DNA of 64,000 nt from Marinobacterium sediminicola (GTDB lineage Bacteria > Pseudomonadota > Gammaproteobacteria > Pseudomonadales > Balneatricaceae), in the NCBI RefSeq assembly GCF_022343685.1, contig NZ_CP092123.1, positions 496,001 to 560,000 of the forward strand, written 5' to 3'. Position 1 is the stretch's first letter. Every line of letters begins with the position of its first letter. Shown piece after piece: positions 1-64,000 of the stretch. The notes beneath the pieces are model-generated. The model was not told the origin of the DNA, did not search any database, and saw only the letters and a list, made by a program, of their open reading frames with translations. Position numbers and translations under genes: made by a program.

Positions 1-537
1 CGTTTCGCTAATCGGCTCCATGCTGGGCCTGAACAGTCCAAAGAGTGTACCTTCCGGGAACACTCGATCGAGCCCGTGGATGTATACATAGTCGCCATCG
101 GCTTCAGCGCGGGTACTGTGAATGCGGATCAGAAGCTCTGGGGCGCCTGTGGCGAGCAGACGATAATCGGTACGCATCCGATCGATATGCCCGCTGCGCA
201 GAAGGTCTTCTGCCATTACAACGATGGGGTCAAGCGAACCCGAGTTTTGGGATTGATCCAGTAGTGTCGTGGCGTGATGTTCGGTCTGTAAGGCGTTTTC
301 CGTGGCCGTTGGCAGGCGCAGGCGAGCACCGGGCTGAAGCTGTTCTGGAGAGCGAATCTGAGGGTTGAGCGCCCATATCTCACGCCAGCGATCGGCACTG
401 CCGAGCAGTTGTGCAGAGATGGAAGAGAGACTGTCTCCCTGCTGCACGGTGTACGTGCTGCTGGCTGCCGCGCCCGCTGGTGTCATGACCAGCGTAAGGG
501 CAAGCAGCATGGCGGACCATGATGATGACGTCAGCAT
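1..537 (-). CDS. LysM-domain protein, exported (3' end beyond window)
   Basis: The frame runs 179 codons from an ATG at 537 to the window edge without a stop, so the C-terminus is missing. AAGGAG lies five bases before the ATG. Residues 1-25 look like a signal peptide ending near AGAAAS. A LysM motif follows at about 28-75 (YTVQQGDSLSSIS...LQPGARLRLP), which in this family binds peptidoglycan. The rest has no domain I recognise. It lies 58 bp downstream of a FlgP-like lipoprotein gene on the same strand, and in Vibrio-type bacteria similar genes sit in flagellar clusters. A role at the cell wall around the flagellum is therefore inferred from context only. Confidence 0.75.
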   Translation of the reverse strand, partial: MLTSSSWSAMLLALTLVMTPAGAAASSTYTVQQGDSLSSISAQLLGSADRWREIWALNPQIRSPEQLQPGARLRLPTATENALQTEHHATTLLDQSQNSGSLDPIVVMAEDLLRSGHIDRMRTDYRLLATGAPELLIRIHSTRAEADGDYVYIHGLDRVFPEGTLFGLFRPSMEPISET

Positions 538-564
538 GCAGACTCCTTGCGGTGCCGGTTTGAA

Positions 565-587
565 GAGACCTTCGCTGGGAAGGTCTC
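565..587 (-). repeat. Perfect 9-bp hairpin between the lipoprotein and LysM genes
   Basis: GAGACCTTC at 565-573 and GAAGGTCTC at 579-587 form a perfect stem with a 5-base loop. The following T tract is weak on the minus strand, so this is more likely an RNA-stabilising or attenuating hairpin between two cotranscribed genes than a full terminator. Confidence 0.5.
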
Positions 588-595
588 ATGTACAC

Positions 596-1174
596 TCAGT
601 AACGCGGTGCGAAGGATGGAGTGCTGTAAGCGCTGCCGGGTGGCAGATGCCCACCTGCGGCATGCCAACGGCGTTCCTGCTCCAGCTGCTGAAGCATACG
701 GCTACGGCTGATCTTCAGTGACATGGTGGTAACCGCCAGACCGTCGGCTTCGAATTCCTGATTGATAATGGCCGCACCCTGCACAAAGCTGTTGAGGTAG
801 GCACGCAGGCGGTCACGGTCGGCGATGAAATCATCCATTCGGGTGTCCCCGACAATATGAAGGCCTGAAACCTGCTCCGCGATTTTACGGTAGGCATCAA
901 GTTCAGAGGCACGAAGGGCCATCAGGCGCCGTTGGGCCAGACTCTCGAAAGTGCTTTTGGGAGCACCATAGCCGGTGACCTTGATGACCAGAGTGTCGTC
1001 GACCTTCGGTGAGGCATAGCTTGCCTGAGGCGCGGGTTGAGCGGGTGGCTGTTGTACCTGGACATAGGTTCTGGCGCGCGGCTCGCAGGGGTCGCAGTAG
1101 GGCGAGTATTGAGCGCAGCCAGTAATGATCAGAGCCAGACCTGCAATGGTAGTGAGCCTGAAAAGGTTGTTCAT
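596..1174 (-). CDS. FlgP-like LPP20-family outer-membrane lipoprotein
   Basis: 192 aa from the ATG at 1174; the frame stays open further upstream, but only this start puts a signal peptide first. The N-terminus has a hydrophobic stretch ending in a lipobox (ITGC, Cys near residue 20), so the protein should be lipidated. The body, with KVTGYGAP followed by a helix rich in RRLMALRASELDAYRKIAEQV, matches the LPP20/FlgP family. FlgP is an outer-membrane lipoprotein that supports the sheathed or H-ring-bearing flagellar motor in Vibrio. The downstream LysM gene fits a flagellar or envelope cluster continuing past the window edge. The family is fairly sure; the flagellar role is inferred. Confidence 0.7.
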   Translation of the reverse strand: MNNLFRLTTIAGLALIITGCAQYSPYCDPCEPRARTYVQVQQPPAQPAPQASYASPKVDDTLVIKVTGYGAPKSTFESLAQRRLMALRASELDAYRKIAEQVSGLHIVGDTRMDDFIADRDRLRAYLNSFVQGAAIINQEFEADGLAVTTMSLKISRSRMLQQLEQERRWHAAGGHLPPGSAYSTPSFAPRY

Positions 1175-1263
1175 AAGCCAAAAAGTCCTTGTCGACGCCT
1201 GAAAGGGCTGTATCCGGTCGTTGCTATAGCACCTATATCGGTGCAAAAAGACGCTACTTTAGC

Positions 1264-1302
1264 AAAAAATGCCGAGCGTCTCCCGGGGGAGACGCTTTTA
1301 TT
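1264..1302. terminator. Bidirectional intrinsic terminator after glnD
   Basis: AGCGTCTCCC at 1275-1284 pairs with GGGAGACGCT at 1287-1296. A T-rich tract follows on the plus side, and on the minus side six T come four bases after the stem. It separates glnD from the lipoprotein gene. Confidence 0.75.
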
Positions 1303-1317
1303 TTTGCAGGTGTGGCC

Positions 1318-4011
1318 TCAATGAATATGCTGGTCCAGCTGGTCACAGATCGACTGTTGCAGGCGGCGGCACAGCTCAGGGTCGCTGATTGGCTGATTCT
1401 GGCTGTCAGTGATGAAAAAGAAATCCTCGACGCGTTCGCCGATGCTGGAAATTTTGGCCTTGCGAACCGAAATTCCGAACTCGACAAAGATGCGCCCGAT
1501 GCGCGCCAGCAGTCCCGGGCGGTCAGGTGTGATTACCTCCAGTACTGTTTGCTGTGCAACCGGATCGTTGCTCAAGGTCAGGCGTGTCGGTGTCGTGAAT
1601 AGCTTCAGCTGGCGCGGTACCCTGCGTTGAATTATCTCAGGGTAGTCTTCCGGATCATCCAGCTCTTCGGTCAGATGTCGCTGAATATTCGCCAGATACT
1701 CGGGGTTCTCGGACAATGGCTGGTTATCTTCAGTCAACACCGTGTAGGTGTTCAGGGTGCGACCGTGATCGGTCAGAATGATGCGCGCATCCTGAATGTT
1801 CAGGTTGAGTTGATCCATTGCCGCCACGGTAGCCGGGAAGAGGGTGGGCAGATCCTCGCTGTAAATGAAGATCTCGGTGGCGCCTTCAAACACCCGATAG
1901 GAAGTCTTACGGATCAGCACCAGAGGTAGCGGGCTGTCACCATGCTCCAGAATCGCCTGAGTATGCCAGGCGATGTTATGGGCATCTTCGCGCAGGAAGT
2001 AGTCATCGCCAAGCAATGACCAGTAATCGAGCACATCCTGCTCGCGAACCCCCTTGCGGGCCAGCAGCAACATGGCCTCATGCTGAACCTGTTCGATGCG
2101 GTCTTCCTTGTTGATCGGGTTTTCCAGGCCGCGACGCAAAGCGCGCTTGGTTTCCATATACAACTGGCGTAGCAGGGTCGCGCGCCAGTTGTTCCACAGA
2201 GTGTTGTTGGTCGCGTTGATGTCGGCCACGGTCAGCACATAGAGATAGTCGAGGTGGACCAGATCGCGGACTTCCATGGCGAAGCTGTGGATAACCTCAG
2301 GGTCTGAGATGTCACGGCGCTGGGCAGTCATCGACATTTTCAGGTGGTTGCGAACCAGCCAGGCGACCAGGTGGGTATCCCATTTGCCCAGGTGGTGGCG
2401 GCGACAGAAGTCCACAACATCTTCGGCGCCGAGTTCGGAGTGGTCGCCACCACGCCCCTTGGCGATATCATGATAGAGGCCTGCAATGTAGAGCAGTTCA
2501 ATCTTGGGCAGCTGGTTGACAATCCGGTGCGCGATGGAGAATTGCTCGCGGTATTCTCTGTGACGGAACTGGCGCATTTTCTGGATCACTTTCAGGGTAT
2601 GCGCGTCGACGGTGTAAATATGGAAGAGGTCGTGCTGCATCTGGCCAACGATCTTGCCGAATTCGGGCAGATAGCGTCCCAGGATACCGTAGCGGTTCAT
2701 GCGTTTAAGCTCTGTCGAAACCCCTTCCGGTGAACGCAGCAGTTCCATGAACAGGGAGGTGTTGCGGATGTCATGGCGAAATTCGTCATCGATCAGATGA
2801 CGGTGATCGCGCACCAGGCGGATGGTAGACGCGCGGACACCCTTGATTTCCGGGTGCTGGGCCATGAGCACAAACAGCTCCATGATGGCGAACGGATGGT
2901 GTTCGAACACCTTGTCATAAACGGCTTCGAGGAAATCGTTACGGACCTGGAAACGGTTGTTCAGCGGTCGGATGCTTTGCTTGTCATCGATGCGCAGGAT
3001 GGCTTCATCGAAATGCTGCAGCAGCATGTCGTTGAACTCGGACATCGCCATGGCGACCCGATAGTATTTGCTCATGAACTGTTCAACGGCGAGAGCGCCT
3101 TCCTGGTCTTCATACCCGAAATAGGACGCCAGGGTGCGCTGATGGTCGAACAGCAGCCGGTCTTCGCGCCGCTTGCAGAGCATGTGCAAAGCGTAGCGCA
3201 CGGTCCACAGGTACAGTTCGCCCTTGTTCAGGGTGTCCAGCTCGGACTCGGTGACAAAGCCGTGGTCGACCAGATCTCGAATATAGGTGGCGCCGAAATG
3301 GCGTTTGGCGACCCAGCCGACCGTCTGGATATCCCGAAGTCCACCAGGGGAGGCCTTGAGGTTAGGCTCCAGGTTGTATTCGGTGTTGTTGGTTTTTTCG
3401 TGTCGCTCTTTCTGCTCGGCCAGCTTGGCCTTGAAAAACTCCTTGTCGGTCCAGGCACCCTCGGACGTAACCCGATTGTACATTTCCAGTTGCAGGGTCG
3501 GATCGCCGCAAATGGTGCGTGACTCGATAAGGTTGGTTGCAATGGTGATATCGTTGCGAGCCTCGTCGTAGCATTCGTCGATGGTTCGCACACTGGATCC
3601 CAGGTCGAGACTGATATCCCAGAGCAGGGTCAGAAAGCCGCTGATGCTGTCCTGCCAGTCGGCCGGTTCGACCTGATCAAACAGCAGCAGGATGTCCACA
3701 TCGGAATAGGGGTGCAGCTCGCCGCGACCATAACCGCCGACCGCGACCAGAGCGGCCTGCTCGGCCGGTGGCCAGGTGAACTGTTCCCAGGCGAGCTGCA
3801 GAATGCAGTCGAGAATCCAGGCACGGCCATAAATCAGCCTGCGGATGTCCTCGCCTTGTCGGAAAGCCTCATCCATGCGGGACTGGGCATCCTTGAGTGC
3901 CTGCTTGAGCACTTTAATGACCGGCTGATCACCGGCCTTGAGGCTGGCTTGAATCTCCTGACTGTCGAAAAGCTCAGGAACGGCTGCGAGCGGTTGAACG
4001 GTGCGGGTCAT
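1318..4011 (-). CDS. glnD: Bifunctional PII uridylyltransferase/uridylyl-removing enzyme
   Basis: 897 aa, the usual GlnD length. GlnD senses glutamine, uridylylates PII proteins when nitrogen is short and removes UMP when it is plentiful. The nucleotidyltransferase signature GGYGRGELHPYSDVD sits at about 92-106, with the two catalytic aspartates at its end. An HD hydrolase domain with GLYHDIAKGRGGDHS lies near 510, and two ACT domains at the C-terminus (about 705-780 and 815-890, with TPDRPGLLARIG) would bind glutamine. It starts 20 bp after the map stop on the same strand, the common map-glnD order, so the two are probably cotranscribed. Confidence 0.97.
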   Translation of the reverse strand: MTRTVQPLAAVPELFDSQEIQASLKAGDQPVIKVLKQALKDAQSRMDEAFRQGEDIRRLIYGRAWILDCILQLAWEQFTWPPAEQAALVAVGGYGRGELHPYSDVDILLLFDQVEPADWQDSISGFLTLLWDISLDLGSSVRTIDECYDEARNDITIATNLIESRTICGDPTLQLEMYNRVTSEGAWTDKEFFKAKLAEQKERHEKTNNTEYNLEPNLKASPGGLRDIQTVGWVAKRHFGATYIRDLVDHGFVTESELDTLNKGELYLWTVRYALHMLCKRREDRLLFDHQRTLASYFGYEDQEGALAVEQFMSKYYRVAMAMSEFNDMLLQHFDEAILRIDDKQSIRPLNNRFQVRNDFLEAVYDKVFEHHPFAIMELFVLMAQHPEIKGVRASTIRLVRDHRHLIDDEFRHDIRNTSLFMELLRSPEGVSTELKRMNRYGILGRYLPEFGKIVGQMQHDLFHIYTVDAHTLKVIQKMRQFRHREYREQFSIAHRIVNQLPKIELLYIAGLYHDIAKGRGGDHSELGAEDVVDFCRRHHLGKWDTHLVAWLVRNHLKMSMTAQRRDISDPEVIHSFAMEVRDLVHLDYLYVLTVADINATNNTLWNNWRATLLRQLYMETKRALRRGLENPINKEDRIEQVQHEAMLLLARKGVREQDVLDYWSLLGDDYFLREDAHNIAWHTQAILEHGDSPLPLVLIRKTSYRVFEGATEIFIYSEDLPTLFPATVAAMDQLNLNIQDARIILTDHGRTLNTYTVLTEDNQPLSENPEYLANIQRHLTEELDDPEDYPEIIQRRVPRQLKLFTTPTRLTLSNDPVAQQTVLEVITPDRPGLLARIGRIFVEFGISVRKAKISSIGERVEDFFFITDSQNQPISDPELCRRLQQSICDQLDQHIH

Positions 4012-4031
4012 GCCAGTGCTCTCTGTCAGGC

Positions 4032-4805
4032 TCAGTTGGACATTTCTTCCTTGCGCAGGGTGAGGATCTCGTAACCGTCGGCGGTGACCAGAACCTCATG
4101 TTCCCACTGCGCTGAAAGGCGCCGGTCGGCCGTTTCCACGGTCCAGCCGTCGCGCTTGTTCAGTTTTACATGGCGCTTGCCGGCATTGATCATCGGTTCG
4201 ATGGTGAAAATCATGCCTTCTTTAAGCTCTTCGCCGGTCCCTGCCTTACCGTAGTGCAGTACCTGAGGGTCTTCATGGAACTCGGCGCCGATGCCGTGGC
4301 CACAGTATTCCCGCACCACGGTGTAATGGTTGCTCTCGGCGTGCTGCTGGATTGCCGCGGCAATATCACCCAGGCGAGCCCCCGGACGTACCTGCTCGAT
4401 ACCCTTGAACATGCACTCGCGGGTCACCTCACAAAGACGCTTGGCGTGAGGCGCGACGTCACCAACATAAAACATTTTGCTGGTATCGCCATGGTAACCG
4501 TCCTTGATGACGGTGATATCGACATTGATGATGTCACCGCTTTTCAGTTTCTTGTCGTTGGGAATGCCGTGGCAGACAACCTGATTGACTGAAGTGCAAA
4601 TGGACTTGGGGAAGCCGTGGTAGTTCAGCGGAGCAGGAATGGCGCCCTGCTCATTGACAATGTAGTCGTGGCAGATCTGATTCAGTTCGTTGGTGGTGAC
4701 GCCCGGCTTGACGTAGGGTTCGATCATTTCCAGAACCTCGGCCGCCAAACGGCCGGCTACGCGCATCTTGTCGATTTCTTCGGGGGTCTTGATCTTGATA
4801 GTCAT
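4032..4805 (-). CDS. map: Methionine aminopeptidase, type I
   Basis: 257 aa from the ATG at 4805. A longer frame exists upstream, but the family N-terminus (TIKIKTPEEIDKMRVAG) fixes this start. The enzyme removes the initiator methionine from nascent proteins. The pita-bread fold metal ligands are visible: Asp96 (NVDIT), Asp107 (HGDTSKMF), His near 170 (HGIGAEFHEDP), Glu near 203 (TIEPM) and Glu near 234 (WEHEV). His79 lines the active site. It is divergent from rpsB across about 275 bp, a map/rpsB arrangement conserved across proteobacteria. Confidence 0.97.
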   Translation of the reverse strand: MTIKIKTPEEIDKMRVAGRLAAEVLEMIEPYVKPGVTTNELNQICHDYIVNEQGAIPAPLNYHGFPKSICTSVNQVVCHGIPNDKKLKSGDIINVDITVIKDGYHGDTSKMFYVGDVAPHAKRLCEVTRECMFKGIEQVRPGARLGDIAAAIQQHAESNHYTVVREYCGHGIGAEFHEDPQVLHYGKAGTGEELKEGMIFTIEPMINAGKRHVKLNKRDGWTVETADRRLSAQWEHEVLVTADGYEILTLRKEEMSN

Positions 4806-4907
4806 AAGTACTCGGCTTGTCGAAACGGGGTAAGTCGCACGCAAACTGCGTGAGCGTCAGCTAGACTTGCATTGTATCGAAAGCGGGCGTCAGGCGCCAA
4901 AGGGCGC

Positions 4908-4936
4908 TTCAAAAAGTGCCGCTGCTGTGGTATAAA
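4908..4936 (+). promoter_or_regulatory. Probable sigma-70 promoter of rpsB-tsf
   Basis: TTCAAA at 4908-4913 and TATAAA at 4931-4936 are 17 bp apart. Transcription would start near 4943, giving a 5' leader of about 138 nt. Confidence 0.6.
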
Positions 4937-4942
4937 TCGCGC

Positions 4943-5080
4943 TCCCGAAAGAGGCGCTTGTGCGGCTCTGAATTTAATCAACTGAAAACACACACGTATC
5001 GTCACATGCGTCCTGGGTGCCGCCATGCGGTTGGGCGATGGGATATGTGGAGGTTATAACCCGTTAGAGGAAAGACCACA
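4943..5080 (+). promoter_or_regulatory. Long rpsB 5' leader, candidate S2 autoregulatory RNA
   Basis: About 138 nt separate the predicted start site from the rpsB ATG, ending in AGAGGAAAG just before it. In gammaproteobacteria the rpsB leader is a structured element through which S2 represses rpsB-tsf. Position and length fit; I did not derive a secondary structure. Confidence 0.4.
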
Positions 5081-5818
5081 ATGGCTAAAGTTTCTATGCG
5101 CGACCTGCTGAAAGCAGGTGTTCACTTCGGTCACCAGACCCGTTACTGGAACCCGAAAATGTCCAAGTACATCTTCGGTGCGCGTAACAAGATCCATATC
5201 ATCAACCTGGAACACACCCTGCCGGCGCTGAACAACGCTCTGGATGTGGTTCAGAACATGGCCAGCAACAAGAACAAGATCATGTTCGTCGGCACCAAGC
5301 GTGCTGCCGCTAAGGTGATCAAAGAGGAAGCCGCTCGCGCTGGCATGCCTTACGTTAACCACCGCTGGTTGGGTGGTATGCTGACCAACTACAAGACCAT
5401 CCGTCAGTCTATCCGTCGTCTGCGTGAGCTTGAGACTCAGTCTCAGGACGGCACCTTCGAAAAACTGACCAAGAAAGAAGCTCTGATGCGCACCCGTGAA
5501 ATGGAGAAGCTGGAGCTGTCTATCGGCGGTATCAAGGACATGGGCGGCCTGCCGGACGCGCTGTTCGTAATCGACGTTGACCACGAGCGTATCGCTATCA
5601 ACGAAGCCAACAAGCTGGGTATCCCGGTTATTGGTGTTGTTGATACCAACAGCAACCCGGACGGCATCGATCACGTTATCCCGGGTAACGACGATGCTCT
5701 GCGTGCAATCCAGATCTACGTGAAGTCTGTTGCAGACGCTTGCGTAGAAGGTGCCGCTGCCAACGCTGGCGACAAGGGCGAGTTCGTTGAAGTTGACGCT
5801 GAGGAAGCGGCCCAGTAA
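5081..5818 (+). CDS. rpsB: 30S ribosomal protein S2
   Basis: 245 aa, typical of S2, starting [20 protein letters not shown] with the family signature [13 protein letters not shown]. Later conserved blocks are visible ([43 protein letters not shown]). S2 binds the neck of the 30S subunit late in assembly and helps S1 bind. The SD GAGGAAAG is strong. Codon use is strongly biased to translationally preferred codons, as expected. It is followed by an intrinsic hairpin and then tsf, the conserved rpsB-tsf pair. Confidence 0.99.
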
Positions 5819-5859
5819 TCGGGCTGACAACTTGAGTCGATAGTCTTGAACGGATTTTG

Positions 5860-5886
5860 AAAGGGGGGCCTGGCTCCCCTTTTTTG
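5860..5886 (+). terminator. Intrinsic terminator/attenuator between rpsB and tsf
   Basis: AAAGGGG and CCCCTTT form a stem around GGCCTGGCT, followed by TTTTTT. It sits within the rpsB-tsf operon, so it probably lets only part of the transcription through and sets S2 above EF-Ts. Confidence 0.7.
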
Positions 5887-5922
5887 AATTTGAATTAGAG
5901 CATTAATAGAGAGGAATGCGAC

Positions 5923-6783
5923 ATGGCGAATATCTCTGCAGCGATGGTTAAAGAACTGCGTGAGCGTACCGGCCTGGGCATGATGGAGTGCAAAAAGGCA
6001 CTGGTTGAAGCTGAAGGTGACATCGAAAAAGCGATCGATGATCTGCGCAAGTCTTCTGGTATGAAGGCTGCCAAGAAGGCTGGCCGTACTGCTGCTGATG
6101 GTGTCGTTGCCGTTAAAGTTGCTGACGACAACAGCTTTGCAATTGCCGTTGAAGTCAACTCCGAAACCGACTTCGTTGCTCGTGACGATAACTTCCTGGG
6201 CTTCGTGAACACCGTTCTGGAGAAAGCTTTCGCTGACAAGGCAACTGATGTTGCTGCTCTGATGGCTGGTGAGCTCGAGTCTGCTCGTGAAGCGCTGGTG
6301 CAGAAAATCGGTGAAAACATCACCGTTCGTCGCCTGATGCTGGTTGAAGGTGATGTGGTTGATGCGTATGTCCACAGCAACAACCGTCTGGCTGCTCTGG
6401 TAGCGCTGAAAGGCGGTAACGCTGACGTGGCTCGTGATGTTGCCATGCACGTGACTGCGGTTAACCCGCGCGTTACCCGTCCGGAGGAAATGCCGGAAGA
6501 AGAGCTGGTGCGTGAGAAAGAAATCATCATGGCTCAGCCGGATATGGAAGGCAAGCCGCAGGAAATCAAGGAAAAAATGGCTGGTGGCCGCATCAAGAAG
6601 TTCCTGGCTGAAAACAGCCTGGTTGAGCAGCCGTTCGTCAAGAATCCTGAGCAGACTGTTGGTCAGGTAGCCAAGGAAGCCGGTGCGGAAGTCGTATCTT
6701 TCGTACGTGTTGCTGTTGGCGAAGGTATCGAAGTCGAGCAGAAAGACTTCGCTGCTGAAGTTGCAGAACAGCTGAAGAAGTAA
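5923..6783 (+). CDS. tsf: Translation elongation factor Ts
   Basis: 286 aa. EF-Ts is the nucleotide exchange factor that releases GDP from EF-Tu. An N-terminal UBA-like segment ([25 protein letters not shown], about 8-32) and the core signature [12 protein letters not shown] (about 79-90) that contacts the EF-Tu nucleotide site are both present. The start follows AGAGAGGAATG. Codon bias is high. Length and order (rpsB-tsf-pyrH-frr) match the family norm. Confidence 0.99.
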
Positions 6784-6800
6784 TCGGCTGCTGCCCTTTC

Positions 6801-6825
6801 GACTGGGCATTTCATATGCCCAGTC
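6801..6825. repeat. Perfect 10-bp inverted repeat between tsf and pyrH
   Basis: GACTGGGCAT and ATGCCCAGTC flank a TTCAT loop. No T tract follows, so this is not a standard intrinsic terminator. It may protect the 3' end of the tsf mRNA or be a weak pause site. Confidence 0.5.
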
Positions 6826-6875
6826 GCCTGCATTCCTGCTACACTTTTTGCCATTTCGTCTGTGCGGAGAAAATC

Positions 6876-7631
6876 ATGCCTGCCCCTGAAAAACAGTCCA
6901 GATACAAGCGGCTCCTGCTGAAACTGAGCGGTGAGGCCCTGATGGGTGATGAAAACTTCGGGATTGATCCCAAGGTTTTGAATCGTATGGCGCTCGAGAT
7001 CGGGCAGCTGGTGGGGATTGGTGTCCAGGTCGGAATGGTGATCGGCGGTGGTAACCTGTTTCGTGGCGCGGCGCTGAGTGCAGCCGGGCTGGATCGGGTG
7101 ACCGGCGATCATATGGGTATGCTGGCTACAGTGATGAATGCCCTGGCCATGCGTGATGCCCTTGAACGTTGTAATATCGCTACCCGTGTCATGTCGGCCA
7201 TCCCGATGAGCGGTGTGGTTGACCAGTATGACCGCCGCAACGCCATGCGCTACCTGAATCAGGGTGATGTGGTAATTTTTGCAGCGGGTACCGGTAATCC
7301 TTTCTTTACCACTGACTCGGCAGCCTGTCTGCGTGGCATTGAGATCGAGGCTGATGTGGTATTGAAGGCGACCAAAGTGGATGGTGTTTATACCGCTGAT
7401 CCAGTGAAAGATCCGACCGCCACCCGCTATACGCGCCTCACTTTCGATGAAGTGTTGGAAAAGCAGTTGGGTGTGATGGATATGACGGCGATCTGCCTGA
7501 CCCGGGATCATGACATGCCGGTGCGCGTGTTTAACATGAACAAGCATGGTGCGCTGGTCAATCTGGTGGTTGGTGGTGACGAAGGAACTCTGATTGATAG
7601 CGGCTCTACAGCTGGAGAACTCGATGATTAA
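6876..7631 (+). CDS. pyrH: UMP kinase
   Basis: 251 aa from the ATG at 6876. An in-frame upstream ATG at 6816 would add 20 residues not found in the family, and CGGAGA precedes the chosen start. The enzyme phosphorylates UMP to UDP in pyrimidine synthesis and is a hexameric amino-acid-kinase fold. Visible motifs are [15 protein letters not shown] at the N-terminus, the glycine loop [11 protein letters not shown] and the C-terminal [15 protein letters not shown] and FNMNKHGAL. Its stop overlaps the frr start by 8 bp, so translation is probably coupled. Confidence 0.98.
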
Positions 7632-8181
7632 TGAGATTGTGAGCGATGCGGACAGCCGCATGCAGAAAAGTGTCGAAGCCCTGGTAGAAAACTTCAAGAA
7701 GATCCGGACCGGACGTGCTCATCCGAGCATTCTGGATACGATCACCGTTTCCTACTATGGCTCGGATGTGCCCATTCAGCAGGTTGCCAACGTGTCCGTT
7801 GAGGATGCGCGCACGCTGACCATCATTCCCTGGGAAAAGAAGGTGGTGAGTGATATCGAGCGGGCGATTCACAAGTCTGATCTGGGTCTGAATCCCAGCA
7901 CCAATGGTGATGTCATTCGTGTACCCATGCCGCCTCTGACCGAAGAAACCCGTAAGGGCTATATTCGCCAGGCACGCACCGAGGCTGAGGGTGCTCGTGT
8001 AGCGATCCGTAACATTCGCCGTGATGCCAATGGCGATATCAAGGATCTGCTGAAGGAAAAGGAAATCACTGAAGACGATAGCCGTCGCGGTGAAGATCAG
8101 GTGCAGAAACTGACCGACAAGTTTGTGGCTGAAGTCGACAAACTGCTCGCTCAGAAAGAAACGGACCTGATGGAAATCTAA
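7624..8181 (+). CDS. frr: Ribosome recycling factor
   Basis: 185 aa, exactly the usual size, from the ATG at 7624 inside the end of pyrH (ATGATTAA overlap); a longer frame starts upstream but adds a non-family N-terminus. With EF-G, RRF splits the post-termination ribosome. The three-helix bundle regions are recognisable ([24 protein letters not shown]-type beta segment; [32 protein letters not shown]). Its place in pyrH-frr-uppS is canonical. Confidence 0.98.
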
Positions 8182-8189
8182 ACTGACAG

Positions 8190-8206
8190 GCGGGGCCTGG
8201 CCCCGC
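8190..8206. repeat. GC-rich hairpin between frr and uppS
   Basis: GCGGGGC and GCCCCGC flank a CTG loop just after the frr stop. No T tract follows; it may shape mRNA stability or pausing. Confidence 0.4.
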
Positions 8207-8217
8207 AACGGATCTGC

Positions 8218-8982
8218 ATGACTTCTGAGCACCAGCTGATTATCCCTCCGGGGCGCTCCATGCCCCGTCACATCGCGATCATCATGGATGGCAACAACCG
8301 TTGGGCCAAAGAACGACGCTTGCCGGGGCTCGCAGGGCATAAAGCGGGCGTCAACAGCGTTCGAGCCGTGATTGAGGGCTGTGTTGAACAGGGGGTCGAA
8401 GCGTTGACCCTGTTTGCATTCAGTAGTGAAAACTGGAAGCGGCCGGCGCTTGAAGTCAAAGGGTTGATGCAGTTGTTCATGCGTGCGCTGGAACATGAAG
8501 TGCGCAAGCTTCACCGTCACAATATTCGTCTGCGGATTGTGGGGGATCTGAGTCGTTTCAGTCCCGAGTTGCAGAAGCGGATTCGTGACGCGGAAGAACT
8601 CACGGCGGGTAATACCGGTTTGGCGCTCAATATTGCAGCGAACTATGGTGGTCGCTGGGATATTGTACAGGCGGCACGCAGTTTGGCTCAGCGCTGTGTG
8701 GATGGTGAGCTTGATCCGGCTGATATCACCGAAGACCTGTTCAACGAACAGGTTTCCCTTGCTGACCTGGCACCTCCAGATCTGTGTATTCGCACCGGAG
8801 GTGAACAGCGGATCAGCAATTTCCTGATCTGGCAGTTTGCCTACACCGAGTTCTATTTCAGCGACTGCTTCTGGCCTGACTTTGATAAGGCTGAACTATT
8901 TGCTGCGCTGCAGTCATTTCTGACCCGTGAACGCCGTTTTGGGCGTACCAGTGAGCAGTTGGAGGCCGATAAACGGTGTTGA
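8218..8982 (+). CDS. uppS: Undecaprenyl (di-trans,poly-cis) diphosphate synthase
   Basis: 254 aa cis-prenyltransferase that condenses IPP units onto farnesyl-PP to make the C55 carrier for peptidoglycan and O-antigen. The active-site block MDGNNRWAK has the catalytic Asp at about 24. The second signature is RTGGEQRISNFLIWQ, followed by EFYFSDCFWPDF. It overlaps cdsA by 7 bp. It needs IPP, yet the MEP genes that normally lie nearby in this gene order (ispC, ispD, ispF) are absent here. Confidence 0.98.
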   Translation: MTSEHQLIIPPGRSMPRHIAIIMDGNNRWAKERRLPGLAGHKAGVNSVRAVIEGCVEQGVEALTLFAFSSENWKRPALEVKGLMQLFMRALEHEVRKLHRHNIRLRIVGDLSRFSPELQKRIRDAEELTAGNTGLALNIAANYGGRWDIVQAARSLAQRCVDGELDPADITEDLFNEQVSLADLAPPDLCIRTGGEQRISNFLIWQFAYTEFYFSDCFWPDFDKAELFAALQSFLTRERRFGRTSEQLEADKRC

Positions 8983-9779
8983 AGCAGAGAATACTGACCG
9001 CTGTACTGCTGGCGCCTGTCGCGTTGGCAGCGCTTTTCCTGCTGCCGCAGCAGCCCTTTGAATGGGTGGCTGCGGCAGTTTTTCTGTATGGTGCCTGGGA
9101 GTGGGGGAATCTCTGTCGACTCCAGTCTCTGTCGCGGATGATATATGTCTTGGCCCTGGCGGGTCTGATGCTGGTGGTCGGGACTCAGGAGTGGCTCCAG
9201 CCCTGGTCGCTGGGGGCTGCGTTGGTCTTCTGGGTGTTGGCGCTGTTTATGGTTCGCGGTTATCCCGGATCTGCCGGCTGGTGTCGCAAGCAGGCCGGAG
9301 TTTTGATTGGGGTGCTGGTGCTGGTGCCGTCCTGGTTCGCGATGACGGCCTTGCGAGCTCAGGAGCAGGGCCTGCCGCTGCTGCTGATGCTGCTGATGCT
9401 GGTGTGGGGGGCTGATATTGGCGCCTATGCGGCTGGGAAAACCTTTGGGCGCAACAAGCTGATGCCTTTGGTTAGTCCGGGCAAAACCCGCGAAGGGCTT
9501 TGGGGCGGCTTGACGACCTGTGCGTTGGTGGGGGTGCTCTTTTCTATATGGCTGGAACTTGGCCTCTCGGAATCAGTCTATGTGGTGTTGCTGTCGATTA
9601 TGACAGGCCTGGTTTCGGTGCTGGGTGATCTGTTGGAAAGCCTGTTCAAGCGTGAGCGAGGTATCAAGGATAGTGGCAAGCTGTTGCCGGGACATGGTGG
9701 TGTGCTGGACAGAATTGACAGTTTGACCGCTGCAGCCCCGGTATTTCTGGTCGGCCTCTATTTTCTTCAAGGAGCCTGA
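8976..9779 (+). CDS. cdsA: Phosphatidate cytidylyltransferase (CDP-diglyceride synthase)
   Basis: 267 aa inner-membrane enzyme making CDP-diacylglycerol, the branch point of phospholipid synthesis. It uses a GTG start within the end of uppS. There are about seven or eight hydrophobic segments. The C-terminal family signature SLFKRERGIKDSGK, continuing PGHGGVLDRID, is complete. In most relatives the next gene is ispC (dxr); here rseP starts only 8 bp after the stop. Confidence 0.97.
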   Translation: MLKQRILTAVLLAPVALAALFLLPQQPFEWVAAAVFLYGAWEWGNLCRLQSLSRMIYVLALAGLMLVVGTQEWLQPWSLGAALVFWVLALFMVRGYPGSAGWCRKQAGVLIGVLVLVPSWFAMTALRAQEQGLPLLLMLLMLVWGADIGAYAAGKTFGRNKLMPLVSPGKTREGLWGGLTTCALVGVLFSIWLELGLSESVYVVLLSIMTGLVSVLGDLLESLFKRERGIKDSGKLLPGHGGVLDRIDSLTAAAPVFLVGLYFLQGA

Positions 9780-9787
9780 GCATTCCC

Positions 9788-11146
9788 ATGGAGCTGTTGC
9801 AGACCCTGTTGGCCACGCTGGTGGCGCTCGGTGTATTGGTAACTATTCATGAATGGGGCCACTTCTGGGTGGCGCGGCGCTGTGGTGTCAAGGTGCTGCG
9901 TTTCTCCGTTGGCTTTGGCAAGCCTTTATGGATGAGAACGGCAGCCGATGGCACTGAATACGCGATTGCTGCCATTCCCTTGGGCGGCTATGTCCGCATG
10001 CTTGATGAACGCGAAGGTGATGTACCTGAGGCGTTACGGAATCAGGCGTTCAACAATAAACCGGTGTTACAGCGAATAGCCATCGTTGCAGCCGGACCTC
10101 TGGTTAACCTCATCTTTGCCGTTTTGGCTTACTGGTTCCTGTTTATGTCAGGTATCAGTACGGTCGTTCCGCTTGTGGGTGGTGTTGCGGCTGGCTCTCC
10201 CGCTGCCGTAGCAGGAGTCGACAGCGGCTATGAAGTGCTGGAGGTGGATGGGCATCCCGTCCGGACCTGGAATGAGGTGAATTTGCGCCTGGCTGCTCGA
10301 GTTGGGGAGAGCGGTATCATCGAGTTGATGATGGGTGATCCCAAGCGGGGGTATGCTCACAGCTATCAGGTTGAGATCAATGACTGGTCGGTAGATCTGG
10401 AGCGCGAATCTCCACTGTCGGCGCTTGGACTTGAGCCTTGGCAACCGAGCTTTCCGGCTGTGATCGGGCAGCTGCTGCCTGATGGTGTAGCGGCCAGAGA
10501 TGGCTTGAAGGTTGGAGATAAAGTGCTGTCGGTAGATGGCGAATCCGTGGAGGACTGGCTGCACCTGGTCCGACTGATCCAGAGTTCGCCCTCGAAGTCA
10601 CTGCAGCTGAGTGTTGAACGTGAAGATGGGCGTCACACGGTGGTGGTGACACCCGAATCGCGTACGTTTGAAGATGGTCGTGTGCATGGATATATCGGTG
10701 CGGGTGTCGCTCCGGTTGAAATGCCCGAGTCGATGCAGCGCACCTTGAGCTATGGTCCGGTTGATGCACTGGTGAACGGGATTCACAAGACCGGACAGAT
10801 GATCAGTCTTACCCTTGACTCCATCGGCAAGATGATTGCCGGTGTGATCTCGGTAAAAAACTTGAGTGGCCCGATAACCATTGCTAAAGTGGCGGGGACT
10901 TCAGCGGCCTCGGGGCTGGAGTCATTTATCAGTTTTCTGGCCTATCTCAGTATCAGCCTGGGCGTGCTTAACCTGCTGCCAATTCCGATGCTGGATGGAG
11001 GACATCTGCTGTATTACGTTGTCGAGCTGGTGCGTGGGCGCCCAGTGAGTGAGCAGGTGCAGATGCTGGGTCTCAGGATTGGGATGGCCTTGCTGTTCAG
11101 TCTGATGGCATTGGCAATTATCAATGACATCGCCCGGCTCTTTTGA
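9788..11146 (+). CDS. rseP: Site-2 intramembrane zinc protease RseP
   Basis: 452 aa. RseP cuts anti-sigma factor RseA within the membrane after DegS, releasing the envelope-stress sigma factor, and clears signal-peptide remnants. The zinc site HEWGH is at 21-25 in the first membrane helix, and the NxxPxPxLDGGH motif (LLPIPMLDGGH) lies near 400. Two periplasmic PDZ domains occupy about 115-300. Four hydrophobic segments are visible. It directly follows cdsA and precedes bamA, as in the usual envelope operon apart from the missing ispC. Confidence 0.97.
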   Translation: MELLQTLLATLVALGVLVTIHEWGHFWVARRCGVKVLRFSVGFGKPLWMRTAADGTEYAIAAIPLGGYVRMLDEREGDVPEALRNQAFNNKPVLQRIAIVAAGPLVNLIFAVLAYWFLFMSGISTVVPLVGGVAAGSPAAVAGVDSGYEVLEVDGHPVRTWNEVNLRLAARVGESGIIELMMGDPKRGYAHSYQVEINDWSVDLERESPLSALGLEPWQPSFPAVIGQLLPDGVAARDGLKVGDKVLSVDGESVEDWLHLVRLIQSSPSKSLQLSVEREDGRHTVVVTPESRTFEDGRVHGYIGAGVAPVEMPESMQRTLSYGPVDALVNGIHKTGQMISLTLDSIGKMIAGVISVKNLSGPITIAKVAGTSAASGLESFISFLAYLSISLGVLNLLPIPMLDGGHLLYYVVELVRGRPVSEQVQMLGLRIGMALLFSLMALAIINDIARLF

Positions 11147-11196
11147 TCTGAGCCAGTTTTCCTATCAGTCAGCCAAATAAACGTAAGAAGTACTGC

Positions 11197-13542
11197 ATGA
11201 AACGCAAGCTGGGTCTGTTTTTTGTATCGATGCTATGGATGGCGCAGGCGCAAGCTGCCGCGCTCCCGTTTGAAGTCAATGACATTCGCCTGGAGGGATT
11301 GCAGCGGGTCGAGCCCGGCATTGTATTTCGCAACTTCCCGGTAACGGCAGGAGATCAGCTGACACGAAGCCAGCTGTCAGATGCTGTGCGTGAACTGTTC
11401 CGGTCAGGTTATTTTGCTGATGTGCAAGCAGAGCGTGATGGTGACGTGCTTGTGCTCAAGTTGCAGGAAAGGCCTTCGGTCGCCTTGATCAACATCGAAG
11501 GGAATGATGTGATCAAGGAAGAGGATTTGCTTAATGGCCTTAAGCAATCCGGTCTGCGCGAAGGTGATGTGTTTCGTCGTGCGGCGCTGAACCAGATCAG
11601 TCAGGACCTGCTGCGTGTGTACACCTCTCAAGGTCGATACGGTGCGGACATCAATACCGAGGTTGAGCCGCTTTCAGGCAACCGAGTGCAGTTGAATATC
11701 ACAATCAATGAAGGTCAGGTTGCCACCATCCAGCATATCAATATTGTGGGCAATACCGTGTTCAGCGACGAAGAACTGAAAGATTTGTTCTCGTTGAAAC
11801 TGCCCAACTTCTGGTCCTTCTACACCAAAAGCGACCGCTACGCGCGCGAGAAAATGACCGGTGACCTTGAGCGCTTGCGTTCCTGGTACCTCGATCGTGG
11901 CTACATCAATTTCAATATCGACTCCGCTCAGGTTTCGATCACTCCTGACAAGCAGCATGTCTATATCACCGTTGGTATCAGTGAAGGTGAGCAGTTTACC
12001 GTTCGCGATGTGAGTGTGGCCGGTGAAATGGTTGTGCCTCAGGACGTGATGCAGCAAGAGCTGACCGTGAATGCCGGGGAAGTGTTCTCACGCAAGCACA
12101 TGACCGAAAGCCAGGAAAAACTGGTGCGCCTGCTTGGCGACGAGGGTTACATGTTTGCCAATGTGAGCCCTGTTCCTGAAACGCATGACGACAACACGGT
12201 TTCGATCAAATACTTCGTTGAGCCCGGCAAACGCACCTATGTACGCCGCATCAATATCAAAGGCAATACGCGTACTGCCGATGAAGTCATTCGTCGTGAG
12301 CTTGAGCAGATGGAAGCTGGCATCGTCTCCAGTCGAGATATTGAACGTTCCAAGGTTCGTCTGGACAAAACCGGCTACTTCAAAAGTGTGAATGTGGAAA
12401 CGCGCCCGGTTCCGGGTACCGATGATCAGGTGGATCTGGAGTACAGTGTTGAGGAGCAGCAGTCAGGTCAGTTTACTGCCAGTGTCGGTTTCTCGCAGAA
12501 CGACGGCTTGATTCTTGATCTTGGCGTGCAGCAGGATAACTTCCTTGGCAGCGGCAAGAAAGTGGGCTTCAGTATCTCCAACAGTTCAACCCGCACCGAG
12601 TACAGCTTCAACTACCTGGACCCCTATTATACGGTGGATGGGGTCAGTCGTGGCTTCAACGTCTACTTCCGTGAACGTGACTATGAAGAAGACGATATCA
12701 GTTCATATACCGCTGATGAAGCCGGTGGTGGTGTAACCTTCGGCTACCCGATCGATGATTACCAGCGCCTGAGCTTCAGTGGTGATATTGAGTTTATCCA
12801 GCTGAATACCTTTAACTGTGATCGAGATTTTACTAATACCAGTCTGAGCGGAACGGCACAGGATGTTTGTGGCTTCCTGGAAGACGAAGGTAATGACAGT
12901 TTCCTCAACTGGAAATTGACGGCGGGCTGGAGTGATAACCGTCTGAACCGTGGCTTCTTCCCGACCCGTGGTTATGCGCAGGGTGCCAGTATCGAGATGG
13001 CTGTGCCGGGAAGCGATCTGTCCTATATCCGTGCCCAGTACAACAGCAAGTGGTATCGTCCGCTGAACGAGGACGAAACCTGGGTATTGAGTCTGCGTGG
13101 CCGTGCCGGCTACGGTGACAGCCTGGGGGGCAACAACTATCCGTTCTTCAAGCACTTCTATGCGGGTGGCCTGAAATCGGTGCGCGGCTATGCCAACAAC
13201 TCGCTGGGGCCGGTTGACTCCAATGAAGACCCGTTCGGCGGCAACCTGATGTTGACCGGTAATGCCGAACTGATCTTCCCGATGCCTTTCCTTGATGACA
13301 AGAGTGCATGGCGTAGCCTGGTCTTCCTTGATGCTGGTAATGTCTACTCCACCGCTTGCTATACCAGCCAGGTCAACTGCTCGGAAGATGTGGATCTGGG
13401 TGAGTTGCGCTACTCGGTCGGTTTGGGTATCAGTTGGCTGACCCCGATCGGGCCGCTGTCTGTGTCCCTCGGCAAGCCACTGAACAGCAAGGAAAATGAC
13501 GATACCGAAGTGTTCCAGTTTGCGCTCGGTCAGACTTTCTAA
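11197..13542 (+). CDS. bamA: Outer-membrane protein assembly factor BamA
   Basis: 781 aa. The signal peptide ends near AQAQAAA at about 24. Five POTRA repeats follow (to about 420), starting FEVNDIRLEGLQRVEPG. A 16-strand barrel domain ends in the aromatic C-terminus FALGQTF required for its own insertion. BamA is the core of the complex that folds beta-barrel proteins into the outer membrane. The loop-6 VRGF motif appears as VRGY (LKSVRGYANNS). It is followed 9 bp later by the chaperone gene skp. Confidence 0.98.
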   Translation: MKRKLGLFFVSMLWMAQAQAAALPFEVNDIRLEGLQRVEPGIVFRNFPVTAGDQLTRSQLSDAVRELFRSGYFADVQAERDGDVLVLKLQERPSVALINIEGNDVIKEEDLLNGLKQSGLREGDVFRRAALNQISQDLLRVYTSQGRYGADINTEVEPLSGNRVQLNITINEGQVATIQHINIVGNTVFSDEELKDLFSLKLPNFWSFYTKSDRYAREKMTGDLERLRSWYLDRGYINFNIDSAQVSITPDKQHVYITVGISEGEQFTVRDVSVAGEMVVPQDVMQQELTVNAGEVFSRKHMTESQEKLVRLLGDEGYMFANVSPVPETHDDNTVSIKYFVEPGKRTYVRRINIKGNTRTADEVIRRELEQMEAGIVSSRDIERSKVRLDKTGYFKSVNVETRPVPGTDDQVDLEYSVEEQQSGQFTASVGFSQNDGLILDLGVQQDNFLGSGKKVGFSISNSSTRTEYSFNYLDPYYTVDGVSRGFNVYFRERDYEEDDISSYTADEAGGGVTFGYPIDDYQRLSFSGDIEFIQLNTFNCDRDFTNTSLSGTAQDVCGFLEDEGNDSFLNWKLTAGWSDNRLNRGFFPTRGYAQGASIEMAVPGSDLSYIRAQYNSKWYRPLNEDETWVLSLRGRAGYGDSLGGNNYPFFKHFYAGGLKSVRGYANNSLGPVDSNEDPFGGNLMLTGNAELIFPMPFLDDKSAWRSLVFLDAGNVYSTACYTSQVNCSEDVDLGELRYSVGLGISWLTPIGPLSVSLGKPLNSKENDDTEVFQFALGQTF

Positions 13543-13551
13543 GGAGATGTG

Positions 13552-14049
13552 ATGAAACGTTTTACTCGAGCGGCTGCCATGGCTGCCCTGATGTTCAGTG
13601 CACCTGTCTGGGCACAGAAAATTGCAGTATTGAGTGTAGAAGAAGCTCTGTTGACATCCAGTGCGGCAGGCAGCTTTCGCGAGGAGCTGAAAAAGGAATT
13701 TGCTGACGACGAGAAACAGCTGGTCGCACTTGAAAAACAGGCGCGTGAGCTGCGTGACAAACTGCAGAAAAATGCAGGTCTGGCTTCTGAAGAAGACATC
13801 AAGCAGATGCGTTTGCAGTTCCAGAAAGCCTTTGCGGAGTATCAGCGCCAGGGGCAGGCGATGCAACAGCAGCGCGCAGAACGTGAGCAGGCGTTTATCG
13901 CTGAAATGCGTCCTCGTCTGGATAAAGCGATCCGTGAAATCATCGAGAAAGAGAAATTCGATATCGTGATCTCCAAACAGGCAACGGTTTTCAGTGCTGA
14001 CAGTGTTGACCTGACCTCACGCGTGACTGAACTGTTGAACAAGCAATAA
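13552..14049 (+). CDS. skp: Periplasmic chaperone Skp (OmpH family)
   Basis: 165 aa from the ATG at 13552, placed five bases after AAGGAG; a GTG one codon earlier is less well spaced. The signal peptide is cut near APVWA-QKIAVL. The mature part is a long charged coiled coil (about 45-120), the tentacles that hold unfolded outer-membrane proteins on the way to BamA. Position between bamA and lpxD is canonical. Confidence 0.95.
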   Translation: MKRFTRAAAMAALMFSAPVWAQKIAVLSVEEALLTSSAAGSFREELKKEFADDEKQLVALEKQARELRDKLQKNAGLASEEDIKQMRLQFQKAFAEYQRQGQAMQQQRAEREQAFIAEMRPRLDKAIREIIEKEKFDIVISKQATVFSADSVDLTSRVTELLNKQ

Positions 14050-14053
14050 TTCG

Positions 14054-15115
14054 ATGAGCACTGCCGCCTGTTACACACTGGCAGAGCTTGCCGGCATTCT
14101 GGGTGGTGAGCTTCAAGGTGATCCCTCGCTTCAGATTCGCTCCCTGGCTACGCTGATGTCGGCCGGGGAGAGTCAGCTCTCCTTCTTCGCCAATTCCCGT
14201 TATCTGCAGCAGCTCCGCGAGACCAAAGCTGAAGCGGTGCTGGTTTCGGCAGCACATCGTTCGGATTGCCCTGTTGCAACCATTGTCGTGGATGACCCCT
14301 ATCTTGCTTTCGCGCGTGCCAGTCAGTTGTTCGACTGGCGCAGGCCTGCAAAGCCTGGCGTGCATCCGACCGCTGTGATTGCAGAGGGTGTGCCGGTGCC
14401 GGCAGATGCCGAGATCGGTGCCCACGTCGTAATTGAGGCTGATGTTGCGCTTGGGCAAGGTGTGGTCATTGGAGCAGGCTCCGTGATTGGAGAGCGCTGC
14501 GTGATCGGAGACCGCACACGTCTGGAGGCCAACGTGACGCTGTATCCAAACGTGCGCCTTGGCTCTGATGTGCTGGTTCACAGTGCAGCGGTGCTGGGCA
14601 GCGATGGCTTTGGCTTTGCTCCTACTCCTCTGGGCTGGGAAAAAATATGCCAGCTTGGCGGGGTGGTTGTTGAGGATCGCGTCGAGATTGGTGCGGGCGT
14701 GACCATTGATCGTGGCGCGCTGGACGACACGCGTATCGGTGCCGGCGTCAAGTTGGATAACCAGATCCAGATCGCCCATAACGTCGTGATCGGACGGGAT
14801 AGCGCCATCGCAGGCTGTACCGCAGTGGCGGGAAGCACTAGAATTGGCGAACGCTGTACGATTGCCGGGATGACCGGAATTACTGGACACCTTGAGATCG
14901 CTGATGGCAGCCATGTGACAGCCATGTCACTGGTCAGCAAGTCGATCACACGTCCCGGTGTATACTCTTCCGGCACCGGTCTTGAACCACACCAGCAGTG
15001 GAAGCGCAACGTGGTTCGCTTCCGTCAGCTCGACGAGTTGGCGCGCCGGGTGCGTAAACTCGAACAGGCTGTCGAACTATACTCTACAGAAGGTCAAAAA
15101 GATGATGGACGTTAA
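14054..15115 (+). CDS. lpxD: UDP-3-O-acylglucosamine N-acyltransferase
   Basis: 353 aa. LpxD adds the second hydroxyacyl chain to the lipid A precursor. The N-terminal UDP-binding domain (about 1-105) is followed by a left-handed beta-helix of hexapeptide repeats (about 110-310, e.g. [15 protein letters not shown]). The catalytic His is probably in [12 protein letters not shown]-terminal helix ends the protein. The fabZ start lies inside its last codons. Confidence 0.98.
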
Positions 15116-15539
15116 AGAGATCCGGAACTATCTGCCCCACCGCTATCCGTTTCTGCTGGTGGACCGGGTCTTGGCTCTGGAGCCGGGTGAGTCGATCACC
15201 GCAATCAAGAATGTAACCGTGAACGAGCCCTTCTTTAATGGCCACTTTCCAGACCACCCGGTGATGCCGGGCGTGCTGATCGTGGAAGCGATGGCGCAGG
15301 CGGCAGGGGTGCTGGGTTTCAAGACCATGGACAAAACGCCGGAAGACGGTTCGATTTATTACTTCGTCGGCGCCGATAACCTGCGCTTCAAGCGTCCAGT
15401 GGTGCCCGGAGACCAGTTGCAGTTGGATGCCAAGGTGATTTCAGAGCGTCGTGGCATCTGGAAATTTGATGTCCGCGCCAGCGTCGACGGTGAAACCGTC
15501 AGCAGCGCAACTATTCTGTGTGCAGATCGAAAGGTGTGA
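15102..15539 (+). CDS. fabZ: 3-hydroxyacyl-ACP dehydratase FabZ
   Basis: 145 aa from the first of two consecutive ATGs, overlapping lpxD by 14 bp; a longer frame upstream lies within lpxD and is not family-like. FabZ dehydrates hydroxyacyl-ACP in fatty-acid elongation and competes with LpxA for hydroxymyristoyl-ACP. The hot-dog fold shows catalytic His48 ([12 protein letters not shown]) and Glu62 (VEAMAQ). Its stop overlaps the lpxA GTG start. Confidence 0.97.
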
Positions 15540-16312
15540 CATTGATTCACCCGCAAGCCATAGTTGATCCCTCGGCGCGCATTGCCGAGGATGTCGAAGT
15601 CGGCCCATGGACGCTGATCGGACCGGATGTGGAGATCGGTGCGGGCACTCGTATCGCCTCTCACGTCGTGATCAAGGGGCCTACGCGTATTGGTGAAGGG
15701 AATCAGATCTTCCAGTTTGCGACCATCGGTGAGGATTGCCAGGACAAGAAATATGCTGGTGAGCCGACCCGACTGGAAATCGGTGACCATAATGTCATCC
15801 GAGAAGGCTGCACGATTCATCGTGGCACCGTTCAGGATGAGGGCATTACGCGTATCGGCAGTCATAACCTGCTGATGGCCTATGCTCATGTTGCGCATGA
15901 CTGTGTCATGGGGAACAACATCATTCTTGCCAACAATGCCGCATTGGCAGGGCATGTTCATGTGGGTGATCATGCCATCCTGGGTGGTTTTACGGCTGTA
16001 CATCAGTTTTGCCGAATTGGTGCCCATGTGATGTGTGGTGCGGGTACGGTTGTGCTGAAGGATATCCCCGCCTACGTCATGGCAACCGGCAATAGTGCAC
16101 GCCCTCACGGCATCAACCTTGAAGGTCTGCGCCGCAGAGGTTTTGACGCTGAAGCACTCGGTGCTCTGCGCCGAGCCTACAAGATAATCTATCGCAAAGG
16201 GCTGACTGTTGATCAGGCATTGCAGGAGCTGAATCTGATGGCTCAGGATCATCCCGCAGTGCAGTTGTTGATCGAGTCGCTGGAAACTTCGACCCGCGGC
16301 ATTATTCGTTGA
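15536..16312 (+). CDS. lpxA: UDP-N-acetylglucosamine acyltransferase
   Basis: 258 aa from the GTG at 15536 (GTGA overlap with fabZ). A frame from 15518 also exists, and a TTG two codons further is possible, but [13 protein letters not shown] matches the family N-terminus. LpxA is the first, reversible step of lipid A synthesis. Hexapeptide repeats form the beta-helix to about 190. The catalytic His is about 121 in AHVAHDC, and the C-terminal helices include [12 protein letters not shown] and STRGIIR. Confidence 0.96.
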
Positions 16313-16319
16313 GGTTGGC

Positions 16320-17477
16320 ATGAAACCTCTGCGGATAGGGATCGTAGCCGGCGAGGCCTCCGGGGATATCCTGGGGGCCGGCCTGATTCAGGCATTAAAG
16401 CAGCGTTATCCACAGGCTGAATTTGAGGGGATTGCCGGCGAGCTGATGCTGGCAGAGGGCTGTCACTCACTCTACCCCCTTGAGCGTCTGTCTGTGATGG
16501 GGCTGGTCGAAGTACTCGGTCGCTTGCCCGAGCTTTTGCTTGTTCGTCGGCGCTTGATACAGCACTTCATCGACAACCCGCCAGATGTTTTCATCGGTGT
16601 CGATGCTCCAGACTTTACTCTGGGAATGGAAAAGGCGCTCAAGCAAGCCGGTATACCGACGGTGCATTATGTGAGTCCTTCTGTCTGGGCCTGGAAACGC
16701 AAGCGCATCTTCAAGATCAAGCAAAGTACCGATTTGATGCTGACTCTGTTTCCGTTCGAAGCAGAGGTGTATCAGCCGACGCAGCAAAATCTTCGTTTTG
16801 TGGGTCATCCCTTGGCCGATGTCATTCCTGCACAGATGGATCTGAATGCTGCACGTCTTGAGTTTAGAAAGGAAAGCGGCGGTGACATGGTGGCCCTTTT
16901 GCCGGGTAGCCGCGGCAGCGAGATCAAATATCTGGCGAGCCCTTTCCTGACGACCGCGCGCTGGTTGCAACAGCGCCGCCCAGAGCTGCAATTTGTCCTG
17001 CCCGCCGCCAATCAGCGACGCTATGATCAGTTACAAAAGCTGATTGATGCAGAGTTCTCCGATCTGAACCTCAGGTTGGTGTTACAGCAGTCGCGGGAAG
17101 TGATGGCGGCTGCTGATGCAATCTTGATAGCATCGGGTACTGCGACGCTTGAAGCCTGCTTGTTGCAAAAACCTATGGTTGTGGCCTATCGCATGGCCGA
17201 ACTGACCTATCGAATCTACTCGCGAATGATCAAAAGCCGCTGGATCTCCTTACCGAATGTGCTGGCTGATGAGGAGATGGTGCCGGAGGTGCTACAGCAG
17301 CAGGTGACCCCTGAAGTGATGGGGCCGCTGGTGCTCAAGGCACTGGAGGATGATTCTTATCGCAAGCGCCTGCACCGTGTCTTTGGCATCATTGGTGAGC
17401 AGTTGCGGCAAAATGCCAGTGAACGCGCTGCGGAAGCCGTAGTGGAACTGTTGGAGAACCCTAGTGCGGAGCGTTGA
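16320..17477 (+). CDS. lpxB: Lipid-A-disaccharide synthase
   Basis: 385 aa GT-B glycosyltransferase joining UDP-diacylglucosamine and lipid X. Recognisable blocks are [17 protein letters not shown] at the N-terminus, [17 protein letters not shown] near 90, [11 protein letters not shown] near 120 and [14 protein letters not shown] near 260. It overlaps rnhB by 14 bp and completes the lpxD-fabZ-lpxA-lpxB run. Confidence 0.98.
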
Positions 17478-18072
17478 GTTCGATTTTCGTCCCGAAGGCC
17501 TTGTGGTCGGTGTTGATGAGGTCGGCCGTGGTCCGCTGATCGGTGATGTCGTGGCTGCTGCGGTGGTGCTTGATCCCCACAATCCGATTCAGGGTTTGGG
17601 CGATTCAAAAGCAATCAGTGAGAAAAAACGCGAGCGGCTCTATGACGAGATCATAGAAAAGGCCCTGGCCTGGTGTATCGCCTCAGCATCACCTGCCGAG
17701 ATCGACGAGCTGAATATCCTGCATGCGACCATGCTGGCGATGCAGCGTGCAGTGGCGGGTTTGAGTCTGGTGCCCGATTATGCCTTGATCGATGGTAATC
17801 GCTGTCCTGCATTGCCCTGTCCGGCTGAGCCTGTGGTCAAGGGTGATGCACGCGTCGCGGAGATCGGTGCTGCATCCATCCTGGCGAAGGTAACCCGTGA
17901 CCGCCAGATGGTCGAGCTGGATCTGCGCTATCCCGATTACGGTTTTGCTCGCCATAAGGGCTACCCAACTCCTGAACATCTGGCTGCGCTGGAAAAGCTG
18001 GGGGCTTTGCCCGAGCATCGACGCAGCTTTCGCCCGGTAAGAGAGCGCCTGGCACGAGAAGAAAATGTCTGA
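17464..18072 (+). CDS. rnhB: Ribonuclease HII
   Basis: 202 aa with a GTG start inside lpxB. It cuts RNA in RNA-DNA hybrids, including single ribonucleotides. Catalytic residues are visible in [19 protein letters not shown] (Asp and Glu near 18-19), a further Asp in [14 protein letters not shown] near 108, and the last in the region of [12 protein letters not shown]. It overlaps dnaE by 8 bp. Confidence 0.97.
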
Positions 18073-21000
18073 TCCTGGTTTTATTCACCTTCGGGTGCAC
18101 TCCGAATATTCCCTGTTCGATGGTTTGGTACGCATCAAGCCGCTGGTGTCTACGGCTGCGGCTCAGCAAATGCCTGCTGTTGCGATTACTGACCAGACCA
18201 ACCTGTTCGCGCTGGTTAAATTCTACAAGGCTGCGCTGGGGGCAGGTGTCAAGCCGATTTGTGGTGTGGACCTATGGGTCCAGAATCCGGCTGAGCCAGA
18301 CGGTGAGCCTTTCCGGCTAACCTTGCTGGTGCGCAATGGTCAGGGCTATCGCAATCTGATGGAGCTGGTGTCTCGCGCGTATGCCGAAGGTCAGAACATC
18401 ATTCCCGAATGGGCGCTGGTAAAAAAAGAGTGGATCAAGGAAAAGGCTGAAGGGCTGATTGCACTCTCCGGTGCGCGCCTGGGTGAAGTTGGGCGTGCGT
18501 TGTTGTCGGGGGCGCCTGATCAGGCCGAAGCGGTGCTGGCTGAATGGCAAGAAGTATTCCCTGACAGTTTTTATCTTGAGATTCAGCGTACCGGGCGTTC
18601 CGGTGATGAGGCGCTGGTCCATGCCAGTGTTGAGCTGGCAGCCAAAACCGGTTGTCCGCTGGTTGCGACCAACGAGGTGATGTTCCTCAAACAGGAGGAC
18701 TTTGAAGCCCACGAAGCGCGAGTGTGCATCAACCTTGGACGCACGCTGGATGATCCACAGCGACCGCGCAATTACTCCGATCAGCAGTATTTCCGCTCTG
18801 CCGAGGAAATGGCCGAGCTGTTCAGCGATATTCCCAGTGCGCTGGAAAATACCGTCGAGATCGCACGTCGATGCAACATCGAGATCGAGCTGGGTACTTA
18901 CTATCTGCCACGCTTCCCGGTGCCTGAAGGGATGCTGATGGATGACTTCTTCCGCCAGGTGTCCTGGGACGGGCTGGAGGAGCGACTCGATTTTCTGCTC
19001 GATAAGGCTGCCCCTGATTATCAGGAGCGGCGCAAGCCCTATGAAGAACGTCTGAAGTTCGAACTGGATATCATCATCCAGATGGGTTTTCCGGGCTACT
19101 TCCTGATCGTAATGGACTTTATCAAGTGGGCCAAGGAAAACGGCATCCCGGTAGGCCCTGGGCGCGGCTCCGGTGCCGGTTCACTGGTGGCCTATGTACT
19201 GAAAATTACCGATCTGGACCCGCTTGAATATGACCTGCTGTTCGAGCGCTTCCTGAACCCTGAACGAGTTTCCATGCCTGACTTCGATATCGACTTCTGC
19301 ATGGACAACCGTGACAAGGTGATCGACTACGTGGCCCGGACTTACGGCCGCGATGCCGTTTCTCAGATCATTACTTACGGTACCATGGCTGCGAAGGCGG
19401 TCGTGCGAGACGTGGCGCGCGTTCAGGGCAAGCCCTTTGGCCTGGCTGACCGCCTGTCCAAGCTGATCCCGTTCGAGGTCGGCATGACTTTGAGCAAGGC
19501 CTGGGAGCAGGAAGAGGCACTGCGTGATTTCGTCAATGGCAGTGAAGAAGCCGAAGAAATCATGGAGATGGCCTACAAGCTGGAAGGGATCACCCGAAAT
19601 GTCGGCAAGCACGCCGGTGGTGTGGTGATCGCGCCCACAAAACTGACGGACTTTGCTGCCACCTACTGCGACGAGGAAGGTCAGGGGTTGGTGACCCAGT
19701 TCGACAAGAACGACGTGGAAGAAGCCGGGCTGGTGAAGTTCGACTTCCTCGGCCTGCGCACACTGACCATCATCGACTGGGCACTCGACACCATCAACCG
19801 CAAGCGTCAAAAGGCGGGTGAGGAGCCGTTGGAGATCGAGAGTATCGATCTGGAGGATCCGCCTACCTTCAAACTGCTGCAGAGTGCACAGACGACCGCG
19901 GTGTTCCAGCTTGAATCCAGCGGCATGAAGGACCTGATTCGTCGTCTTCAGCCTTCCCGCTTTGAGGACATCGTCGCACTGGTGGCGCTGTTCCGTCCGG
20001 GGCCGTTGCAGTCGGGCATGGTGGACGACTTCATTAACCGTAAGCACGGTCGCGCGCCTCTGGCCTGGCCACACCCCGACTACCAGCTCGACAGCCTGCA
20101 ACCGGTGCTGGAACCGACCTACGGCATCATCCTGTATCAGGAGCAGGTGATGCAGATTGCCCAGGTAATGGCGGGCTATACACTGGGTGGCGCGGATATG
20201 CTGCGTCGAGCCATGGGTAAAAAAAAGCCTGAGGAGATGGCCAAGCAGCGTGCTGTCTTTCTTGAAGGCTGTGCCAATCAGGGTATTGATAAGGACCTGG
20301 CGGGCAACATCTTCGATCTGGTAGAAAAGTTTGCCGGCTATGGCTTCAACAAGTCTCACTCGGCAGCCTATGCCCTGGTTTCCTACCAGACCGCCTGGCT
20401 GAAGCAGCATTATCCAGCGGCTTTCATGGCCGCAGTACTGTCCTCGGATATGCAGAACACCGACAAGGTGGTGATCTTCATCGAAGAGTGTCGACAGATG
20501 GGGCTCAAGGTGCGTCTGCCGGACGTCAATGACGGTGAGTACATGTTTACCGTCAACGATGCCGATGAAGTGGTGTATGGTCTGGGAGCGGTCAAGGGTG
20601 TCGGTGAAGGTCCCGTGGATGCGATCGTTCAGGCTCGCCGTGAAGGCGGGCCGTTCAAGGACCTGTTTGACTTCTGTGAGCGCGTTGGTGCCGGCAAACT
20701 CAACAAGCGTGTGCTTGAGGCACTGGTGCGCTGTGGTGCGCTGGACAGCCTGGGACCATCGCGTGCGGTTCTTTGGGAGGCCATCGCCTCTGCACTCAAG
20801 GCCGCAGACCAGAGTGCGCGTAATGCCGATGCTGGCATCATGGACATGTTTGGTGCCGTGGAGGCTGAAAGCCCATCCGACCCCTATGCCGAGTTTGGCA
20901 AGGCACGCGACTGGACCGACAAGGAGCGACTCCAGGGTGAAAAGGATACGCTTGGTCTCTATGTGACCGGTCATCCGATCGATGAGTACGAGACCGAGCT

Positions 21001-21565
21001 TAAGCATCTGGTCAGTCGCAAGCTGGTAGAGTTGCAGCCGAGTCGTGGCAGCACCCAGAAAATGGCGGGTCTGGTCGTGGACATGCGACTTAAAAAGACC
21101 AAGAAAGGCGACAACCTTTGTTTCCTGACCCTCGATGACCGCAGTGCCCGCATGGAAGTCACCCTGTTTGGTGACACCTATGAAGAAGCCCGCAACCTGA
21201 TTAATAAGGATGCCGTATTGGTGGTGGAGGGCGAAGTCGCCCAGGATGACTACAATGGCGGACTTAAGGTGCGCTGCAACAAGGTCTCGAGCATGGCGCA
21301 GGTGCGCGCTCAAGCGGCCCGCTGTGTCGAGATATGTTGTGAGCGCCGTCAGATGAATCAGCAAGGGTTGCGTCAGTTGGGGAATACGCTGAGACAGCAT
21401 CGTAGTCCGTTGATCAGTCTGGCGGTGGCCTTGCACTATCGCCGGGAGGATGCCGAAGCGCGGCTCTGGCTTGACAGCCAGTGGGCGACCGCTCCGACCG
21501 ATGAGCTGTTGCTGCAGCTCAAGGAGCAGTTTGGCAACGAGGCGGTCCGGCTCTGTTACGATTGA
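18065..21565 (+). CDS. dnaE: DNA polymerase III alpha subunit
   Basis: 1166 aa, the usual DnaE1 size. The N-terminal PHP domain begins [15 protein letters not shown]. The catalytic palm contains [14 protein letters not shown] (about 360) and [15 protein letters not shown] (about 401-415). The tandem helix-hairpin-helix, OB-fold (about 990-1070) and a C-terminal tau-binding region follow. It is the replicative polymerase catalytic subunit. The opposite strand holds an 808-codon open frame, which I take as an artefact of codon use. Confidence 0.99.
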
Positions 21566-21657
21566 ACAGGGTGGTGATCCGAGCCGGCAGACGGTAGAAT
21601 CGTGCAATTATTTTTCGTGCCTTTGGGCCCCAAGTTACTGAACAGAAGCAGACACGC

Positions 21658-22617
21658 ATGAATCCGAACTATCTGGATTTTGAACAGCCGATTGCAGAGC
21701 TGGAAGCCAAAATCAGTGAGCTGCGCCATGTCAACGAGGACACGGCGGGGCTCAACCTGAGTGATGAGCTGGAAAAGCTGCAGGAAAAGAGTCGTACCCT
21801 GACCGAGTCGATCTTCAAGGATCTGTCTGCCTGGCAGATCTCCCAGATCGCACGTCACCCGCAGCGTCCTTATACCCTTGATTACGTCAAACACATCTTT
21901 GATGACTTTGACGAAATCCACGGTGACCGCCATTTTGCCGACGATCAGGCTATCGTGGGCGGCCTGGCTCGCCTGGATGGTCGCCCGGTGATGGTGATCG
22001 GTCATCAGAAAGGCCGTGAGGTAAAGGAAAAGGTGCGTCGCAACTTCGGCATGCCACGCCCTGAAGGATACCGCAAGGCGTTGCGCATGATGGAAATGGC
22101 CGAGCGCTTCAAGCTGCCGGTACTGACCTTCATCGACACGCCGGGAGCCTACCCGGGTATCGATGCGGAAGAGCGTGGCCAGTCCGAGGCGATCGCTTTC
22201 AACCTGGCCAAAATGTCTCAGCTGAACACTCCGATCATCTCGACCGTGATCGGTGAAGGCGGCTCCGGTGGTGCACTGGCGATCGGTGTCTGTGACGAGC
22301 TGCTGATGCTGCAGTACGGCACCTACTCGGTTATTTCACCGGAAGGCTGTGCGTCCATCCTGTGGAAAAGTGCGGAGCGTGCATCCGATGCGGCCAAGGC
22401 GATGGGTATTACTTCCGGTCGTCTGCATGAGCTGGGTCTGGTTGATCAGGTGGTAAGCGAGCCTTTGGGGGGCGCACACCGCAACCCTGAGCTGATGGCA
22501 GCCAACCTGAAAAAACACCTGCTGGAAACGCTTGACCGTCTTTCTACTCTGGAGTCCGACGAGCTGCTTGAGCGTCGTTACCAGCGCCTGATGTCCTACG
22601 GTGTGTTCGAGGACTGA
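21658..22617 (+). CDS. accA: Acetyl-CoA carboxylase carboxyltransferase, alpha subunit
   Basis: 319 aa. With AccD it transfers CO2 from carboxybiotin to acetyl-CoA, the first step of fatty-acid synthesis. It starts [19 protein letters not shown] and has the crotonase-fold blocks [35 protein letters not shown] and [14 protein letters not shown]. It begins 92 bp after dnaE, its normal neighbour. Confidence 0.98.
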
Positions 22618-23929
22618 TGAATATCGGGCAGTTTCCCCGCTGCCCGTTTTGCTTCAAGATCTGGCAGCCCGACTGGCTGTTGAGATTGATGTCCGCCGCT
22701 GGGTTATTGCTTTCAGTGGCGGTCTCGATTCCTCTCTTCTGCTTGAACTCTGTTCCCGCCTGCAATTGGCTCAGCCACTGGTAGCGCTTCATATCGACCA
22801 TCAGCTGCAGCCAGGATCGGCCGACTGGGCCGAACATTGTCGACGTCATTGTCAGCGCCTTTCGGTGCCGCTGACAACGCTGACCGTCATTCCTGATTCG
22901 GCTTCGGAAGCCAGTGCCCGTGATGCCCGATATGCGGCTTTTACCGACTTCCTTCAATCCGGAGACTGTCTGTTGCTGGCGCAGCATGCCGATGACCAGG
23001 CAGAGACGCTGTTGCTGCGCCTGCTGCGCGGTGCCGGTGTTGCCGGGATGGCAGGCATGCCTGAGCGCAGGCCTTTGGGCAAGGGGCGATTGCTTCGTCC
23101 GCTATTGACCCTGTCAAGGGCCTCGCTTGAACAATGTGCGGCAGAGCTCGGGTTGTCGCCGGTGGAGGATCCGAGCAACGGGCAGGATCACTATGATCGT
23201 AACTGGCTGCGATTGCATATCATGCCGGGCCTGAAACAACATTGGCCGGCTCTGCTGCAGCGTTGTCGGGATACGGCGGCTCTTATGGCCGATGCGAATC
23301 TGTTGCTGCGCGAGCGTGCTGAAGAGGATCTGCAGATTTGTCGACTGGGAACGGGTGAGCTGAGCATCGAGGCGATTCGCCGGTTATCGCCAGAGCGTCA
23401 GCGTAATCTTGTCCATCACTGGGTTAGCCACCAAGCGGGGATGCGTCTGAGTCGCCAGCGGTTGCAAAACCTGCTGAACTCCATGCTCTCTGAACGTGAT
23501 GATGCCGAGCCTGTGGAGCGACTTCAGGGACAGCAGCTCAGGCGCTATCGTGATCGCCTTTATCTGCTTCCGGATCCGCTGCCGACCATAAAGGCCGACA
23601 GCCGTTTGTCGTTGGTCGTCGGGACGCCCCTGGTGTTACCCCAGGGGGTGCTTGAGTGGGAACGATCAAGGCTGGGGCTGCCGGAAGGCGTGGCATTAAC
23701 GCTGGGTTTTCGTCAGGGGGGCGAGCGCCTCAGGCCCATGGGGCGAGGGGGTTCTGTCAGTCTCAAGCAGTTGCTGCAGGAAGCTGGTGTACCTCCCTGG
23801 CTCAGGTCTTTGCAGCCGATTATCTGGCTTGGAGACAGTATTCTGGCCGTTCCGGGCGTCTGCCTGTGCGAAGGTCCCTGGGTCGAAAACGCTTGGGTGC
23901 CTCAATGGAGCGGTTTTGGTTTGTCCTGA
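22601..23929 (+). CDS. tilS: tRNA(Ile)-lysidine synthetase
   Basis: 442 aa if it starts at the GTG at 22601, or 426 aa from the TTG at 22649. The latter gives an N-terminus closer to the family, which has only about 15-25 residues before the PP-loop. TilS modifies C34 of tRNA-Ile(CAU) to lysidine, changing decoding from AUG to AUA. The ATP-binding PP-loop is [15 protein letters not shown]. The [17 protein letters not shown] segment and the C-terminal substrate-binding domains are present. A terminator-like hairpin overlaps the 5' end, so the start and the transcriptional link to accA are unsure. Confidence 0.95.
22625..22650 (+). terminator. Terminator-like hairpin at the 5' end of tilS
   Basis: CGGGCAG at 22625-22631 pairs with CTGCCCG at 22640-22646, followed by TTTT. 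It lies 8 bp after the accA stop and inside the tilS frame if the GTG start is used. Confidence 0.5.
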
Positions 23930-26965
<3,036 letters not shown>

Positions 26966-26981
26966 GTCCTGAAAATGTGAT

Positions 26982-27008
26982 AAAAAGGGGGCCTTGGGCC
27001 CCCTTTTT
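26982..27008 (+). terminator. Intrinsic terminator after eno
   Basis: AAAAAGGGGGCC and GGCCCCCTTTTTT flank TTG, a strong 12-bp stem with T tract, 16 bp after the eno stop. Confidence 0.9.
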
Positions 27009-27041
27009 TGACCCTGGGCCTGATTCGCAAGAGGTAAGCCT

Positions 27042-27338
27042 GTGTACCGCTGGTTGTTGTTGATTCTGCTGGTGATGCTCGCCGGGCTGCAATATCGGCT
27101 CTGGTTTGGCGAAGCCAACCTGCGTCAGGTATGGCAGCTGGAGCAACAAATTCTGGAGCAGCAGCAGGTTAATCAGCAGCTGACAGAGCGCAACAAACGC
27201 CTTGAGGCTGAAGTGCAGGATCTCAAGCAGGGTCTGACCGCTCTGGAGGAGCGCGCCCGTAGTGAGATGGGCATGATCCGAGAGGGTGAAACCTTCTTCC
27301 AGTTAATCGAACCCGAGCCGGAGACATCTCAACGTTGA
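27042..27338 (+). CDS. ftsB: Cell division protein FtsB
   Basis: 98 aa, GTG start after AGAGGT. A short cytoplasmic tail and one transmembrane helix (about 4-21, LLLILLVMLAGLQYRLW) are followed by a periplasmic coiled coil (about 30-72). FtsB joins FtsL and FtsQ in the divisome. The family C-terminal segment MGMIREGETFFQLIEP is present. In related genomes ispD and ispF follow; here truD overlaps its stop. Confidence 0.95.
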   Translation: MYRWLLLILLVMLAGLQYRLWFGEANLRQVWQLEQQILEQQQVNQQLTERNKRLEAEVQDLKQGLTALEERARSEMGMIREGETFFQLIEPEPETSQR

Positions 27339-28372
27339 ACCTAGATCTCGCCTGTAAGTGGCTGTATGGCGAGCCATTATCCCAAGCGATGCTGCGCAGT
27401 GCCGCGGACGACTTTCAGGTCTATGAACGTCTGCCGTTTGAACCTGATGGCGAAGGGGAGCATCTTTTCCTGTATATCCGCAAGACCGGAGAAAACACTG
27501 ATTGGGTCGCCCGCCAATTGGCACGCTTCTGTCAGATTAGCCCTCGTGATGTCGGCTATGCCGGCAAAAAGGATCGCCACGCCGTAACCGAACAATGGTT
27601 CAGCGTGCGTCTGCCGATCGGAAGAACTTTGAACTGGTCTCTGTTCGGGGGTGAGACTATCGAGGTACTGAAAACGGAGCGCCACAGCCGTAAACTCAGG
27701 CTGGGGGCTTTGTCTGGTAACCGATTTGTCATTCGGCTGCGCCAGGTATCCCAGCCTGACGCATTGGCTGCGCGGATTGAGAAAGTGCGCCTGGGGGTTC
27801 CCAACTATTTCGGCGAGCAGCGCTTCGGCAATGATGGCGGAAACCTGACCAAGGGGCAGGCACTTTTGGCCGGGACGCTGAGGGAGCGCCAGCGACACAA
27901 GAAAGGGTTGTATATCTCTGCCCTGCGCTCCTGGCTGTTCAATCAGGTGATTAGCGCCCGTATTGATCAGCAGTTATGGAGCAGCATACTGCCCGGGGAT
28001 GTACTCATGCTGAATGGCACCCAGAGCTGTTTCATGGCTGATAATCCCTCGGACATGATGCCGCGCCTTGAGCAGGGTGATCTGCATTTGACCGGCCCCA
28101 TGTGGGGGCGTGGCGAGTTGATGACCCAGATCGATGCGCGGGCATTTGAAATGGCAGCGCTGGCGCCATGGCAGTCATTGTGTGAGGGGCTTGAAGGCCT
28201 GGGCCTGAACCAGGAGCGCCGCTCACTTCGATTGATGCCTCAGGGGTTGAAGGCCGAAGCTGAGGCAGAGGACCAGTGGCGTCTGGAATTCGAACTCCCG
28301 GCAGGGGCTTTTGCCACCAGTGTATTGCGTGAACTTTGTCAGTGGCATAACGCGGCCACCGAGCAGATATAA
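27335..28372 (+). CDS. truD: tRNA pseudouridine(13) synthase
   Basis: 345 aa with a TTG start overlapping the ftsB stop by 4 bp. TruD makes pseudouridine 13 in tRNA-Glu. The catalytic Asp is in GYAGKKDRHAVTEQWFS near 80, and the FGEQRFGNDGGN block follows near 160. Length equals the family norm. Its direct contact with ftsB leaves no room for the usual ispD and ispF. Confidence 0.95.
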   Translation: MNLDLACKWLYGEPLSQAMLRSAADDFQVYERLPFEPDGEGEHLFLYIRKTGENTDWVARQLARFCQISPRDVGYAGKKDRHAVTEQWFSVRLPIGRTLNWSLFGGETIEVLKTERHSRKLRLGALSGNRFVIRLRQVSQPDALAARIEKVRLGVPNYFGEQRFGNDGGNLTKGQALLAGTLRERQRHKKGLYISALRSWLFNQVISARIDQQLWSSILPGDVLMLNGTQSCFMADNPSDMMPRLEQGDLHLTGPMWGRGELMTQIDARAFEMAALAPWQSLCEGLEGLGLNQERRSLRLMPQGLKAEAEAEDQWRLEFELPAGAFATSVLRELCQWHNAATEQI

Positions 28373-28387
28373 TCAAGAAGAACGGAC

Positions 28388-29143
28388 ATGCTGACTCTGA
28401 TCTCTAATGACGATGGTGTGTATGCACCGGGATTGGCCACTTTGGCAGAACGTTTGGCGCAGGATCATCAGACCTGCGTGGTGGCGCCTGATCGTAACCG
28501 TAGCGGTGCCAGCAATTCGCTGACGCTGGATCGACCACTGGAAGCCCACTACCACAGCAGCGGTTATTACGGTATCAACGGTACGCCAACTGACTGCGTA
28601 CATCTGGGGGGCTCGGGGCTGTTCACGGATGGCCAGAAGCCGGATATCGTCGTGTCTGGCATCAATGCCGGCGCGAATCTGGGCGATGATGTGCTGTATT
28701 CCGGCACCGTTGCGGCAGCGACAGAAGGGCGTCACTGTCGACTTCCTCCTATCGCTGTATCCATGCACAGTTTCCATCCACAGCACTATGAGACGGCTGC
28801 TGAAATTGTGGCGACATTGATTCAGCGCCTGGAATCACTGGTGGTAGCGCCGCGGACTGTCCTCAATGTCAATGTGCCTGATCTCCCACTGGATCAGATC
28901 AAGGGTATCCATGTCACTCGTCTTGGGCATCGTCATGGTGCGGAGCCTCCTGTACAGGTTGAAGACCCGCGAGGGCGGGTTCGATACTGGATTGCCGGTG
29001 CGGGAGATGCAGCGGATTCAGAACCCGGTACCGACTTTTACGCGGTGGAAAACGGCTTTGTGTCGGTGACGCCCCTGCAGATCGACATGACCCACTATAC
29101 GGGCATGGATAATCTGGCGGACTGGCTGGAGGGGCTGATGTGA
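28388..29143 (+). CDS. surE: 5'/3'-nucleotidase and exopolyphosphatase SurE
   Basis: 251 aa. The metal-binding N-terminus [13 protein letters not shown] and the later [19 protein letters not shown] and [20 protein letters not shown] blocks are diagnostic. The family hydrolyses nucleoside monophosphates and helps stationary-phase survival. Its stop overlaps the start of pcm, and rpoS lies downstream, so the classical surE-pcm-nlpD-rpoS stress cluster is intact. Confidence 0.98.
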
Positions 29144-29805
29144 TCGATCGGGATTTGCAGGGTATCGGCATGACCTCTCGGCGGACACGGGAGCGTCTTG
29201 CGCAGCGTTTGCGTGATCAGGGTGTTCTGAATGAGGATGTGCTGAAGGTGCTGGTTGATACACCTCGTCACATTTTCATCGATGAGGCGCTCTCGCATCG
29301 AGCGTATGAAGACACGGCACTACCCATCGGCTTTAACCAGACCATCTCCCAGCCCTATATCGTCGCACGGATGACGGAGCAGTTGCTGGAGGCCGGTCCT
29401 CTTGCCAAAGTGTTGGAAGTGGGTACCGGTTCCGGTTACCAGACGGCGATACTGGCTCAGCTGGTGGATCAGGTTTTCAGCGTTGAGCGGATACGCCCGC
29501 TGCAGGAGAAAGCACGCAAGCGCCTGCAACGACTCAAGCTGCATAATGTGATGCTGCGCCATACCGATGGCGGGATGGGCTGGCCTGACAAGGCGCCTTT
29601 TGACGGAATTCTTGTGACGGCCGCTCCCCGGGAAGTACCGAAGGAGCTGCTGGAGCAGCTGGCTGTTGGGGGGCGTCTGGTCATACCTGTTGGTGACGAG
29701 CATCAGACCCTGAAGCGGATCACACGCACCAGTGAGACTGAATACGAAACCGAAGTGCTGGAAAGTGTCCGTTTTGTGCCGCTGCTTGGCGGGACAGTGC
29801 GTTAA
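29140..29805 (+). CDS. pcm: Protein-L-isoaspartate O-methyltransferase
   Basis: 221 aa from the GTG at 29140 (GTGA overlap with surE). An ATG ten codons later ([14 protein letters not shown]) matches the start used in many relatives and is a real alternative. The enzyme repairs isoaspartyl residues in aged proteins using SAM. The SAM-binding [15 protein letters not shown] is near 90, and [17 protein letters not shown] near 67 is the family signature. Confidence 0.97.
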
Positions 29806-29821
29806 TTGATGAGGAATGTAC

Positions 29822-30742
29822 GTGCGAAGTAAAAAGGACTATCTGCTGCTGTCCGGCAAAGGGATGATGATGGGGGCAGCCGATGCCGTTCCCGGTGTAT
29901 CCGGCGGTACAATTGCGTTTATTACCGGTATCTACGAAGAGCTCATTGATACCTTAAAGCAGTTCAATCCCGAAGCTGTTCGTATCCTGTTCAGTGAGGG
30001 GCTTCTATCCTGCTGGCGCTATGTAAATGGTAATTTCCTGCTGGCGCTTTTCAGTGGAGTTCTGCTGAGCCTGGTGTCGGTGTCTCATCTGGTGCTCTAT
30101 TTGCTGGAAGCGCATCCTATTCTGATCTGGTCGTTTTTCTTCGGACTGATTTTGGCATCGACCTGGAGTGTGTTGCGTCATATTCGTGGCTGGAATACCA
30201 ACCTTGTGGCCATGTTTGCCAGCGGAGCCTTGCTCGCCTATATCATTACCGAACAGGCACCGACTTCTGTTGAACCTACCTTGATGATGGTCTTTCTCTC
30301 CGGCATGATCGCTATCTGTGCCATGATATTGCCGGGTATTTCAGGCAGTTTTATTTTGCTGCTGATGGGCATGTATACACCCATTCTTGGCGCGATCAAA
30401 GGGTTGGAGTGGCTGACACTTGGGTTGTTCGTCAGTGGCTGTGTACTTGGACTGCTCAGTTTCTCGCGGGTATTGAGTTGGGCATTTCATCACCACCGAA
30501 TGCTGACTCTGGCTTTGCTGGGTGGCTTCATGCTGGGTTCGTTGAACAAGGTGTGGCCATGGAAATACACGCTGGCCTATACCATCAACCGGCATGGAGA
30601 AGAGGTGCCGCTACTGCAGGATAATCTGCTGCCGGGCAGCTATGAGGTTCTGACCGGGTTGAATGCCTGGTTGTGGCCTGCTTTGGCGCTGATGTTGTTG
30701 GGTGCGCTGCTGGGAGTGGTGATGGACCGCCAGCAGCACTGA
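29822..30742 (+). CDS. DUF368 membrane protein, PopT-like undecaprenyl-phosphate translocase
   Basis: 306 aa. The GTG at 29822 is chosen because TGAGGA sits six bases before it; the ATG two codons upstream touches the SD. The N-terminal signature GAADAVPGVSGGTIAFITGIYEEL and a repeat of the motif near 170 (MILPGISGSFILLLMG) define the DUF368 family, with about eight membrane helices. DUF368 proteins (PopT) have been shown to return undecaprenyl phosphate to the inner leaflet in Vibrio and Staphylococcus. Here the gene sits between pcm and nlpD, ahead of an envelope-division factor, and uppS lies in the same gene run. The family is sure; the transport role rests on homology. Confidence 0.85.
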   Translation: MRSKKDYLLLSGKGMMMGAADAVPGVSGGTIAFITGIYEELIDTLKQFNPEAVRILFSEGLLSCWRYVNGNFLLALFSGVLLSLVSVSHLVLYLLEAHPILIWSFFFGLILASTWSVLRHIRGWNTNLVAMFASGALLAYIITEQAPTSVEPTLMMVFLSGMIAICAMILPGISGSFILLLMGMYTPILGAIKGLEWLTLGLFVSGCVLGLLSFSRVLSWAFHHHRMLTLALLGGFMLGSLNKVWPWKYTLAYTINRHGEEVPLLQDNLLPGSYEVLTGLNAWLWPALALMLLGALLGVVMDRQQH

Positions 30743-30756
30743 AGTGGGAGACCGGA

Positions 30757-31581
30757 GTGCCCTATCGTTTGCTGCTTGTGCTGACTTGTCTGGGCATGGT
30801 CCTTGGGGGGTGCTCGACGGGTTATGCGCCTGTTGCCGAGCGCTCTCTGGGGGCCCGGGCAAGTGCCAAGGAGCCCGCACCATCAAACTACCGGGTCAAA
30901 CAGGGTGATACCCTCTATTCCATCGCCTTTCGCTATGGTCTGGATTACCGCAGTGTGGCTCGCTGGAATAACATCGATAGCCAATACTTCATCTACCCGG
31001 GGCAGAAACTGCGCCTTCAGGCTCCGCCGGTCACGGCCAGTTCGCGATCCGGCGAAAGAGCGACCCGCGCCTCATCCACCTCTTCCTCAACGGCTTCTAC
31101 GGCCGCCAAACCCTCTCCGTCCGCTACAGCTGCGAGACCCGCGGTTGCTGCGCCTGCAGCCCGTCCAGCGCCCCGTTCTTCACGTCAGGAAGCATCTGCA
31201 CCCTCTGGTCCTGTGCGCTGGCACTGGCCTCATGAAGGCAAAATTATCCTCGCCTTTGGCCGTGGCCAGCCGGCCAACAAAGGGGTTGATATTGCAGGCA
31301 ACAAGGGCGAAGCCGTCAAAGCTGCCGCACATGGGGAAGTGGTGTATGCCGGTAACGGGCTGCTGGGTTACGGCAACCTGGTTATTGTGAACCACGATAA
31401 ACGCTATCTCAGTGCCTATGCACATAACAGTCGCATCTTTGTACGAGAGGGTGATAAGGTTAAAGCTGGTGAAAAAATAGCCGAGATAGGTAATACCGGT
31501 GCCACTCGCACAATGCTGCATTTTGAAATCAGACGAGATGGAGATCCGGTAGACCCGTTGCGCTATCTTCCCAAGCGATAA
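30757..31581 (+). CDS. nlpD: NlpD, LysM/LytM-domain lipoprotein amidase activator
   Basis: 274 aa from the GTG at 30757, six bases after GGGAG; the frame is open further upstream within the previous gene. The lipobox LGGC has its Cys near 19. LysM covers about 45-90 (YRVKQGDTLYSIAFRYGLD), then a Ser/Thr/Ala/Pro-rich linker and a C-terminal LytM (M23) domain at about 170-270. The first zinc His of active LytM enzymes is Asn here (NKGVDIAG), so it is a degenerate domain, as in E. coli NlpD, which activates amidase AmiC at division. rpoS follows, as usual. Confidence 0.95.
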   Translation: MPYRLLLVLTCLGMVLGGCSTGYAPVAERSLGARASAKEPAPSNYRVKQGDTLYSIAFRYGLDYRSVARWNNIDSQYFIYPGQKLRLQAPPVTASSRSGERATRASSTSSSTASTAAKPSPSATAARPAVAAPAARPAPRSSRQEASAPSGPVRWHWPHEGKIILAFGRGQPANKGVDIAGNKGEAVKAAAHGEVVYAGNGLLGYGNLVIVNHDKRYLSAYAHNSRIFVREGDKVKAGEKIAEIGNTGATRTMLHFEIRRDGDPVDPLRYLPKR

Positions 31582-31650
31582 CAACAATAAAAATCATGAC
31601 AAGCCGGGATGGGTGTAAGTCCGCCCTCCCAAAACCTGGGGGTGAAGATT

Positions 31651-32697
31651 ATGGGAATCCTAGGAGAAGAGGTACGCTATTCCGCGCAGAGCCGTGAAAG
31701 CGACCTGGATGACGAGCATCGAATGGACGAGACGCTTGACGATGACGAAGACCAGGATGACACCTCGTCGTTGGACGAGGATGATTCCTCTGAAGACCTG
31801 CCTGAATTCATCAACAGTGGTCGTGGACGAGGCTCCATGGCTCACAAGGATCTGGTGAATGCCCGTTCGCTGGATGCAACCCAGCTGTATCTCAATGAAA
31901 TTGGTTTCTCGCCGCTGCTGAGCGCGGAGGAGGAAGTCTATTTCTCTCGGCTCGCCCTCAAGGGGGACGAAGCGGCTCGCAAGCGTATGATCGAAAGCAA
32001 CCTTCGCTTGGTTGTCAAAATCGCCAGACGCTATATCAATCGTGGACTGACCCTGCTTGATCTGATTGAGGAAGGAAATCTGGGGTTGATTCGCGCGGTT
32101 GAGAAATTTGATCCTGAGCGTGGCTTTCGCTTCTCAACCTATGCCACCTGGTGGATTCGTCAGACCATCGAACGGGCGATCATGAATCAGACCCGAACCA
32201 TCCGCCTGCCGATACATGTGGTCAAGGAGCTTAATGTGTATCTGCGCGCTTCTCGCGAGTTGGCTCAGAAGCTCGATCATGAACCGACAGCGGAAGAGAT
32301 CGCCGCATTAGTGGATAAACCTGTGGCTAACGTGGAGCGCATGCTGGGGCTCAATGAGCGCGTAAGCTCAGTCGATGTGCCCGCCGGCCAAGGAGCAGAC
32401 AAACCGCTCTTGGATACCATCGCCGATCAGGACGCTGCTGACCCGGAAACACTGCTGCAAAACAACAACATCAGTGGCAACCTGAACCGCTGGCTGGAGA
32501 TGCTTCCTGAGAAACACGCGGATGTACTCTCACGTCGCTTCGGTTTGAGGGGATACGAGATGAGCACTCTTGAGCAGGTCGGTCTGGAAATCGGGTTGAC
32601 TCGTGAGCGGGTGCGCCAGATACAGGTCGAAGCATTACGCAAATTGCGTGAGATTGTCGAGAAGAATGGTCTGACCGGAGAGGATCTGTTGCAGTAA
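31651..32697 (+). CDS. rpoS: RNA polymerase sigma factor RpoS (sigma-38)
   Basis: 348 aa from the ATG at 31651, which has GGGGGTGAAG upstream; an ATG at 31609 would add 14 residues and lacks an SD. An acidic N-terminal region (many Asp/Glu, about 15-60) precedes region 1.2 ([16 protein letters not shown]). Region 2 ([53 protein letters not shown], split here by family practice) and region 4.2 ([19 protein letters not shown]) are complete. RpoS directs stationary-phase and general stress transcription. Promoters within nlpD commonly drive it. Confidence 0.97.
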
Positions 32698-32707
32698 CAG
32701 ATCCTTT
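32682..32707 (+). terminator. Hairpin terminator at the end of rpoS
   Basis: GGATCTGTT at 32682-32690 and AACAGATCC at 32696-32704 form a perfect 9-bp stem spanning the rpoS stop, followed by TTT. The T tract is short; rpoS and fdxA converge here. Confidence 0.55.
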
Positions 32708-32723
32708 CACGGTGGAGAAGCGG

Positions 32724-33047
32724 TCAGCGCTCCAGATACTGGAGCTTGTCCGGTACTCCGTCCCACTTCTCCGCATCCGGCAAAGGTGCCTTGCGCTCGG
32801 AAATGTTGGGCCAGATTTCGGCCAGCTCGGCGTTGAGCTGGTAGAATTGGTCCTGCTCCGGGCTCAGGTCATCTTCGTGCAGAATCGCTTCTGCCGGGCA
32901 CTCCGGTTCGCACAGTCCACAGTCGATGCACTCGTCCGGGTGAATCACCAGAAAGTTCGGCCCTTCATAGAAGCAGTCCACCGGGCATACCTCGACACAA
33001 TCGGTGTACTTACAGCGGATGCAGTTTTCGGTCACGATGTAGGTCAT
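32724..33047 (-). CDS. fdxA: 7Fe ferredoxin FdxA
   Basis: 107 aa. The N-terminal cluster motif [18 protein letters not shown] and the second [12 protein letters not shown] give one [3Fe-4S] and one [4Fe-4S] site in the Azotobacter FdI pattern. The C-terminal tail (about 60-107) is typical of the family. It is a small soluble electron carrier and lies between rpoS and mutS on the opposite strand to rpoS, as in Pseudomonas. Confidence 0.97.
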
Positions 33048-33118
33048 CGCTCAGCCTCCCATTGGCTCGATACTGAGTGCAGTATAGTGCGCACAGAATA
33101 TTTTGATCTGAATCCTTA

Positions 33119-35722
33119 TCAGGACAGCAAGGCCTTGAGGGCGTAAAGCTGATCCAGTGCCTGACGCGGTGTCAGATTATCCGGGTCAAGGTCGCGCAGC
33201 TGGCGCTCGGCTGCCGAAGGCTGATAGCTGACGAAAAGATCGGTCTGCATCGGTTCTTCCTTGCCCTTGGCCGAAACGGGCTCGGGATTACGGGAGACTT
33301 TTTCACCCTGATCACGGCTGTCCTGTTCAAGGACGATGAGTTTGTCGCGGGCGCTGCGGATGACGCCCGACGGAATGCCGGCCAGTTGTGCGACCTGCAG
33401 TCCGTAACTCTGACTGGCAGGCCCTTCCTGTACTTCATGCATGAACACGATATGGTCATTATGCTCAACAGCAGTCAAGTGAACGTTGGCTACCCCGCTC
33501 TCCCGTTCCGGCAGACTGGTCAGCTCGAAATAGTGGGTGGCAAACAGGGTAAACGCCTTGACCTCACGTGCGAGGAATTCAGCACATGACCAGGCCAGTG
33601 AAAGGCCGTCGAAGGTACTGGTGCCGCGTCCGACCTCATCCATCAACACCAGGCTGCGGGCCGTTGCATTGTGCAGGATATTGGCTGTTTCGGTCATTTC
33701 CACCATGAAGGTGGAGCGGCCACCCGCCAGGTCATCGGATGAGCCCATGCGGGTGAAAATGCGGTCAACGATGCCGATGGTTGCGGCTTCGGCCGGTACG
33801 TAACTACCGATGTGTGCGAGCAGCGTAATCAGTGCAGCCTGGCGCATATACGTGGACTTACCACCCATGTTGGGGCCCGTGATCACCAGCATGTGTCGTT
33901 CGGTATCCAGCATCAGGTCGTTGGCTACGAAGGGGGCGTCCAGGACCGCCTCGACGACCGGGTGGCGCCCCTGCGTAATTTTGATGCAAGGTTCGTCGAC
34001 CAGTTGAGGGCGCTGATAGTCGAGCGACAGGGCGCGCTCCGCAAGTGTATTGAGGACATCCAGCTCCGACAGAGCCGCAGCACACTCCTGCAGTGGTGCC
34101 AGTTGAGCGGCAATCAACTCGAGCAGTTCATCGTAAAGCTGCTTCTCACGGGCCAGCGCCTTGCTCTTGGCGCTCAGAGCCTTGTCTTCAAACTCTTTCA
34201 GTTCGGGGGTGATGAAACGTTCAGCATTCTTCAGTGTCTGGCGGCGAACATATTCGGCAGGCATGTCGATAGCCTGTGCCTTACTGACCTCAATGAAATA
34301 GCCATGTACCCGGTTGTAACCCACCTTGAGGGTGGAAATGTCGGTGCGGGCACGTTCGCGTGCTTCCAGCTGCAGCAGGAAGTCGCCGGCATTCTCGCTT
34401 AGACTACGAAGCTCATCCAATTCCGCGTCATAGCCGGAAGCGATGACGCCACCATCCCTGATGACAACAGGTGGTGCATCGATAATGGCGCGAGACAGCA
34501 GTCCAGCCTGTTCGGGGAAGGTCGAGATGGTACTGGCAAGGGTTTTGATGTGTGGCGAGTCGTTACGCCCAAGCAGCTGTTGCAAGGCCGGCAGTGAAGC
34601 CAGAGCGTTGCGCAGACGTTCCAGATCACGGGGGCGAGCGGACCTCAATGCGACACGGGAGAGGATTCGCTCCATGTCACCGACAGGTTTCAGTTGTTCT
34701 GAAATGTTGTCGCAGCAGTCAGGATTCATCAGCCAGCGGATAGCATCCTGACGGGCCTCCAGAATAGCGCGATCACGTAATGGGCGATGAAGCCAGCGGC
34801 GCAACAGACGGCTACCCATTGGGGTGCGGCACTTGTCCAGAACCGATGCGAGCGTATTGTTGCGACCGCCGGACAGGTTCAAATCCAGTTCGAGATTCCG
34901 CCGTGTCGCAGCATCCAGCACCACGGCTTCGTCGTGTTGCTCTACCTGCAGTCGACGAATATGGGGCAGGCTGCTGCGCTGGGTATCACGCGCATACTGC
35001 AGCAGGCAACCGGCCGCACAAATGGCCAGCTTCAAGTGATCACAGCCGAAACCGCTCAGATCACGGGTGTTGAACTGGTCGCACAACAGACGCTCTGCGG
35101 TGTCGGGTTCGAAATCCCAGGGTGGGCGGGCATGAGCGCCGGGACGCTTGCGCAAGGGCTCTGGTACGGCCACATCATCAGGGTATAGCAGCTCAGCAGG
35201 GCGCAATCGTTCCAGCTCCGCCAGCAGGGCTTCATCACCATCGACCTCGAACAGGCTGAAGCGGCCTGAACTGATATCGATCATCGCAAGCCCGTAGCGA
35301 TCATCCTGTCGAGCCACACCCATCAGCAGATTGTCCTGATGTTCGTCCAGCAATGCCTCGTCAGTGAGCGTCCCCGGCGTGACAATCCTCACCACTTCGC
35401 GGGCGACGGGACCCTTGCTGGTAGCTGGATCGCCGACCTGTTCACAGATGACCACGGACTCGCCGGCTTTGACAATGCGAGCGATATAGCCTTCAGCCGC
35501 ATGGTAGGGAATGCCTGCCATGGGGATAGGTTCGCCGGCAGACTTACCGCGTGCGGTCAGTGAAATATCCAGCAGCGAGGCAGCCTTCTTGGCGTCATCA
35601 TAGAACAGCTCGTAAAAGTCACCCATGCGGTAGAAGAGCAGCTGGTCCGGGTGCTGGGCCTTGATGCGCAGGTACTGCTGCATCATCGGAGTGTGTTGAG
35701 TGCTCTTGCTTGCTGAAGACAT
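33119..35722 (-). CDS. mutS: DNA mismatch repair protein MutS
   Basis: 867 aa from the ATG at 35722; the frame stays open far upstream, but that part opposes pncC and is not family-like. An ATG five codons earlier is possible. The mismatch-binding motif appears in [19 protein letters not shown] (Phe-x-Glu, about residues 35-40). The ATPase has Walker [15 protein letters not shown] near 620 and [17 protein letters not shown]. It recognises mispairs and recruits MutL. The C-terminal tail for tetramer formation is present. Confidence 0.98.
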
Positions 35723-35836
35723 AGTTGACGCGATCATCCTTTTGCGGGGATTGAAACGGGTTCGGCTCGGGGTTTTAATGAGGGAATTGTACGTTAAACA
35801 TGGCACGCTGCGTAGTCGCGGCTTTGGAGTAACCAT

Positions 35837-36313
35837 ATGAAAAACCTGGCACAGAAAGTAGGTGAAACCCTCTTGGCAAAGGGGATGAAATTGGCTGCGG
35901 CCGAGTCCTGCACCGGAGGCTGGGTATCCCAGGCGGTGACGGCCGTTCCAGGCAGTTCCGGCTGGTTTGATTGCGGTTTCGTGTCCTATTCCAACACCGC
36001 AAAGCACAAGATGCTGGGTGTTGACCTCGCGGTACTGGAAAAAAGTGGTGCTGTCAGTGAGCCGGTAGTGGCGCAAATGGCAGAAGGTGCATTGCGTAAC
36101 AGTGACGCAGATATCGCAGTTGCAATCAGTGGTCTTGCCGGACCCGGAGGCGGCAGTGAGGATAAACCTGTTGGTACGGTCTGGTTTGCCTGGGCGGTAG
36201 AAGGTCATCCCACGGTGACCTGTTTGAGCTTTTTTAACGGCGGGCGAGATGAAATTCGTCAGCAGGCGGTTGAGCAGGCACTGGAAGGCATCATGGCTTA
36301 CTTGCCTCATTGA
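35837..36313 (+). CDS. pncC: Nicotinamide-nucleotide amidase (PncC/CinA C-terminal domain)
   Basis: 158 aa, corresponding only to the CinA C-terminal domain. Motifs are [22 protein letters not shown] near the N-terminus and [23 protein letters not shown]. It deamidates NMN to NaMN in pyridine nucleotide salvage. It lies just upstream of the LexA-controlled recA promoter, the conserved cinA/pncC-recA order, and may be partly cotranscribed with it. Confidence 0.95.
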
Positions 36314-36323
36314 TGGACAGAGG

Positions 36324-36370
36324 TTGCAATCTGATCAGGGTGTGAAATAATACTGTCCAGATATACAGTA
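36324..36370 (+). promoter_or_regulatory. recA promoter with LexA (SOS) box
   Basis: TTGCAA at 36324-36329 and TAATAC at 36348-36353 are 18 bp apart. The LexA box TACTGTCCAGATATACAGTA at 36351-36370 has the full CTGT-N8-ACAG form with symmetric flanking TA/TA and overlaps the -10, so bound LexA would block the polymerase. Confidence 0.9.
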
Positions 36371-36402
36371 TTTTAACCCCTCGGCTAATGAAAGGTTTCC
36401 CG

Positions 36403-37446
36403 ATGGACGCAAACAGAAAGAAAGCGTTGGATGCAGCACTGTCACAGATTGAACGTCAGTTCGGCAAGGGCGCGGTTATGCGCATGGGGGATCAGCCCCG
36501 TGAAGCCATCCCGGCGGTGTCAACCGGTTCGCTGGGCCTGGATATCGCACTGGGTATCGGTGGATTGCCTTACGGTCGAGTGGTTGAGATCTATGGCCCC
36601 GAATCTTCCGGCAAAACCACGCTGACGCTGCAGGTCATTGCTGAAGCGCAGAAACAGGGGAAAACCTGTGCCTTCGTTGATGCCGAGCATGCACTGGACC
36701 CGGTCTACGCTGAAAAACTGGGTGTGGACGTGGATGCGTTGCTGGTGTCTCAGCCGGACACCGGTGAACAGGCGCTGGAAATTACCGACATGCTGACCCG
36801 TTCGGGGGCTGTAGACGTGATCATCGTCGACTCAGTAGCAGCACTGGTACCGAAGGCAGAGATTGAAGGTGAAATGGGTGATTCCCATGTTGGTCTGCAG
36901 GCGCGTTTGATGTCGCAGGCGCTGCGTAAACTGACTGGCAGCGTCAAGCAGTCCAACTGCCTGCTGGTGTTCATCAACCAGATTCGTATGAAGATTGGTG
37001 TGATGTTCGGTAACCCTGAAACCACAACTGGTGGTAACGCGCTGAAGTTTTACGCGTCCGTTCGTCTTGATATTCGCCGCACCGGTGCGGTCAAGCAGGG
37101 CGACGAGGTTGTGGGCAACGAAACGCGCGTTAAGGTCGTCAAGAACAAGGTGTCACCGCCGTTCCGTCAGGCCGAGTTCCAGATCCTGTATGGTCAGGGC
37201 ATTTACCATATGGGTGAGGTGGTTGACCTTGGCGTTCAGCAGGGCCTGGTCGATAAATCCGGTGCCTGGTACGCCTACAAGGGCGACAAGATCGGACAGG
37301 GTAAGGCTAATGCAGCCAAGTACCTGGAAGATCATCCGGAAGTGGCGCAGGAAATCGAAAACGAAATCCGTGCCCAGCTGCTTAACGTGCCCAAGCCCAA
37401 AGAGGCTGCAGTACCGGCTGAAGAAGCAGGACAGCTGGATCTTTGA
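36403..37446 (+). CDS. recA: Recombinase RecA
   Basis: 347 aa from the ATG at 36403, seven bases after AAAGG; an ATG five codons upstream is less likely. RecA forms filaments on single-stranded DNA, drives strand exchange and triggers LexA cleavage. Walker A is GPESSGKTT at about 66-73. The block [18 protein letters not shown] and the DNA-binding loops are standard, and the C-terminus is acidic. A terminator separates it from recX. Confidence 0.99.
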
Positions 37447-37463
37447 TCTGGGGCTGTTGATCA

Positions 37464-37496
37464 AACCACAGGGGCCTTTTGGCCCCTGTTTGGTTT
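37464..37496 (+). terminator. Intrinsic terminator between recA and recX
   Basis: CAGGGGCC and GGCCCCTG flank TTTT, extended by AAACCA/TGGTTT arms. Partial read-through would keep recX below recA. Confidence 0.8.
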
Positions 37497-37509
37497 AGGG
37501 GAAATGTAA

Positions 37510-37980
37510 ATGGCCAAAGCACTGGAAACGCTGGCAAATGTTCGTAATGCGGCCATTGCGCTGTTGGCGAGAAGGGAATACAGCCGTGCCGAACTTGAGC
37601 AAAAGTTGCGAGGGCGAACCCCGGATGGCAGGTTGCTGATGGAGGCCCTGGACCAGCTTCAGGCCGACGGATATCAGAGTGATCAGCGGTTTACCGAAGT
37701 TTTTGTTCGCAGCAGGCTGAGTGCAGGCTATGGACAGGTCAGGATTCGGCAGGAACTGCAACGCAAGGGGATAGGCCGCGAGCAGATTGAGCAGGTTTTG
37801 CAGCAGCATGAAATCGATAGCCGGCAGTTGGCGCTGGATTGTTATCAGCGCCGTTTTGGCGAAGAGCCACCCAAGGACCATAAAGACTACGCAAAGCGCA
37901 TGCGCTTCATGATCAGTCGCGGCTTTGGCTATGATGATGCTCGCTACGCGCTTGCCTGCAAGGGGGATGAATACGACTAA
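37510..37980 (+). CDS. recX: Regulatory protein RecX
   Basis: 156 aa, within the family range. RecX caps RecA filaments and inhibits their growth. Three-helix repeats are visible, including ALLARREYSRAELEQKL, LQADGYQSDQRFTEVFVRSR, and GYGQVRIRQELQRKGI. Position directly after recA is canonical, and the intervening hairpin makes its expression depend on read-through. Confidence 0.95.
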   Translation: MAKALETLANVRNAAIALLARREYSRAELEQKLRGRTPDGRLLMEALDQLQADGYQSDQRFTEVFVRSRLSAGYGQVRIRQELQRKGIGREQIEQVLQQHEIDSRQLALDCYQRRFGEEPPKDHKDYAKRMRFMISRGFGYDDARYALACKGDEYD

Positions 37981-37999
37981 AATCAACAGGTCTGTGCAT

Positions 38000-38084
38000 A
38001 AAAGCGGGCGCAAAACCTATCGTACATTTTTTGCCCGCGTTATATACTTGGCGGCTAATTTTTGCGTACAAATGCCCGCTTTTT
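38000..38084 (+). promoter_or_regulatory. Competing inverted repeats upstream of alaS
   Basis: AAAAGCGGGC at 38000-38009 can pair with GCCCGC at 38033-38038 or, more extensively, with GCCCGCTTTT at 38074-38083. The second pairing is followed by further T. A TATACT at 38043-38048 may be a -10 element. E. coli AlaRS represses its own gene through a palindrome around the start site, so an autoregulatory role is possible but unproven. Confidence 0.35.
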
Positions 38085-38138
38085 ACTCGATGAAAAGCGG
38101 TCTGTCGTGCCAACCAGTACAGACGCAACGGACCTTAT

Positions 38139-40742
38139 ATGAACTACATGACAAGTGCGGAGATCCGCCAGGCATTTCTCGATTACTTCAACCAGCAGGG
38201 ACATGAGATTGTTGCCTCCAGTCCGCTGATTCCGGGTAACGATCCGACGCTGCTGTTCACCAACGCAGGCATGGTGCAGTTCAAGGATGTGTTCCTTGGC
38301 TCTGATCAGCGTCCTTACAGCCGTGCGACAACCTCACAGCGCTGCGTGCGTGCCGGCGGTAAGCACAACGACCTTGAGAATGTCGGCTACACCGCACGTC
38401 ATCACACCTTCTTCGAAATGCTCGGCAACTTCAGCTTCGGTGATTATTTCAAGCGTGAAGCGATCAAGTTTGCCTGGGAGTTTCTGACCAAGCGTCTGGG
38501 TCTGCCGGAAGAGCGCCTGTGGGTAACCGTGCACTACACGGATGACGAAGCCGAGAAGATCTGGAAGGAAGAGATGGGGATCAACCCCGAACGCTTTTCC
38601 AAACTGGATGAAGACAACTTCTGGGCCATGGGTGATACCGGCCCCTGCGGTCCCTGCACAGAGATTTTCTTCGACCATGGTCCTGACGTGGCGGGCGGGC
38701 CTCCGGGCAGCCCGGACGAAGATGGCGACCGCTATATCGAAATCTGGAACCTGGTGTTCATGCAGTACAACCGCTCTGCCGATGGCACCATGGAGCCGCT
38801 GGCGCGTCCCAGCATCGATACCGGTATGGGGCTTGAGCGTGTAGCTGCGGTGATGCAGGGCGTACACAGCAACTACGAGATCGACCTGTTCCAGAACCTG
38901 CTCAAGGCAACGGCTAGCGTGTTGGGGCTGGACAGCATCGACAGCAAGTCGCTGCGTGTTATCGCCGACCATATCCGTTCCTGCTCGTTCCTGATTGCCG
39001 ATGGCGTGCTGCCGTCAAACGAAGGACGTGGCTATGTGCTGCGCCGCATTATGCGTCGTGCCATTCGTCACGGTAACAAACTGGGTGCAACTGAACCTTT
39101 CTTCCACAAGCTGGTAGCACCCTTGGTCAAGGAGATGGGCGAGGCTTATCCTGAACTGGCCAAGATGCAGGATCAGGTGGAGCGAATCCTGCTCAAAGAA
39201 GAGCAGCAGTTCGCCCGAACGCTGGATCATGGCATGCAGTTGCTGACCCAGGCGATTGCCGAACTCGAGGGTAGCGTCATTCCGGGTGAAACCGTATTCC
39301 GTCTGTATGACACCTACGGTTTCCCGGTTGACCTGACCGCGGATGTTGCTCGTGAGCACGAGCTTACACTGGATATGGATGGCTTCGAGCAGGCGATGGA
39401 AGCTCAGCGTGAGCGTGCCCGTGCGTCTGGCCAGTTCTCCGTAGACTACAATGACCAGATCAAGCTGGAAGGCAGCACGGCCTTCACCGGCTATGATCGT
39501 CTTGAAGATCGGTCTGAAGTGGTGGCGCTTTATCGTGAGGGCGAAGCTGTCAACCAGTTGTCAGCGGGCGAGACCGGTGTGGTGGTGCTGAAGAATACGG
39601 CCTTCTATGCCGAGTCCGGTGGTCAGGCCGGCGATCAGGGCTTGTTGCGCTGGGACCGTGGTCAGTTTGATGTAAACGACTGTACCAAGGAAAGCGGACA
39701 TCACCTGCACCACGGAGTCCTGAGTGAGGGCGTATTGCAGGTGGGTGATCAGGTGGTGACCGAAGTTGATATGGGCAAGCGTCAGGCGACTGCTCTGAAT
39801 CACTCGGCGACACACCTGTTGCATGCTGCCCTGCGCAAAGTGCTGGGTGATCATGTACAGCAGAAAGGCTCTTTGGTTAACGCTGACCGTCTGCGTTTCG
39901 ATTTCGCTCACTTCGAGGCCATGACCGCAGAGCAGGTTGCTGCTGTCGAAACGATGGTAAATGAACAGATTCGCGCCAACACTGCCGTCGAAACGGAACT
40001 GATGGAACTTGATGCCGCCAAGGCAAAAGGAGCCATGGCTCTGTTCGGTGAGAAGTACGATGCTGAAGTCCGTGTGCTGAGCATGGGAGGTGACTTCTCT
40101 GTGGAACTGTGCGGTGGTACTCATGCCAAGCGTACCGGTGATATCGGTCTGCTGAAAATTGTTGCCGAAAGCGGTATTGCATCAGGTGTACGTCGTATCG
40201 AAGCTGTGACCGGTGCGGGTGCACTGCAGTGGGTCAACAGCAATGAGCAGGCGCTTGGCGAGATAGCTGCGCTGGTCAAAGGCTCGCGTGAGAGTGCACT
40301 GGAAAAAGTGCGCAGCCTGAATGAACGCAGCCGGCAGCTGGAGAAAGAAATTGAACGCCTGGCAGCCAAGCTGGCCAGCGCTCAAAGCGGTGACCTGCTG
40401 AGCCAGGTTCAGGACGTGAGCGGTATCAAGGTCCTGGCCGCCAAACTGGAAGGCGTTGAACCCAAGGCCCTGCGCGACACTCTGGATCAGCTCAAGAGCA
40501 AGTTGGGTAGCGGTGTGGTGGTACTGATCACGGCTCAGGATGACAAGGTCAGCCTGATTGCTGGTGTCACCAAGGATTTGACCGGTCAGATCAAGGCGGG
40601 TGACCTGGTGCGTGAACTGGCATCACGCCTTGGCGGTAAAGGGGGCGGTCGCCCGGACATGGCTCAGGGTGGGGGCACTGATGTGAGTGCTGTCCCTGCG
40701 GCTCTGCAAGCAGTGCCCGAGCTGGTTGCGGCAAGCCTGTAA
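38139..40742 (+). CDS. alaS: Alanyl-tRNA synthetase
   Basis: 867 aa. The ATG at 38139 or the one three codons later could be the start. The class II catalytic core covers about 1-460 ([42 protein letters not shown]). The editing domain has the zinc motif [11 protein letters not shown] and CGGTHA (about 560-670). The C-Ala domain ends with [15 protein letters not shown]. It charges tRNA-Ala and removes mischarged Ser/Gly. alaS-lysC-csrA is the expected order. Confidence 0.98.
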
Positions 40743-40796
40743 GTAAGTCAGGCGCTGCCGGTTTCGAGCGACCGGCAGCCAGATGGAAACTGGAAA

Positions 40797-42032
40797 ATGG
40801 CGTTATACGTTCAAAAATACGGTGGTACCTCTGTTGGCTCTGTGGAGCGCATCCAGGCGGTCGCCGATAAGGTCAAGGGTTTTCGTCAGCAGGGGCATGA
40901 CATTGTTGTTGTCGTCTCTGCCATGAGTGGCGAAACCAACCGCTTGATTGCGCTGGCTAATGAGATGCAGGAGCGTCCGGATCCGCGAGAGCTGGACACG
41001 CTGCTTTCAACCGGTGAACAGGTCACCATAGCACTGCTGTGCATGGCGCTGAAACAGCGAGGGGTTGATGCACGCTCATACACGGGGGCGCAGGTCCGCA
41101 TTCTAACTGATCAGTACCATACCAAGGCGCGTATTCAGGATATCGAGACTGAGCGCATGCGCGCCGACCTGGCTCAGGGGCGTGTGGTCGTGGTTGCAGG
41201 GTTTCAGGGCGTGGATACTGACGGCAATATCACCACCCTTGGGCGTGGTGGTTCTGATACCACGGGCGTTGCACTTGCTGCAGCACTGAAGGCGGATGAG
41301 TGTCAGATCTATACCGATGTGGATGGCGTGTACACGACCGATCCGCGTGTCGTCGAGGGAGCTCGTCGCCTGGAAAAGATCACTTTCGAAGAGATGCTTG
41401 AAATGGCAAGCCTGGGTTCGAAGGTGCTGCAGATCCGCTCGGTGGAGTTTGCAGGCAAATACAAGGTTCCATTGCGTGTATTGTCCAGTTTCCAGGATGG
41501 CCCTGGCACACTGATTACGATAGAGGATGATGAGACTGTGGAAAAACCGGTTATCTCAGGTATTGCGTTCAACCGCGATGAAGCCAAACTGACGGTCGTG
41601 GGTGTGCCGGATATTCCGGGAGTCGCCTCCAGAATTCTTGGGCCAATCAGCCGAGCCAATATCGAAGTCGATATGATTGTGCAGAATATTGCCGCTGATC
41701 AGACCACCGATTTTACCTTTACAGTGCACAGGAACGACTATGATAAAGCTGAGCAGGTGCTGCAGCAGGTCGTTAAGGAACTCGGCGCGCGGGAAGCGAT
41801 CGGAAACAACAAGATCGCCAAAGTGTCGATTGTCGGTGTCGGCATGCGTTCACATGCAGGCGTTGCCAGCAAAATGTTCGATGCGCTTGCGGCAGAAAAT
41901 ATCAATATCCAGATGATCTCGACCTCTGAAATCAAGGTATCAGTGGTTATAGCCGAGAAATATCTGGAGTTGGCAGTGCGTGCGCTGCATTCGGCGTTCG
42001 ATCTGGATGCATCTGATACAGTCCGCGAGTAA
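40797..42032 (+). CDS. lysC: Aspartate kinase (feedback-regulated)
   Basis: 411 aa monofunctional aspartokinase, the first step to lysine, threonine and methionine. The signature VQKYGGTSVGS begins the amino-acid-kinase domain (about 1-245), with GRGGSDTTGVALAAALKAD near 150 and YTDVDGVYTTDPR near 180. Two C-terminal ACT units (about 265-405) would bind lysine/threonine. It sits between alaS and csrA. Confidence 0.97.
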   Translation: MALYVQKYGGTSVGSVERIQAVADKVKGFRQQGHDIVVVVSAMSGETNRLIALANEMQERPDPRELDTLLSTGEQVTIALLCMALKQRGVDARSYTGAQVRILTDQYHTKARIQDIETERMRADLAQGRVVVVAGFQGVDTDGNITTLGRGGSDTTGVALAAALKADECQIYTDVDGVYTTDPRVVEGARRLEKITFEEMLEMASLGSKVLQIRSVEFAGKYKVPLRVLSSFQDGPGTLITIEDDETVEKPVISGIAFNRDEAKLTVVGVPDIPGVASRILGPISRANIEVDMIVQNIAADQTTDFTFTVHRNDYDKAEQVLQQVVKELGAREAIGNNKIAKVSIVGVGMRSHAGVASKMFDALAAENINIQMISTSEIKVSVVIAEKYLELAVRALHSAFDLDASDTVRE

Positions 42033-42194
42033 CGACAGTATCGGATGACGGGGGCCAACATCTGTTCTATAGTACCGTTCTAGGCCCCCTCAAAAGCAGT
42101 TTGGAGCGGTTTTTGCCCATTCGTAGTCAACCTGGATGTTCTAAGGACGTAGGGGTAATGGTGTGAATCTGCTTCAAAGAGAAAGAATTCAGCG

Positions 42195-42224
42195 CCCAAC
42201 AGGACAATTTAAGGAGAGCCACAA
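42195..42224 (+). promoter_or_regulatory. csrA translation-start region with two GGA motifs
   Basis: CAACAGGACAA lies just before the SD AAGGAGAG. CsrA binds A(N)GGA motifs overlapping ribosome sites, so this leader could let CsrA repress its own translation, as known in E. coli. Confidence 0.4.
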
Positions 42225-42413
42225 ATGCTGATTCTAACCCGCCGCGTTGGCGAAACACTTATGGTTGGTGATGATGTCACCGTAACCGTACTCGGTGTGA
42301 AAGGTAACCAAGTCCGCATCGGTGTAAATGCGCCCAAGGATGTCTCTGTTCATCGTGAAGAGATTTACCAGCGCATTCAGCGTGAAAAGTCACAAGACAA
42401 CGACCAAGAGTAA
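42225..42413 (+). CDS. csrA: Carbon storage regulator CsrA (RsmA)
   Basis: 62 aa. The sequence [24 protein letters not shown] and the RNA-contacting [13 protein letters not shown] are textbook. CsrA is a dimeric RNA-binding protein that blocks or stabilises target mRNAs for motility, biofilm and carbon flow, including c-di-GMP enzymes in many bacteria. The downstream tRNA-Ser/tRNA-Arg cluster is the conserved context. I found no csrB-like RNA in the window. Confidence 0.98.
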
Positions 42414-42477
42414 TTTTTTTAAAATATCTCTTTCCTTTTAAAAATCAGTCTTGTAACATACGCGCCGTTGTTGACGA

Positions 42478-42565
42478 GGTGAGTTGGCCGAGTGGCTGAA
42501 GGCGCGCCCCTGCTAAGGGCGTATACCGCAAGGTATCGAGGGTTCGAATCCCTCACTCACCGCCA
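42478..42565 (+). tRNA. tRNA-Ser (anticodon GCT)
   Basis: 88 nt with encoded CCA. Acceptor arms GGTGAGT/ACTCACC, the GCT anticodon in CTGCTAA, a long variable arm (TACCGCAAGGTA region) and GGTTCGAATC in the T arm identify it. It lies after csrA, as serV does in E. coli. Confidence 0.98.
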
Positions 42566-42573
42566 TTTGATGT

Positions 42574-42650
42574 GCGCCCGTAGCTCAGCTGGATAGAGTA
42601 CCTGGCTACGAACCAGGCGGTCAGAGGTTCGAATCCTCTCGGGCGCGCCA
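42574..42650 (+). tRNA. tRNA-Arg (anticodon ACG), copy 1
   Basis: 77 nt with encoded CCA. Acceptor GCGCCCG/CGGGCGC and anticodon loop CTACGAA are visible; A34 should be deaminated to inosine, reading CGU, CGC and CGA. It starts 8 nt after tRNA-Ser, so one transcript is likely. Confidence 0.98.
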
Positions 42651-42681
42651 TCTCAAGGCAACAACAATTGAAAACATGTGT

Positions 42682-42758
42682 GCGCCCGTAGCTCAGCTGG
42701 ATAGAGTACCTGGCTACGAACCAGGCGGTCAGAGGTTCGAATCCTCTCGGGCGCGCCA
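42682..42758 (+). tRNA. tRNA-Arg (anticodon ACG), copy 2
   Basis: Identical over all 77 nt to copy 1, 31 nt downstream of it. Confidence 0.98.
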
Positions 42759-42779
42759 TCTTTTCCATCCTTTCGGTAT

Positions 42780-42856
42780 GCGCCCGTAGCTCAGCTGGAT
42801 AGAGTACCTGGCTACGAACCAGGCGGTCAGAGGTTCGAATCCTCTCGGGCGCGCCA
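42780..42856 (+). tRNA. tRNA-Arg (anticodon ACG), copy 3
   Basis: Identical to copies 1 and 2; the spacer after copy 2 is 21 nt and unlike the first spacer. The E. coli locus argQZYV has the same tandem design. Confidence 0.98.
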
Positions 42857-42926
42857 TCCCCTTTCTGATTATTTCCATCATCGTAAGCCGGGCGTTTCGT
42901 CTGATTTCCATCAATCCGGAACTACT

Positions 42927-44387
42927 ATGAAATTCATTGCCAAGCTGTTTCCTGAAATCACGATCAAGAGCCGTCCTGTTCGCCGTCGTCTCATCCAGCG
43001 CCTGCAGAGCAACCTGCAGATATTGCTCAAACGCCTTGATGAGGATATCAAGGTCAGTGGCTTCTGGGACAAGGTCGAAGTGAGCTTCCAGGGACAGAAT
43101 GATGAGCTTGGCCGTCAGATTGTGGACGAGATGCAGCGTGTACCGGGTATTCAGAACTTTCTGGAAGTCCAGGAATATCCGCTGGTCGACTTTGACAATG
43201 CCTTCCAGCTGACCCGTGAGGCTTATGCGGAACGTCTGAAGGGCAAAACCTTCAAGGTGCGCGTCAAACGTACCGGTCAACATGATTTTACCTCTGTGGA
43301 GCTGGAGCGCTATATCGGTGGCGGTTTGCGCGAGCATACCGAGGCTGCTGGTGTTGATGTGCGCAACCCTGATGTGTGGGTCGATCTCGAAGTACGTGAC
43401 AACACGCTTTTCGTGGTGACGGCGATACACAAGGGGCTGGGCGGTTATCCTTTGGGTACACAGGAAGACGTATTGTCACTGATTTCGGGTGGCTTCGATT
43501 CTGTCGTAGCGTCCTACATGACCATGCGCCGTGGCAGCAAGACCCATTTCCTGTTTTTCAATTTGGGCGGTCATGCACATGAAATCGGCGTCAAGCAGGT
43601 CGCGCTATATCTGTGGAAGCGTTACGGCGCCTCAGCGAGGGTCAAATTCATCACCGTGCCTTTCGAAGAGGTGGTGGGCGAAATCCTCCAGTCGGTGCAT
43701 CACTCTCACATGGGGGTAGTGCTCAAGCGTATGATGATGCGTGCCGCTGACAAGGTGGCAGACCGTATGCAGCTCAACGCCATCGTTACTGGTGAAAGCG
43801 TCGCGCAGGTTTCTAGCCAAACACTGCCTAACCTGCGTCTGATCGATGAAAGTTGCGAGCATCTGGTGTTGCGTCCTCTGGTGACCATGGATAAGCCGGA
43901 GATCATCGATATCTCGCGCCAGATCGGTGCCTTCGACTTTGCCAGTGCCATGCCGGAGTACTGTGGGGTTATTTCCGATAAGCCGACAACGCATGCTCGC
44001 CGTGAGCGGGTCGAAGCGGAAGAAAGTAATTTTGATTTCGAGACGCTGGAGCGCGCCCTTGAGCAGGCTGAGGTGATTCGGATTGATGATATTGTGGAAA
44101 ATCATAATATCAATTCTGAGATTGAGGCGATGACCCGTGTTGCTGACAATCAGACGCTGGTCGATATCCGTCCGCCACGGGAACAGGAACGTAAGCCGCT
44201 GAATATGCCTGGCTGTGATGTTCGTATCATTCCGTTTTATCAGCTGGAAACCGAGTTTCCGACATTGCCCGAGGAGCGGGAATACCTGCTCTACTGCGAT
44301 AAGGGTGTAATGTCACAGATGCATGCGCAGCATCTGCACGAGTTGGGTTACAACAACGTCAAAGTCTTCCGTCCAGCCACTCGATGA
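42927..44387 (+). CDS. thiI: tRNA 4-thiouridine synthase / thiamine sulfur carrier ThiI
   Basis: 486 aa. ThiI makes s4U8 in tRNA, a near-UV sensor, and passes sulfur to ThiS. A THUMP domain (about 60-165) precedes the PP-loop LISGGFDSVVAS near 190. The Cys of MPEYCGVIS near 350 and the C-terminal rhodanese domain (about 405-486) with LYCDKGVMS supply the disulfide/persulfide chemistry. The rhodanese extension is typical of the Enterobacteria/Pseudomonas form. A terminator overlaps its stop. Confidence 0.97.
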   Translation: MKFIAKLFPEITIKSRPVRRRLIQRLQSNLQILLKRLDEDIKVSGFWDKVEVSFQGQNDELGRQIVDEMQRVPGIQNFLEVQEYPLVDFDNAFQLTREAYAERLKGKTFKVRVKRTGQHDFTSVELERYIGGGLREHTEAAGVDVRNPDVWVDLEVRDNTLFVVTAIHKGLGGYPLGTQEDVLSLISGGFDSVVASYMTMRRGSKTHFLFFNLGGHAHEIGVKQVALYLWKRYGASARVKFITVPFEEVVGEILQSVHHSHMGVVLKRMMMRAADKVADRMQLNAIVTGESVAQVSSQTLPNLRLIDESCEHLVLRPLVTMDKPEIIDISRQIGAFDFASAMPEYCGVISDKPTTHARRERVEAEESNFDFETLERALEQAEVIRIDDIVENHNINSEIEAMTRVADNQTLVDIRPPREQERKPLNMPGCDVRIIPFYQLETEFPTLPEEREYLLYCDKGVMSQMHAQHLHELGYNNVKVFRPATR

Positions 44388-44400
44388 GTGGCTTTTTTTT
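44375..44400 (+). terminator. Intrinsic terminator overlapping the thiI stop
   Basis: AGCCACTC and GAGTGGCT flank GAT, followed by seven T. Confidence 0.9.
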
Positions 44401-44466
44401 GTGTCGAATTTGTAAATTAGCCAAAAGGCTAAGTGTCATTGTTGCATTAATGAAACACCTCTGCGT

Positions 44467-44480
44467 TAATGTCGACATTA
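44467..44480. promoter_or_regulatory. Palindromic operator candidate 1 (oad)
   Basis: TAATGTCGACATTA is a perfect 14-bp palindrome. Its centre lies 61 bp from the next one. The ATTGT/ACAAT-type half-site resembles operators of FCD-class GntR repressors; the regulator is unknown. Confidence 0.4.
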
Positions 44481-44527
44481 TTGTCGCAAAATAAGCTTGA
44501 AGCTGTATGAAATGTAAAAAAATTACA

Positions 44528-44541
44528 GATTGTCGACAATC
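44528..44541. promoter_or_regulatory. Palindromic operator candidate 2 (oad)
   Basis: GATTGTCGACAATC is a perfect 14-bp palindrome ending one base before the TTGCAA -35 candidate, so a bound protein could block or recruit polymerase. Confidence 0.45.
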
Positions 44542-44735
44542 TTGCAATTGCCCCCTTGGTTTGCGTTAGAATAGATTCGTTCGATCATGGGGCATCTGCT
44601 GATAGCTATTTGCAGTCAAACCTCATAGTCTGGACATCCGTCTGTCGTCCCGGCTCTGAAACCAGGAGAGCTGAGTGCGGCCAAAAGCCGCCGGCAGGCC
44701 CCAGGGTTTAGAATTACAACAGGAGCACCCACAAG

Positions 44736-44981
44736 ATGGATAATCTGTTCTCGGAAGGCCTCACTCTTATGGCCTTCGGCATGGGTTTCGTCTTCGTCTT
44801 TCTGACGTTGCTGGTGTTTGCCACTGGCATCATGTCGCGGTTGGCTACACGCTATCTGCCTGAGCCGGTAGCCAAGGCGCCCAAAGCCCGTCCCCAGCCT
44901 GCGGCTGCAGGGGCAAGTGCCAACAACGACGAATTAGTCGCGGCCATCACGGCAGCGGTACACAAGTACCGTTCCAAGTGA
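44736..44981 (+). CDS. oadG: Oxaloacetate decarboxylase gamma subunit
   Basis: 81 aa. One N-terminal membrane helix (about 12-34, FGMGFVFVFLTLLVFATGIM) is followed by a Pro/Ala-rich linker and a short C-terminal helix (ELVAAITAAVHKYR). OadG assembles the Na+-pumping complex and binds zinc near its C-terminus in known enzymes. First gene of oadGAB. Confidence 0.93.
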   Translation: MDNLFSEGLTLMAFGMGFVFVFLTLLVFATGIMSRLATRYLPEPVAKAPKARPQPAAAGASANNDELVAAITAAVHKYRSK

Positions 44982-45021
44982 TGCGGTGAATAACAAGAAA
45001 TCTGAAAGGAAAGGCTAACTC

Positions 45022-46806
45022 ATGTCAGACGTAAAAAAACCGCTAGGCATTACCGACGTCGTTCTGCGTGATGCGCATCAGTCTCTGTTTGCGACCCGTC
45101 TGCGACTCGACGATATGCTGCCGATTGCCGAAAAGCTGGATAAAATCGGCTTTTGGTCCCTTGAAAGCTGGGGTGGTGCCACCTTCGACTCCTGTATCCG
45201 TTACCTGGGTGAAGATCCCTGGACTCGCATTCGTGAACTGAAAGCGGTCATGCCCAACACCAAGCAGCAGATGCTGCTGCGCGGCCAGAACCTGCTGGGC
45301 TACCGCCACTATGCTGACGATGTTGTCGACAAGTTCGTCGAGCGCGCAGCGACCAATGGCGTAGATGTGTTCCGTATCTTCGACGCCATGAACGATCCGC
45401 GTAACCTGGAGCGAGCCATCAAGGCAGTCAAGAACTGTGGCAAGCACGCTCAGGGCACTATTTCCTACACCACCAGCCCGGTTCACACCATCGAGACTTG
45501 GGTCGATTACGCCAAGACTCTGGAAGACCTGGGGGCCGATTCCATTGCGATCAAGGATATGTCCGGCATTCTGACGCCGTACAATGCCTTTGACCTGATC
45601 TCCCGCCTGAAGGCTCAGACCGGCCTGGAAGTTCAGTTCCATGCCCACGCCACTGCGGGTCTCTCTGACATGACGATCCTGAAAGCTGTAGAAGCGGGTG
45701 TGGATCGTGTCGATACTGCCATTTCCTCCATGTCCATGACCTACGGTCACACTGCGACTGAATCGGTTGTGGCCGCGCTTGCGGGTACCGATCGTGATAC
45801 CGGTCTTGACCTGAAGGCGCTGGAAGAAATTGCCGCGTACTTCCGTGAAGTCCGGAAGAAGTATGCCAAGTTTGAAGGTTCCCTGCGTGGTACCGATTCC
45901 CGCATCCTGGTTGCTCAGGTGCCAGGTGGTATGCTGACCAACATGGAAAGCCAGCTCAAGGAACAGGGCGCCGCCGACAAGTTCGACGAAGTACTGGCCG
46001 AGATTCCGCGTGTGCGTGAAGACCTGGGCTATATCCCTCTGGTAACCCCGACGTCCCAGATTGTGGGTACTCAGGCGGTTATCAACGTGCTGATGGGCGA
46101 GCGTTACAAGACTATCTCCAAGGAAGTACAGGGCATCCTGAAGGGTGAGTATGGTGCTGCACCGGCACCTTACAATGCTGAGCTTCAGGCCCGTGTACTC
46201 GAAGGCAAGGAGCCTCTGACCTGCCGTCCTGCTGACCAGTTGCAGCCTGAAGTCGAAAAGCTGACCGCTGAGCTGAAGCAGATTGCCAGTGAAAAGGACA
46301 TCAATCTTGAGCAGGGTGACAAGGAGATCGATGACGTTCTGACCTACGCTCTGTTCCCGCAGATTGGCCTGAAGTTCCTGGAAAACCGCGGTAATCCCGA
46401 CGCATTTGAACCTGTACCGACTCTTGAGGACGCAAAACCCATGGCAACCAAGAAAAACAACGGACCTGAAGTTTATACCATCAATGTCAACGGCCAGAAC
46501 TACGTGGTTCAGGTGACCGAAGGTGGTGATGTTTCCTCTATCCAGTCAGCTCCTGCCGCAGCTCCGGCAGTTGCAGCTCCTGCAGCTGGCTCCGGTGAGC
46601 CGGTTCCTGCACCGCTGGCAGGTAACATCTGGAAAGTACAGGTGGCTGCTGGTCAGGCCGTACAGGAAGGTGATGTCCTGGTCATTCTGGAAGCGATGAA
46701 GATGGAAACTGAAGTGCGTGCAGCGCGTGCCGGCACCATCGTCTCTGTTGATGTCAAAGAGGGCGACGCCGTACAGGTCGGCGACTCTCTGGTGACCCTG
46801 GCCTAA
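45022..46806 (+). CDS. oadA: Oxaloacetate decarboxylase alpha subunit (biotin carboxyltransferase)
   Basis: 594 aa. The carboxyltransferase TIM barrel (about 1-450) begins [17 protein letters not shown] and has the metal site HAHATAG. A Pro/Ala-rich linker (about 510-530) leads to the biotinyl domain with the attachment lysine in [10 protein letters not shown]. It transfers CO2 from oxaloacetate to biotin, which OadB then decarboxylates while pumping Na+. SD AAGGAAAGG is strong. Confidence 0.97.
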
Positions 46807-46817
46807 GGTAACGCCGC

Positions 46818-48119
46818 ATGGAAAAGCTACTTGATCTATGGCAGGCATCGGGGATTTACAATATCTCCTTCGGCCAGCTGACGATGATGATCATCGGCCT
46901 GGTGTTGCTCTACCTTGCGATCCGCAAGAACTTCGAGCCGCTCCTGCTGGTTCCGATCGGCTTCGGCGGTATTCTGGCGAACATCCCTGAAGCGGGTCTG
47001 GCAATGTCGGCGGTGGAAAATGCGATCCATTTTGCCAAGCCGGAAGTGTTGCAGGCCCTGGCAAATGTTCTGGGTGTGAATGGCACTGATGCGCATGAAT
47101 TGGCACACGTGTATCACAACTCCAACGCCAGCACCCATGCGGCAGCTGCGTTGGTTGCTCAGGATGCCGGTTACAGCAATGGCATGCTGTATAACTTCTA
47201 TACCATCGCCATTGCCTCGGGTGCTGCACCGCTGCTGATCTTCATGGGCGTGGGTGCAATGACCGACTTCGGTCCGCTGCTGGCCAACCCGAAGACCCTG
47301 TTCCTGGGGGCGGCAGCACAGTTCGGTATCTTCGCGACTGTGCTTGGCGCTGTCGGTTTGACTAGTCTGGGTCTCATGGACTTCAGCATTCAGGATGCGG
47401 CAGCCATCGGTATCATCGGTGGTGCGGACGGCCCGACGGCTATCTATGTAGCCAGCATGCTGGCACCGCATCTGCTGGGTGCAATCGCGGTAGCAGCCTA
47501 CTCCTACATGGCGCTGGTACCGCTGATCCAGCCGCCGATCATGCGTGCGCTGACCACTGAAGCCGAGCGCAAGATCAGCATGAGCCAGCTGCGTCACGTG
47601 TCCAAAATCGAAAAGATCATGTTCCCGATCCTGCTGTTGATCCTGGTAGCGCTGCTGCTGCCGGATGCTGCACCGCTGTTGGGTATGTTCTGCTTTGGTA
47701 ACCTGATGCGGGAGTGTGGTGTAGTTGATCGTCTGAGTGACACCGCTCAGAACGCACTGATCAACATCGTGACCATCTTCCTCGGCCTGTCCGTGGGCTC
47801 CAAGCTGTCTGCCGACAAGTTCCTGGATGTACAGACCCTGGGCATTCTGGTGCTGGGTATTGTCGCCTTCGGTATTGGCACTGCGGCTGGTGTATTGATG
47901 GCTAAATTGCTGAACAAACTGGAAGGTGGCAATGCCATCAACCCGTTGATCGGCTCGGCTGGCGTATCCGCTGTTCCCATGGCGGCCCGCGTCTCCAATA
48001 AACTGGGTCTGGAAGCCAACCCGCAGAACTTCCTGCTGATGCATGCCATGGGTCCGAACGTGGCTGGCGTAATTGGCTCGGCGGTTGCGGCTGGTGTGAT
48101 GATCAAGTTTGTAGGCTGA
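46818..48119 (+). CDS. oadB: Oxaloacetate decarboxylase beta subunit (Na+ pump)
   Basis: 433 aa, with about nine to eleven hydrophobic helices. The conserved [15 protein letters not shown] and, around the Na+-coupling Asp, [14 protein letters not shown] are present, as is [16 protein letters not shown] further on. It decarboxylates carboxybiotin and exports Na+. The operon links pyruvate/oxaloacetate metabolism to a sodium gradient, in keeping with a marine cell. Confidence 0.97.
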
Positions 48120-48138
48120 TTCTCAAGCCGTTCCAAAT

Positions 48139-48167
48139 GAAAACGGAGCCTCAGGGCTCCGTTTTTT
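48139..48167 (+). terminator. Intrinsic terminator after oadB
   Basis: ACGGAGCC and GGCTCCGT flank TCAG, followed by six T, about 20 bp after the stop. Confidence 0.9.
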
Positions 48168-48227
48168 GTTGGCTGTTTTCCTCAGTTGCACAGTGAGGAT
48201 GCTATTCGTCCGAATGAACGGACCGGT

Positions 48228-49151
48228 TCAGAAACCGGCCAGGACTTCCAGATGAGCCTGGACGCTGAAAGCGAGCGGCACCGGGTTATATCCCCCCTCG
48301 AGCACGGAAACAATGCGACCGCCACAGTGCTCATCGGCAAACTGCTTGATTACCTGAGTGACTTTTCGATAGTCCTCTTCTTCCAGGTTCAGGTCGGCCA
48401 TCGGGTCTTCCTTGTGAGCATCAAAGCCGGCCGATATGAAAATCATGTCAGGGCGGTGCTCGTGTAATGCCGGCAGCCATTTTTCCTCGATCGCACGATG
48501 GAATACATGAGGTTCTGTATGTGCCGCGATGGGGCAGTTGACGATATTGGGGCGGTCGATCTCGTGATAGCGTTCAGGGTAGTAGGGGTGCTGGAAGGTT
48601 GAGCACACAAGTACCTCGGGGCGGTCCTTGAAAATATCCACCGTACCGTTGCAGTGGTGAACGTCAAAATCCAGAATGGCAACTTTCTGAATCCCGGGTT
48701 GCAGCAGTGCGTGAGCGGCACCTATGGCGACGTTGTTGTAGAGGCAAAAACCCATCGCGAGGTTGTATTCCGCATGATGGCCGGGAGGCCGTACCGCACA
48801 GAAGGCGTTATTGGCCTTGCCGGCCAGTACACGGTTGGTCGCAAGGATAACACCACCGGCCGCAAGGCTCGCGGCATGCAGCGAGTCCGGGCAGAGTGCA
48901 GTATCGTCGTCTGTGTAGTGAACCCCCGACTGTGGCTGCTTGGCTTCCAGCCGCTTGTGGTGCAGCTTGTGGTGTGCCAGTGAGATCTGCTCGTCGGTAA
49001 CGGGCACCGCAGTGACCTGATCCAGTTGGTCGATGAGGCCGGTGCGTTGCAACACCTTGTGAATAGCTGCTAACCGAACTGGGCTCTCCGGATGCTCGGG
49101 GCCCATGTTATGCAGCATGCAGTCCTTGTGTGTAATAAATGCGGTCGTCAT
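48228..49151 (-). CDS. Histone deacetylase family hydrolase
   Basis: 307 aa from the ATG at 49151; an ATG ten codons upstream has no SD. The zinc-hydrolase fold of class II HDAC/acetoin-utilisation/polyamine amidohydrolases is clear: RPPGHHAEYN near 130 with the His-His pair, LDFDVHHCNGT near 170 with the metal-binding Asp and His, and ISAGFDAHKEDPMADL near 250. Bacterial members deacetylate polyamines or proteins; the substrate cannot be read from sequence. It is divergent from the next gene, and its 5' region carries a palindrome like those before oadG. Confidence 0.92.
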   Translation of the reverse strand: MTTAFITHKDCMLHNMGPEHPESPVRLAAIHKVLQRTGLIDQLDQVTAVPVTDEQISLAHHKLHHKRLEAKQPQSGVHYTDDDTALCPDSLHAASLAAGGVILATNRVLAGKANNAFCAVRPPGHHAEYNLAMGFCLYNNVAIGAAHALLQPGIQKVAILDFDVHHCNGTVDIFKDRPEVLVCSTFQHPYYPERYHEIDRPNIVNCPIAAHTEPHVFHRAIEEKWLPALHEHRPDMIFISAGFDAHKEDPMADLNLEEEDYRKVTQVIKQFADEHCGGRIVSVLEGGYNPVPLAFSVQAHLEVLAGF

Positions 49152-49165
49152 AGCGATAGCCTGTT

Positions 49166-49189
49166 CCTCTATTGTCGACATTCTAGAGG
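49166..49189 (-). promoter_or_regulatory. Dyad at the 5' end of the HDAC-like gene
   Basis: ATTGTCGACATT at 49171-49182 shares the TGTCGACA core of the oad palindromes. Outer arms CCTCTA and TAGAGG (49166-49171, 49184-49189) extend it. In the mRNA the same arms could form a hairpin that includes the AGAGGA ribosome site, so control could be at DNA or RNA level. Confidence 0.4.
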
Positions 49190-49260
49190 AAAAAGTAGTG
49201 ACCGAGGCTTAGGCGAAGGTCTTAATTCTTCTTAAACCCTAGTCTCTGTATTGATATTTG

Positions 49261-49361
49261 ACCTCGGTCATGAGTCCTGCGACAAAGGTCCTCTATAGTG
49301 TTCAGACAGCATAGAACTGTCTTTGACGCCGAGCATCGCCCCCGATGCTCGGTGTTTTTTT
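49261..49361 (+). ncRNA. Candidate small RNA with terminator
   Basis: A stretch of about 100 nt contains possible stems GACCT/AGGTC (49261-49265, 49287-49291) and AGACAG/CTGTCT. It ends in a strong intrinsic terminator, CCGAGCATCG/CGATGCTCGG with a CCCC loop (49329-49352) then seven T. No protein frame fits. A weak promoter (TTCTTC and TATTGA, 17 bp apart, 49226-49254) lies upstream, and a separate promoter for the next gene lies downstream. It could instead be an attenuating leader. Confidence 0.35.
49329..49361 (+). terminator. Strong intrinsic terminator upstream of the TPR gene
   Basis: Ten-base-pair perfect stem with CCCC loop and a TG then seven-T tail. No known gene ends just before it on this strand. 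Confidence 0.85.
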
Positions 49362-49385
49362 ATCAGTCTCCCTCTCTTCCTGTGC

Positions 49386-49414
49386 TTCTTGCTGCACCTA
49401 AGGCTCTGTATACT
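49386..49414 (+). promoter_or_regulatory. Probable promoter of the TPR/receiver gene
   Basis: TTCTTG at 49386-49391 and TATACT at 49409-49414 are 17 bp apart, about 50 bp before the GTG start. Confidence 0.5.
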
Positions 49415-49463
49415 GAATACAATTTCCAACAACAGTATCAGACTTGAAGGTGGACCGGCCACG

Positions 49464-51062
49464 GTGGCTTCTCGCAACATCGACTACACCCACAAAAAGG
49501 TTCTGCTGATCGACAGCAGTGGCAACCTGCGCTCGACCATCTTCTACATGTTGCGTGAGCTGGGTGTGCGAAATGTCAAAGCGACGACCGTCAATGAAAA
49601 AGTGCTTCAGCTGATTCAGGAAGAGTCTTTTGACATCATCCTGCTGGGACACAACAGCAGCGATGCTGTCACGGGGCTACAGCTGCTGGAGGAAGCGCGT
49701 TTCCGCGGTTTTATCCGTCCCACTGCTGGCTGGATCTTCATGACCAGTGATGCTTCTCAGGAAGTCGTGTTGCACGCCATCGACAGTCGTCCTGATGATC
49801 TGTTGACGCGCCCCTTTTCCATTGAAGAGTTGAAAAGTCGTTTGGACAACCTGGTACTGCGAAAGGAGGTCATGGCTCCCGTTGAGCAGGCGATCGAGGC
49901 CGGTGATCTTGAAGCGGCTGTTCAGGCCTGTGACGATTTGCCGCGTCAGGATGCCAACCGGGACTATGCTCGTCGTCTGAAGGCCAGTCTGCTGCTACAG
50001 CTCCATCGGCCCGATGAGGCCTATGCTGTCCTTGAGCCCGCATTCTGGCAGACGCCGGACAAGGAACTTGGGCTATGCATGGCTCAGGCACTGGTTGCCA
50101 TGAGGCGATTGGCAGAAGCCCAGGATTTGCTTGAGAGCCTGATTGAACATTACCCTCTGCTGATTGCCGCCTATGACCTCATGGCTCAGGTTTGCGAGCA
50201 GAGTGGGGATCTTGATGGCGCCAGAGAGATGTTGCAGCTGGCGACGTCCAAGGCACCTCTGGGTATTCCCCGGCAGATGGAATTGGGCAGGGTCGCTACG
50301 CAGACCCGGGTGCTGGAATTGGCAGAAGGGGCATACCGTAAATCCATAGCCCTTGGGCGCAACAGTTGCTATCGCTCACCTGAGCCCTACTTGAGGCTGG
50401 CCAATATTCGTCGCTTAGAGATGCAGGGGGCCGACATTCGCCGACAGATCGAGCTCCGCAACGAATTGGATGCACATCTGAATAAGGCCGAGTACAGTTT
50501 TCCGGGGGATGCGGCACTGAAGGTGAGAACGGCCTTGCTGCGTGCCAATGTGGCTCAGGATCTGGGTGAAATGCAGGAGGCCCACAAGTACCGGCAGGAC
50601 GCGGAGCGTCGCAACGCCGAGCTGGATCTACCCCTGCAGCTGGAGCGTGAGTCGTTGATTCTGGCGGGTGATCATGTTCCGGTTCTGGAGCCTGAACCAG
50701 AGGTAGTCGACACGGGCACTCAGCGTGATCAGGGCATGAGTGACAAGGTTAATCGTTTGGGTGTTAAGCACTACCTGGCTGGTAAGCTTTCGCAAGCCAT
50801 ACGTTATTTCGGGCTGGCAATTGAATATGATCCGGGTAATGCTGCGGCACTGTTGAATCTGGCACAGCTGTTTATGGAAGCGGCCAGGGACAGTGACGGC
50901 AAGCGGGAGCAACGCCTGAAAATGGTTGATCGATACCTGCGTCTCACGGAGCGCCTGCCCTTGAATACTGCAGAGACGCTGCGCCAAAGCCAGTTGCGAA
51001 TCTATCGTAAACAGCCACTGGAGGAACTGCCCGGCGGCAGCCTTGGTGTGTTACTGCGCTAG
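49464..51062 (+). CDS. Pseudo-receiver and TPR-repeat protein
   Basis: 532 aa from the GTG at 49464. The frame stays open from a TTG at 49323, but that part runs through a terminator hairpin. Residues 12-130 form a CheY-like receiver (KVLLIDSSGN...FDIILLG...LLTRPF). The phosphate-accepting Asp is Gly62, the acidic pair is Asp17-Ser18 and the conserved Lys is Arg116, so phosphorylation looks impossible. About 130-360 and 440-500 are TPR-like helices (LLQLHRPDEAYAVLEPAF; HYLAGKLSQAIRYFGLAIEYDP). It is probably a protein-docking scaffold. It converges on the photolyase gene with a 4-bp gap. The partner is unknown. Confidence 0.8.
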   Translation: MASRNIDYTHKKVLLIDSSGNLRSTIFYMLRELGVRNVKATTVNEKVLQLIQEESFDIILLGHNSSDAVTGLQLLEEARFRGFIRPTAGWIFMTSDASQEVVLHAIDSRPDDLLTRPFSIEELKSRLDNLVLRKEVMAPVEQAIEAGDLEAAVQACDDLPRQDANRDYARRLKASLLLQLHRPDEAYAVLEPAFWQTPDKELGLCMAQALVAMRRLAEAQDLLESLIEHYPLLIAAYDLMAQVCEQSGDLDGAREMLQLATSKAPLGIPRQMELGRVATQTRVLELAEGAYRKSIALGRNSCYRSPEPYLRLANIRRLEMQGADIRRQIELRNELDAHLNKAEYSFPGDAALKVRTALLRANVAQDLGEMQEAHKYRQDAERRNAELDLPLQLERESLILAGDHVPVLEPEPEVVDTGTQRDQGMSDKVNRLGVKHYLAGKLSQAIRYFGLAIEYDPGNAAALLNLAQLFMEAARDSDGKREQRLKMVDRYLRLTERLPLNTAETLRQSQLRIYRKQPLEELPGGSLGVLLR

Positions 51063-51066
51063 TGTG

Positions 51067-52602
51067 CTAGTCCAGTTGCTGCAAAAAGATTTGCGCGCTT
51101 CGATTGGTTTCCTCACGCAGTTCCTCTTTCATACGTTCAAGGTTTCGGTAGGCCAGTGCCATGCGGGGATTGTGGCGCAGCAGGTTGATATTCCGTTCCA
51201 GAAAGTGCCAGTACAGATAATTGAAGGGACAGGCGTTGGTCCCGGTTTTCTGCTTCACATCATAACGGCATCGGGTGCAGTAATTTGACATCCGGTTGAT
51301 GTAAGCGCCTCCTGCGGCATAGGGCTTGCTGGCAAGAGCGCCGCCATCAGCATAGAGAATCATGCCGTGGACATTGGGCAGTTCCACCCACTCGTAAGCA
51401 TCAGCGTAGACCAGCAGATACCACTCGTTGACTGCGGTCGGATCAATGCCTGCCAGCAGAGCAAAATTTCCCAACACCATCAGGCGCTGAATGTGGTGAG
51501 CGTAGGCATGTTTGTGTGTGTCCTGTATACACTGTTGCAGACAGTGCATATCGGTTTTTGCATCCCAATAAAAACCAGGCAATGGACGATCGGCCTGAAG
51601 GTAATTAAGTCTGGGATAGTCGGGCATCCACAGCCAGTAAAGACCTCGAACAAACTCTCTCCAACCCAGAATCTGACGAATGAAGCCCTCGACGGCGTTA
51701 AGGGGGGCGCTCCCGGATTCATAGGCTGCTTCAGCAGCGCGGATTGCCTGCATTGGATCAAGTAATCCCAGGTTGATGTATACGCTCAGGTGTGAGTGAT
51801 ACAGCCAAGGGTCTCCTGCTCGCATGGCGTCCTGATAGTCACCGAACAGCGGTAACCGTTCACGAATAAAACTGTCCAGAGCCTCTTTTGCGTGTGCGGC
51901 GGTCACACCCCACCCGAACTCATGCAGATCGCCAAAATGGTTATGAAATCGATCTTCGACCAGATCGATGACCTCTTGGGTGATACGATCCGGTGGAAAA
52001 CGCACAGGTTTGGGAGGGCGCTGGGTGTCGGGCAAGGGATTACGGTTTTGTGCATCCAGATTCCAGTTGCCTCCCACCGGTTGTTCACCGTCCATGAGTA
52101 GTTTGTAGCGGCGTCGCATCCACCGATAAAAGTACTCCATGCGCAACTGTTTGCGTCCCTCTGTCCATTGGCGGAACTCTTCATGACGGCAGAGGAAACG
52201 ATCGTCTTCGCGTACCTCAAGGGTGTATTCCGGGTGTGCCTGCTGCCATTGCTCAAACTGAAGCTTCAGACGGTACTCACCGGGTTCGGTCATTACGCAG
52301 TGTCGGCAATCGGAAGAAGACAGAATCTTTTCGATTTCAGCGGTAAAACTGCCACTGTTTTCCGTATCATCCAGCCGCAGGTAACGGACTTTGAATCCTT
52401 CTTCCTTCAGCTGCTTTGCAAAGTGGCGCATGGCCGAAAGTACGAGTACCAGTTTTTGTTTGTGGTGGCGTACATACGTTGCTTCCACACTGAGCTCGCA
52501 CATCAGGATCAGGTCGTGACTCGGGTCTGCATCACGCAGACTGGAAATGTTCAGGTTGAGCTGATCTCCGAGAACGAGTCTAAGGCGGGGGGCATTGGGC
52601 AT
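51067..52602 (-). CDS. Iron-sulfur bacterial cryptochrome / (6-4) photolyase, PhrB type
   Basis: 511 aa. It starts RLRLVLGDQLN, a family hallmark. Four Cys fit the [4Fe-4S] ligands of Agrobacterium PhrB with a constant offset of four: Cys354, Cys442, Cys445 and Cys458 (NYCTRCRYDV...ACPFNYLYW). The catalytic His pair is His369-His370 (AHHIQRLM). PhrB repairs (6-4) UV photoproducts using FAD and carries a lumazine antenna. The sequence supports a repair or photoreceptor role but cannot separate them. The next gene on this strand is a small unknown protein, set apart by a terminator. Confidence 0.9.
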   Translation of the reverse strand: MPNAPRLRLVLGDQLNLNISSLRDADPSHDLILMCELSVEATYVRHHKQKLVLVLSAMRHFAKQLKEEGFKVRYLRLDDTENSGSFTAEIEKILSSSDCRHCVMTEPGEYRLKLQFEQWQQAHPEYTLEVREDDRFLCRHEEFRQWTEGRKQLRMEYFYRWMRRRYKLLMDGEQPVGGNWNLDAQNRNPLPDTQRPPKPVRFPPDRITQEVIDLVEDRFHNHFGDLHEFGWGVTAAHAKEALDSFIRERLPLFGDYQDAMRAGDPWLYHSHLSVYINLGLLDPMQAIRAAEAAYESGSAPLNAVEGFIRQILGWREFVRGLYWLWMPDYPRLNYLQADRPLPGFYWDAKTDMHCLQQCIQDTHKHAYAHHIQRLMVLGNFALLAGIDPTAVNEWYLLVYADAYEWVELPNVHGMILYADGGALASKPYAAGGAYINRMSNYCTRCRYDVKQKTGTNACPFNYLYWHFLERNINLLRHNPRMALAYRNLERMKEELREETNRSAQIFLQQLD

Positions 52603-52673
52603 GGGCGTTTTCCGTGCATTTTAGGCATGGCTACGCATGTAAGCCTGGGGTGGATCTCTGTAAAGCACAGGCA

Positions 52674-52703
52674 TAAAAAAACCCGCAAGGTAAACCTTGC
52701 GGG
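52674..52703 (-). terminator. Intrinsic terminator after the 78-aa gene
   Basis: On the minus strand CCCGCAAGG and CCTTGCGGG flank TTTA, followed by eight T. It isolates the small gene from the photolyase gene. Confidence 0.9.
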
Positions 52704-52747
52704 CCTAAACAACAAACAACAGATTAGGTATCAACACCCTGAAGCTG

Positions 52748-52984
52748 TCACGCAGTCTTGATCGCTTCCATGTGACGGGTCACATGGGCACCGATACGGT
52801 GACCGCTAACAGCGATTTCACCCTTCCAGCGCATCCAGGTCAGCAGTTCGCCAGCCTGTTTGTACAGTCGGGCAAAAGCACCAGGACCTTGTTCCTCAGA
52901 ACAATCCGTGTAGCCCATGGCAACCAGCTCCAGGTGGATACGACGATCCTCACTCGGAAAACCGGTGTAGTGCTTTGCGTTCAT
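52748..52984 (-). CDS. Small soluble protein of unknown function
   Basis: 78 aa from the ATG at 52984, eight bases after GGGGAG; it has its own strong promoter and terminator, so it is a real single-gene unit. I do not recognise the family. It has no signal peptide or membrane helix. Noticeable are GFPSEDRRIHLELVAMGYTDCSEE (given in parts: GFPSEDRR, ELVAMGYTD), a Trp-rich centre (LLTWMRWKGEIAVSG) and a His-rich end (GHRIGAHVTRHME). It may be a small stress-related or metal-linked protein, but that is a guess. Confidence 0.75.
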   Translation of the reverse strand: MNAKHYTGFPSEDRRIHLELVAMGYTDCSEEQGPGAFARLYKQAGELLTWMRWKGEIAVSGHRIGAHVTRHMEAIKTA

Positions 52985-53019
52985 AACAACACTCCCCAAT
53001 ATGTGTGTTAGACCTTAGT

Positions 53020-53048
53020 ATTATATCGTGGTGATGATTGTGACACAA
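53020..53048 (-). promoter_or_regulatory. Strong promoter of the 78-aa gene
   Basis: On the minus strand TTGTGT (53043-53048) and a perfect TATAAT (53020-53025) are 17 bp apart, about 35 bp before the start codon. Confidence 0.8.
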
Positions 53049-53161
53049 CGGGCTGTACGAAATTTAGCCTTTGATGGGAATCAGTATCGGCTTTGTGCGC
53101 CTGCGTTATTCTTCTATGCTAAAAGGGTATTTCATCTGCTTCTATTTCAGCGGGGTCACTG

Positions 53162-54403
53162 TTGCGTAGGCTGGCGATTATCAATCTGCTGATCGTGTTG
53201 GGGTTAGGGCACGTGGTGGGGCTCTCCTGGCACATTAACCGTGAGGCAATAGAGGCCATATCACTGAAGGTGTTCAGTGTGCAGGGGCGTGCCGCTTTTG
53301 AGTTGATCCAAACGGCCCGGCACTGGAACGCAATTCAAGGCAAGGTGTATGTCCCGGTTTCAGAGGCGACGCCACCTAACCCTTACCTGCGAAACAAGGA
53401 TCGGGATATCACCGATAACTTTGGGCGTAAGCTGACACAAGTTAACCCTGCATATATGACGCGACAGATCTCGGAGCTGTTACAGGGCTCAGAGATACAG
53501 ATGCGCATCACCAGCCTTCAACCGATCAATCCTGCCAATCGCCCTGATGCCTGGGAAGCGGCAACCTTGCAGCAGTTTGAGCGCAGTGGTCAGCTTGAAC
53601 GGGTCGAGAGAATCGGGGGACGTTATCGTTATTTCGCTGGCCTGACCATCCAGCCAGAGTGTATGCAATGTCATGAAGGTCAGGGGTATCGGATAGGGGA
53701 TATCCGGGGCGGTATCGGCTTTAGCGTACCCGCCGTCCAGGTTGATCAGTTGGTCAGTGAGATGCAGCAAGGTTCCAGTCGAATCCATTTGCTGGTGTTC
53801 GTATTCCTGTCGATCATGGGGGTAAGCCTGTTCAGCCTGTTTTATCTGGTACGCAGTCGCCTGAGTGCCAGTGTTAAAGCCCAGGCCGAGTTGCAGCAAT
53901 TGGTGGAGCGGGATGAGCTCACCGGAGTGTTGAGCCGAAGAGCCTTGATGGAGCAGTTATCCACAGAGATTAAGCGAAGTTCACGCTATGGCCAGGCGCT
54001 CAGTGTGCTGATGCTGGATCTTGATCACTTTAAACGTATCAACGATAGCTATGGGCACCCCTCAGGAGATCAGGTGCTGAAAGAAACTTCCAATGTGCTC
54101 CTGAGGCACCTGCGCGAAGTCGATTTTCTTGGTCGCTATGGTGGCGAAGAATTTACCGTCGTGCTGCCCAATACCGCTTGCCTGCAGGCTGAGCAGCTGG
54201 CAGAGCGGTTACGCGAGGCGGTATCAGACTGTCGAATTCAACTGCCGGGTGGTGAGCAGGTCCAGATCACGGTGAGCATCGGGGTGACAAGTTGCAGCCG
54301 AGGAGAGCTTGATGCAGAAGTACTGCTGGCTCATGCGGATAAAGCACTGTATTTGGCCAAGCAGCAGGGGCGCAATCGGATAGCTGTTCACGGTCAGGCC
54401 TGA
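53162..54403 (+). CDS. Haem-binding (DUF3365) membrane diguanylate cyclase
   Basis: 413 aa with a TTG start. One membrane helix near 6-23, a periplasmic DUF3365 (Tll0287-like) domain at about 25-200 and a second helix near 207-232 precede a GGDEF domain. The periplasmic part carries CMQCH at 167-171, a c-type haem motif, so redox or gas sensing is likely. The cyclase has RYGGEEF at 325-331 and an RxxD product-inhibition site (REVD) just before it, so it should make c-di-GMP and be feedback-inhibited. It is convergent with the YfiN-EAL gene. Activity is inferred. Confidence 0.88.
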   Translation: MRRLAIINLLIVLGLGHVVGLSWHINREAIEAISLKVFSVQGRAAFELIQTARHWNAIQGKVYVPVSEATPPNPYLRNKDRDITDNFGRKLTQVNPAYMTRQISELLQGSEIQMRITSLQPINPANRPDAWEAATLQQFERSGQLERVERIGGRYRYFAGLTIQPECMQCHEGQGYRIGDIRGGIGFSVPAVQVDQLVSEMQQGSSRIHLLVFVFLSIMGVSLFSLFYLVRSRLSASVKAQAELQQLVERDELTGVLSRRALMEQLSTEIKRSSRYGQALSVLMLDLDHFKRINDSYGHPSGDQVLKETSNVLLRHLREVDFLGRYGGEEFTVVLPNTACLQAEQLAERLREAVSDCRIQLPGGEQVQITVSIGVTSCSRGELDAEVLLAHADKALYLAKQQGRNRIAVHGQA

Positions 54404-54453
54404 TGATGGTTTGAGTGCTGGGTGTTCGGGTGCGACGCTCCGTGCGACAGTTG

Positions 54454-56568
54454 TTAGAACAGCTTGGCTTGAACGCTGGGCGAGGAGGGGCCAGGGGCCT
54501 GGTCCTGTTGTCGAAGCAAAACGGCCAGCTCACACAAGGGAACGGGTTTGCTGAACAGGTAGCCCTGTACCTGGTTGCAAAGATGGTTTTTAACGAACTG
54601 ATATTGCTGTTCTGTTTCCACACCCTCAGCAACGACCTTCAGGTTCAGGTTGTGTGCCATATCGATAATCGTTCTGACAATGACTTCGTCATTCGGATCT
54701 GTGCCGATGTCCTGTATGAAAGAACGATCAATCTTCAGGGTATTCAGTGGCAGTTGCTTGAGGCGACTCAGGGATGAATAGGCGACCCCGAAGTCATCAA
54801 TGGCGATCTCAACACCGAGGTTGCGAATCTTGCTCAGCTGCTCATATACCGAACCGACCTCGGAAACCACCAGCGTTTCGGTAACTTCCAGTTCCAGTTT
54901 ATGTGCCGGAAAACCAGTCTCTTCAAGGGTTCTGGCGATGCGCCGGTAGACATCTTCCTTGATAAACAACGCAGGGGACAGATTAACTGCAAGTGACAGC
55001 TGGGGTTCTGACTCGCCATACAGTGACAGAAGATCCTGGCAGGCCCGATGAGTCACCCAGTCGTCTATTTCACTGATGAGGCCGCAATCCTCGGCCAAAG
55101 GAATGAACTCGGCCGGTGAGATAAAGCCCTCCTCATCATCGAACCAGCGTATGAGGGCTTCAACGCCTGTCATCCTGAGGCTTTGGCTGTCCCATTTGGG
55201 CTGGTAGTGGAGGGTAAAGGCATGCTGGGTCAGTGCACAACGCAACTTGCTTTCCAGCAGCATACGGCGTTCGGTCCGCTGGTTCATTTCAGTGACGTAG
55301 AAGTTGAACTGATTGCCGCCCAGTTCTTTTGAATGATACATGGCCGTGTCGGCATTCTTCAGCAGTGCTGACGCCTCTGTGCCGTCTTCAGGAAAGAGAC
55401 TGATGCCGATGCTGGTACTGACCTGCAGATGGTAACCATCAATATTGGCCGGATGGCTGATCGCCTTGACCAGCTTCTGTGCCACTTCTGCTGCGCCGTC
55501 AACGCTGGCATCCATCAACAGAACAGCAAATTCATCCCCCCCCAGGCGGGCAAGGTTGTCACTCTCACGCAGGCAGTTCCGCAGGCGCGCTGACATTTCG
55601 ATCAGCAGTTTATCTCCGATGCCATGCCCAAGGGTATCGTTGATCTCCTTGAATCGGTCCAGGTCGAGAAACATGACGGCAAGCTGGCTTTTATGCCGTT
55701 GCGCATAATGGATCGCGGTAATGAGGTTGTTATCAAAGGTAGCGCGATTGGATAGCTCCGTCAGGGTGTCATGAAAGGCCTGATGTTCAAGCTGACGGGT
55801 GAGCTCCTCCAGTTCTGCGGTGCGCTCTTGAACCTTTTCTTCAAGATGAGCCTGAATGCTGCGCAATTCCTCATCACGCAACTGGATCTGGTTGAGCATT
55901 TCATTGAAGTCATCTGCCAGGTTGCCAATTTCATCTTGCGAAAGCTTTTCTGCTCTGAGCTCATAATTGCGGGTCTCGGTGATGCGCCGAGCGGTTCGGG
56001 CAAGGTTCAGAATCGGGCCTGTTACTACGCCTTGTGCGACATCCGATAAAATACTGGCGACCAGAACGGAGACCAGAAACAGTCCCAGTACCACCATCAT
56101 TCGCTGTACCTGCTGTTGCTGCCAGTTGCTCAGTTCGGACAGAATCATGATATGGCCGATGGTTTCATGATCATGAATGACCGGCTGGAGTATATAGAGT
56201 ACGCCATCAAGTTCGCCGGTAGTGCGCTTGGGCAAGGCCTCAGGGAGGGAGACCGATCCTCTTCTGTAGGTTGCAAAGCTCTGTCCTGAATGGTCAAACA
56301 GTGCCGCGGCAACCACATTGTCTTCACCGCTCAGGGTCGCCAGAGTTTGTTGCGCCGCGTCCGTATCACCGAACACCAGAGCGGCCAGGGTGTTGTTACC
56401 AATCAGACTGCCCTGCGAGCGCATTCGGTCGTAGAGTTCGCCTCTTGAACTAATCCAGTCACTGACAGCAAATCCCAGTGTGGCGAGCAGCAGCACGGAA
56501 CAGCTGATGACCATCAGCAGGACCAGAAGTTTGCGTTTGAGCGATTGCCTTTTGAACAGACTCTTCAT
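54454..56568 (-). CDS. YfiN-like CHASE8-HAMP-GGDEF-EAL protein
   Basis: 704 aa. Membrane helices near 15-34 and 160-183 enclose a CHASE8 periplasmic domain (NNTLAALVFGDTDAAQQTLATL), close to YfiN/DgcN. HAMP and a coiled coil follow (about 185-255). The GGDEF domain has LARLGGDEFAVLL (about 348), and an EAL domain (about 450-690) has GVEALIRW, DDFGVAYSS, LKIDRSFI and AEGVET. Both catalytic motifs are intact, so synthesis or breakdown of c-di-GMP is possible. It is the last gene of the TonB-YfiR operon, 11 bp after yfiR, and YfiR is the known periplasmic inhibitor of YfiN. Confidence 0.88.
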   Translation of the reverse strand: MKSLFKRQSLKRKLLVLLMVISCSVLLLATLGFAVSDWISSRGELYDRMRSQGSLIGNNTLAALVFGDTDAAQQTLATLSGEDNVVAAALFDHSGQSFATYRRGSVSLPEALPKRTTGELDGVLYILQPVIHDHETIGHIMILSELSNWQQQQVQRMMVVLGLFLVSVLVASILSDVAQGVVTGPILNLARTARRITETRNYELRAEKLSQDEIGNLADDFNEMLNQIQLRDEELRSIQAHLEEKVQERTAELEELTRQLEHQAFHDTLTELSNRATFDNNLITAIHYAQRHKSQLAVMFLDLDRFKEINDTLGHGIGDKLLIEMSARLRNCLRESDNLARLGGDEFAVLLMDASVDGAAEVAQKLVKAISHPANIDGYHLQVSTSIGISLFPEDGTEASALLKNADTAMYHSKELGGNQFNFYVTEMNQRTERRMLLESKLRCALTQHAFTLHYQPKWDSQSLRMTGVEALIRWFDDEEGFISPAEFIPLAEDCGLISEIDDWVTHRACQDLLSLYGESEPQLSLAVNLSPALFIKEDVYRRIARTLEETGFPAHKLELEVTETLVVSEVGSVYEQLSKIRNLGVEIAIDDFGVAYSSLSRLKQLPLNTLKIDRSFIQDIGTDPNDEVIVRTIIDMAHNLNLKVVAEGVETEQQYQFVKNHLCNQVQGYLFSKPVPLCELAVLLRQQDQAPGPSSPSVQAKLF

Positions 56569-56579
56569 ACTTGCCTACA

Positions 56580-57146
56580 CTAGGGTCGGTTGACTCTGGC
56601 CAGTTTCAGCAACTCCGAACTGATGGTGAGCCCTGCCTGGGTGACGAGATTGAGGTTGACTTCAAATCCCATGCCCTTTCCGTCTCGAACCAGATTGATC
56701 ATGGCGTGATGGTGGTCTTCGTTGCGGGTACCCGGTTCAGTAAGGTCTGCAATGGTCAATACAGGGTCTGTAAGAGTATCGTCCAGCTCAAGGTGAAACT
56801 GCTGCAACTGAGAGGTGCCAATGAGCACCACGTCACAGGAATTCGAGCGATGGAGAGCATCGATAACCCGTTTTTCCACAGGGCGCTGCTGTACTTTCTT
56901 ACCCTGGATGGATTCGAATCCGCGGCCCAGAAAGTCTTCCCGGTAATAGCAGATGACAAATCGATCCTGACGCTGGATCGAGAGATTCTGGGGCCAGTCG
57001 ACAAACTTGGCCATGTTATACACAAAGGCCGCTTTTATGAGGCTGACTTTCTCAGACTGAGGATCGGCAAAGGCTCTGCTGCTCGCGATCAGACAACAGG
57101 CGCAGAGTGACAGCCAGAGCGCAACCTGCACGGGATAAGGCTTCAT
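56580..57146 (-). CDS. YfiR (DUF4154) periplasmic inhibitor of a diguanylate cyclase
   Basis: 188 aa from the ATG at 57146; a TTG ten codons upstream is less likely. The signal peptide ends near SSRAFADP (about 28). The mature part has the YfiR signature LIKAAFVYNMAKFVDWP near 37-52 and KGMGFEVNLNLV near the end. Two mature Cys (66 and 104) could form the redox-sensitive disulfide known in Pseudomonas YfiR. It lies 26 bp after the TonB receptor gene and 11 bp before the YfiN-like gene. Confidence 0.88.
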   Translation of the reverse strand: MKPYPVQVALWLSLCACCLIASSRAFADPQSEKVSLIKAAFVYNMAKFVDWPQNLSIQRQDRFVICYYREDFLGRGFESIQGKKVQQRPVEKRVIDALHRSNSCDVVLIGTSQLQQFHLELDDTLTDPVLTIADLTEPGTRNEDHHHAMINLVRDGKGMGFEVNLNLVTQAGLTISSELLKLARVNRP

Positions 57147-57172
57147 ATCGCGGCGTTCTATCAGAGCCTGGA

Positions 57173-59161
57173 TCAAAGGTCACCACTCCAGCTCAGGCGC
57201 AGCCAGATTACTCGTTCACTGCGTTCATTGTTGAACTGAGAGCCAAAGTCGGCGGCCGGGTCGAAGACCTTTTTATCAAACAGGTTGTCAATCCCGGCGG
57301 TGTAGGAAAGGCTGGGGTTAATCTGTCCAAAGGCATAGAGGTTGGTCACCACAAAGTGATCGGCAGCATCATTCGAGAAACTGTTGGTGTCCTCGCGAGT
57401 ACTGTTATGAATCAGACTCAGACCAAGGTTGTGATGCGGCAAGTAGCGATAATCCAGCTGAGCACTACCGGTCCAGCTGGCCAGGTAGGGCAACTCCTGA
57501 CTGTCCGGTGCGTCTGAATGCAGATATGCCGCTCCCAGACGCAGATTCAGTCGATCGCTGAGGCGGGCATTGAACAGAGCCTCGACACCACGCATCGTAT
57601 AGCGATCGTCACTGTTGGAGAAAAACTCGTCGGCATTGTCTGGCGTAGGCATCTCCAGAATAAAGTTATCCAGCTGACTCCTGAACAGGCTGATACTCAG
57701 ATTGGCCTCATCCCATTGATAGATATACCCAAGTTCCATCATGCGAATCTCTTCGGCATCAGCCACTGGTGGGATGAAGCTGGTACCTTCCATCACCTTG
57801 AGGTATTCACGCAGGGTTGGAGTGCGGATCGCGGTACCGTACTGAGCCTTGAATGTCTGCCGAGCGTCCGGGGTATATACCAGCGCCGCACGGTAGTTGA
57901 AGTAACCGCCGAACTGGTCAAATTCGTCATAGCGGCCACCAAGAGTCAGGTTCAGCTCGGGGCTGATATCCCAGACATCCTGAACGAAGAGGGCAAAGTC
58001 GTTGTTGGTGATGCCCGGTTTGGACAGCAGGTTGCCGGTTTCGGCAGGGTCCAGAAAACCATCACTGAAATGAAAGAAGCGAGTGTAGCTGGTGTCGTCG
58101 GCCTGCTCATGCTGCCAGCTCAGGCCAGCGGCAAGCGTATGGTCTCCATAGCGCTTCAAGCCGGTTACTGAAGCACCGGCCTTGGTGGCATTCTGATACT
58201 CGATGTAACCCAGAGCTCGGGTGTTCTGCTCAATCTCGTATTCTTTGATGTGGTCCTGCTGATAATAGAGCACGCTCTCGATGCGCCCCGTATCAATGGT
58301 ACCCGTTTCATAGTTTGCCGCCAGTGTCAGTAATTGCTCATCGACAAAGGCATCCTGGCTGCTGGGGATGAATAAAAAAGGCGTCGAGTTGTCCGTGTAA
58401 TTCAGCGACAAGGTCAGGCCCGGTAGAGGCTTGCCCTTGAGCTGGAAGTTACTGAAATCTTCATCCAGTGGCTGGAGAACCTCTGTTCCGATAAAACTCA
58501 GACGGTCGCTCCGAAAAGGAGCATCCTGTTGCGTGTGACTGGCAAACGCCTGGAATGTCGGGCTGTTGTAACTCAGCGTGCCTTTCAGGCGCTGGTGGTC
58601 GGCCGCTTCGGCAGTCAGGTTATATTCCGGAGTGTCTGAAAAATCACGGGTGGTAACGGAGATGATGCCGCCGAAGGCATTGGCGCCATAAAGGCTGGAT
58701 GCAGGGCCAAGAATGACCTCGACTTTCTCGATGCTCTCAAGAGGCAGGTTGTCGCCCAGCGAGAAGTGACCATAGTAGAGGCTGCGCATCCTGACGCCGT
58801 CCACCATGAGCACCATCTTGTCGTTGTAACGATCCAGCAGGCCGCGAGCCCAGATGGAGCGGTGCCGTTTGCGGTACTGGTTCGACTGCAGGCCGGGGAC
58901 AAAGGCCATAAGGTCATCCAGAGAGCGAACACCAAGGTGCTCGAATTCTTTCCGGCTGAAAGTGTAAACCGTTCCCGGTGCCTTGCTGGTTTGTGTTGGC
59001 AGCAGCGATGCCGAAGTGAACACCTCAAGAGAAACCAGTTCCTTGAGAGACAGTGACGCAAAGTCGGCACCATCGGGCGCGGCGGCCTGAACAGTTACAG
59101 ACACCGTACATAGCAAGGCCATGCACGGGGCAGAGAGAGAATGTGTCCGATGGTTAATCAT
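57173..59161 (-). CDS. TonB-dependent outer-membrane receptor of the YfiR operon
   Basis: 662 aa. The signal peptide ends near VTVQAAA (about 27). A plug domain (about 50-160) contains FVPGLQSNQYRKRHRSIWARG and VEVILGPASSLYGANAFGGIIS, and the rest is a 22-strand barrel with ALGGRYDEF-type strands. It differs from most of the family in lacking a C-terminal Phe/Trp (ends RLSWSGDL). The ligand is unknown. It is the first gene before yfiR and the YfiN-EAL gene, where a YfiB-type outer-membrane lipoprotein would be expected. SD TGGGGA precedes the ATG. Confidence 0.9.
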   Translation of the reverse strand: MINHRTHSLSAPCMALLCTVSVTVQAAAPDGADFASLSLKELVSLEVFTSASLLPTQTSKAPGTVYTFSRKEFEHLGVRSLDDLMAFVPGLQSNQYRKRHRSIWARGLLDRYNDKMVLMVDGVRMRSLYYGHFSLGDNLPLESIEKVEVILGPASSLYGANAFGGIISVTTRDFSDTPEYNLTAEAADHQRLKGTLSYNSPTFQAFASHTQQDAPFRSDRLSFIGTEVLQPLDEDFSNFQLKGKPLPGLTLSLNYTDNSTPFLFIPSSQDAFVDEQLLTLAANYETGTIDTGRIESVLYYQQDHIKEYEIEQNTRALGYIEYQNATKAGASVTGLKRYGDHTLAAGLSWQHEQADDTSYTRFFHFSDGFLDPAETGNLLSKPGITNNDFALFVQDVWDISPELNLTLGGRYDEFDQFGGYFNYRAALVYTPDARQTFKAQYGTAIRTPTLREYLKVMEGTSFIPPVADAEEIRMMELGYIYQWDEANLSISLFRSQLDNFILEMPTPDNADEFFSNSDDRYTMRGVEALFNARLSDRLNLRLGAAYLHSDAPDSQELPYLASWTGSAQLDYRYLPHHNLGLSLIHNSTREDTNSFSNDAADHFVVTNLYAFGQINPSLSYTAGIDNLFDKKVFDPAADFGSQFNNERSERVIWLRLSWSGDL

Positions 59162-59249
59162 TATTATTTTCCCCAGACAGGACTTTTACATTGGCATGAT
59201 GGTGACAGGGGGCGTGTCATTGGCTTGCCAAACAAGAGGAAGTCCTGTC
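59162..59249 (-). promoter_or_regulatory. Structured 5' leader of the TonB receptor mRNA
   Basis: On the minus strand GACAGGACTT (59240-59249) pairs perfectly with AAGTCCTGTC (59176-59185), 54 nt apart. An inner palindrome TTGGCTTGCCAA lies at 59220-59231. The outer stem ends just before the SD, so it could control translation. I could not match it to a riboswitch class. Confidence 0.4.
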
Positions 59250-59689
59250 CTTGAACATCCGGTCGCTTTCGCATGAGCAACTACCGAGTTGTGAAAGCGC
59301 AGGCACCATATTCCAAACTTTATTCAGTGAAAACAAGTCCCTTACCACTAAGGTTGACCAAGGGCATGGTTTGACAGATCGCTTTTCGTGGTGAGTCTGA
59401 AACGCTGGCTGAGTCCCTAAGGGAGCTGACCGATGAATCAACCATGTCTGAAGGGTGCATGAACGCGCTGTGAGTATGCGCTTTCAGGAAGGCGTACTCT
59501 GCTTTCTACTGAGGGCGCACTCTAATACAGCACGTCCCATGATGCTCCAGAGCCTCCTGCAAATGCTGCATAAGGAGTGGTCTGACCGATCGAAGCCTTT
59601 TTTTGGCAATGGCCTGAAACTGCATTGATTGTTTCCAGGGGCATTGTGGCCACAGGCAGATGGCTCTGGTGTATGAGATCTGGATAATG
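59250..59689. other. Intergenic region without a recognised gene
   Basis: About 440 bp between rimB and the TonB receptor leader. A 74-codon minus-strand frame near 59217-59441 has no SD or family likeness and I do not count it as a gene. A T-rich stretch at 59598-59604 and AT-rich spots may hold the receptor promoter, but I see no clear one. Confidence 0.5.
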
Positions 59690-60127
59690 TCAGGCGGTTT
59701 TTTTGGTTTTTCTCAGCAGATAGGACTTTCCGGGATCGACAAGATAATGCCCCTTCATGGTCGTTCTGCCGATCAGCATGCGGAATCCCATAGTGTCGCG
59801 GTTTGTCAGCGTGACTTCTGCGATATGCGTGGTTGAACCTATGGTTATGCAGGTCTCTATGACATAACGCATTTCGCTGTGACCACCAGAGTCGCGTACT
59901 TCGCGTTCATCAAGCAAGGGTGCCTGGCACTCAATCACCGTTTCCGAGTCTCGCTGAAACGGGTGAATCTTGAAGTTCACCATCTTAACGCCATCGACCT
60001 CTGCAAGCCTGACATCGAAAGCATGCAGAGCGGATGTCCTTGCGCCGGTATCGACTTTTGCCTTGATCTTCGCAATCCCTAAATCAGGCAGGGATACCCA
60101 TTCTCGCCATCCAAGTGTTTTAGTCAT
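59690..60127 (-). CDS. rimB: RimB-like retropepsin-fold protease (ATP-dependent zinc protease family)
   Basis: 145 aa from the ATG at 60127, overlapping the end of rimK by 8 bp; two ATGs up to 60142 are also in frame. The aspartic-protease-like signature KVDTGARTSAL has its Asp near 26, and the second half contains GFRMLIGRTTMKGHYLVDPGKSYLL. RimB is known to work with RimK, trimming glutamate tails added to ribosomal protein S6. The pair is translationally coupled here. Confidence 0.85.
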   Translation of the reverse strand: MTKTLGWREWVSLPDLGIAKIKAKVDTGARTSALHAFDVRLAEVDGVKMVNFKIHPFQRDSETVIECQAPLLDEREVRDSGGHSEMRYVIETCITIGSTTHIAEVTLTNRDTMGFRMLIGRTTMKGHYLVDPGKSYLLRKTKKTA

Positions 60128-61343
60128 GTCCATTGTGTCCATCAGAGTCAGGATTGGTTACCGCTGTGTCAGGCAAGTCCATTACCTTGGGGCGGCGCCT
60201 GCGTTGAGCTCGAGCCGGAACCATGCCGCGCATGGATTCGAGTTTACCGAAGCACAGCAGCTTGTCCCCCGGTTCCAGAATCCGGTCCGCTCTTGGGTTG
60301 GGTATGACTTTACTGCCCCTGTTAAGGGTCAGGACATTCAGGTCCTTGGATGAGAGGTCTACATCCGAAATGGTTTTGCCGACGAATTCTGACCCATCTG
60401 GAACCAGAATTTCACTGACGCCGTACCCCTTGCTGACAGTGAGTCGCTGGCGAATATCTATTTCGGGAAACTCAACCTGTGCCGCTATGTAGTCAATGAT
60501 GGCACCGGCAACATCCAGCTGAGTACAGCTTTCGATGCCCTCCAGGCCGGGGGATGAATTGACTTCCATGATTTGGGGGCCGGTGGCGCTCTCCAGCATA
60601 TCGACCCCGGCAACACGCAAGCCCAGAATTTGTGCTGAGCGAATGGCGGCTTCTGCATACTCTTCCGGGAGGTCAATTGGTTCGGCGATACCACCACGGT
60701 GGACGTTGCTTCTGAACTCCTGTCCTTGAGCAACGCGTCGCATGGCGGCAACCACGCGATCGCCGACGACCAGCGCACGTATATCCCGGCCGCGGCTCTC
60801 GGCGACGAATTTCTGAATCAGTACGTTCTGTTTCTGGCTTTGCAGTAACTCGATGATCGACTCGGCAGCCTTGACGGTATCTGCCAGAAGAACACCTATG
60901 CCTTGAGTGCCTTCGATGAGTTTTATGATGACCGGAGCACCGCCTACACGTTCAATGGCCGGCAAAACATCCCGCTTGTCGCGAACGAAAGTGGTTTCCG
61001 GAATGCCGATATGGTGGCGGGCAAGAATCTGCAGGCTGCGCAGTTTGTCTCGGGAGTTGGCAATGCCATGAGCGGTATTGGCGCAGAAAACGTCCATTTC
61101 CTGGAATTGACGCACGACCGCCGTACCGTAGTAAGTGATCGAGGCGCCAATTCTGGGCAGGACGGCATCATAATCACTGAGCTGTCTGCCACGGAAATAC
61201 AGGTCAGGGTCGCCACGCTTTAAATCGATGGCAAACTTCAGTGTGTCCAGTACCTTGACATTGATGCCTCTGTCCAAGGCGGCTTCTTTCAACCGGCGGG
61301 TGCTATATGATTTTAAGGACCGAGAGAGTATTGCCAGTTTCAT
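60120..61343 (-). CDS. rimK: RimK-family glutamate ligase fused to an RCK_C (TrkA-C) domain
   Basis: 407 aa from the ATG at 61343, five bases after AAGGAAG. Residues 1-300 match RimK (LAILSRSLKSYSTRRLKEA; GGAPVIIKLIEGTQGIGVLLA; EVNSSPGLEGIE), an ATP-grasp ligase that adds glutamates to ribosomal protein S6. E. coli RimK ends near residue 300. Here residues about 310-380 add an RCK_C-like regulatory domain (GVSEILVPDGSEFVGKTI; NPRADRILEPGDKLLCFG), followed by a basic tail. RCK_C domains bind small ligands. RimK of Pseudomonas is stimulated by c-di-GMP, and c-di-GMP genes flank this pair. Confidence 0.88.
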   Translation of the reverse strand: MKLAILSRSLKSYSTRRLKEAALDRGINVKVLDTLKFAIDLKRGDPDLYFRGRQLSDYDAVLPRIGASITYYGTAVVRQFQEMDVFCANTAHGIANSRDKLRSLQILARHHIGIPETTFVRDKRDVLPAIERVGGAPVIIKLIEGTQGIGVLLADTVKAAESIIELLQSQKQNVLIQKFVAESRGRDIRALVVGDRVVAAMRRVAQGQEFRSNVHRGGIAEPIDLPEEYAEAAIRSAQILGLRVAGVDMLESATGPQIMEVNSSPGLEGIESCTQLDVAGAIIDYIAAQVEFPEIDIRQRLTVSKGYGVSEILVPDGSEFVGKTISDVDLSSKDLNVLTLNRGSKVIPNPRADRILEPGDKLLCFGKLESMRGMVPARAQRRRRPKVMDLPDTAVTNPDSDGHNGHD

Positions 61344-61538
61344 GATCACTTCCTTGATTGTCGATACAGGCTGTCAGGCAGTTAAGAGCAGCCTTGAGGT
61401 CATCATAGTTCATTCTGCAGAACCGATCACATTGACCGTTTCCGGGTGAGGCAAGCGAGTGTGCTCGAGTGTTTCAGTCTGATGGAGGTGGGCCTCATCC
61501 CGCAAGGCCTTCAGGACAAGGCTGAAAAACAGGTCAAA

Positions 61539-62769
61539 TCATGGATGTCCAGATTGGGAGTCTGCTAGAGCATCTCCAGCCAGATCGACCACCACTTTAT
61601 TGCGGCCCGTATTCTTGGCGTGATACAGGGCATCATCCGCTCTGCGCACCAGACGCTGATAGTCTGGGTGCCCGTCAAAACAGGCGATGCCAATACTGAT
61701 CGTGGCGTTCAGCTCTTTACCCTCGGAGAGCCGGAACGCTTCCTGCTCGACGCTTTTACGCAGTTTCTCGGCCATCGACCTGGCGCGGGTCGCATCCATG
61801 TCCACGGCAATCAGCAAAAACTCTTCTCCGCCCAGACGGAACAAATAATCACCGGAACGGCTGTTGTTCACCAGAATGAGTGACAATTGCTGCAGTACCG
61901 CGTCACCGGCCTGATGGCCATAGGTATCATTCACCCGCTTGAAGTAATCAATATCAATCGCGAAAACGGCAAAGCTCGTTTTTTGTGAGCGGGCCTGACT
62001 GATCTGCTTGCTCAACACCACAGGCATGAATTTGCGGTTCAATAACCGGGTCAGCACATCTCGCCCTGACTCCAGTTCGTTGTTCTGCTCAAACAGGTTG
62101 CTCAGGTGAAAGCGAATGCTCTTGACCTTGTCACGCAGATCCCTGAGCAGGTGAATGTTGGAGAGCTTACTGTTGACACTGTTGTCATCAGCGCCAAACA
62201 GGGGCAGCAGCACGTTGTCGATCTCTTCCATGGTGTCCATAACCACCGCTGCCTCGGCTGAGCCCTCGAAGGCATGAATCCCCTTGTGCCGAAACCAAAG
62301 TCCGAAGTCTGACGCCTGGATGCGGGGCATTTCGCTGGATTTGGTGCCAATTGCCTGACTGAACATCAGCTGGTTTTCCCAATCGAACAGGGCCGCTCTC
62401 TGGTGTTCTTTCTCGTTGGCAATATTCTGGGTAATGGCGAACAGTCGATAAGCTTCTTCTGCTCTGGAGTTACGGTCGTGTGACAGTTCATAGGCATGGC
62501 CCATGATTTCCATCGCCAGGTCAATCGTGTCGGCGACCAGTCGTATGGCCGAGTACCGTGCGTCTGCCGAAAGGTGATCGACTTCGTGTAACAGCTGCGC
62601 AAATCGATCCTTCAGACAACGAGCCCCCCGAAGTACCAGGTGTAAGGGAATGTCGATACGTGCATGCACTTCACCAATCTTGCGCTGCTCGGCAATCAGT
62701 CGCTGCACGTCTTCATCGGTGCCTGCGCAGAACAGACCGGATACCCAGCGCTGCATCGACTGCCCTAGG
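61539..62769 (-). pseudogene. Globin-coupled diguanylate cyclase (DosC type), 3' part, split by IS
   Basis: Removing the IS and one TSD copy restores an open frame with the 5' part at 63804-64000. This part encodes the end of the globin, including the proximal haem His (IGEVHARIDIP), the middle domain (QASDFGLWFRHKGIHAFEGS) and a GGDEF domain with LFRLGGEEFLLI and an RxxD site (RSGD). The sequence is close to E. coli DosC throughout. An ATG at 62756 could still give a 405-aa fragment without a full globin; whether it is made or active is unknown. The intact protein would be an O2-sensing c-di-GMP synthase. Confidence 0.88.
62764..62769. repeat. Target site duplication, left copy
   Basis: CCTAGG directly abuts the IS end and is matched exactly at 63804-63809. 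Confidence 0.9.
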
Positions 62770-63803
62770 TGTGAATACTAAACACCTTGTTCACGCAGCT
62801 TCGGTATTCGAGACACCGGCGGTAGATTTCCGATACTGCCATGAGGGCGCTGTTTATTGTAGTGGTTGATCCAGTCTGTCAGCGCCCAGGCCCTTGATAT
62901 GTCGTTTGCGTAGGGCACTGCATATGCCCACTCCCTGATCATTGTTTGTATAAATCGCTCCGCCTTGCCGTTCGTTCTGGGCGTGTATGGGCGCGTGTAT
63001 ACATGCTTGATCCCTTCCCGTTGTAAAACTGCATTGAACCGACGGGAACGATAGGCTGGACCGTTATCGGTCATCAGGCGTTTCACCTCTACACCTATTC
63101 CGCGGTAGGCCGCTAGAGCGTTTTCCAAAAAGCGCGTTGTGGTGCCTTGCTGCTCATCTGGTAGTACCCGGGCAAACGCCCAGCGGCTGTGATCATCAAT
63201 ACAGATATGAACGCACTCATAACCCGCACCTCGGGTATTCTGGCGACGGTTGTTTGTCACGCGGTGGCCGGGCCTGTCGAAGCGAGGCAGCTTCTTGATA
63301 TCCATATGCAGCATGTCACCCGGCGCGGGGTGTTCGTAGCGCTGCGCAGGTTGCACCGGCTCCAGGTGTGAGGCTCGATTGAGCTTAAGTCGGCGCAGTA
63401 CAGCTGTCACTGTGGAGTAAGCCAGACTCAGTGCCTGTGCGATCTGCTTGGCAGTCCACTTGAGTGTCAGGCGCATCTTCTGAATCAGCTCAACCCACTG
63501 TTTCGGCATCTGCCTCGGTGAGGCGTGGGGACGGCTGGATGCTGACTCAAGACCAGCCTCACCTGCCTCTCGATAACGAGCAATCCACTTGTACACAGTG
63601 TGCGTGCTGATACCAAAAGTGCTGGCAATGTCTCGCACCGGCTGCCGCTTACGGAGGGCTCGATCAACGATCAGGGCTCGAATATGAGGCGTAGTTCGGG
63701 CATTCTTGTGAGGGTTGTTCATGTCGGTTGTTCTGTGCTGTTTGTTTGGCGATAACCAGCATCTCGAACTTAACCGGCGTGAACAACCTCCTTAGCACCC
63801 ACA
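62770..63803 (-). mobile_element. IS481-family insertion sequence, complete
   Basis: 1034 bp bounded by imperfect terminal inverted repeats: TGTGAATACTAAACACC inward from the left, TGTGGGTGCTAAGGAGG inward from the right. Both start TGTG, as in IS481 elements. A 6-bp duplication CCTAGG flanks it. It holds one transposase gene and nothing else. Intact ends and duplication indicate a recent insertion. Confidence 0.9.
62778..63722 (-). CDS. IS481-family transposase
   Basis: 314 aa. An N-terminal helix-turn-helix (about 28-60, PVRDIASTFGISTHTVYKWI) is followed by a second HTH-like segment and a DDE integrase core (about 130-290): Asp in HMDIKKLPRFD, Asp in LMTDNGPAYRS and Glu in RTNGKAERFIQTM. 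All three catalytic acids are present, so the element may still be active. Confidence 0.93.
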   Translation of the reverse strand: MNNPHKNARTTPHIRALIVDRALRKRQPVRDIASTFGISTHTVYKWIARYREAGEAGLESASSRPHASPRQMPKQWVELIQKMRLTLKWTAKQIAQALSLAYSTVTAVLRRLKLNRASHLEPVQPAQRYEHPAPGDMLHMDIKKLPRFDRPGHRVTNNRRQNTRGAGYECVHICIDDHSRWAFARVLPDEQQGTTTRFLENALAAYRGIGVEVKRLMTDNGPAYRSRRFNAVLQREGIKHVYTRPYTPRTNGKAERFIQTMIREWAYAVPYANDISRAWALTDWINHYNKQRPHGSIGNLPPVSRIPKLREQGV

Positions 63804-63809
63804 CCTAGG
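63804..63809. repeat. Target site duplication, right copy
   Basis: CCTAGG, identical to the left copy at 62764-62769. Confidence 0.9.
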
Positions 63810-64000
63810 CGGCTTTGGACCTCGTCGTTGGATAAAAACTGTGACGCGCCGGGGTCGGATAGCATTTCCCGATAGAAGTGTTCGGATAGAGAAGCCGAGT
63901 GCTCCCGTGCAAAGTCGATGGCGAGCTGCCGTATATCAGGGGAGAAACGAAGGTTGATGGACGACCATTCTGAACACAGGTGCTCGGAAGAAATGCGAGG
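63804..64000 (-). pseudogene. Globin-coupled diguanylate cyclase, 5' part (runs off window)
   Basis: The frame reads EWSSINLRFSPDIRQLAIDF then FAREHSASLSEHFYREML and ends FLSNDEVQSRLG at the IS. This matches the first helices of the DosC globin, including the EFY/HFY region that supplies the distal Tyr in the E. coli protein. It joins in frame with the 3' part (SRLGQSMQRW) once the IS is removed. The start codon lies beyond the window. Confidence 0.85.

Follow-up and report, generated by a model that had tools for sequence, protein, structure and literature searches.

Two empty slots for isoprenoid genes

The window analysed here, a stretch of 64,000 nucleotides from the Marinobacterium sediminicola genome (G000:C1:496001-560000), contains two junctions at which outgroups carry genes of the MEP pathway, and the features around them are as follows.

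8218-8982, plus strand: uppS, for which IPP/FPP is still required; named from its position and its match to the outgroup order uppS-cdsA-dxr-rseP
8976-9779, plus strand: cdsA, left neighbour of the empty dxr slot
9780-9787, no strand: the 8 bp between cdsA and rseP, where the ancestral slot of dxr (ispC) is empty
9788-11146, plus strand: rseP, right neighbour of the empty dxr slot
27042-27338, plus strand: ftsB, to the left of the empty ispD-ispF slot (NF002058, 129.8 bits, cut-off 101)
27335-28372, plus strand: truD, to the right of the empty ispD-ispF slot

The first-pass annotation had claimed that 8 bp separate cdsA from rseP and that ispC is missing there, and this is borne out by the empty junction, as read in the M. 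sediminicola genome alone, and by the presence of dxr between cdsA and rseP in all six outgroup loci read, which are those returned by the DXR search from the 13 outgroup genomes with DXR. In E. coli K-12 dxr stands one gene further upstream, flanked by frr and uppS. The loss of ispD and ispF that had been claimed for a second locus is likewise confirmed, as ftsB and truD overlap by 4 bp and leave the slot empty. Six ispF loci were read out of the 13 outgroup genomes with IspF; ispD adjoins ispF in each of them, and the full order ftsB-ispD-ispF-truD is present in five, the sixth (L039) being without a ftsB or truD match.

MEP genes across the genome, the family and its outgroups

The search was extended to the complete genome, which is a single contig of 3,554,135 bp rated 100% complete, to a family sample of 25 genomes from 16 genera (the window's genome included) and to an outgroup sample of 13 genomes from other families of the same order. 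On the single contig neither DXR nor IspF, IspG or IspH has a match. All three GHMP-kinase matches lie inside a mevalonate operon described below and none outside it, which indicates that ispE is gone as well. Among the members of the MEP pathway, dxr, ispE, ispF, ispG and ispH are therefore missing from the genome and dxs is found, together with the mevalonate operon. The earlier proposal that three MEP genes are gone while uppS stays holds genome-wide for ispC and ispF and at the ancestral ftsB-truD slot for ispD, and uppS is present.

The same pattern extends to the family. True DXR is found in none of the 25 family genomes as opposed to all 13 outgroups, and the counts are similar for IspF (0/25 vs 13/13), IspG (0/25 vs 12/13) and IspH (0/25 vs 13/13). 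The GHMP-kinase matches of the 25 genomes, 74 in all, lie without exception on the contig that carries HMGR and within about 6 kb of it. One weak DXR match in a family genome (G021) proved to be a homoserine dehydrogenase.

Intact MEP genes that had simply moved elsewhere in the genome, with the mevalonate operon as an addition in a dual-pathway organism, would also leave both slots empty. Such bacteria do exist (PMC13001223), and dxs is still present. This explanation is opposed by the failure to find DXR, IspF, IspG or IspH in a complete single-contig genome and in 24 relatives, save for the one false DXR match, by searches that recovered these enzymes from 12 or 13 of the 13 outgroups and from 9 or 10 of the 14 controls, and by the lack of any GHMP kinase beyond the operon. 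With five steps unmatched genome-wide, and ispD read at its slot, we consider relocation extremely improbable. The absence of the MEP genes together with the presence of a mevalonate operon argues instead for replacement, which the first-pass annotation had suggested alongside relocation.

A classical mevalonate operon

The six genes of the operon run in the order HMGR-idi2-mvaS-GHMP kinase-MVK-MVD on the minus strand at G000:C1:2834486-2840683 (positions 8487-14684 of the extracted locus L044), and they overlap or are spaced by at most 15 bp.

Gene 1: HMGR, 360 aa; PF00368, 285 bits, cut-off 27
Gene 2: idi2 (type 2 IPP isomerase), 342 aa; TIGR02151, 358.8 bits, cut-off 281.3
Gene 3: mvaS (HMG-CoA synthase), 388 aa; TIGR01835, 522.8 bits, cut-off 360.35
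Gene 4: GHMP kinase, 335 aa; passes the general GHMP model only
Gene 5: mevalonate kinase (MVK), 313 aa; TIGR00549, 172.7 bits, cut-off 163.05
Gene 6: MVD (diphosphomevalonate decarboxylase), 335 aa; TIGR01240, 303.9 bits, cut-off 171.35

Of the enzymes by which the bacterial classical mevalonate pathway is recognised, HMG-CoA synthase, HMG-CoA reductase, mevalonate kinase, diphosphomevalonate decarboxylase and IPP isomerase are represented. HMGR falls below the NCBIfam cut-offs (285.3 vs 441.8), that of TIGR00533 included, and all six of its solved-structure matches are HMG-CoA reductases. The 335-aa GHMP kinase is divergent, its best family model being that of mevalonate kinase at 133.3 bits, below the cut-off of 163.05, and of its 11 solved-structure matches 10 bear the name mevalonate kinase; by elimination it is probably the phosphomevalonate kinase.

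HMGR is present in all 25 family genomes. In one small genome of the family (G015:C4:349971-350988, L035) it appears as two overlapping pieces in different frames, either from a frameshift or from a sequencing error. At least 572 relatives of HMGR occur in named genomes, and we inspected the best 80 loci for operon order. All six genes follow in the same order in 68 of these best 80; of the remaining 12, eight end by the limit of the sequence and four (L111, L112, L155 and L157) have room for MVD, of which there is no match after MVK at these loci. A gene that we take from its sequence to be DNA polymerase II lies downstream of the operon in 57 of the best 80 loci.

Two of the four loci with room, from M. 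lutimaris (L111) and M. mangrovicola (L112), match neither MVD nor DNA polymerase II after MVK from position 13138 onwards, and in the place of MVD they carry opposite-strand genes resembling a sensor and a response regulator; MVD may have moved. The other two belong to one assembly, Nitrincola sp. A-D6, in which two contigs carry the same operon start and neither has an MVD match, the MVK match of L157 being in three pieces. A complete operon is also present on a contig assigned to Lentisphaeria bacterium UBA2565 (L180), with an HMGR about 77% identical, through either mis-binning or transfer. Finally, a second and longer type of HMGR, covering profile positions 2-368, 3-368 or 14-368 as opposed to about 28-41 to 368, occurs at G025:C22, G027:C17 and C21, G036:C76 and G017:C138 (L010, L009, L036, L008 and L011); its hosts are three outgroup genomes that retain DXR and one family member that carries it besides the operon copy.

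The G+C content of the operon, 0.58-0.60, is only slightly above that of its flanks, 0.54-0.58. We therefore rejected a foreign composition, and the operon bears no sign of recent arrival.

Retention of dxs, probably for the supply of vitamins

Three results go beyond the earlier claims: dxs stays, the swap is common to the other 24 family genomes searched, and the DXS that is kept has been trimmed. DXS is present in all 25 family genomes and in each of them its gene adjoins ispA. Visual comparison of two stretches, that of M. sediminicola itself (L088) and L101 from G030, shows that the wider neighbourhood is alike, with genes that we take from their sequences to be mot genes, ispA, dxs, pgpA, thiL, nusB and rib genes.

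The DXS of the window's genome scores 751.9 bits with TIGR00204, above the cut-off of 465.95. Residues H49, D152, H299, E370, Y392, R398, R420, D427, H431 and R478 are conserved in 25 of 25 family enzymes, and we take H49, H299, E370, R420, D427, H431 and R478 to be catalytic. Altogether, 19 of the 22 positions listed are unchanged throughout the family, the other three being position 150 (24 I, 1 V), position 228, which is inside the loop discussed below, and position 289, which is variable in the outgroups too. The choice of important residues was made partly from PMC9068908. A decaying pseudogene can be rejected, since the dxs frames are open in all 25 genomes and the active-site residues are kept.

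DXP, the product of DXS, is used by PdxJ for vitamin B6 and by ThiG for thiamine, and it has been described as being shunted to thiamin and pyridoxal (PMC13001223). PdxJ is present in every family genome and ThiG in 21 of the 25. Together with the retention of dxs, this suggests that the family DXS most likely serves vitamins B6 and B1 only. The four genomes without ThiG (G008, G010, G015 and G023) measure 2.1-2.5 Mb, leaving only vitamin B6 as the reason for DXS there. One further genome has a second thiG-like frame with a single internal TAA (G009:C1:4518381-4519097) in addition to an intact thiG elsewhere.

A trimmed loop in domain I of DXS

In all 25 family enzymes one loop of domain I is shortened by a net 29-38 residues, and by exactly 30 in 18 of them. 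The stretch that corresponds to E. coli residues 181-252 is 34-43 residues long in the family, as opposed to 72 in E. coli and 72-73 in 12 outgroups, and the lost segment lies around E. coli 199-236. Within E. coli columns 196-240, 7-16 residues are left, compared with 45 in E. coli and 43-50 in the loop-bearing enzymes aligned.

The loop may be nothing more than a dispensable disordered segment that was trimmed neutrally in one lineage, in which case the loss of the MEP genes would be shared with it by descent and would say nothing about what the loop does. Indeed, the loop has been described as very little conserved (PMC10504544), and engineered DXPS enzymes from which it was deleted are still active (PMC9068908, PMC10504544). 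Our own alignments point the other way for enzymes that work in a MEP pathway. In 14 MEP-bearing gammaproteobacteria the pairwise identity of the loop is 59.2%, compared with 64.5% for the rest of DXS, and 8 of 38 positions are invariant (Y205, R209, P220, E230, E231, K234, G235 and M236), which argues that the loop is under constraint there. When windows of the loop's length are ranked by conservation in the 12 outgroups, 190 of 570 fall below the loop, which places it in the lower half and not at the bottom. Furthermore, outside the loop the family DXS resembles E. coli DXS less (54.7%, n=25) than the outgroup enzymes do (58.7%, n=12), whereas the neighbouring IspA shows the opposite trend (51.0%, n=25, in the family and 47.5%, n=11, in the outgroups, one of the 12 outgroup loci being without an IspA match).

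Loop loss outside the family

A class-wide sample of 377 gammaproteobacterial genomes, with completeness of 95 or more, contains DXR in 318. Outside the family, 53 of the 58 genomes without DXR are also without a DXS at E <= 1e-15. Four others (G192, G241, G244 and G367) carry a full-length DXS, and as DXR is present in congeners of three of them (G082, G151 and G235) its absence is likely due to assembly gaps. The genome G156, a single contig rated 100% complete and without DXR, has a loop-less DXS that is 41 residues shorter and scores 509.9 with TIGR00204 (cut-off 465.95); M183 is replaced by Y, and all of the 13 further positions inspected are unchanged. Two more genomes beyond the 25, Parendozoicomonas callyspongiae (G414, L183) and the MAG LUC14_002_19_P2 (G415, L182), carry the six-gene operon together with a loop-less DXS that is 25-27 residues shorter.

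A plasmid of Streptomyces sp. YIM 121038 (L207) encodes a loop-less DXS directly upstream of ispG, with 568.3 bits and thus above the TIGR00204 cut-off, and this contradicts any strict rule that a loop-less enzyme means a MEP-less host.

In a tree built without the loop columns the family DXS forms one clade (SH-aLRT 94-95). Loop loss requires two changes on that tree, in which G156 is a very long branch. The AU test does not reject a topology that unites the loop-less enzymes in one clade, either with the G414-G415 pair (p 0.51) or with G156 added (p 0.41); the loop may thus have been lost a single time, and repeated independent loss is unsupported.

The failure to reject a single origin and the Streptomyces enzyme beside ispG both favour neutral trimming, and the constraint on the loop and the lower similarity of the rest of DXS to the E. 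coli enzyme both speak against it; we give that account an even chance. Alternatively, the loop could serve DXS not in catalysis but in its isoprenoid role, by mediating feedback from IPP/DMAPP, by binding the enzyme that follows in the MEP pathway or by controlling turnover, and it could have been lost once DXS served vitamins only. We put this forward tentatively, as a possibility that is rather less probable than its negation. If it were true, a DXS that serves vitamins only could be recognised in sequence by its missing loop.

A model for pathway replacement

We propose a model in which the mevalonate pathway replaced the MEP pathway in this marine family and dxs alone was kept, for vitamins, and taken as a whole we hold it with high confidence. 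An ancestor of the family would first have acquired the classical mevalonate operon with its six genes; the loss of dxr, ispE, ispF, ispG and ispH, and of ispD from at least the slot it once occupied, would have followed. Acetyl-CoA would then be converted to IPP and DMAPP by MvaS, HMGR, two GHMP kinases (mevalonate kinase and the divergent enzyme, probably phosphomevalonate kinase), MVD and the type 2 IPP isomerase, and the IPP and DMAPP so derived would feed IspA and UppS. The one gene retained would have been dxs, still next to ispA at its former site, since pyridoxal phosphate (through PdxJ) and the thiamine thiazole (through ThiG) are also made from DXP. We infer this order of events, like the enzyme activities and the vitamin-only role of DXS, from the genes and residues set out above. 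The swap would be a case, at the scale of a family, of something already known from isolated bacterial examples. The trimmed DXS, in turn, offers a natural experiment in which an enzyme at the point where the isoprenoid branch parts from that to vitamins B1 and B6 has had one of the two removed by evolution, and it singles out a specific loop with a testable role in feedback, partner binding or turnover.

Comparison with known systems

The mevalonate cluster of Marinobacterium is already in print, so that the replacement half of the model is partly known (PMC5291501). That work describes the mevalonate cluster of 'Candidatus Liberibacter' as sharing its gene order, and more than 50% amino acid identity, with those of M. 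jannaschii, M. litorale and M. stanieri; the first two are among our best 80 of at least 572 HMGR loci (L138 and L128). The text of PMC5291501 available to us is silent on the loss of MEP genes, or on dxs, in Marinobacterium and its relatives. In PMC8560859 the predatory bacterium Venatorbacter, which that study sets beside marine genera, is reported to have no mevalonate genes. For loop loss in mevalonate-using bacteria we found no report in the literature covered, the species table of PMC13001223, which may list these genera, lying outside it. The trimmed and probably vitamin-only DXS, as read from sequence, would thus be the newer part.

Listeria resembles the family in that a partial MEP pathway exists beside mevalonate, its genes being kept for a reason other than isoprenoids; there, however, the pathway stops at MEcDP (PMC13001223), whereas in the family dxs is the sole MEP gene found and DXP is the probable reason for its retention. 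The loop is also missing, with 13 residues in place of the canonical 43-50, from DXS-like proteins of Lactobacillus amylolyticus, Enterococcus faecium, Bacteroides finegoldii and Selenomonas ruminantium. The proteins of L. amylolyticus and E. faecium belong to PRK12315 by score and the other two group with them, and the E. faecium protein is still above the TIGR00204 cut-off (484.5 vs 465.95). In contrast to the family DXS, which keeps all of these residues, the four proteins have R420, D427 and R478 replaced or missing, and two of them Y392 as well; owing to this loss of active-site residues they were left out of the link between the loop and the MEP pathway.

A further parallel is found in the loop-truncated DXPS constructs made for crystallography, from which the same segment was removed as is missing in Marinobacterium. 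Without residues 190-234 the M. tuberculosis enzyme has a kcat 2-3 times higher and a slightly weaker substrate affinity, the P. aeruginosa enzyme without 206-245 is comparable to the native one, and the K. pneumoniae enzyme without 197-240 is active, the native enzyme not having been compared (PMC9068908, PMC10504544). Marinobacterium DXS aligns in one stretch to the glycine-linker chains 8a29 and 8a8y, whose species we infer, and in two stretches to E. coli DXS 2o1s. Those constructs were engineered, whereas the loss of the loop in this family is natural and is seen in 25 of the 25 genomes searched.
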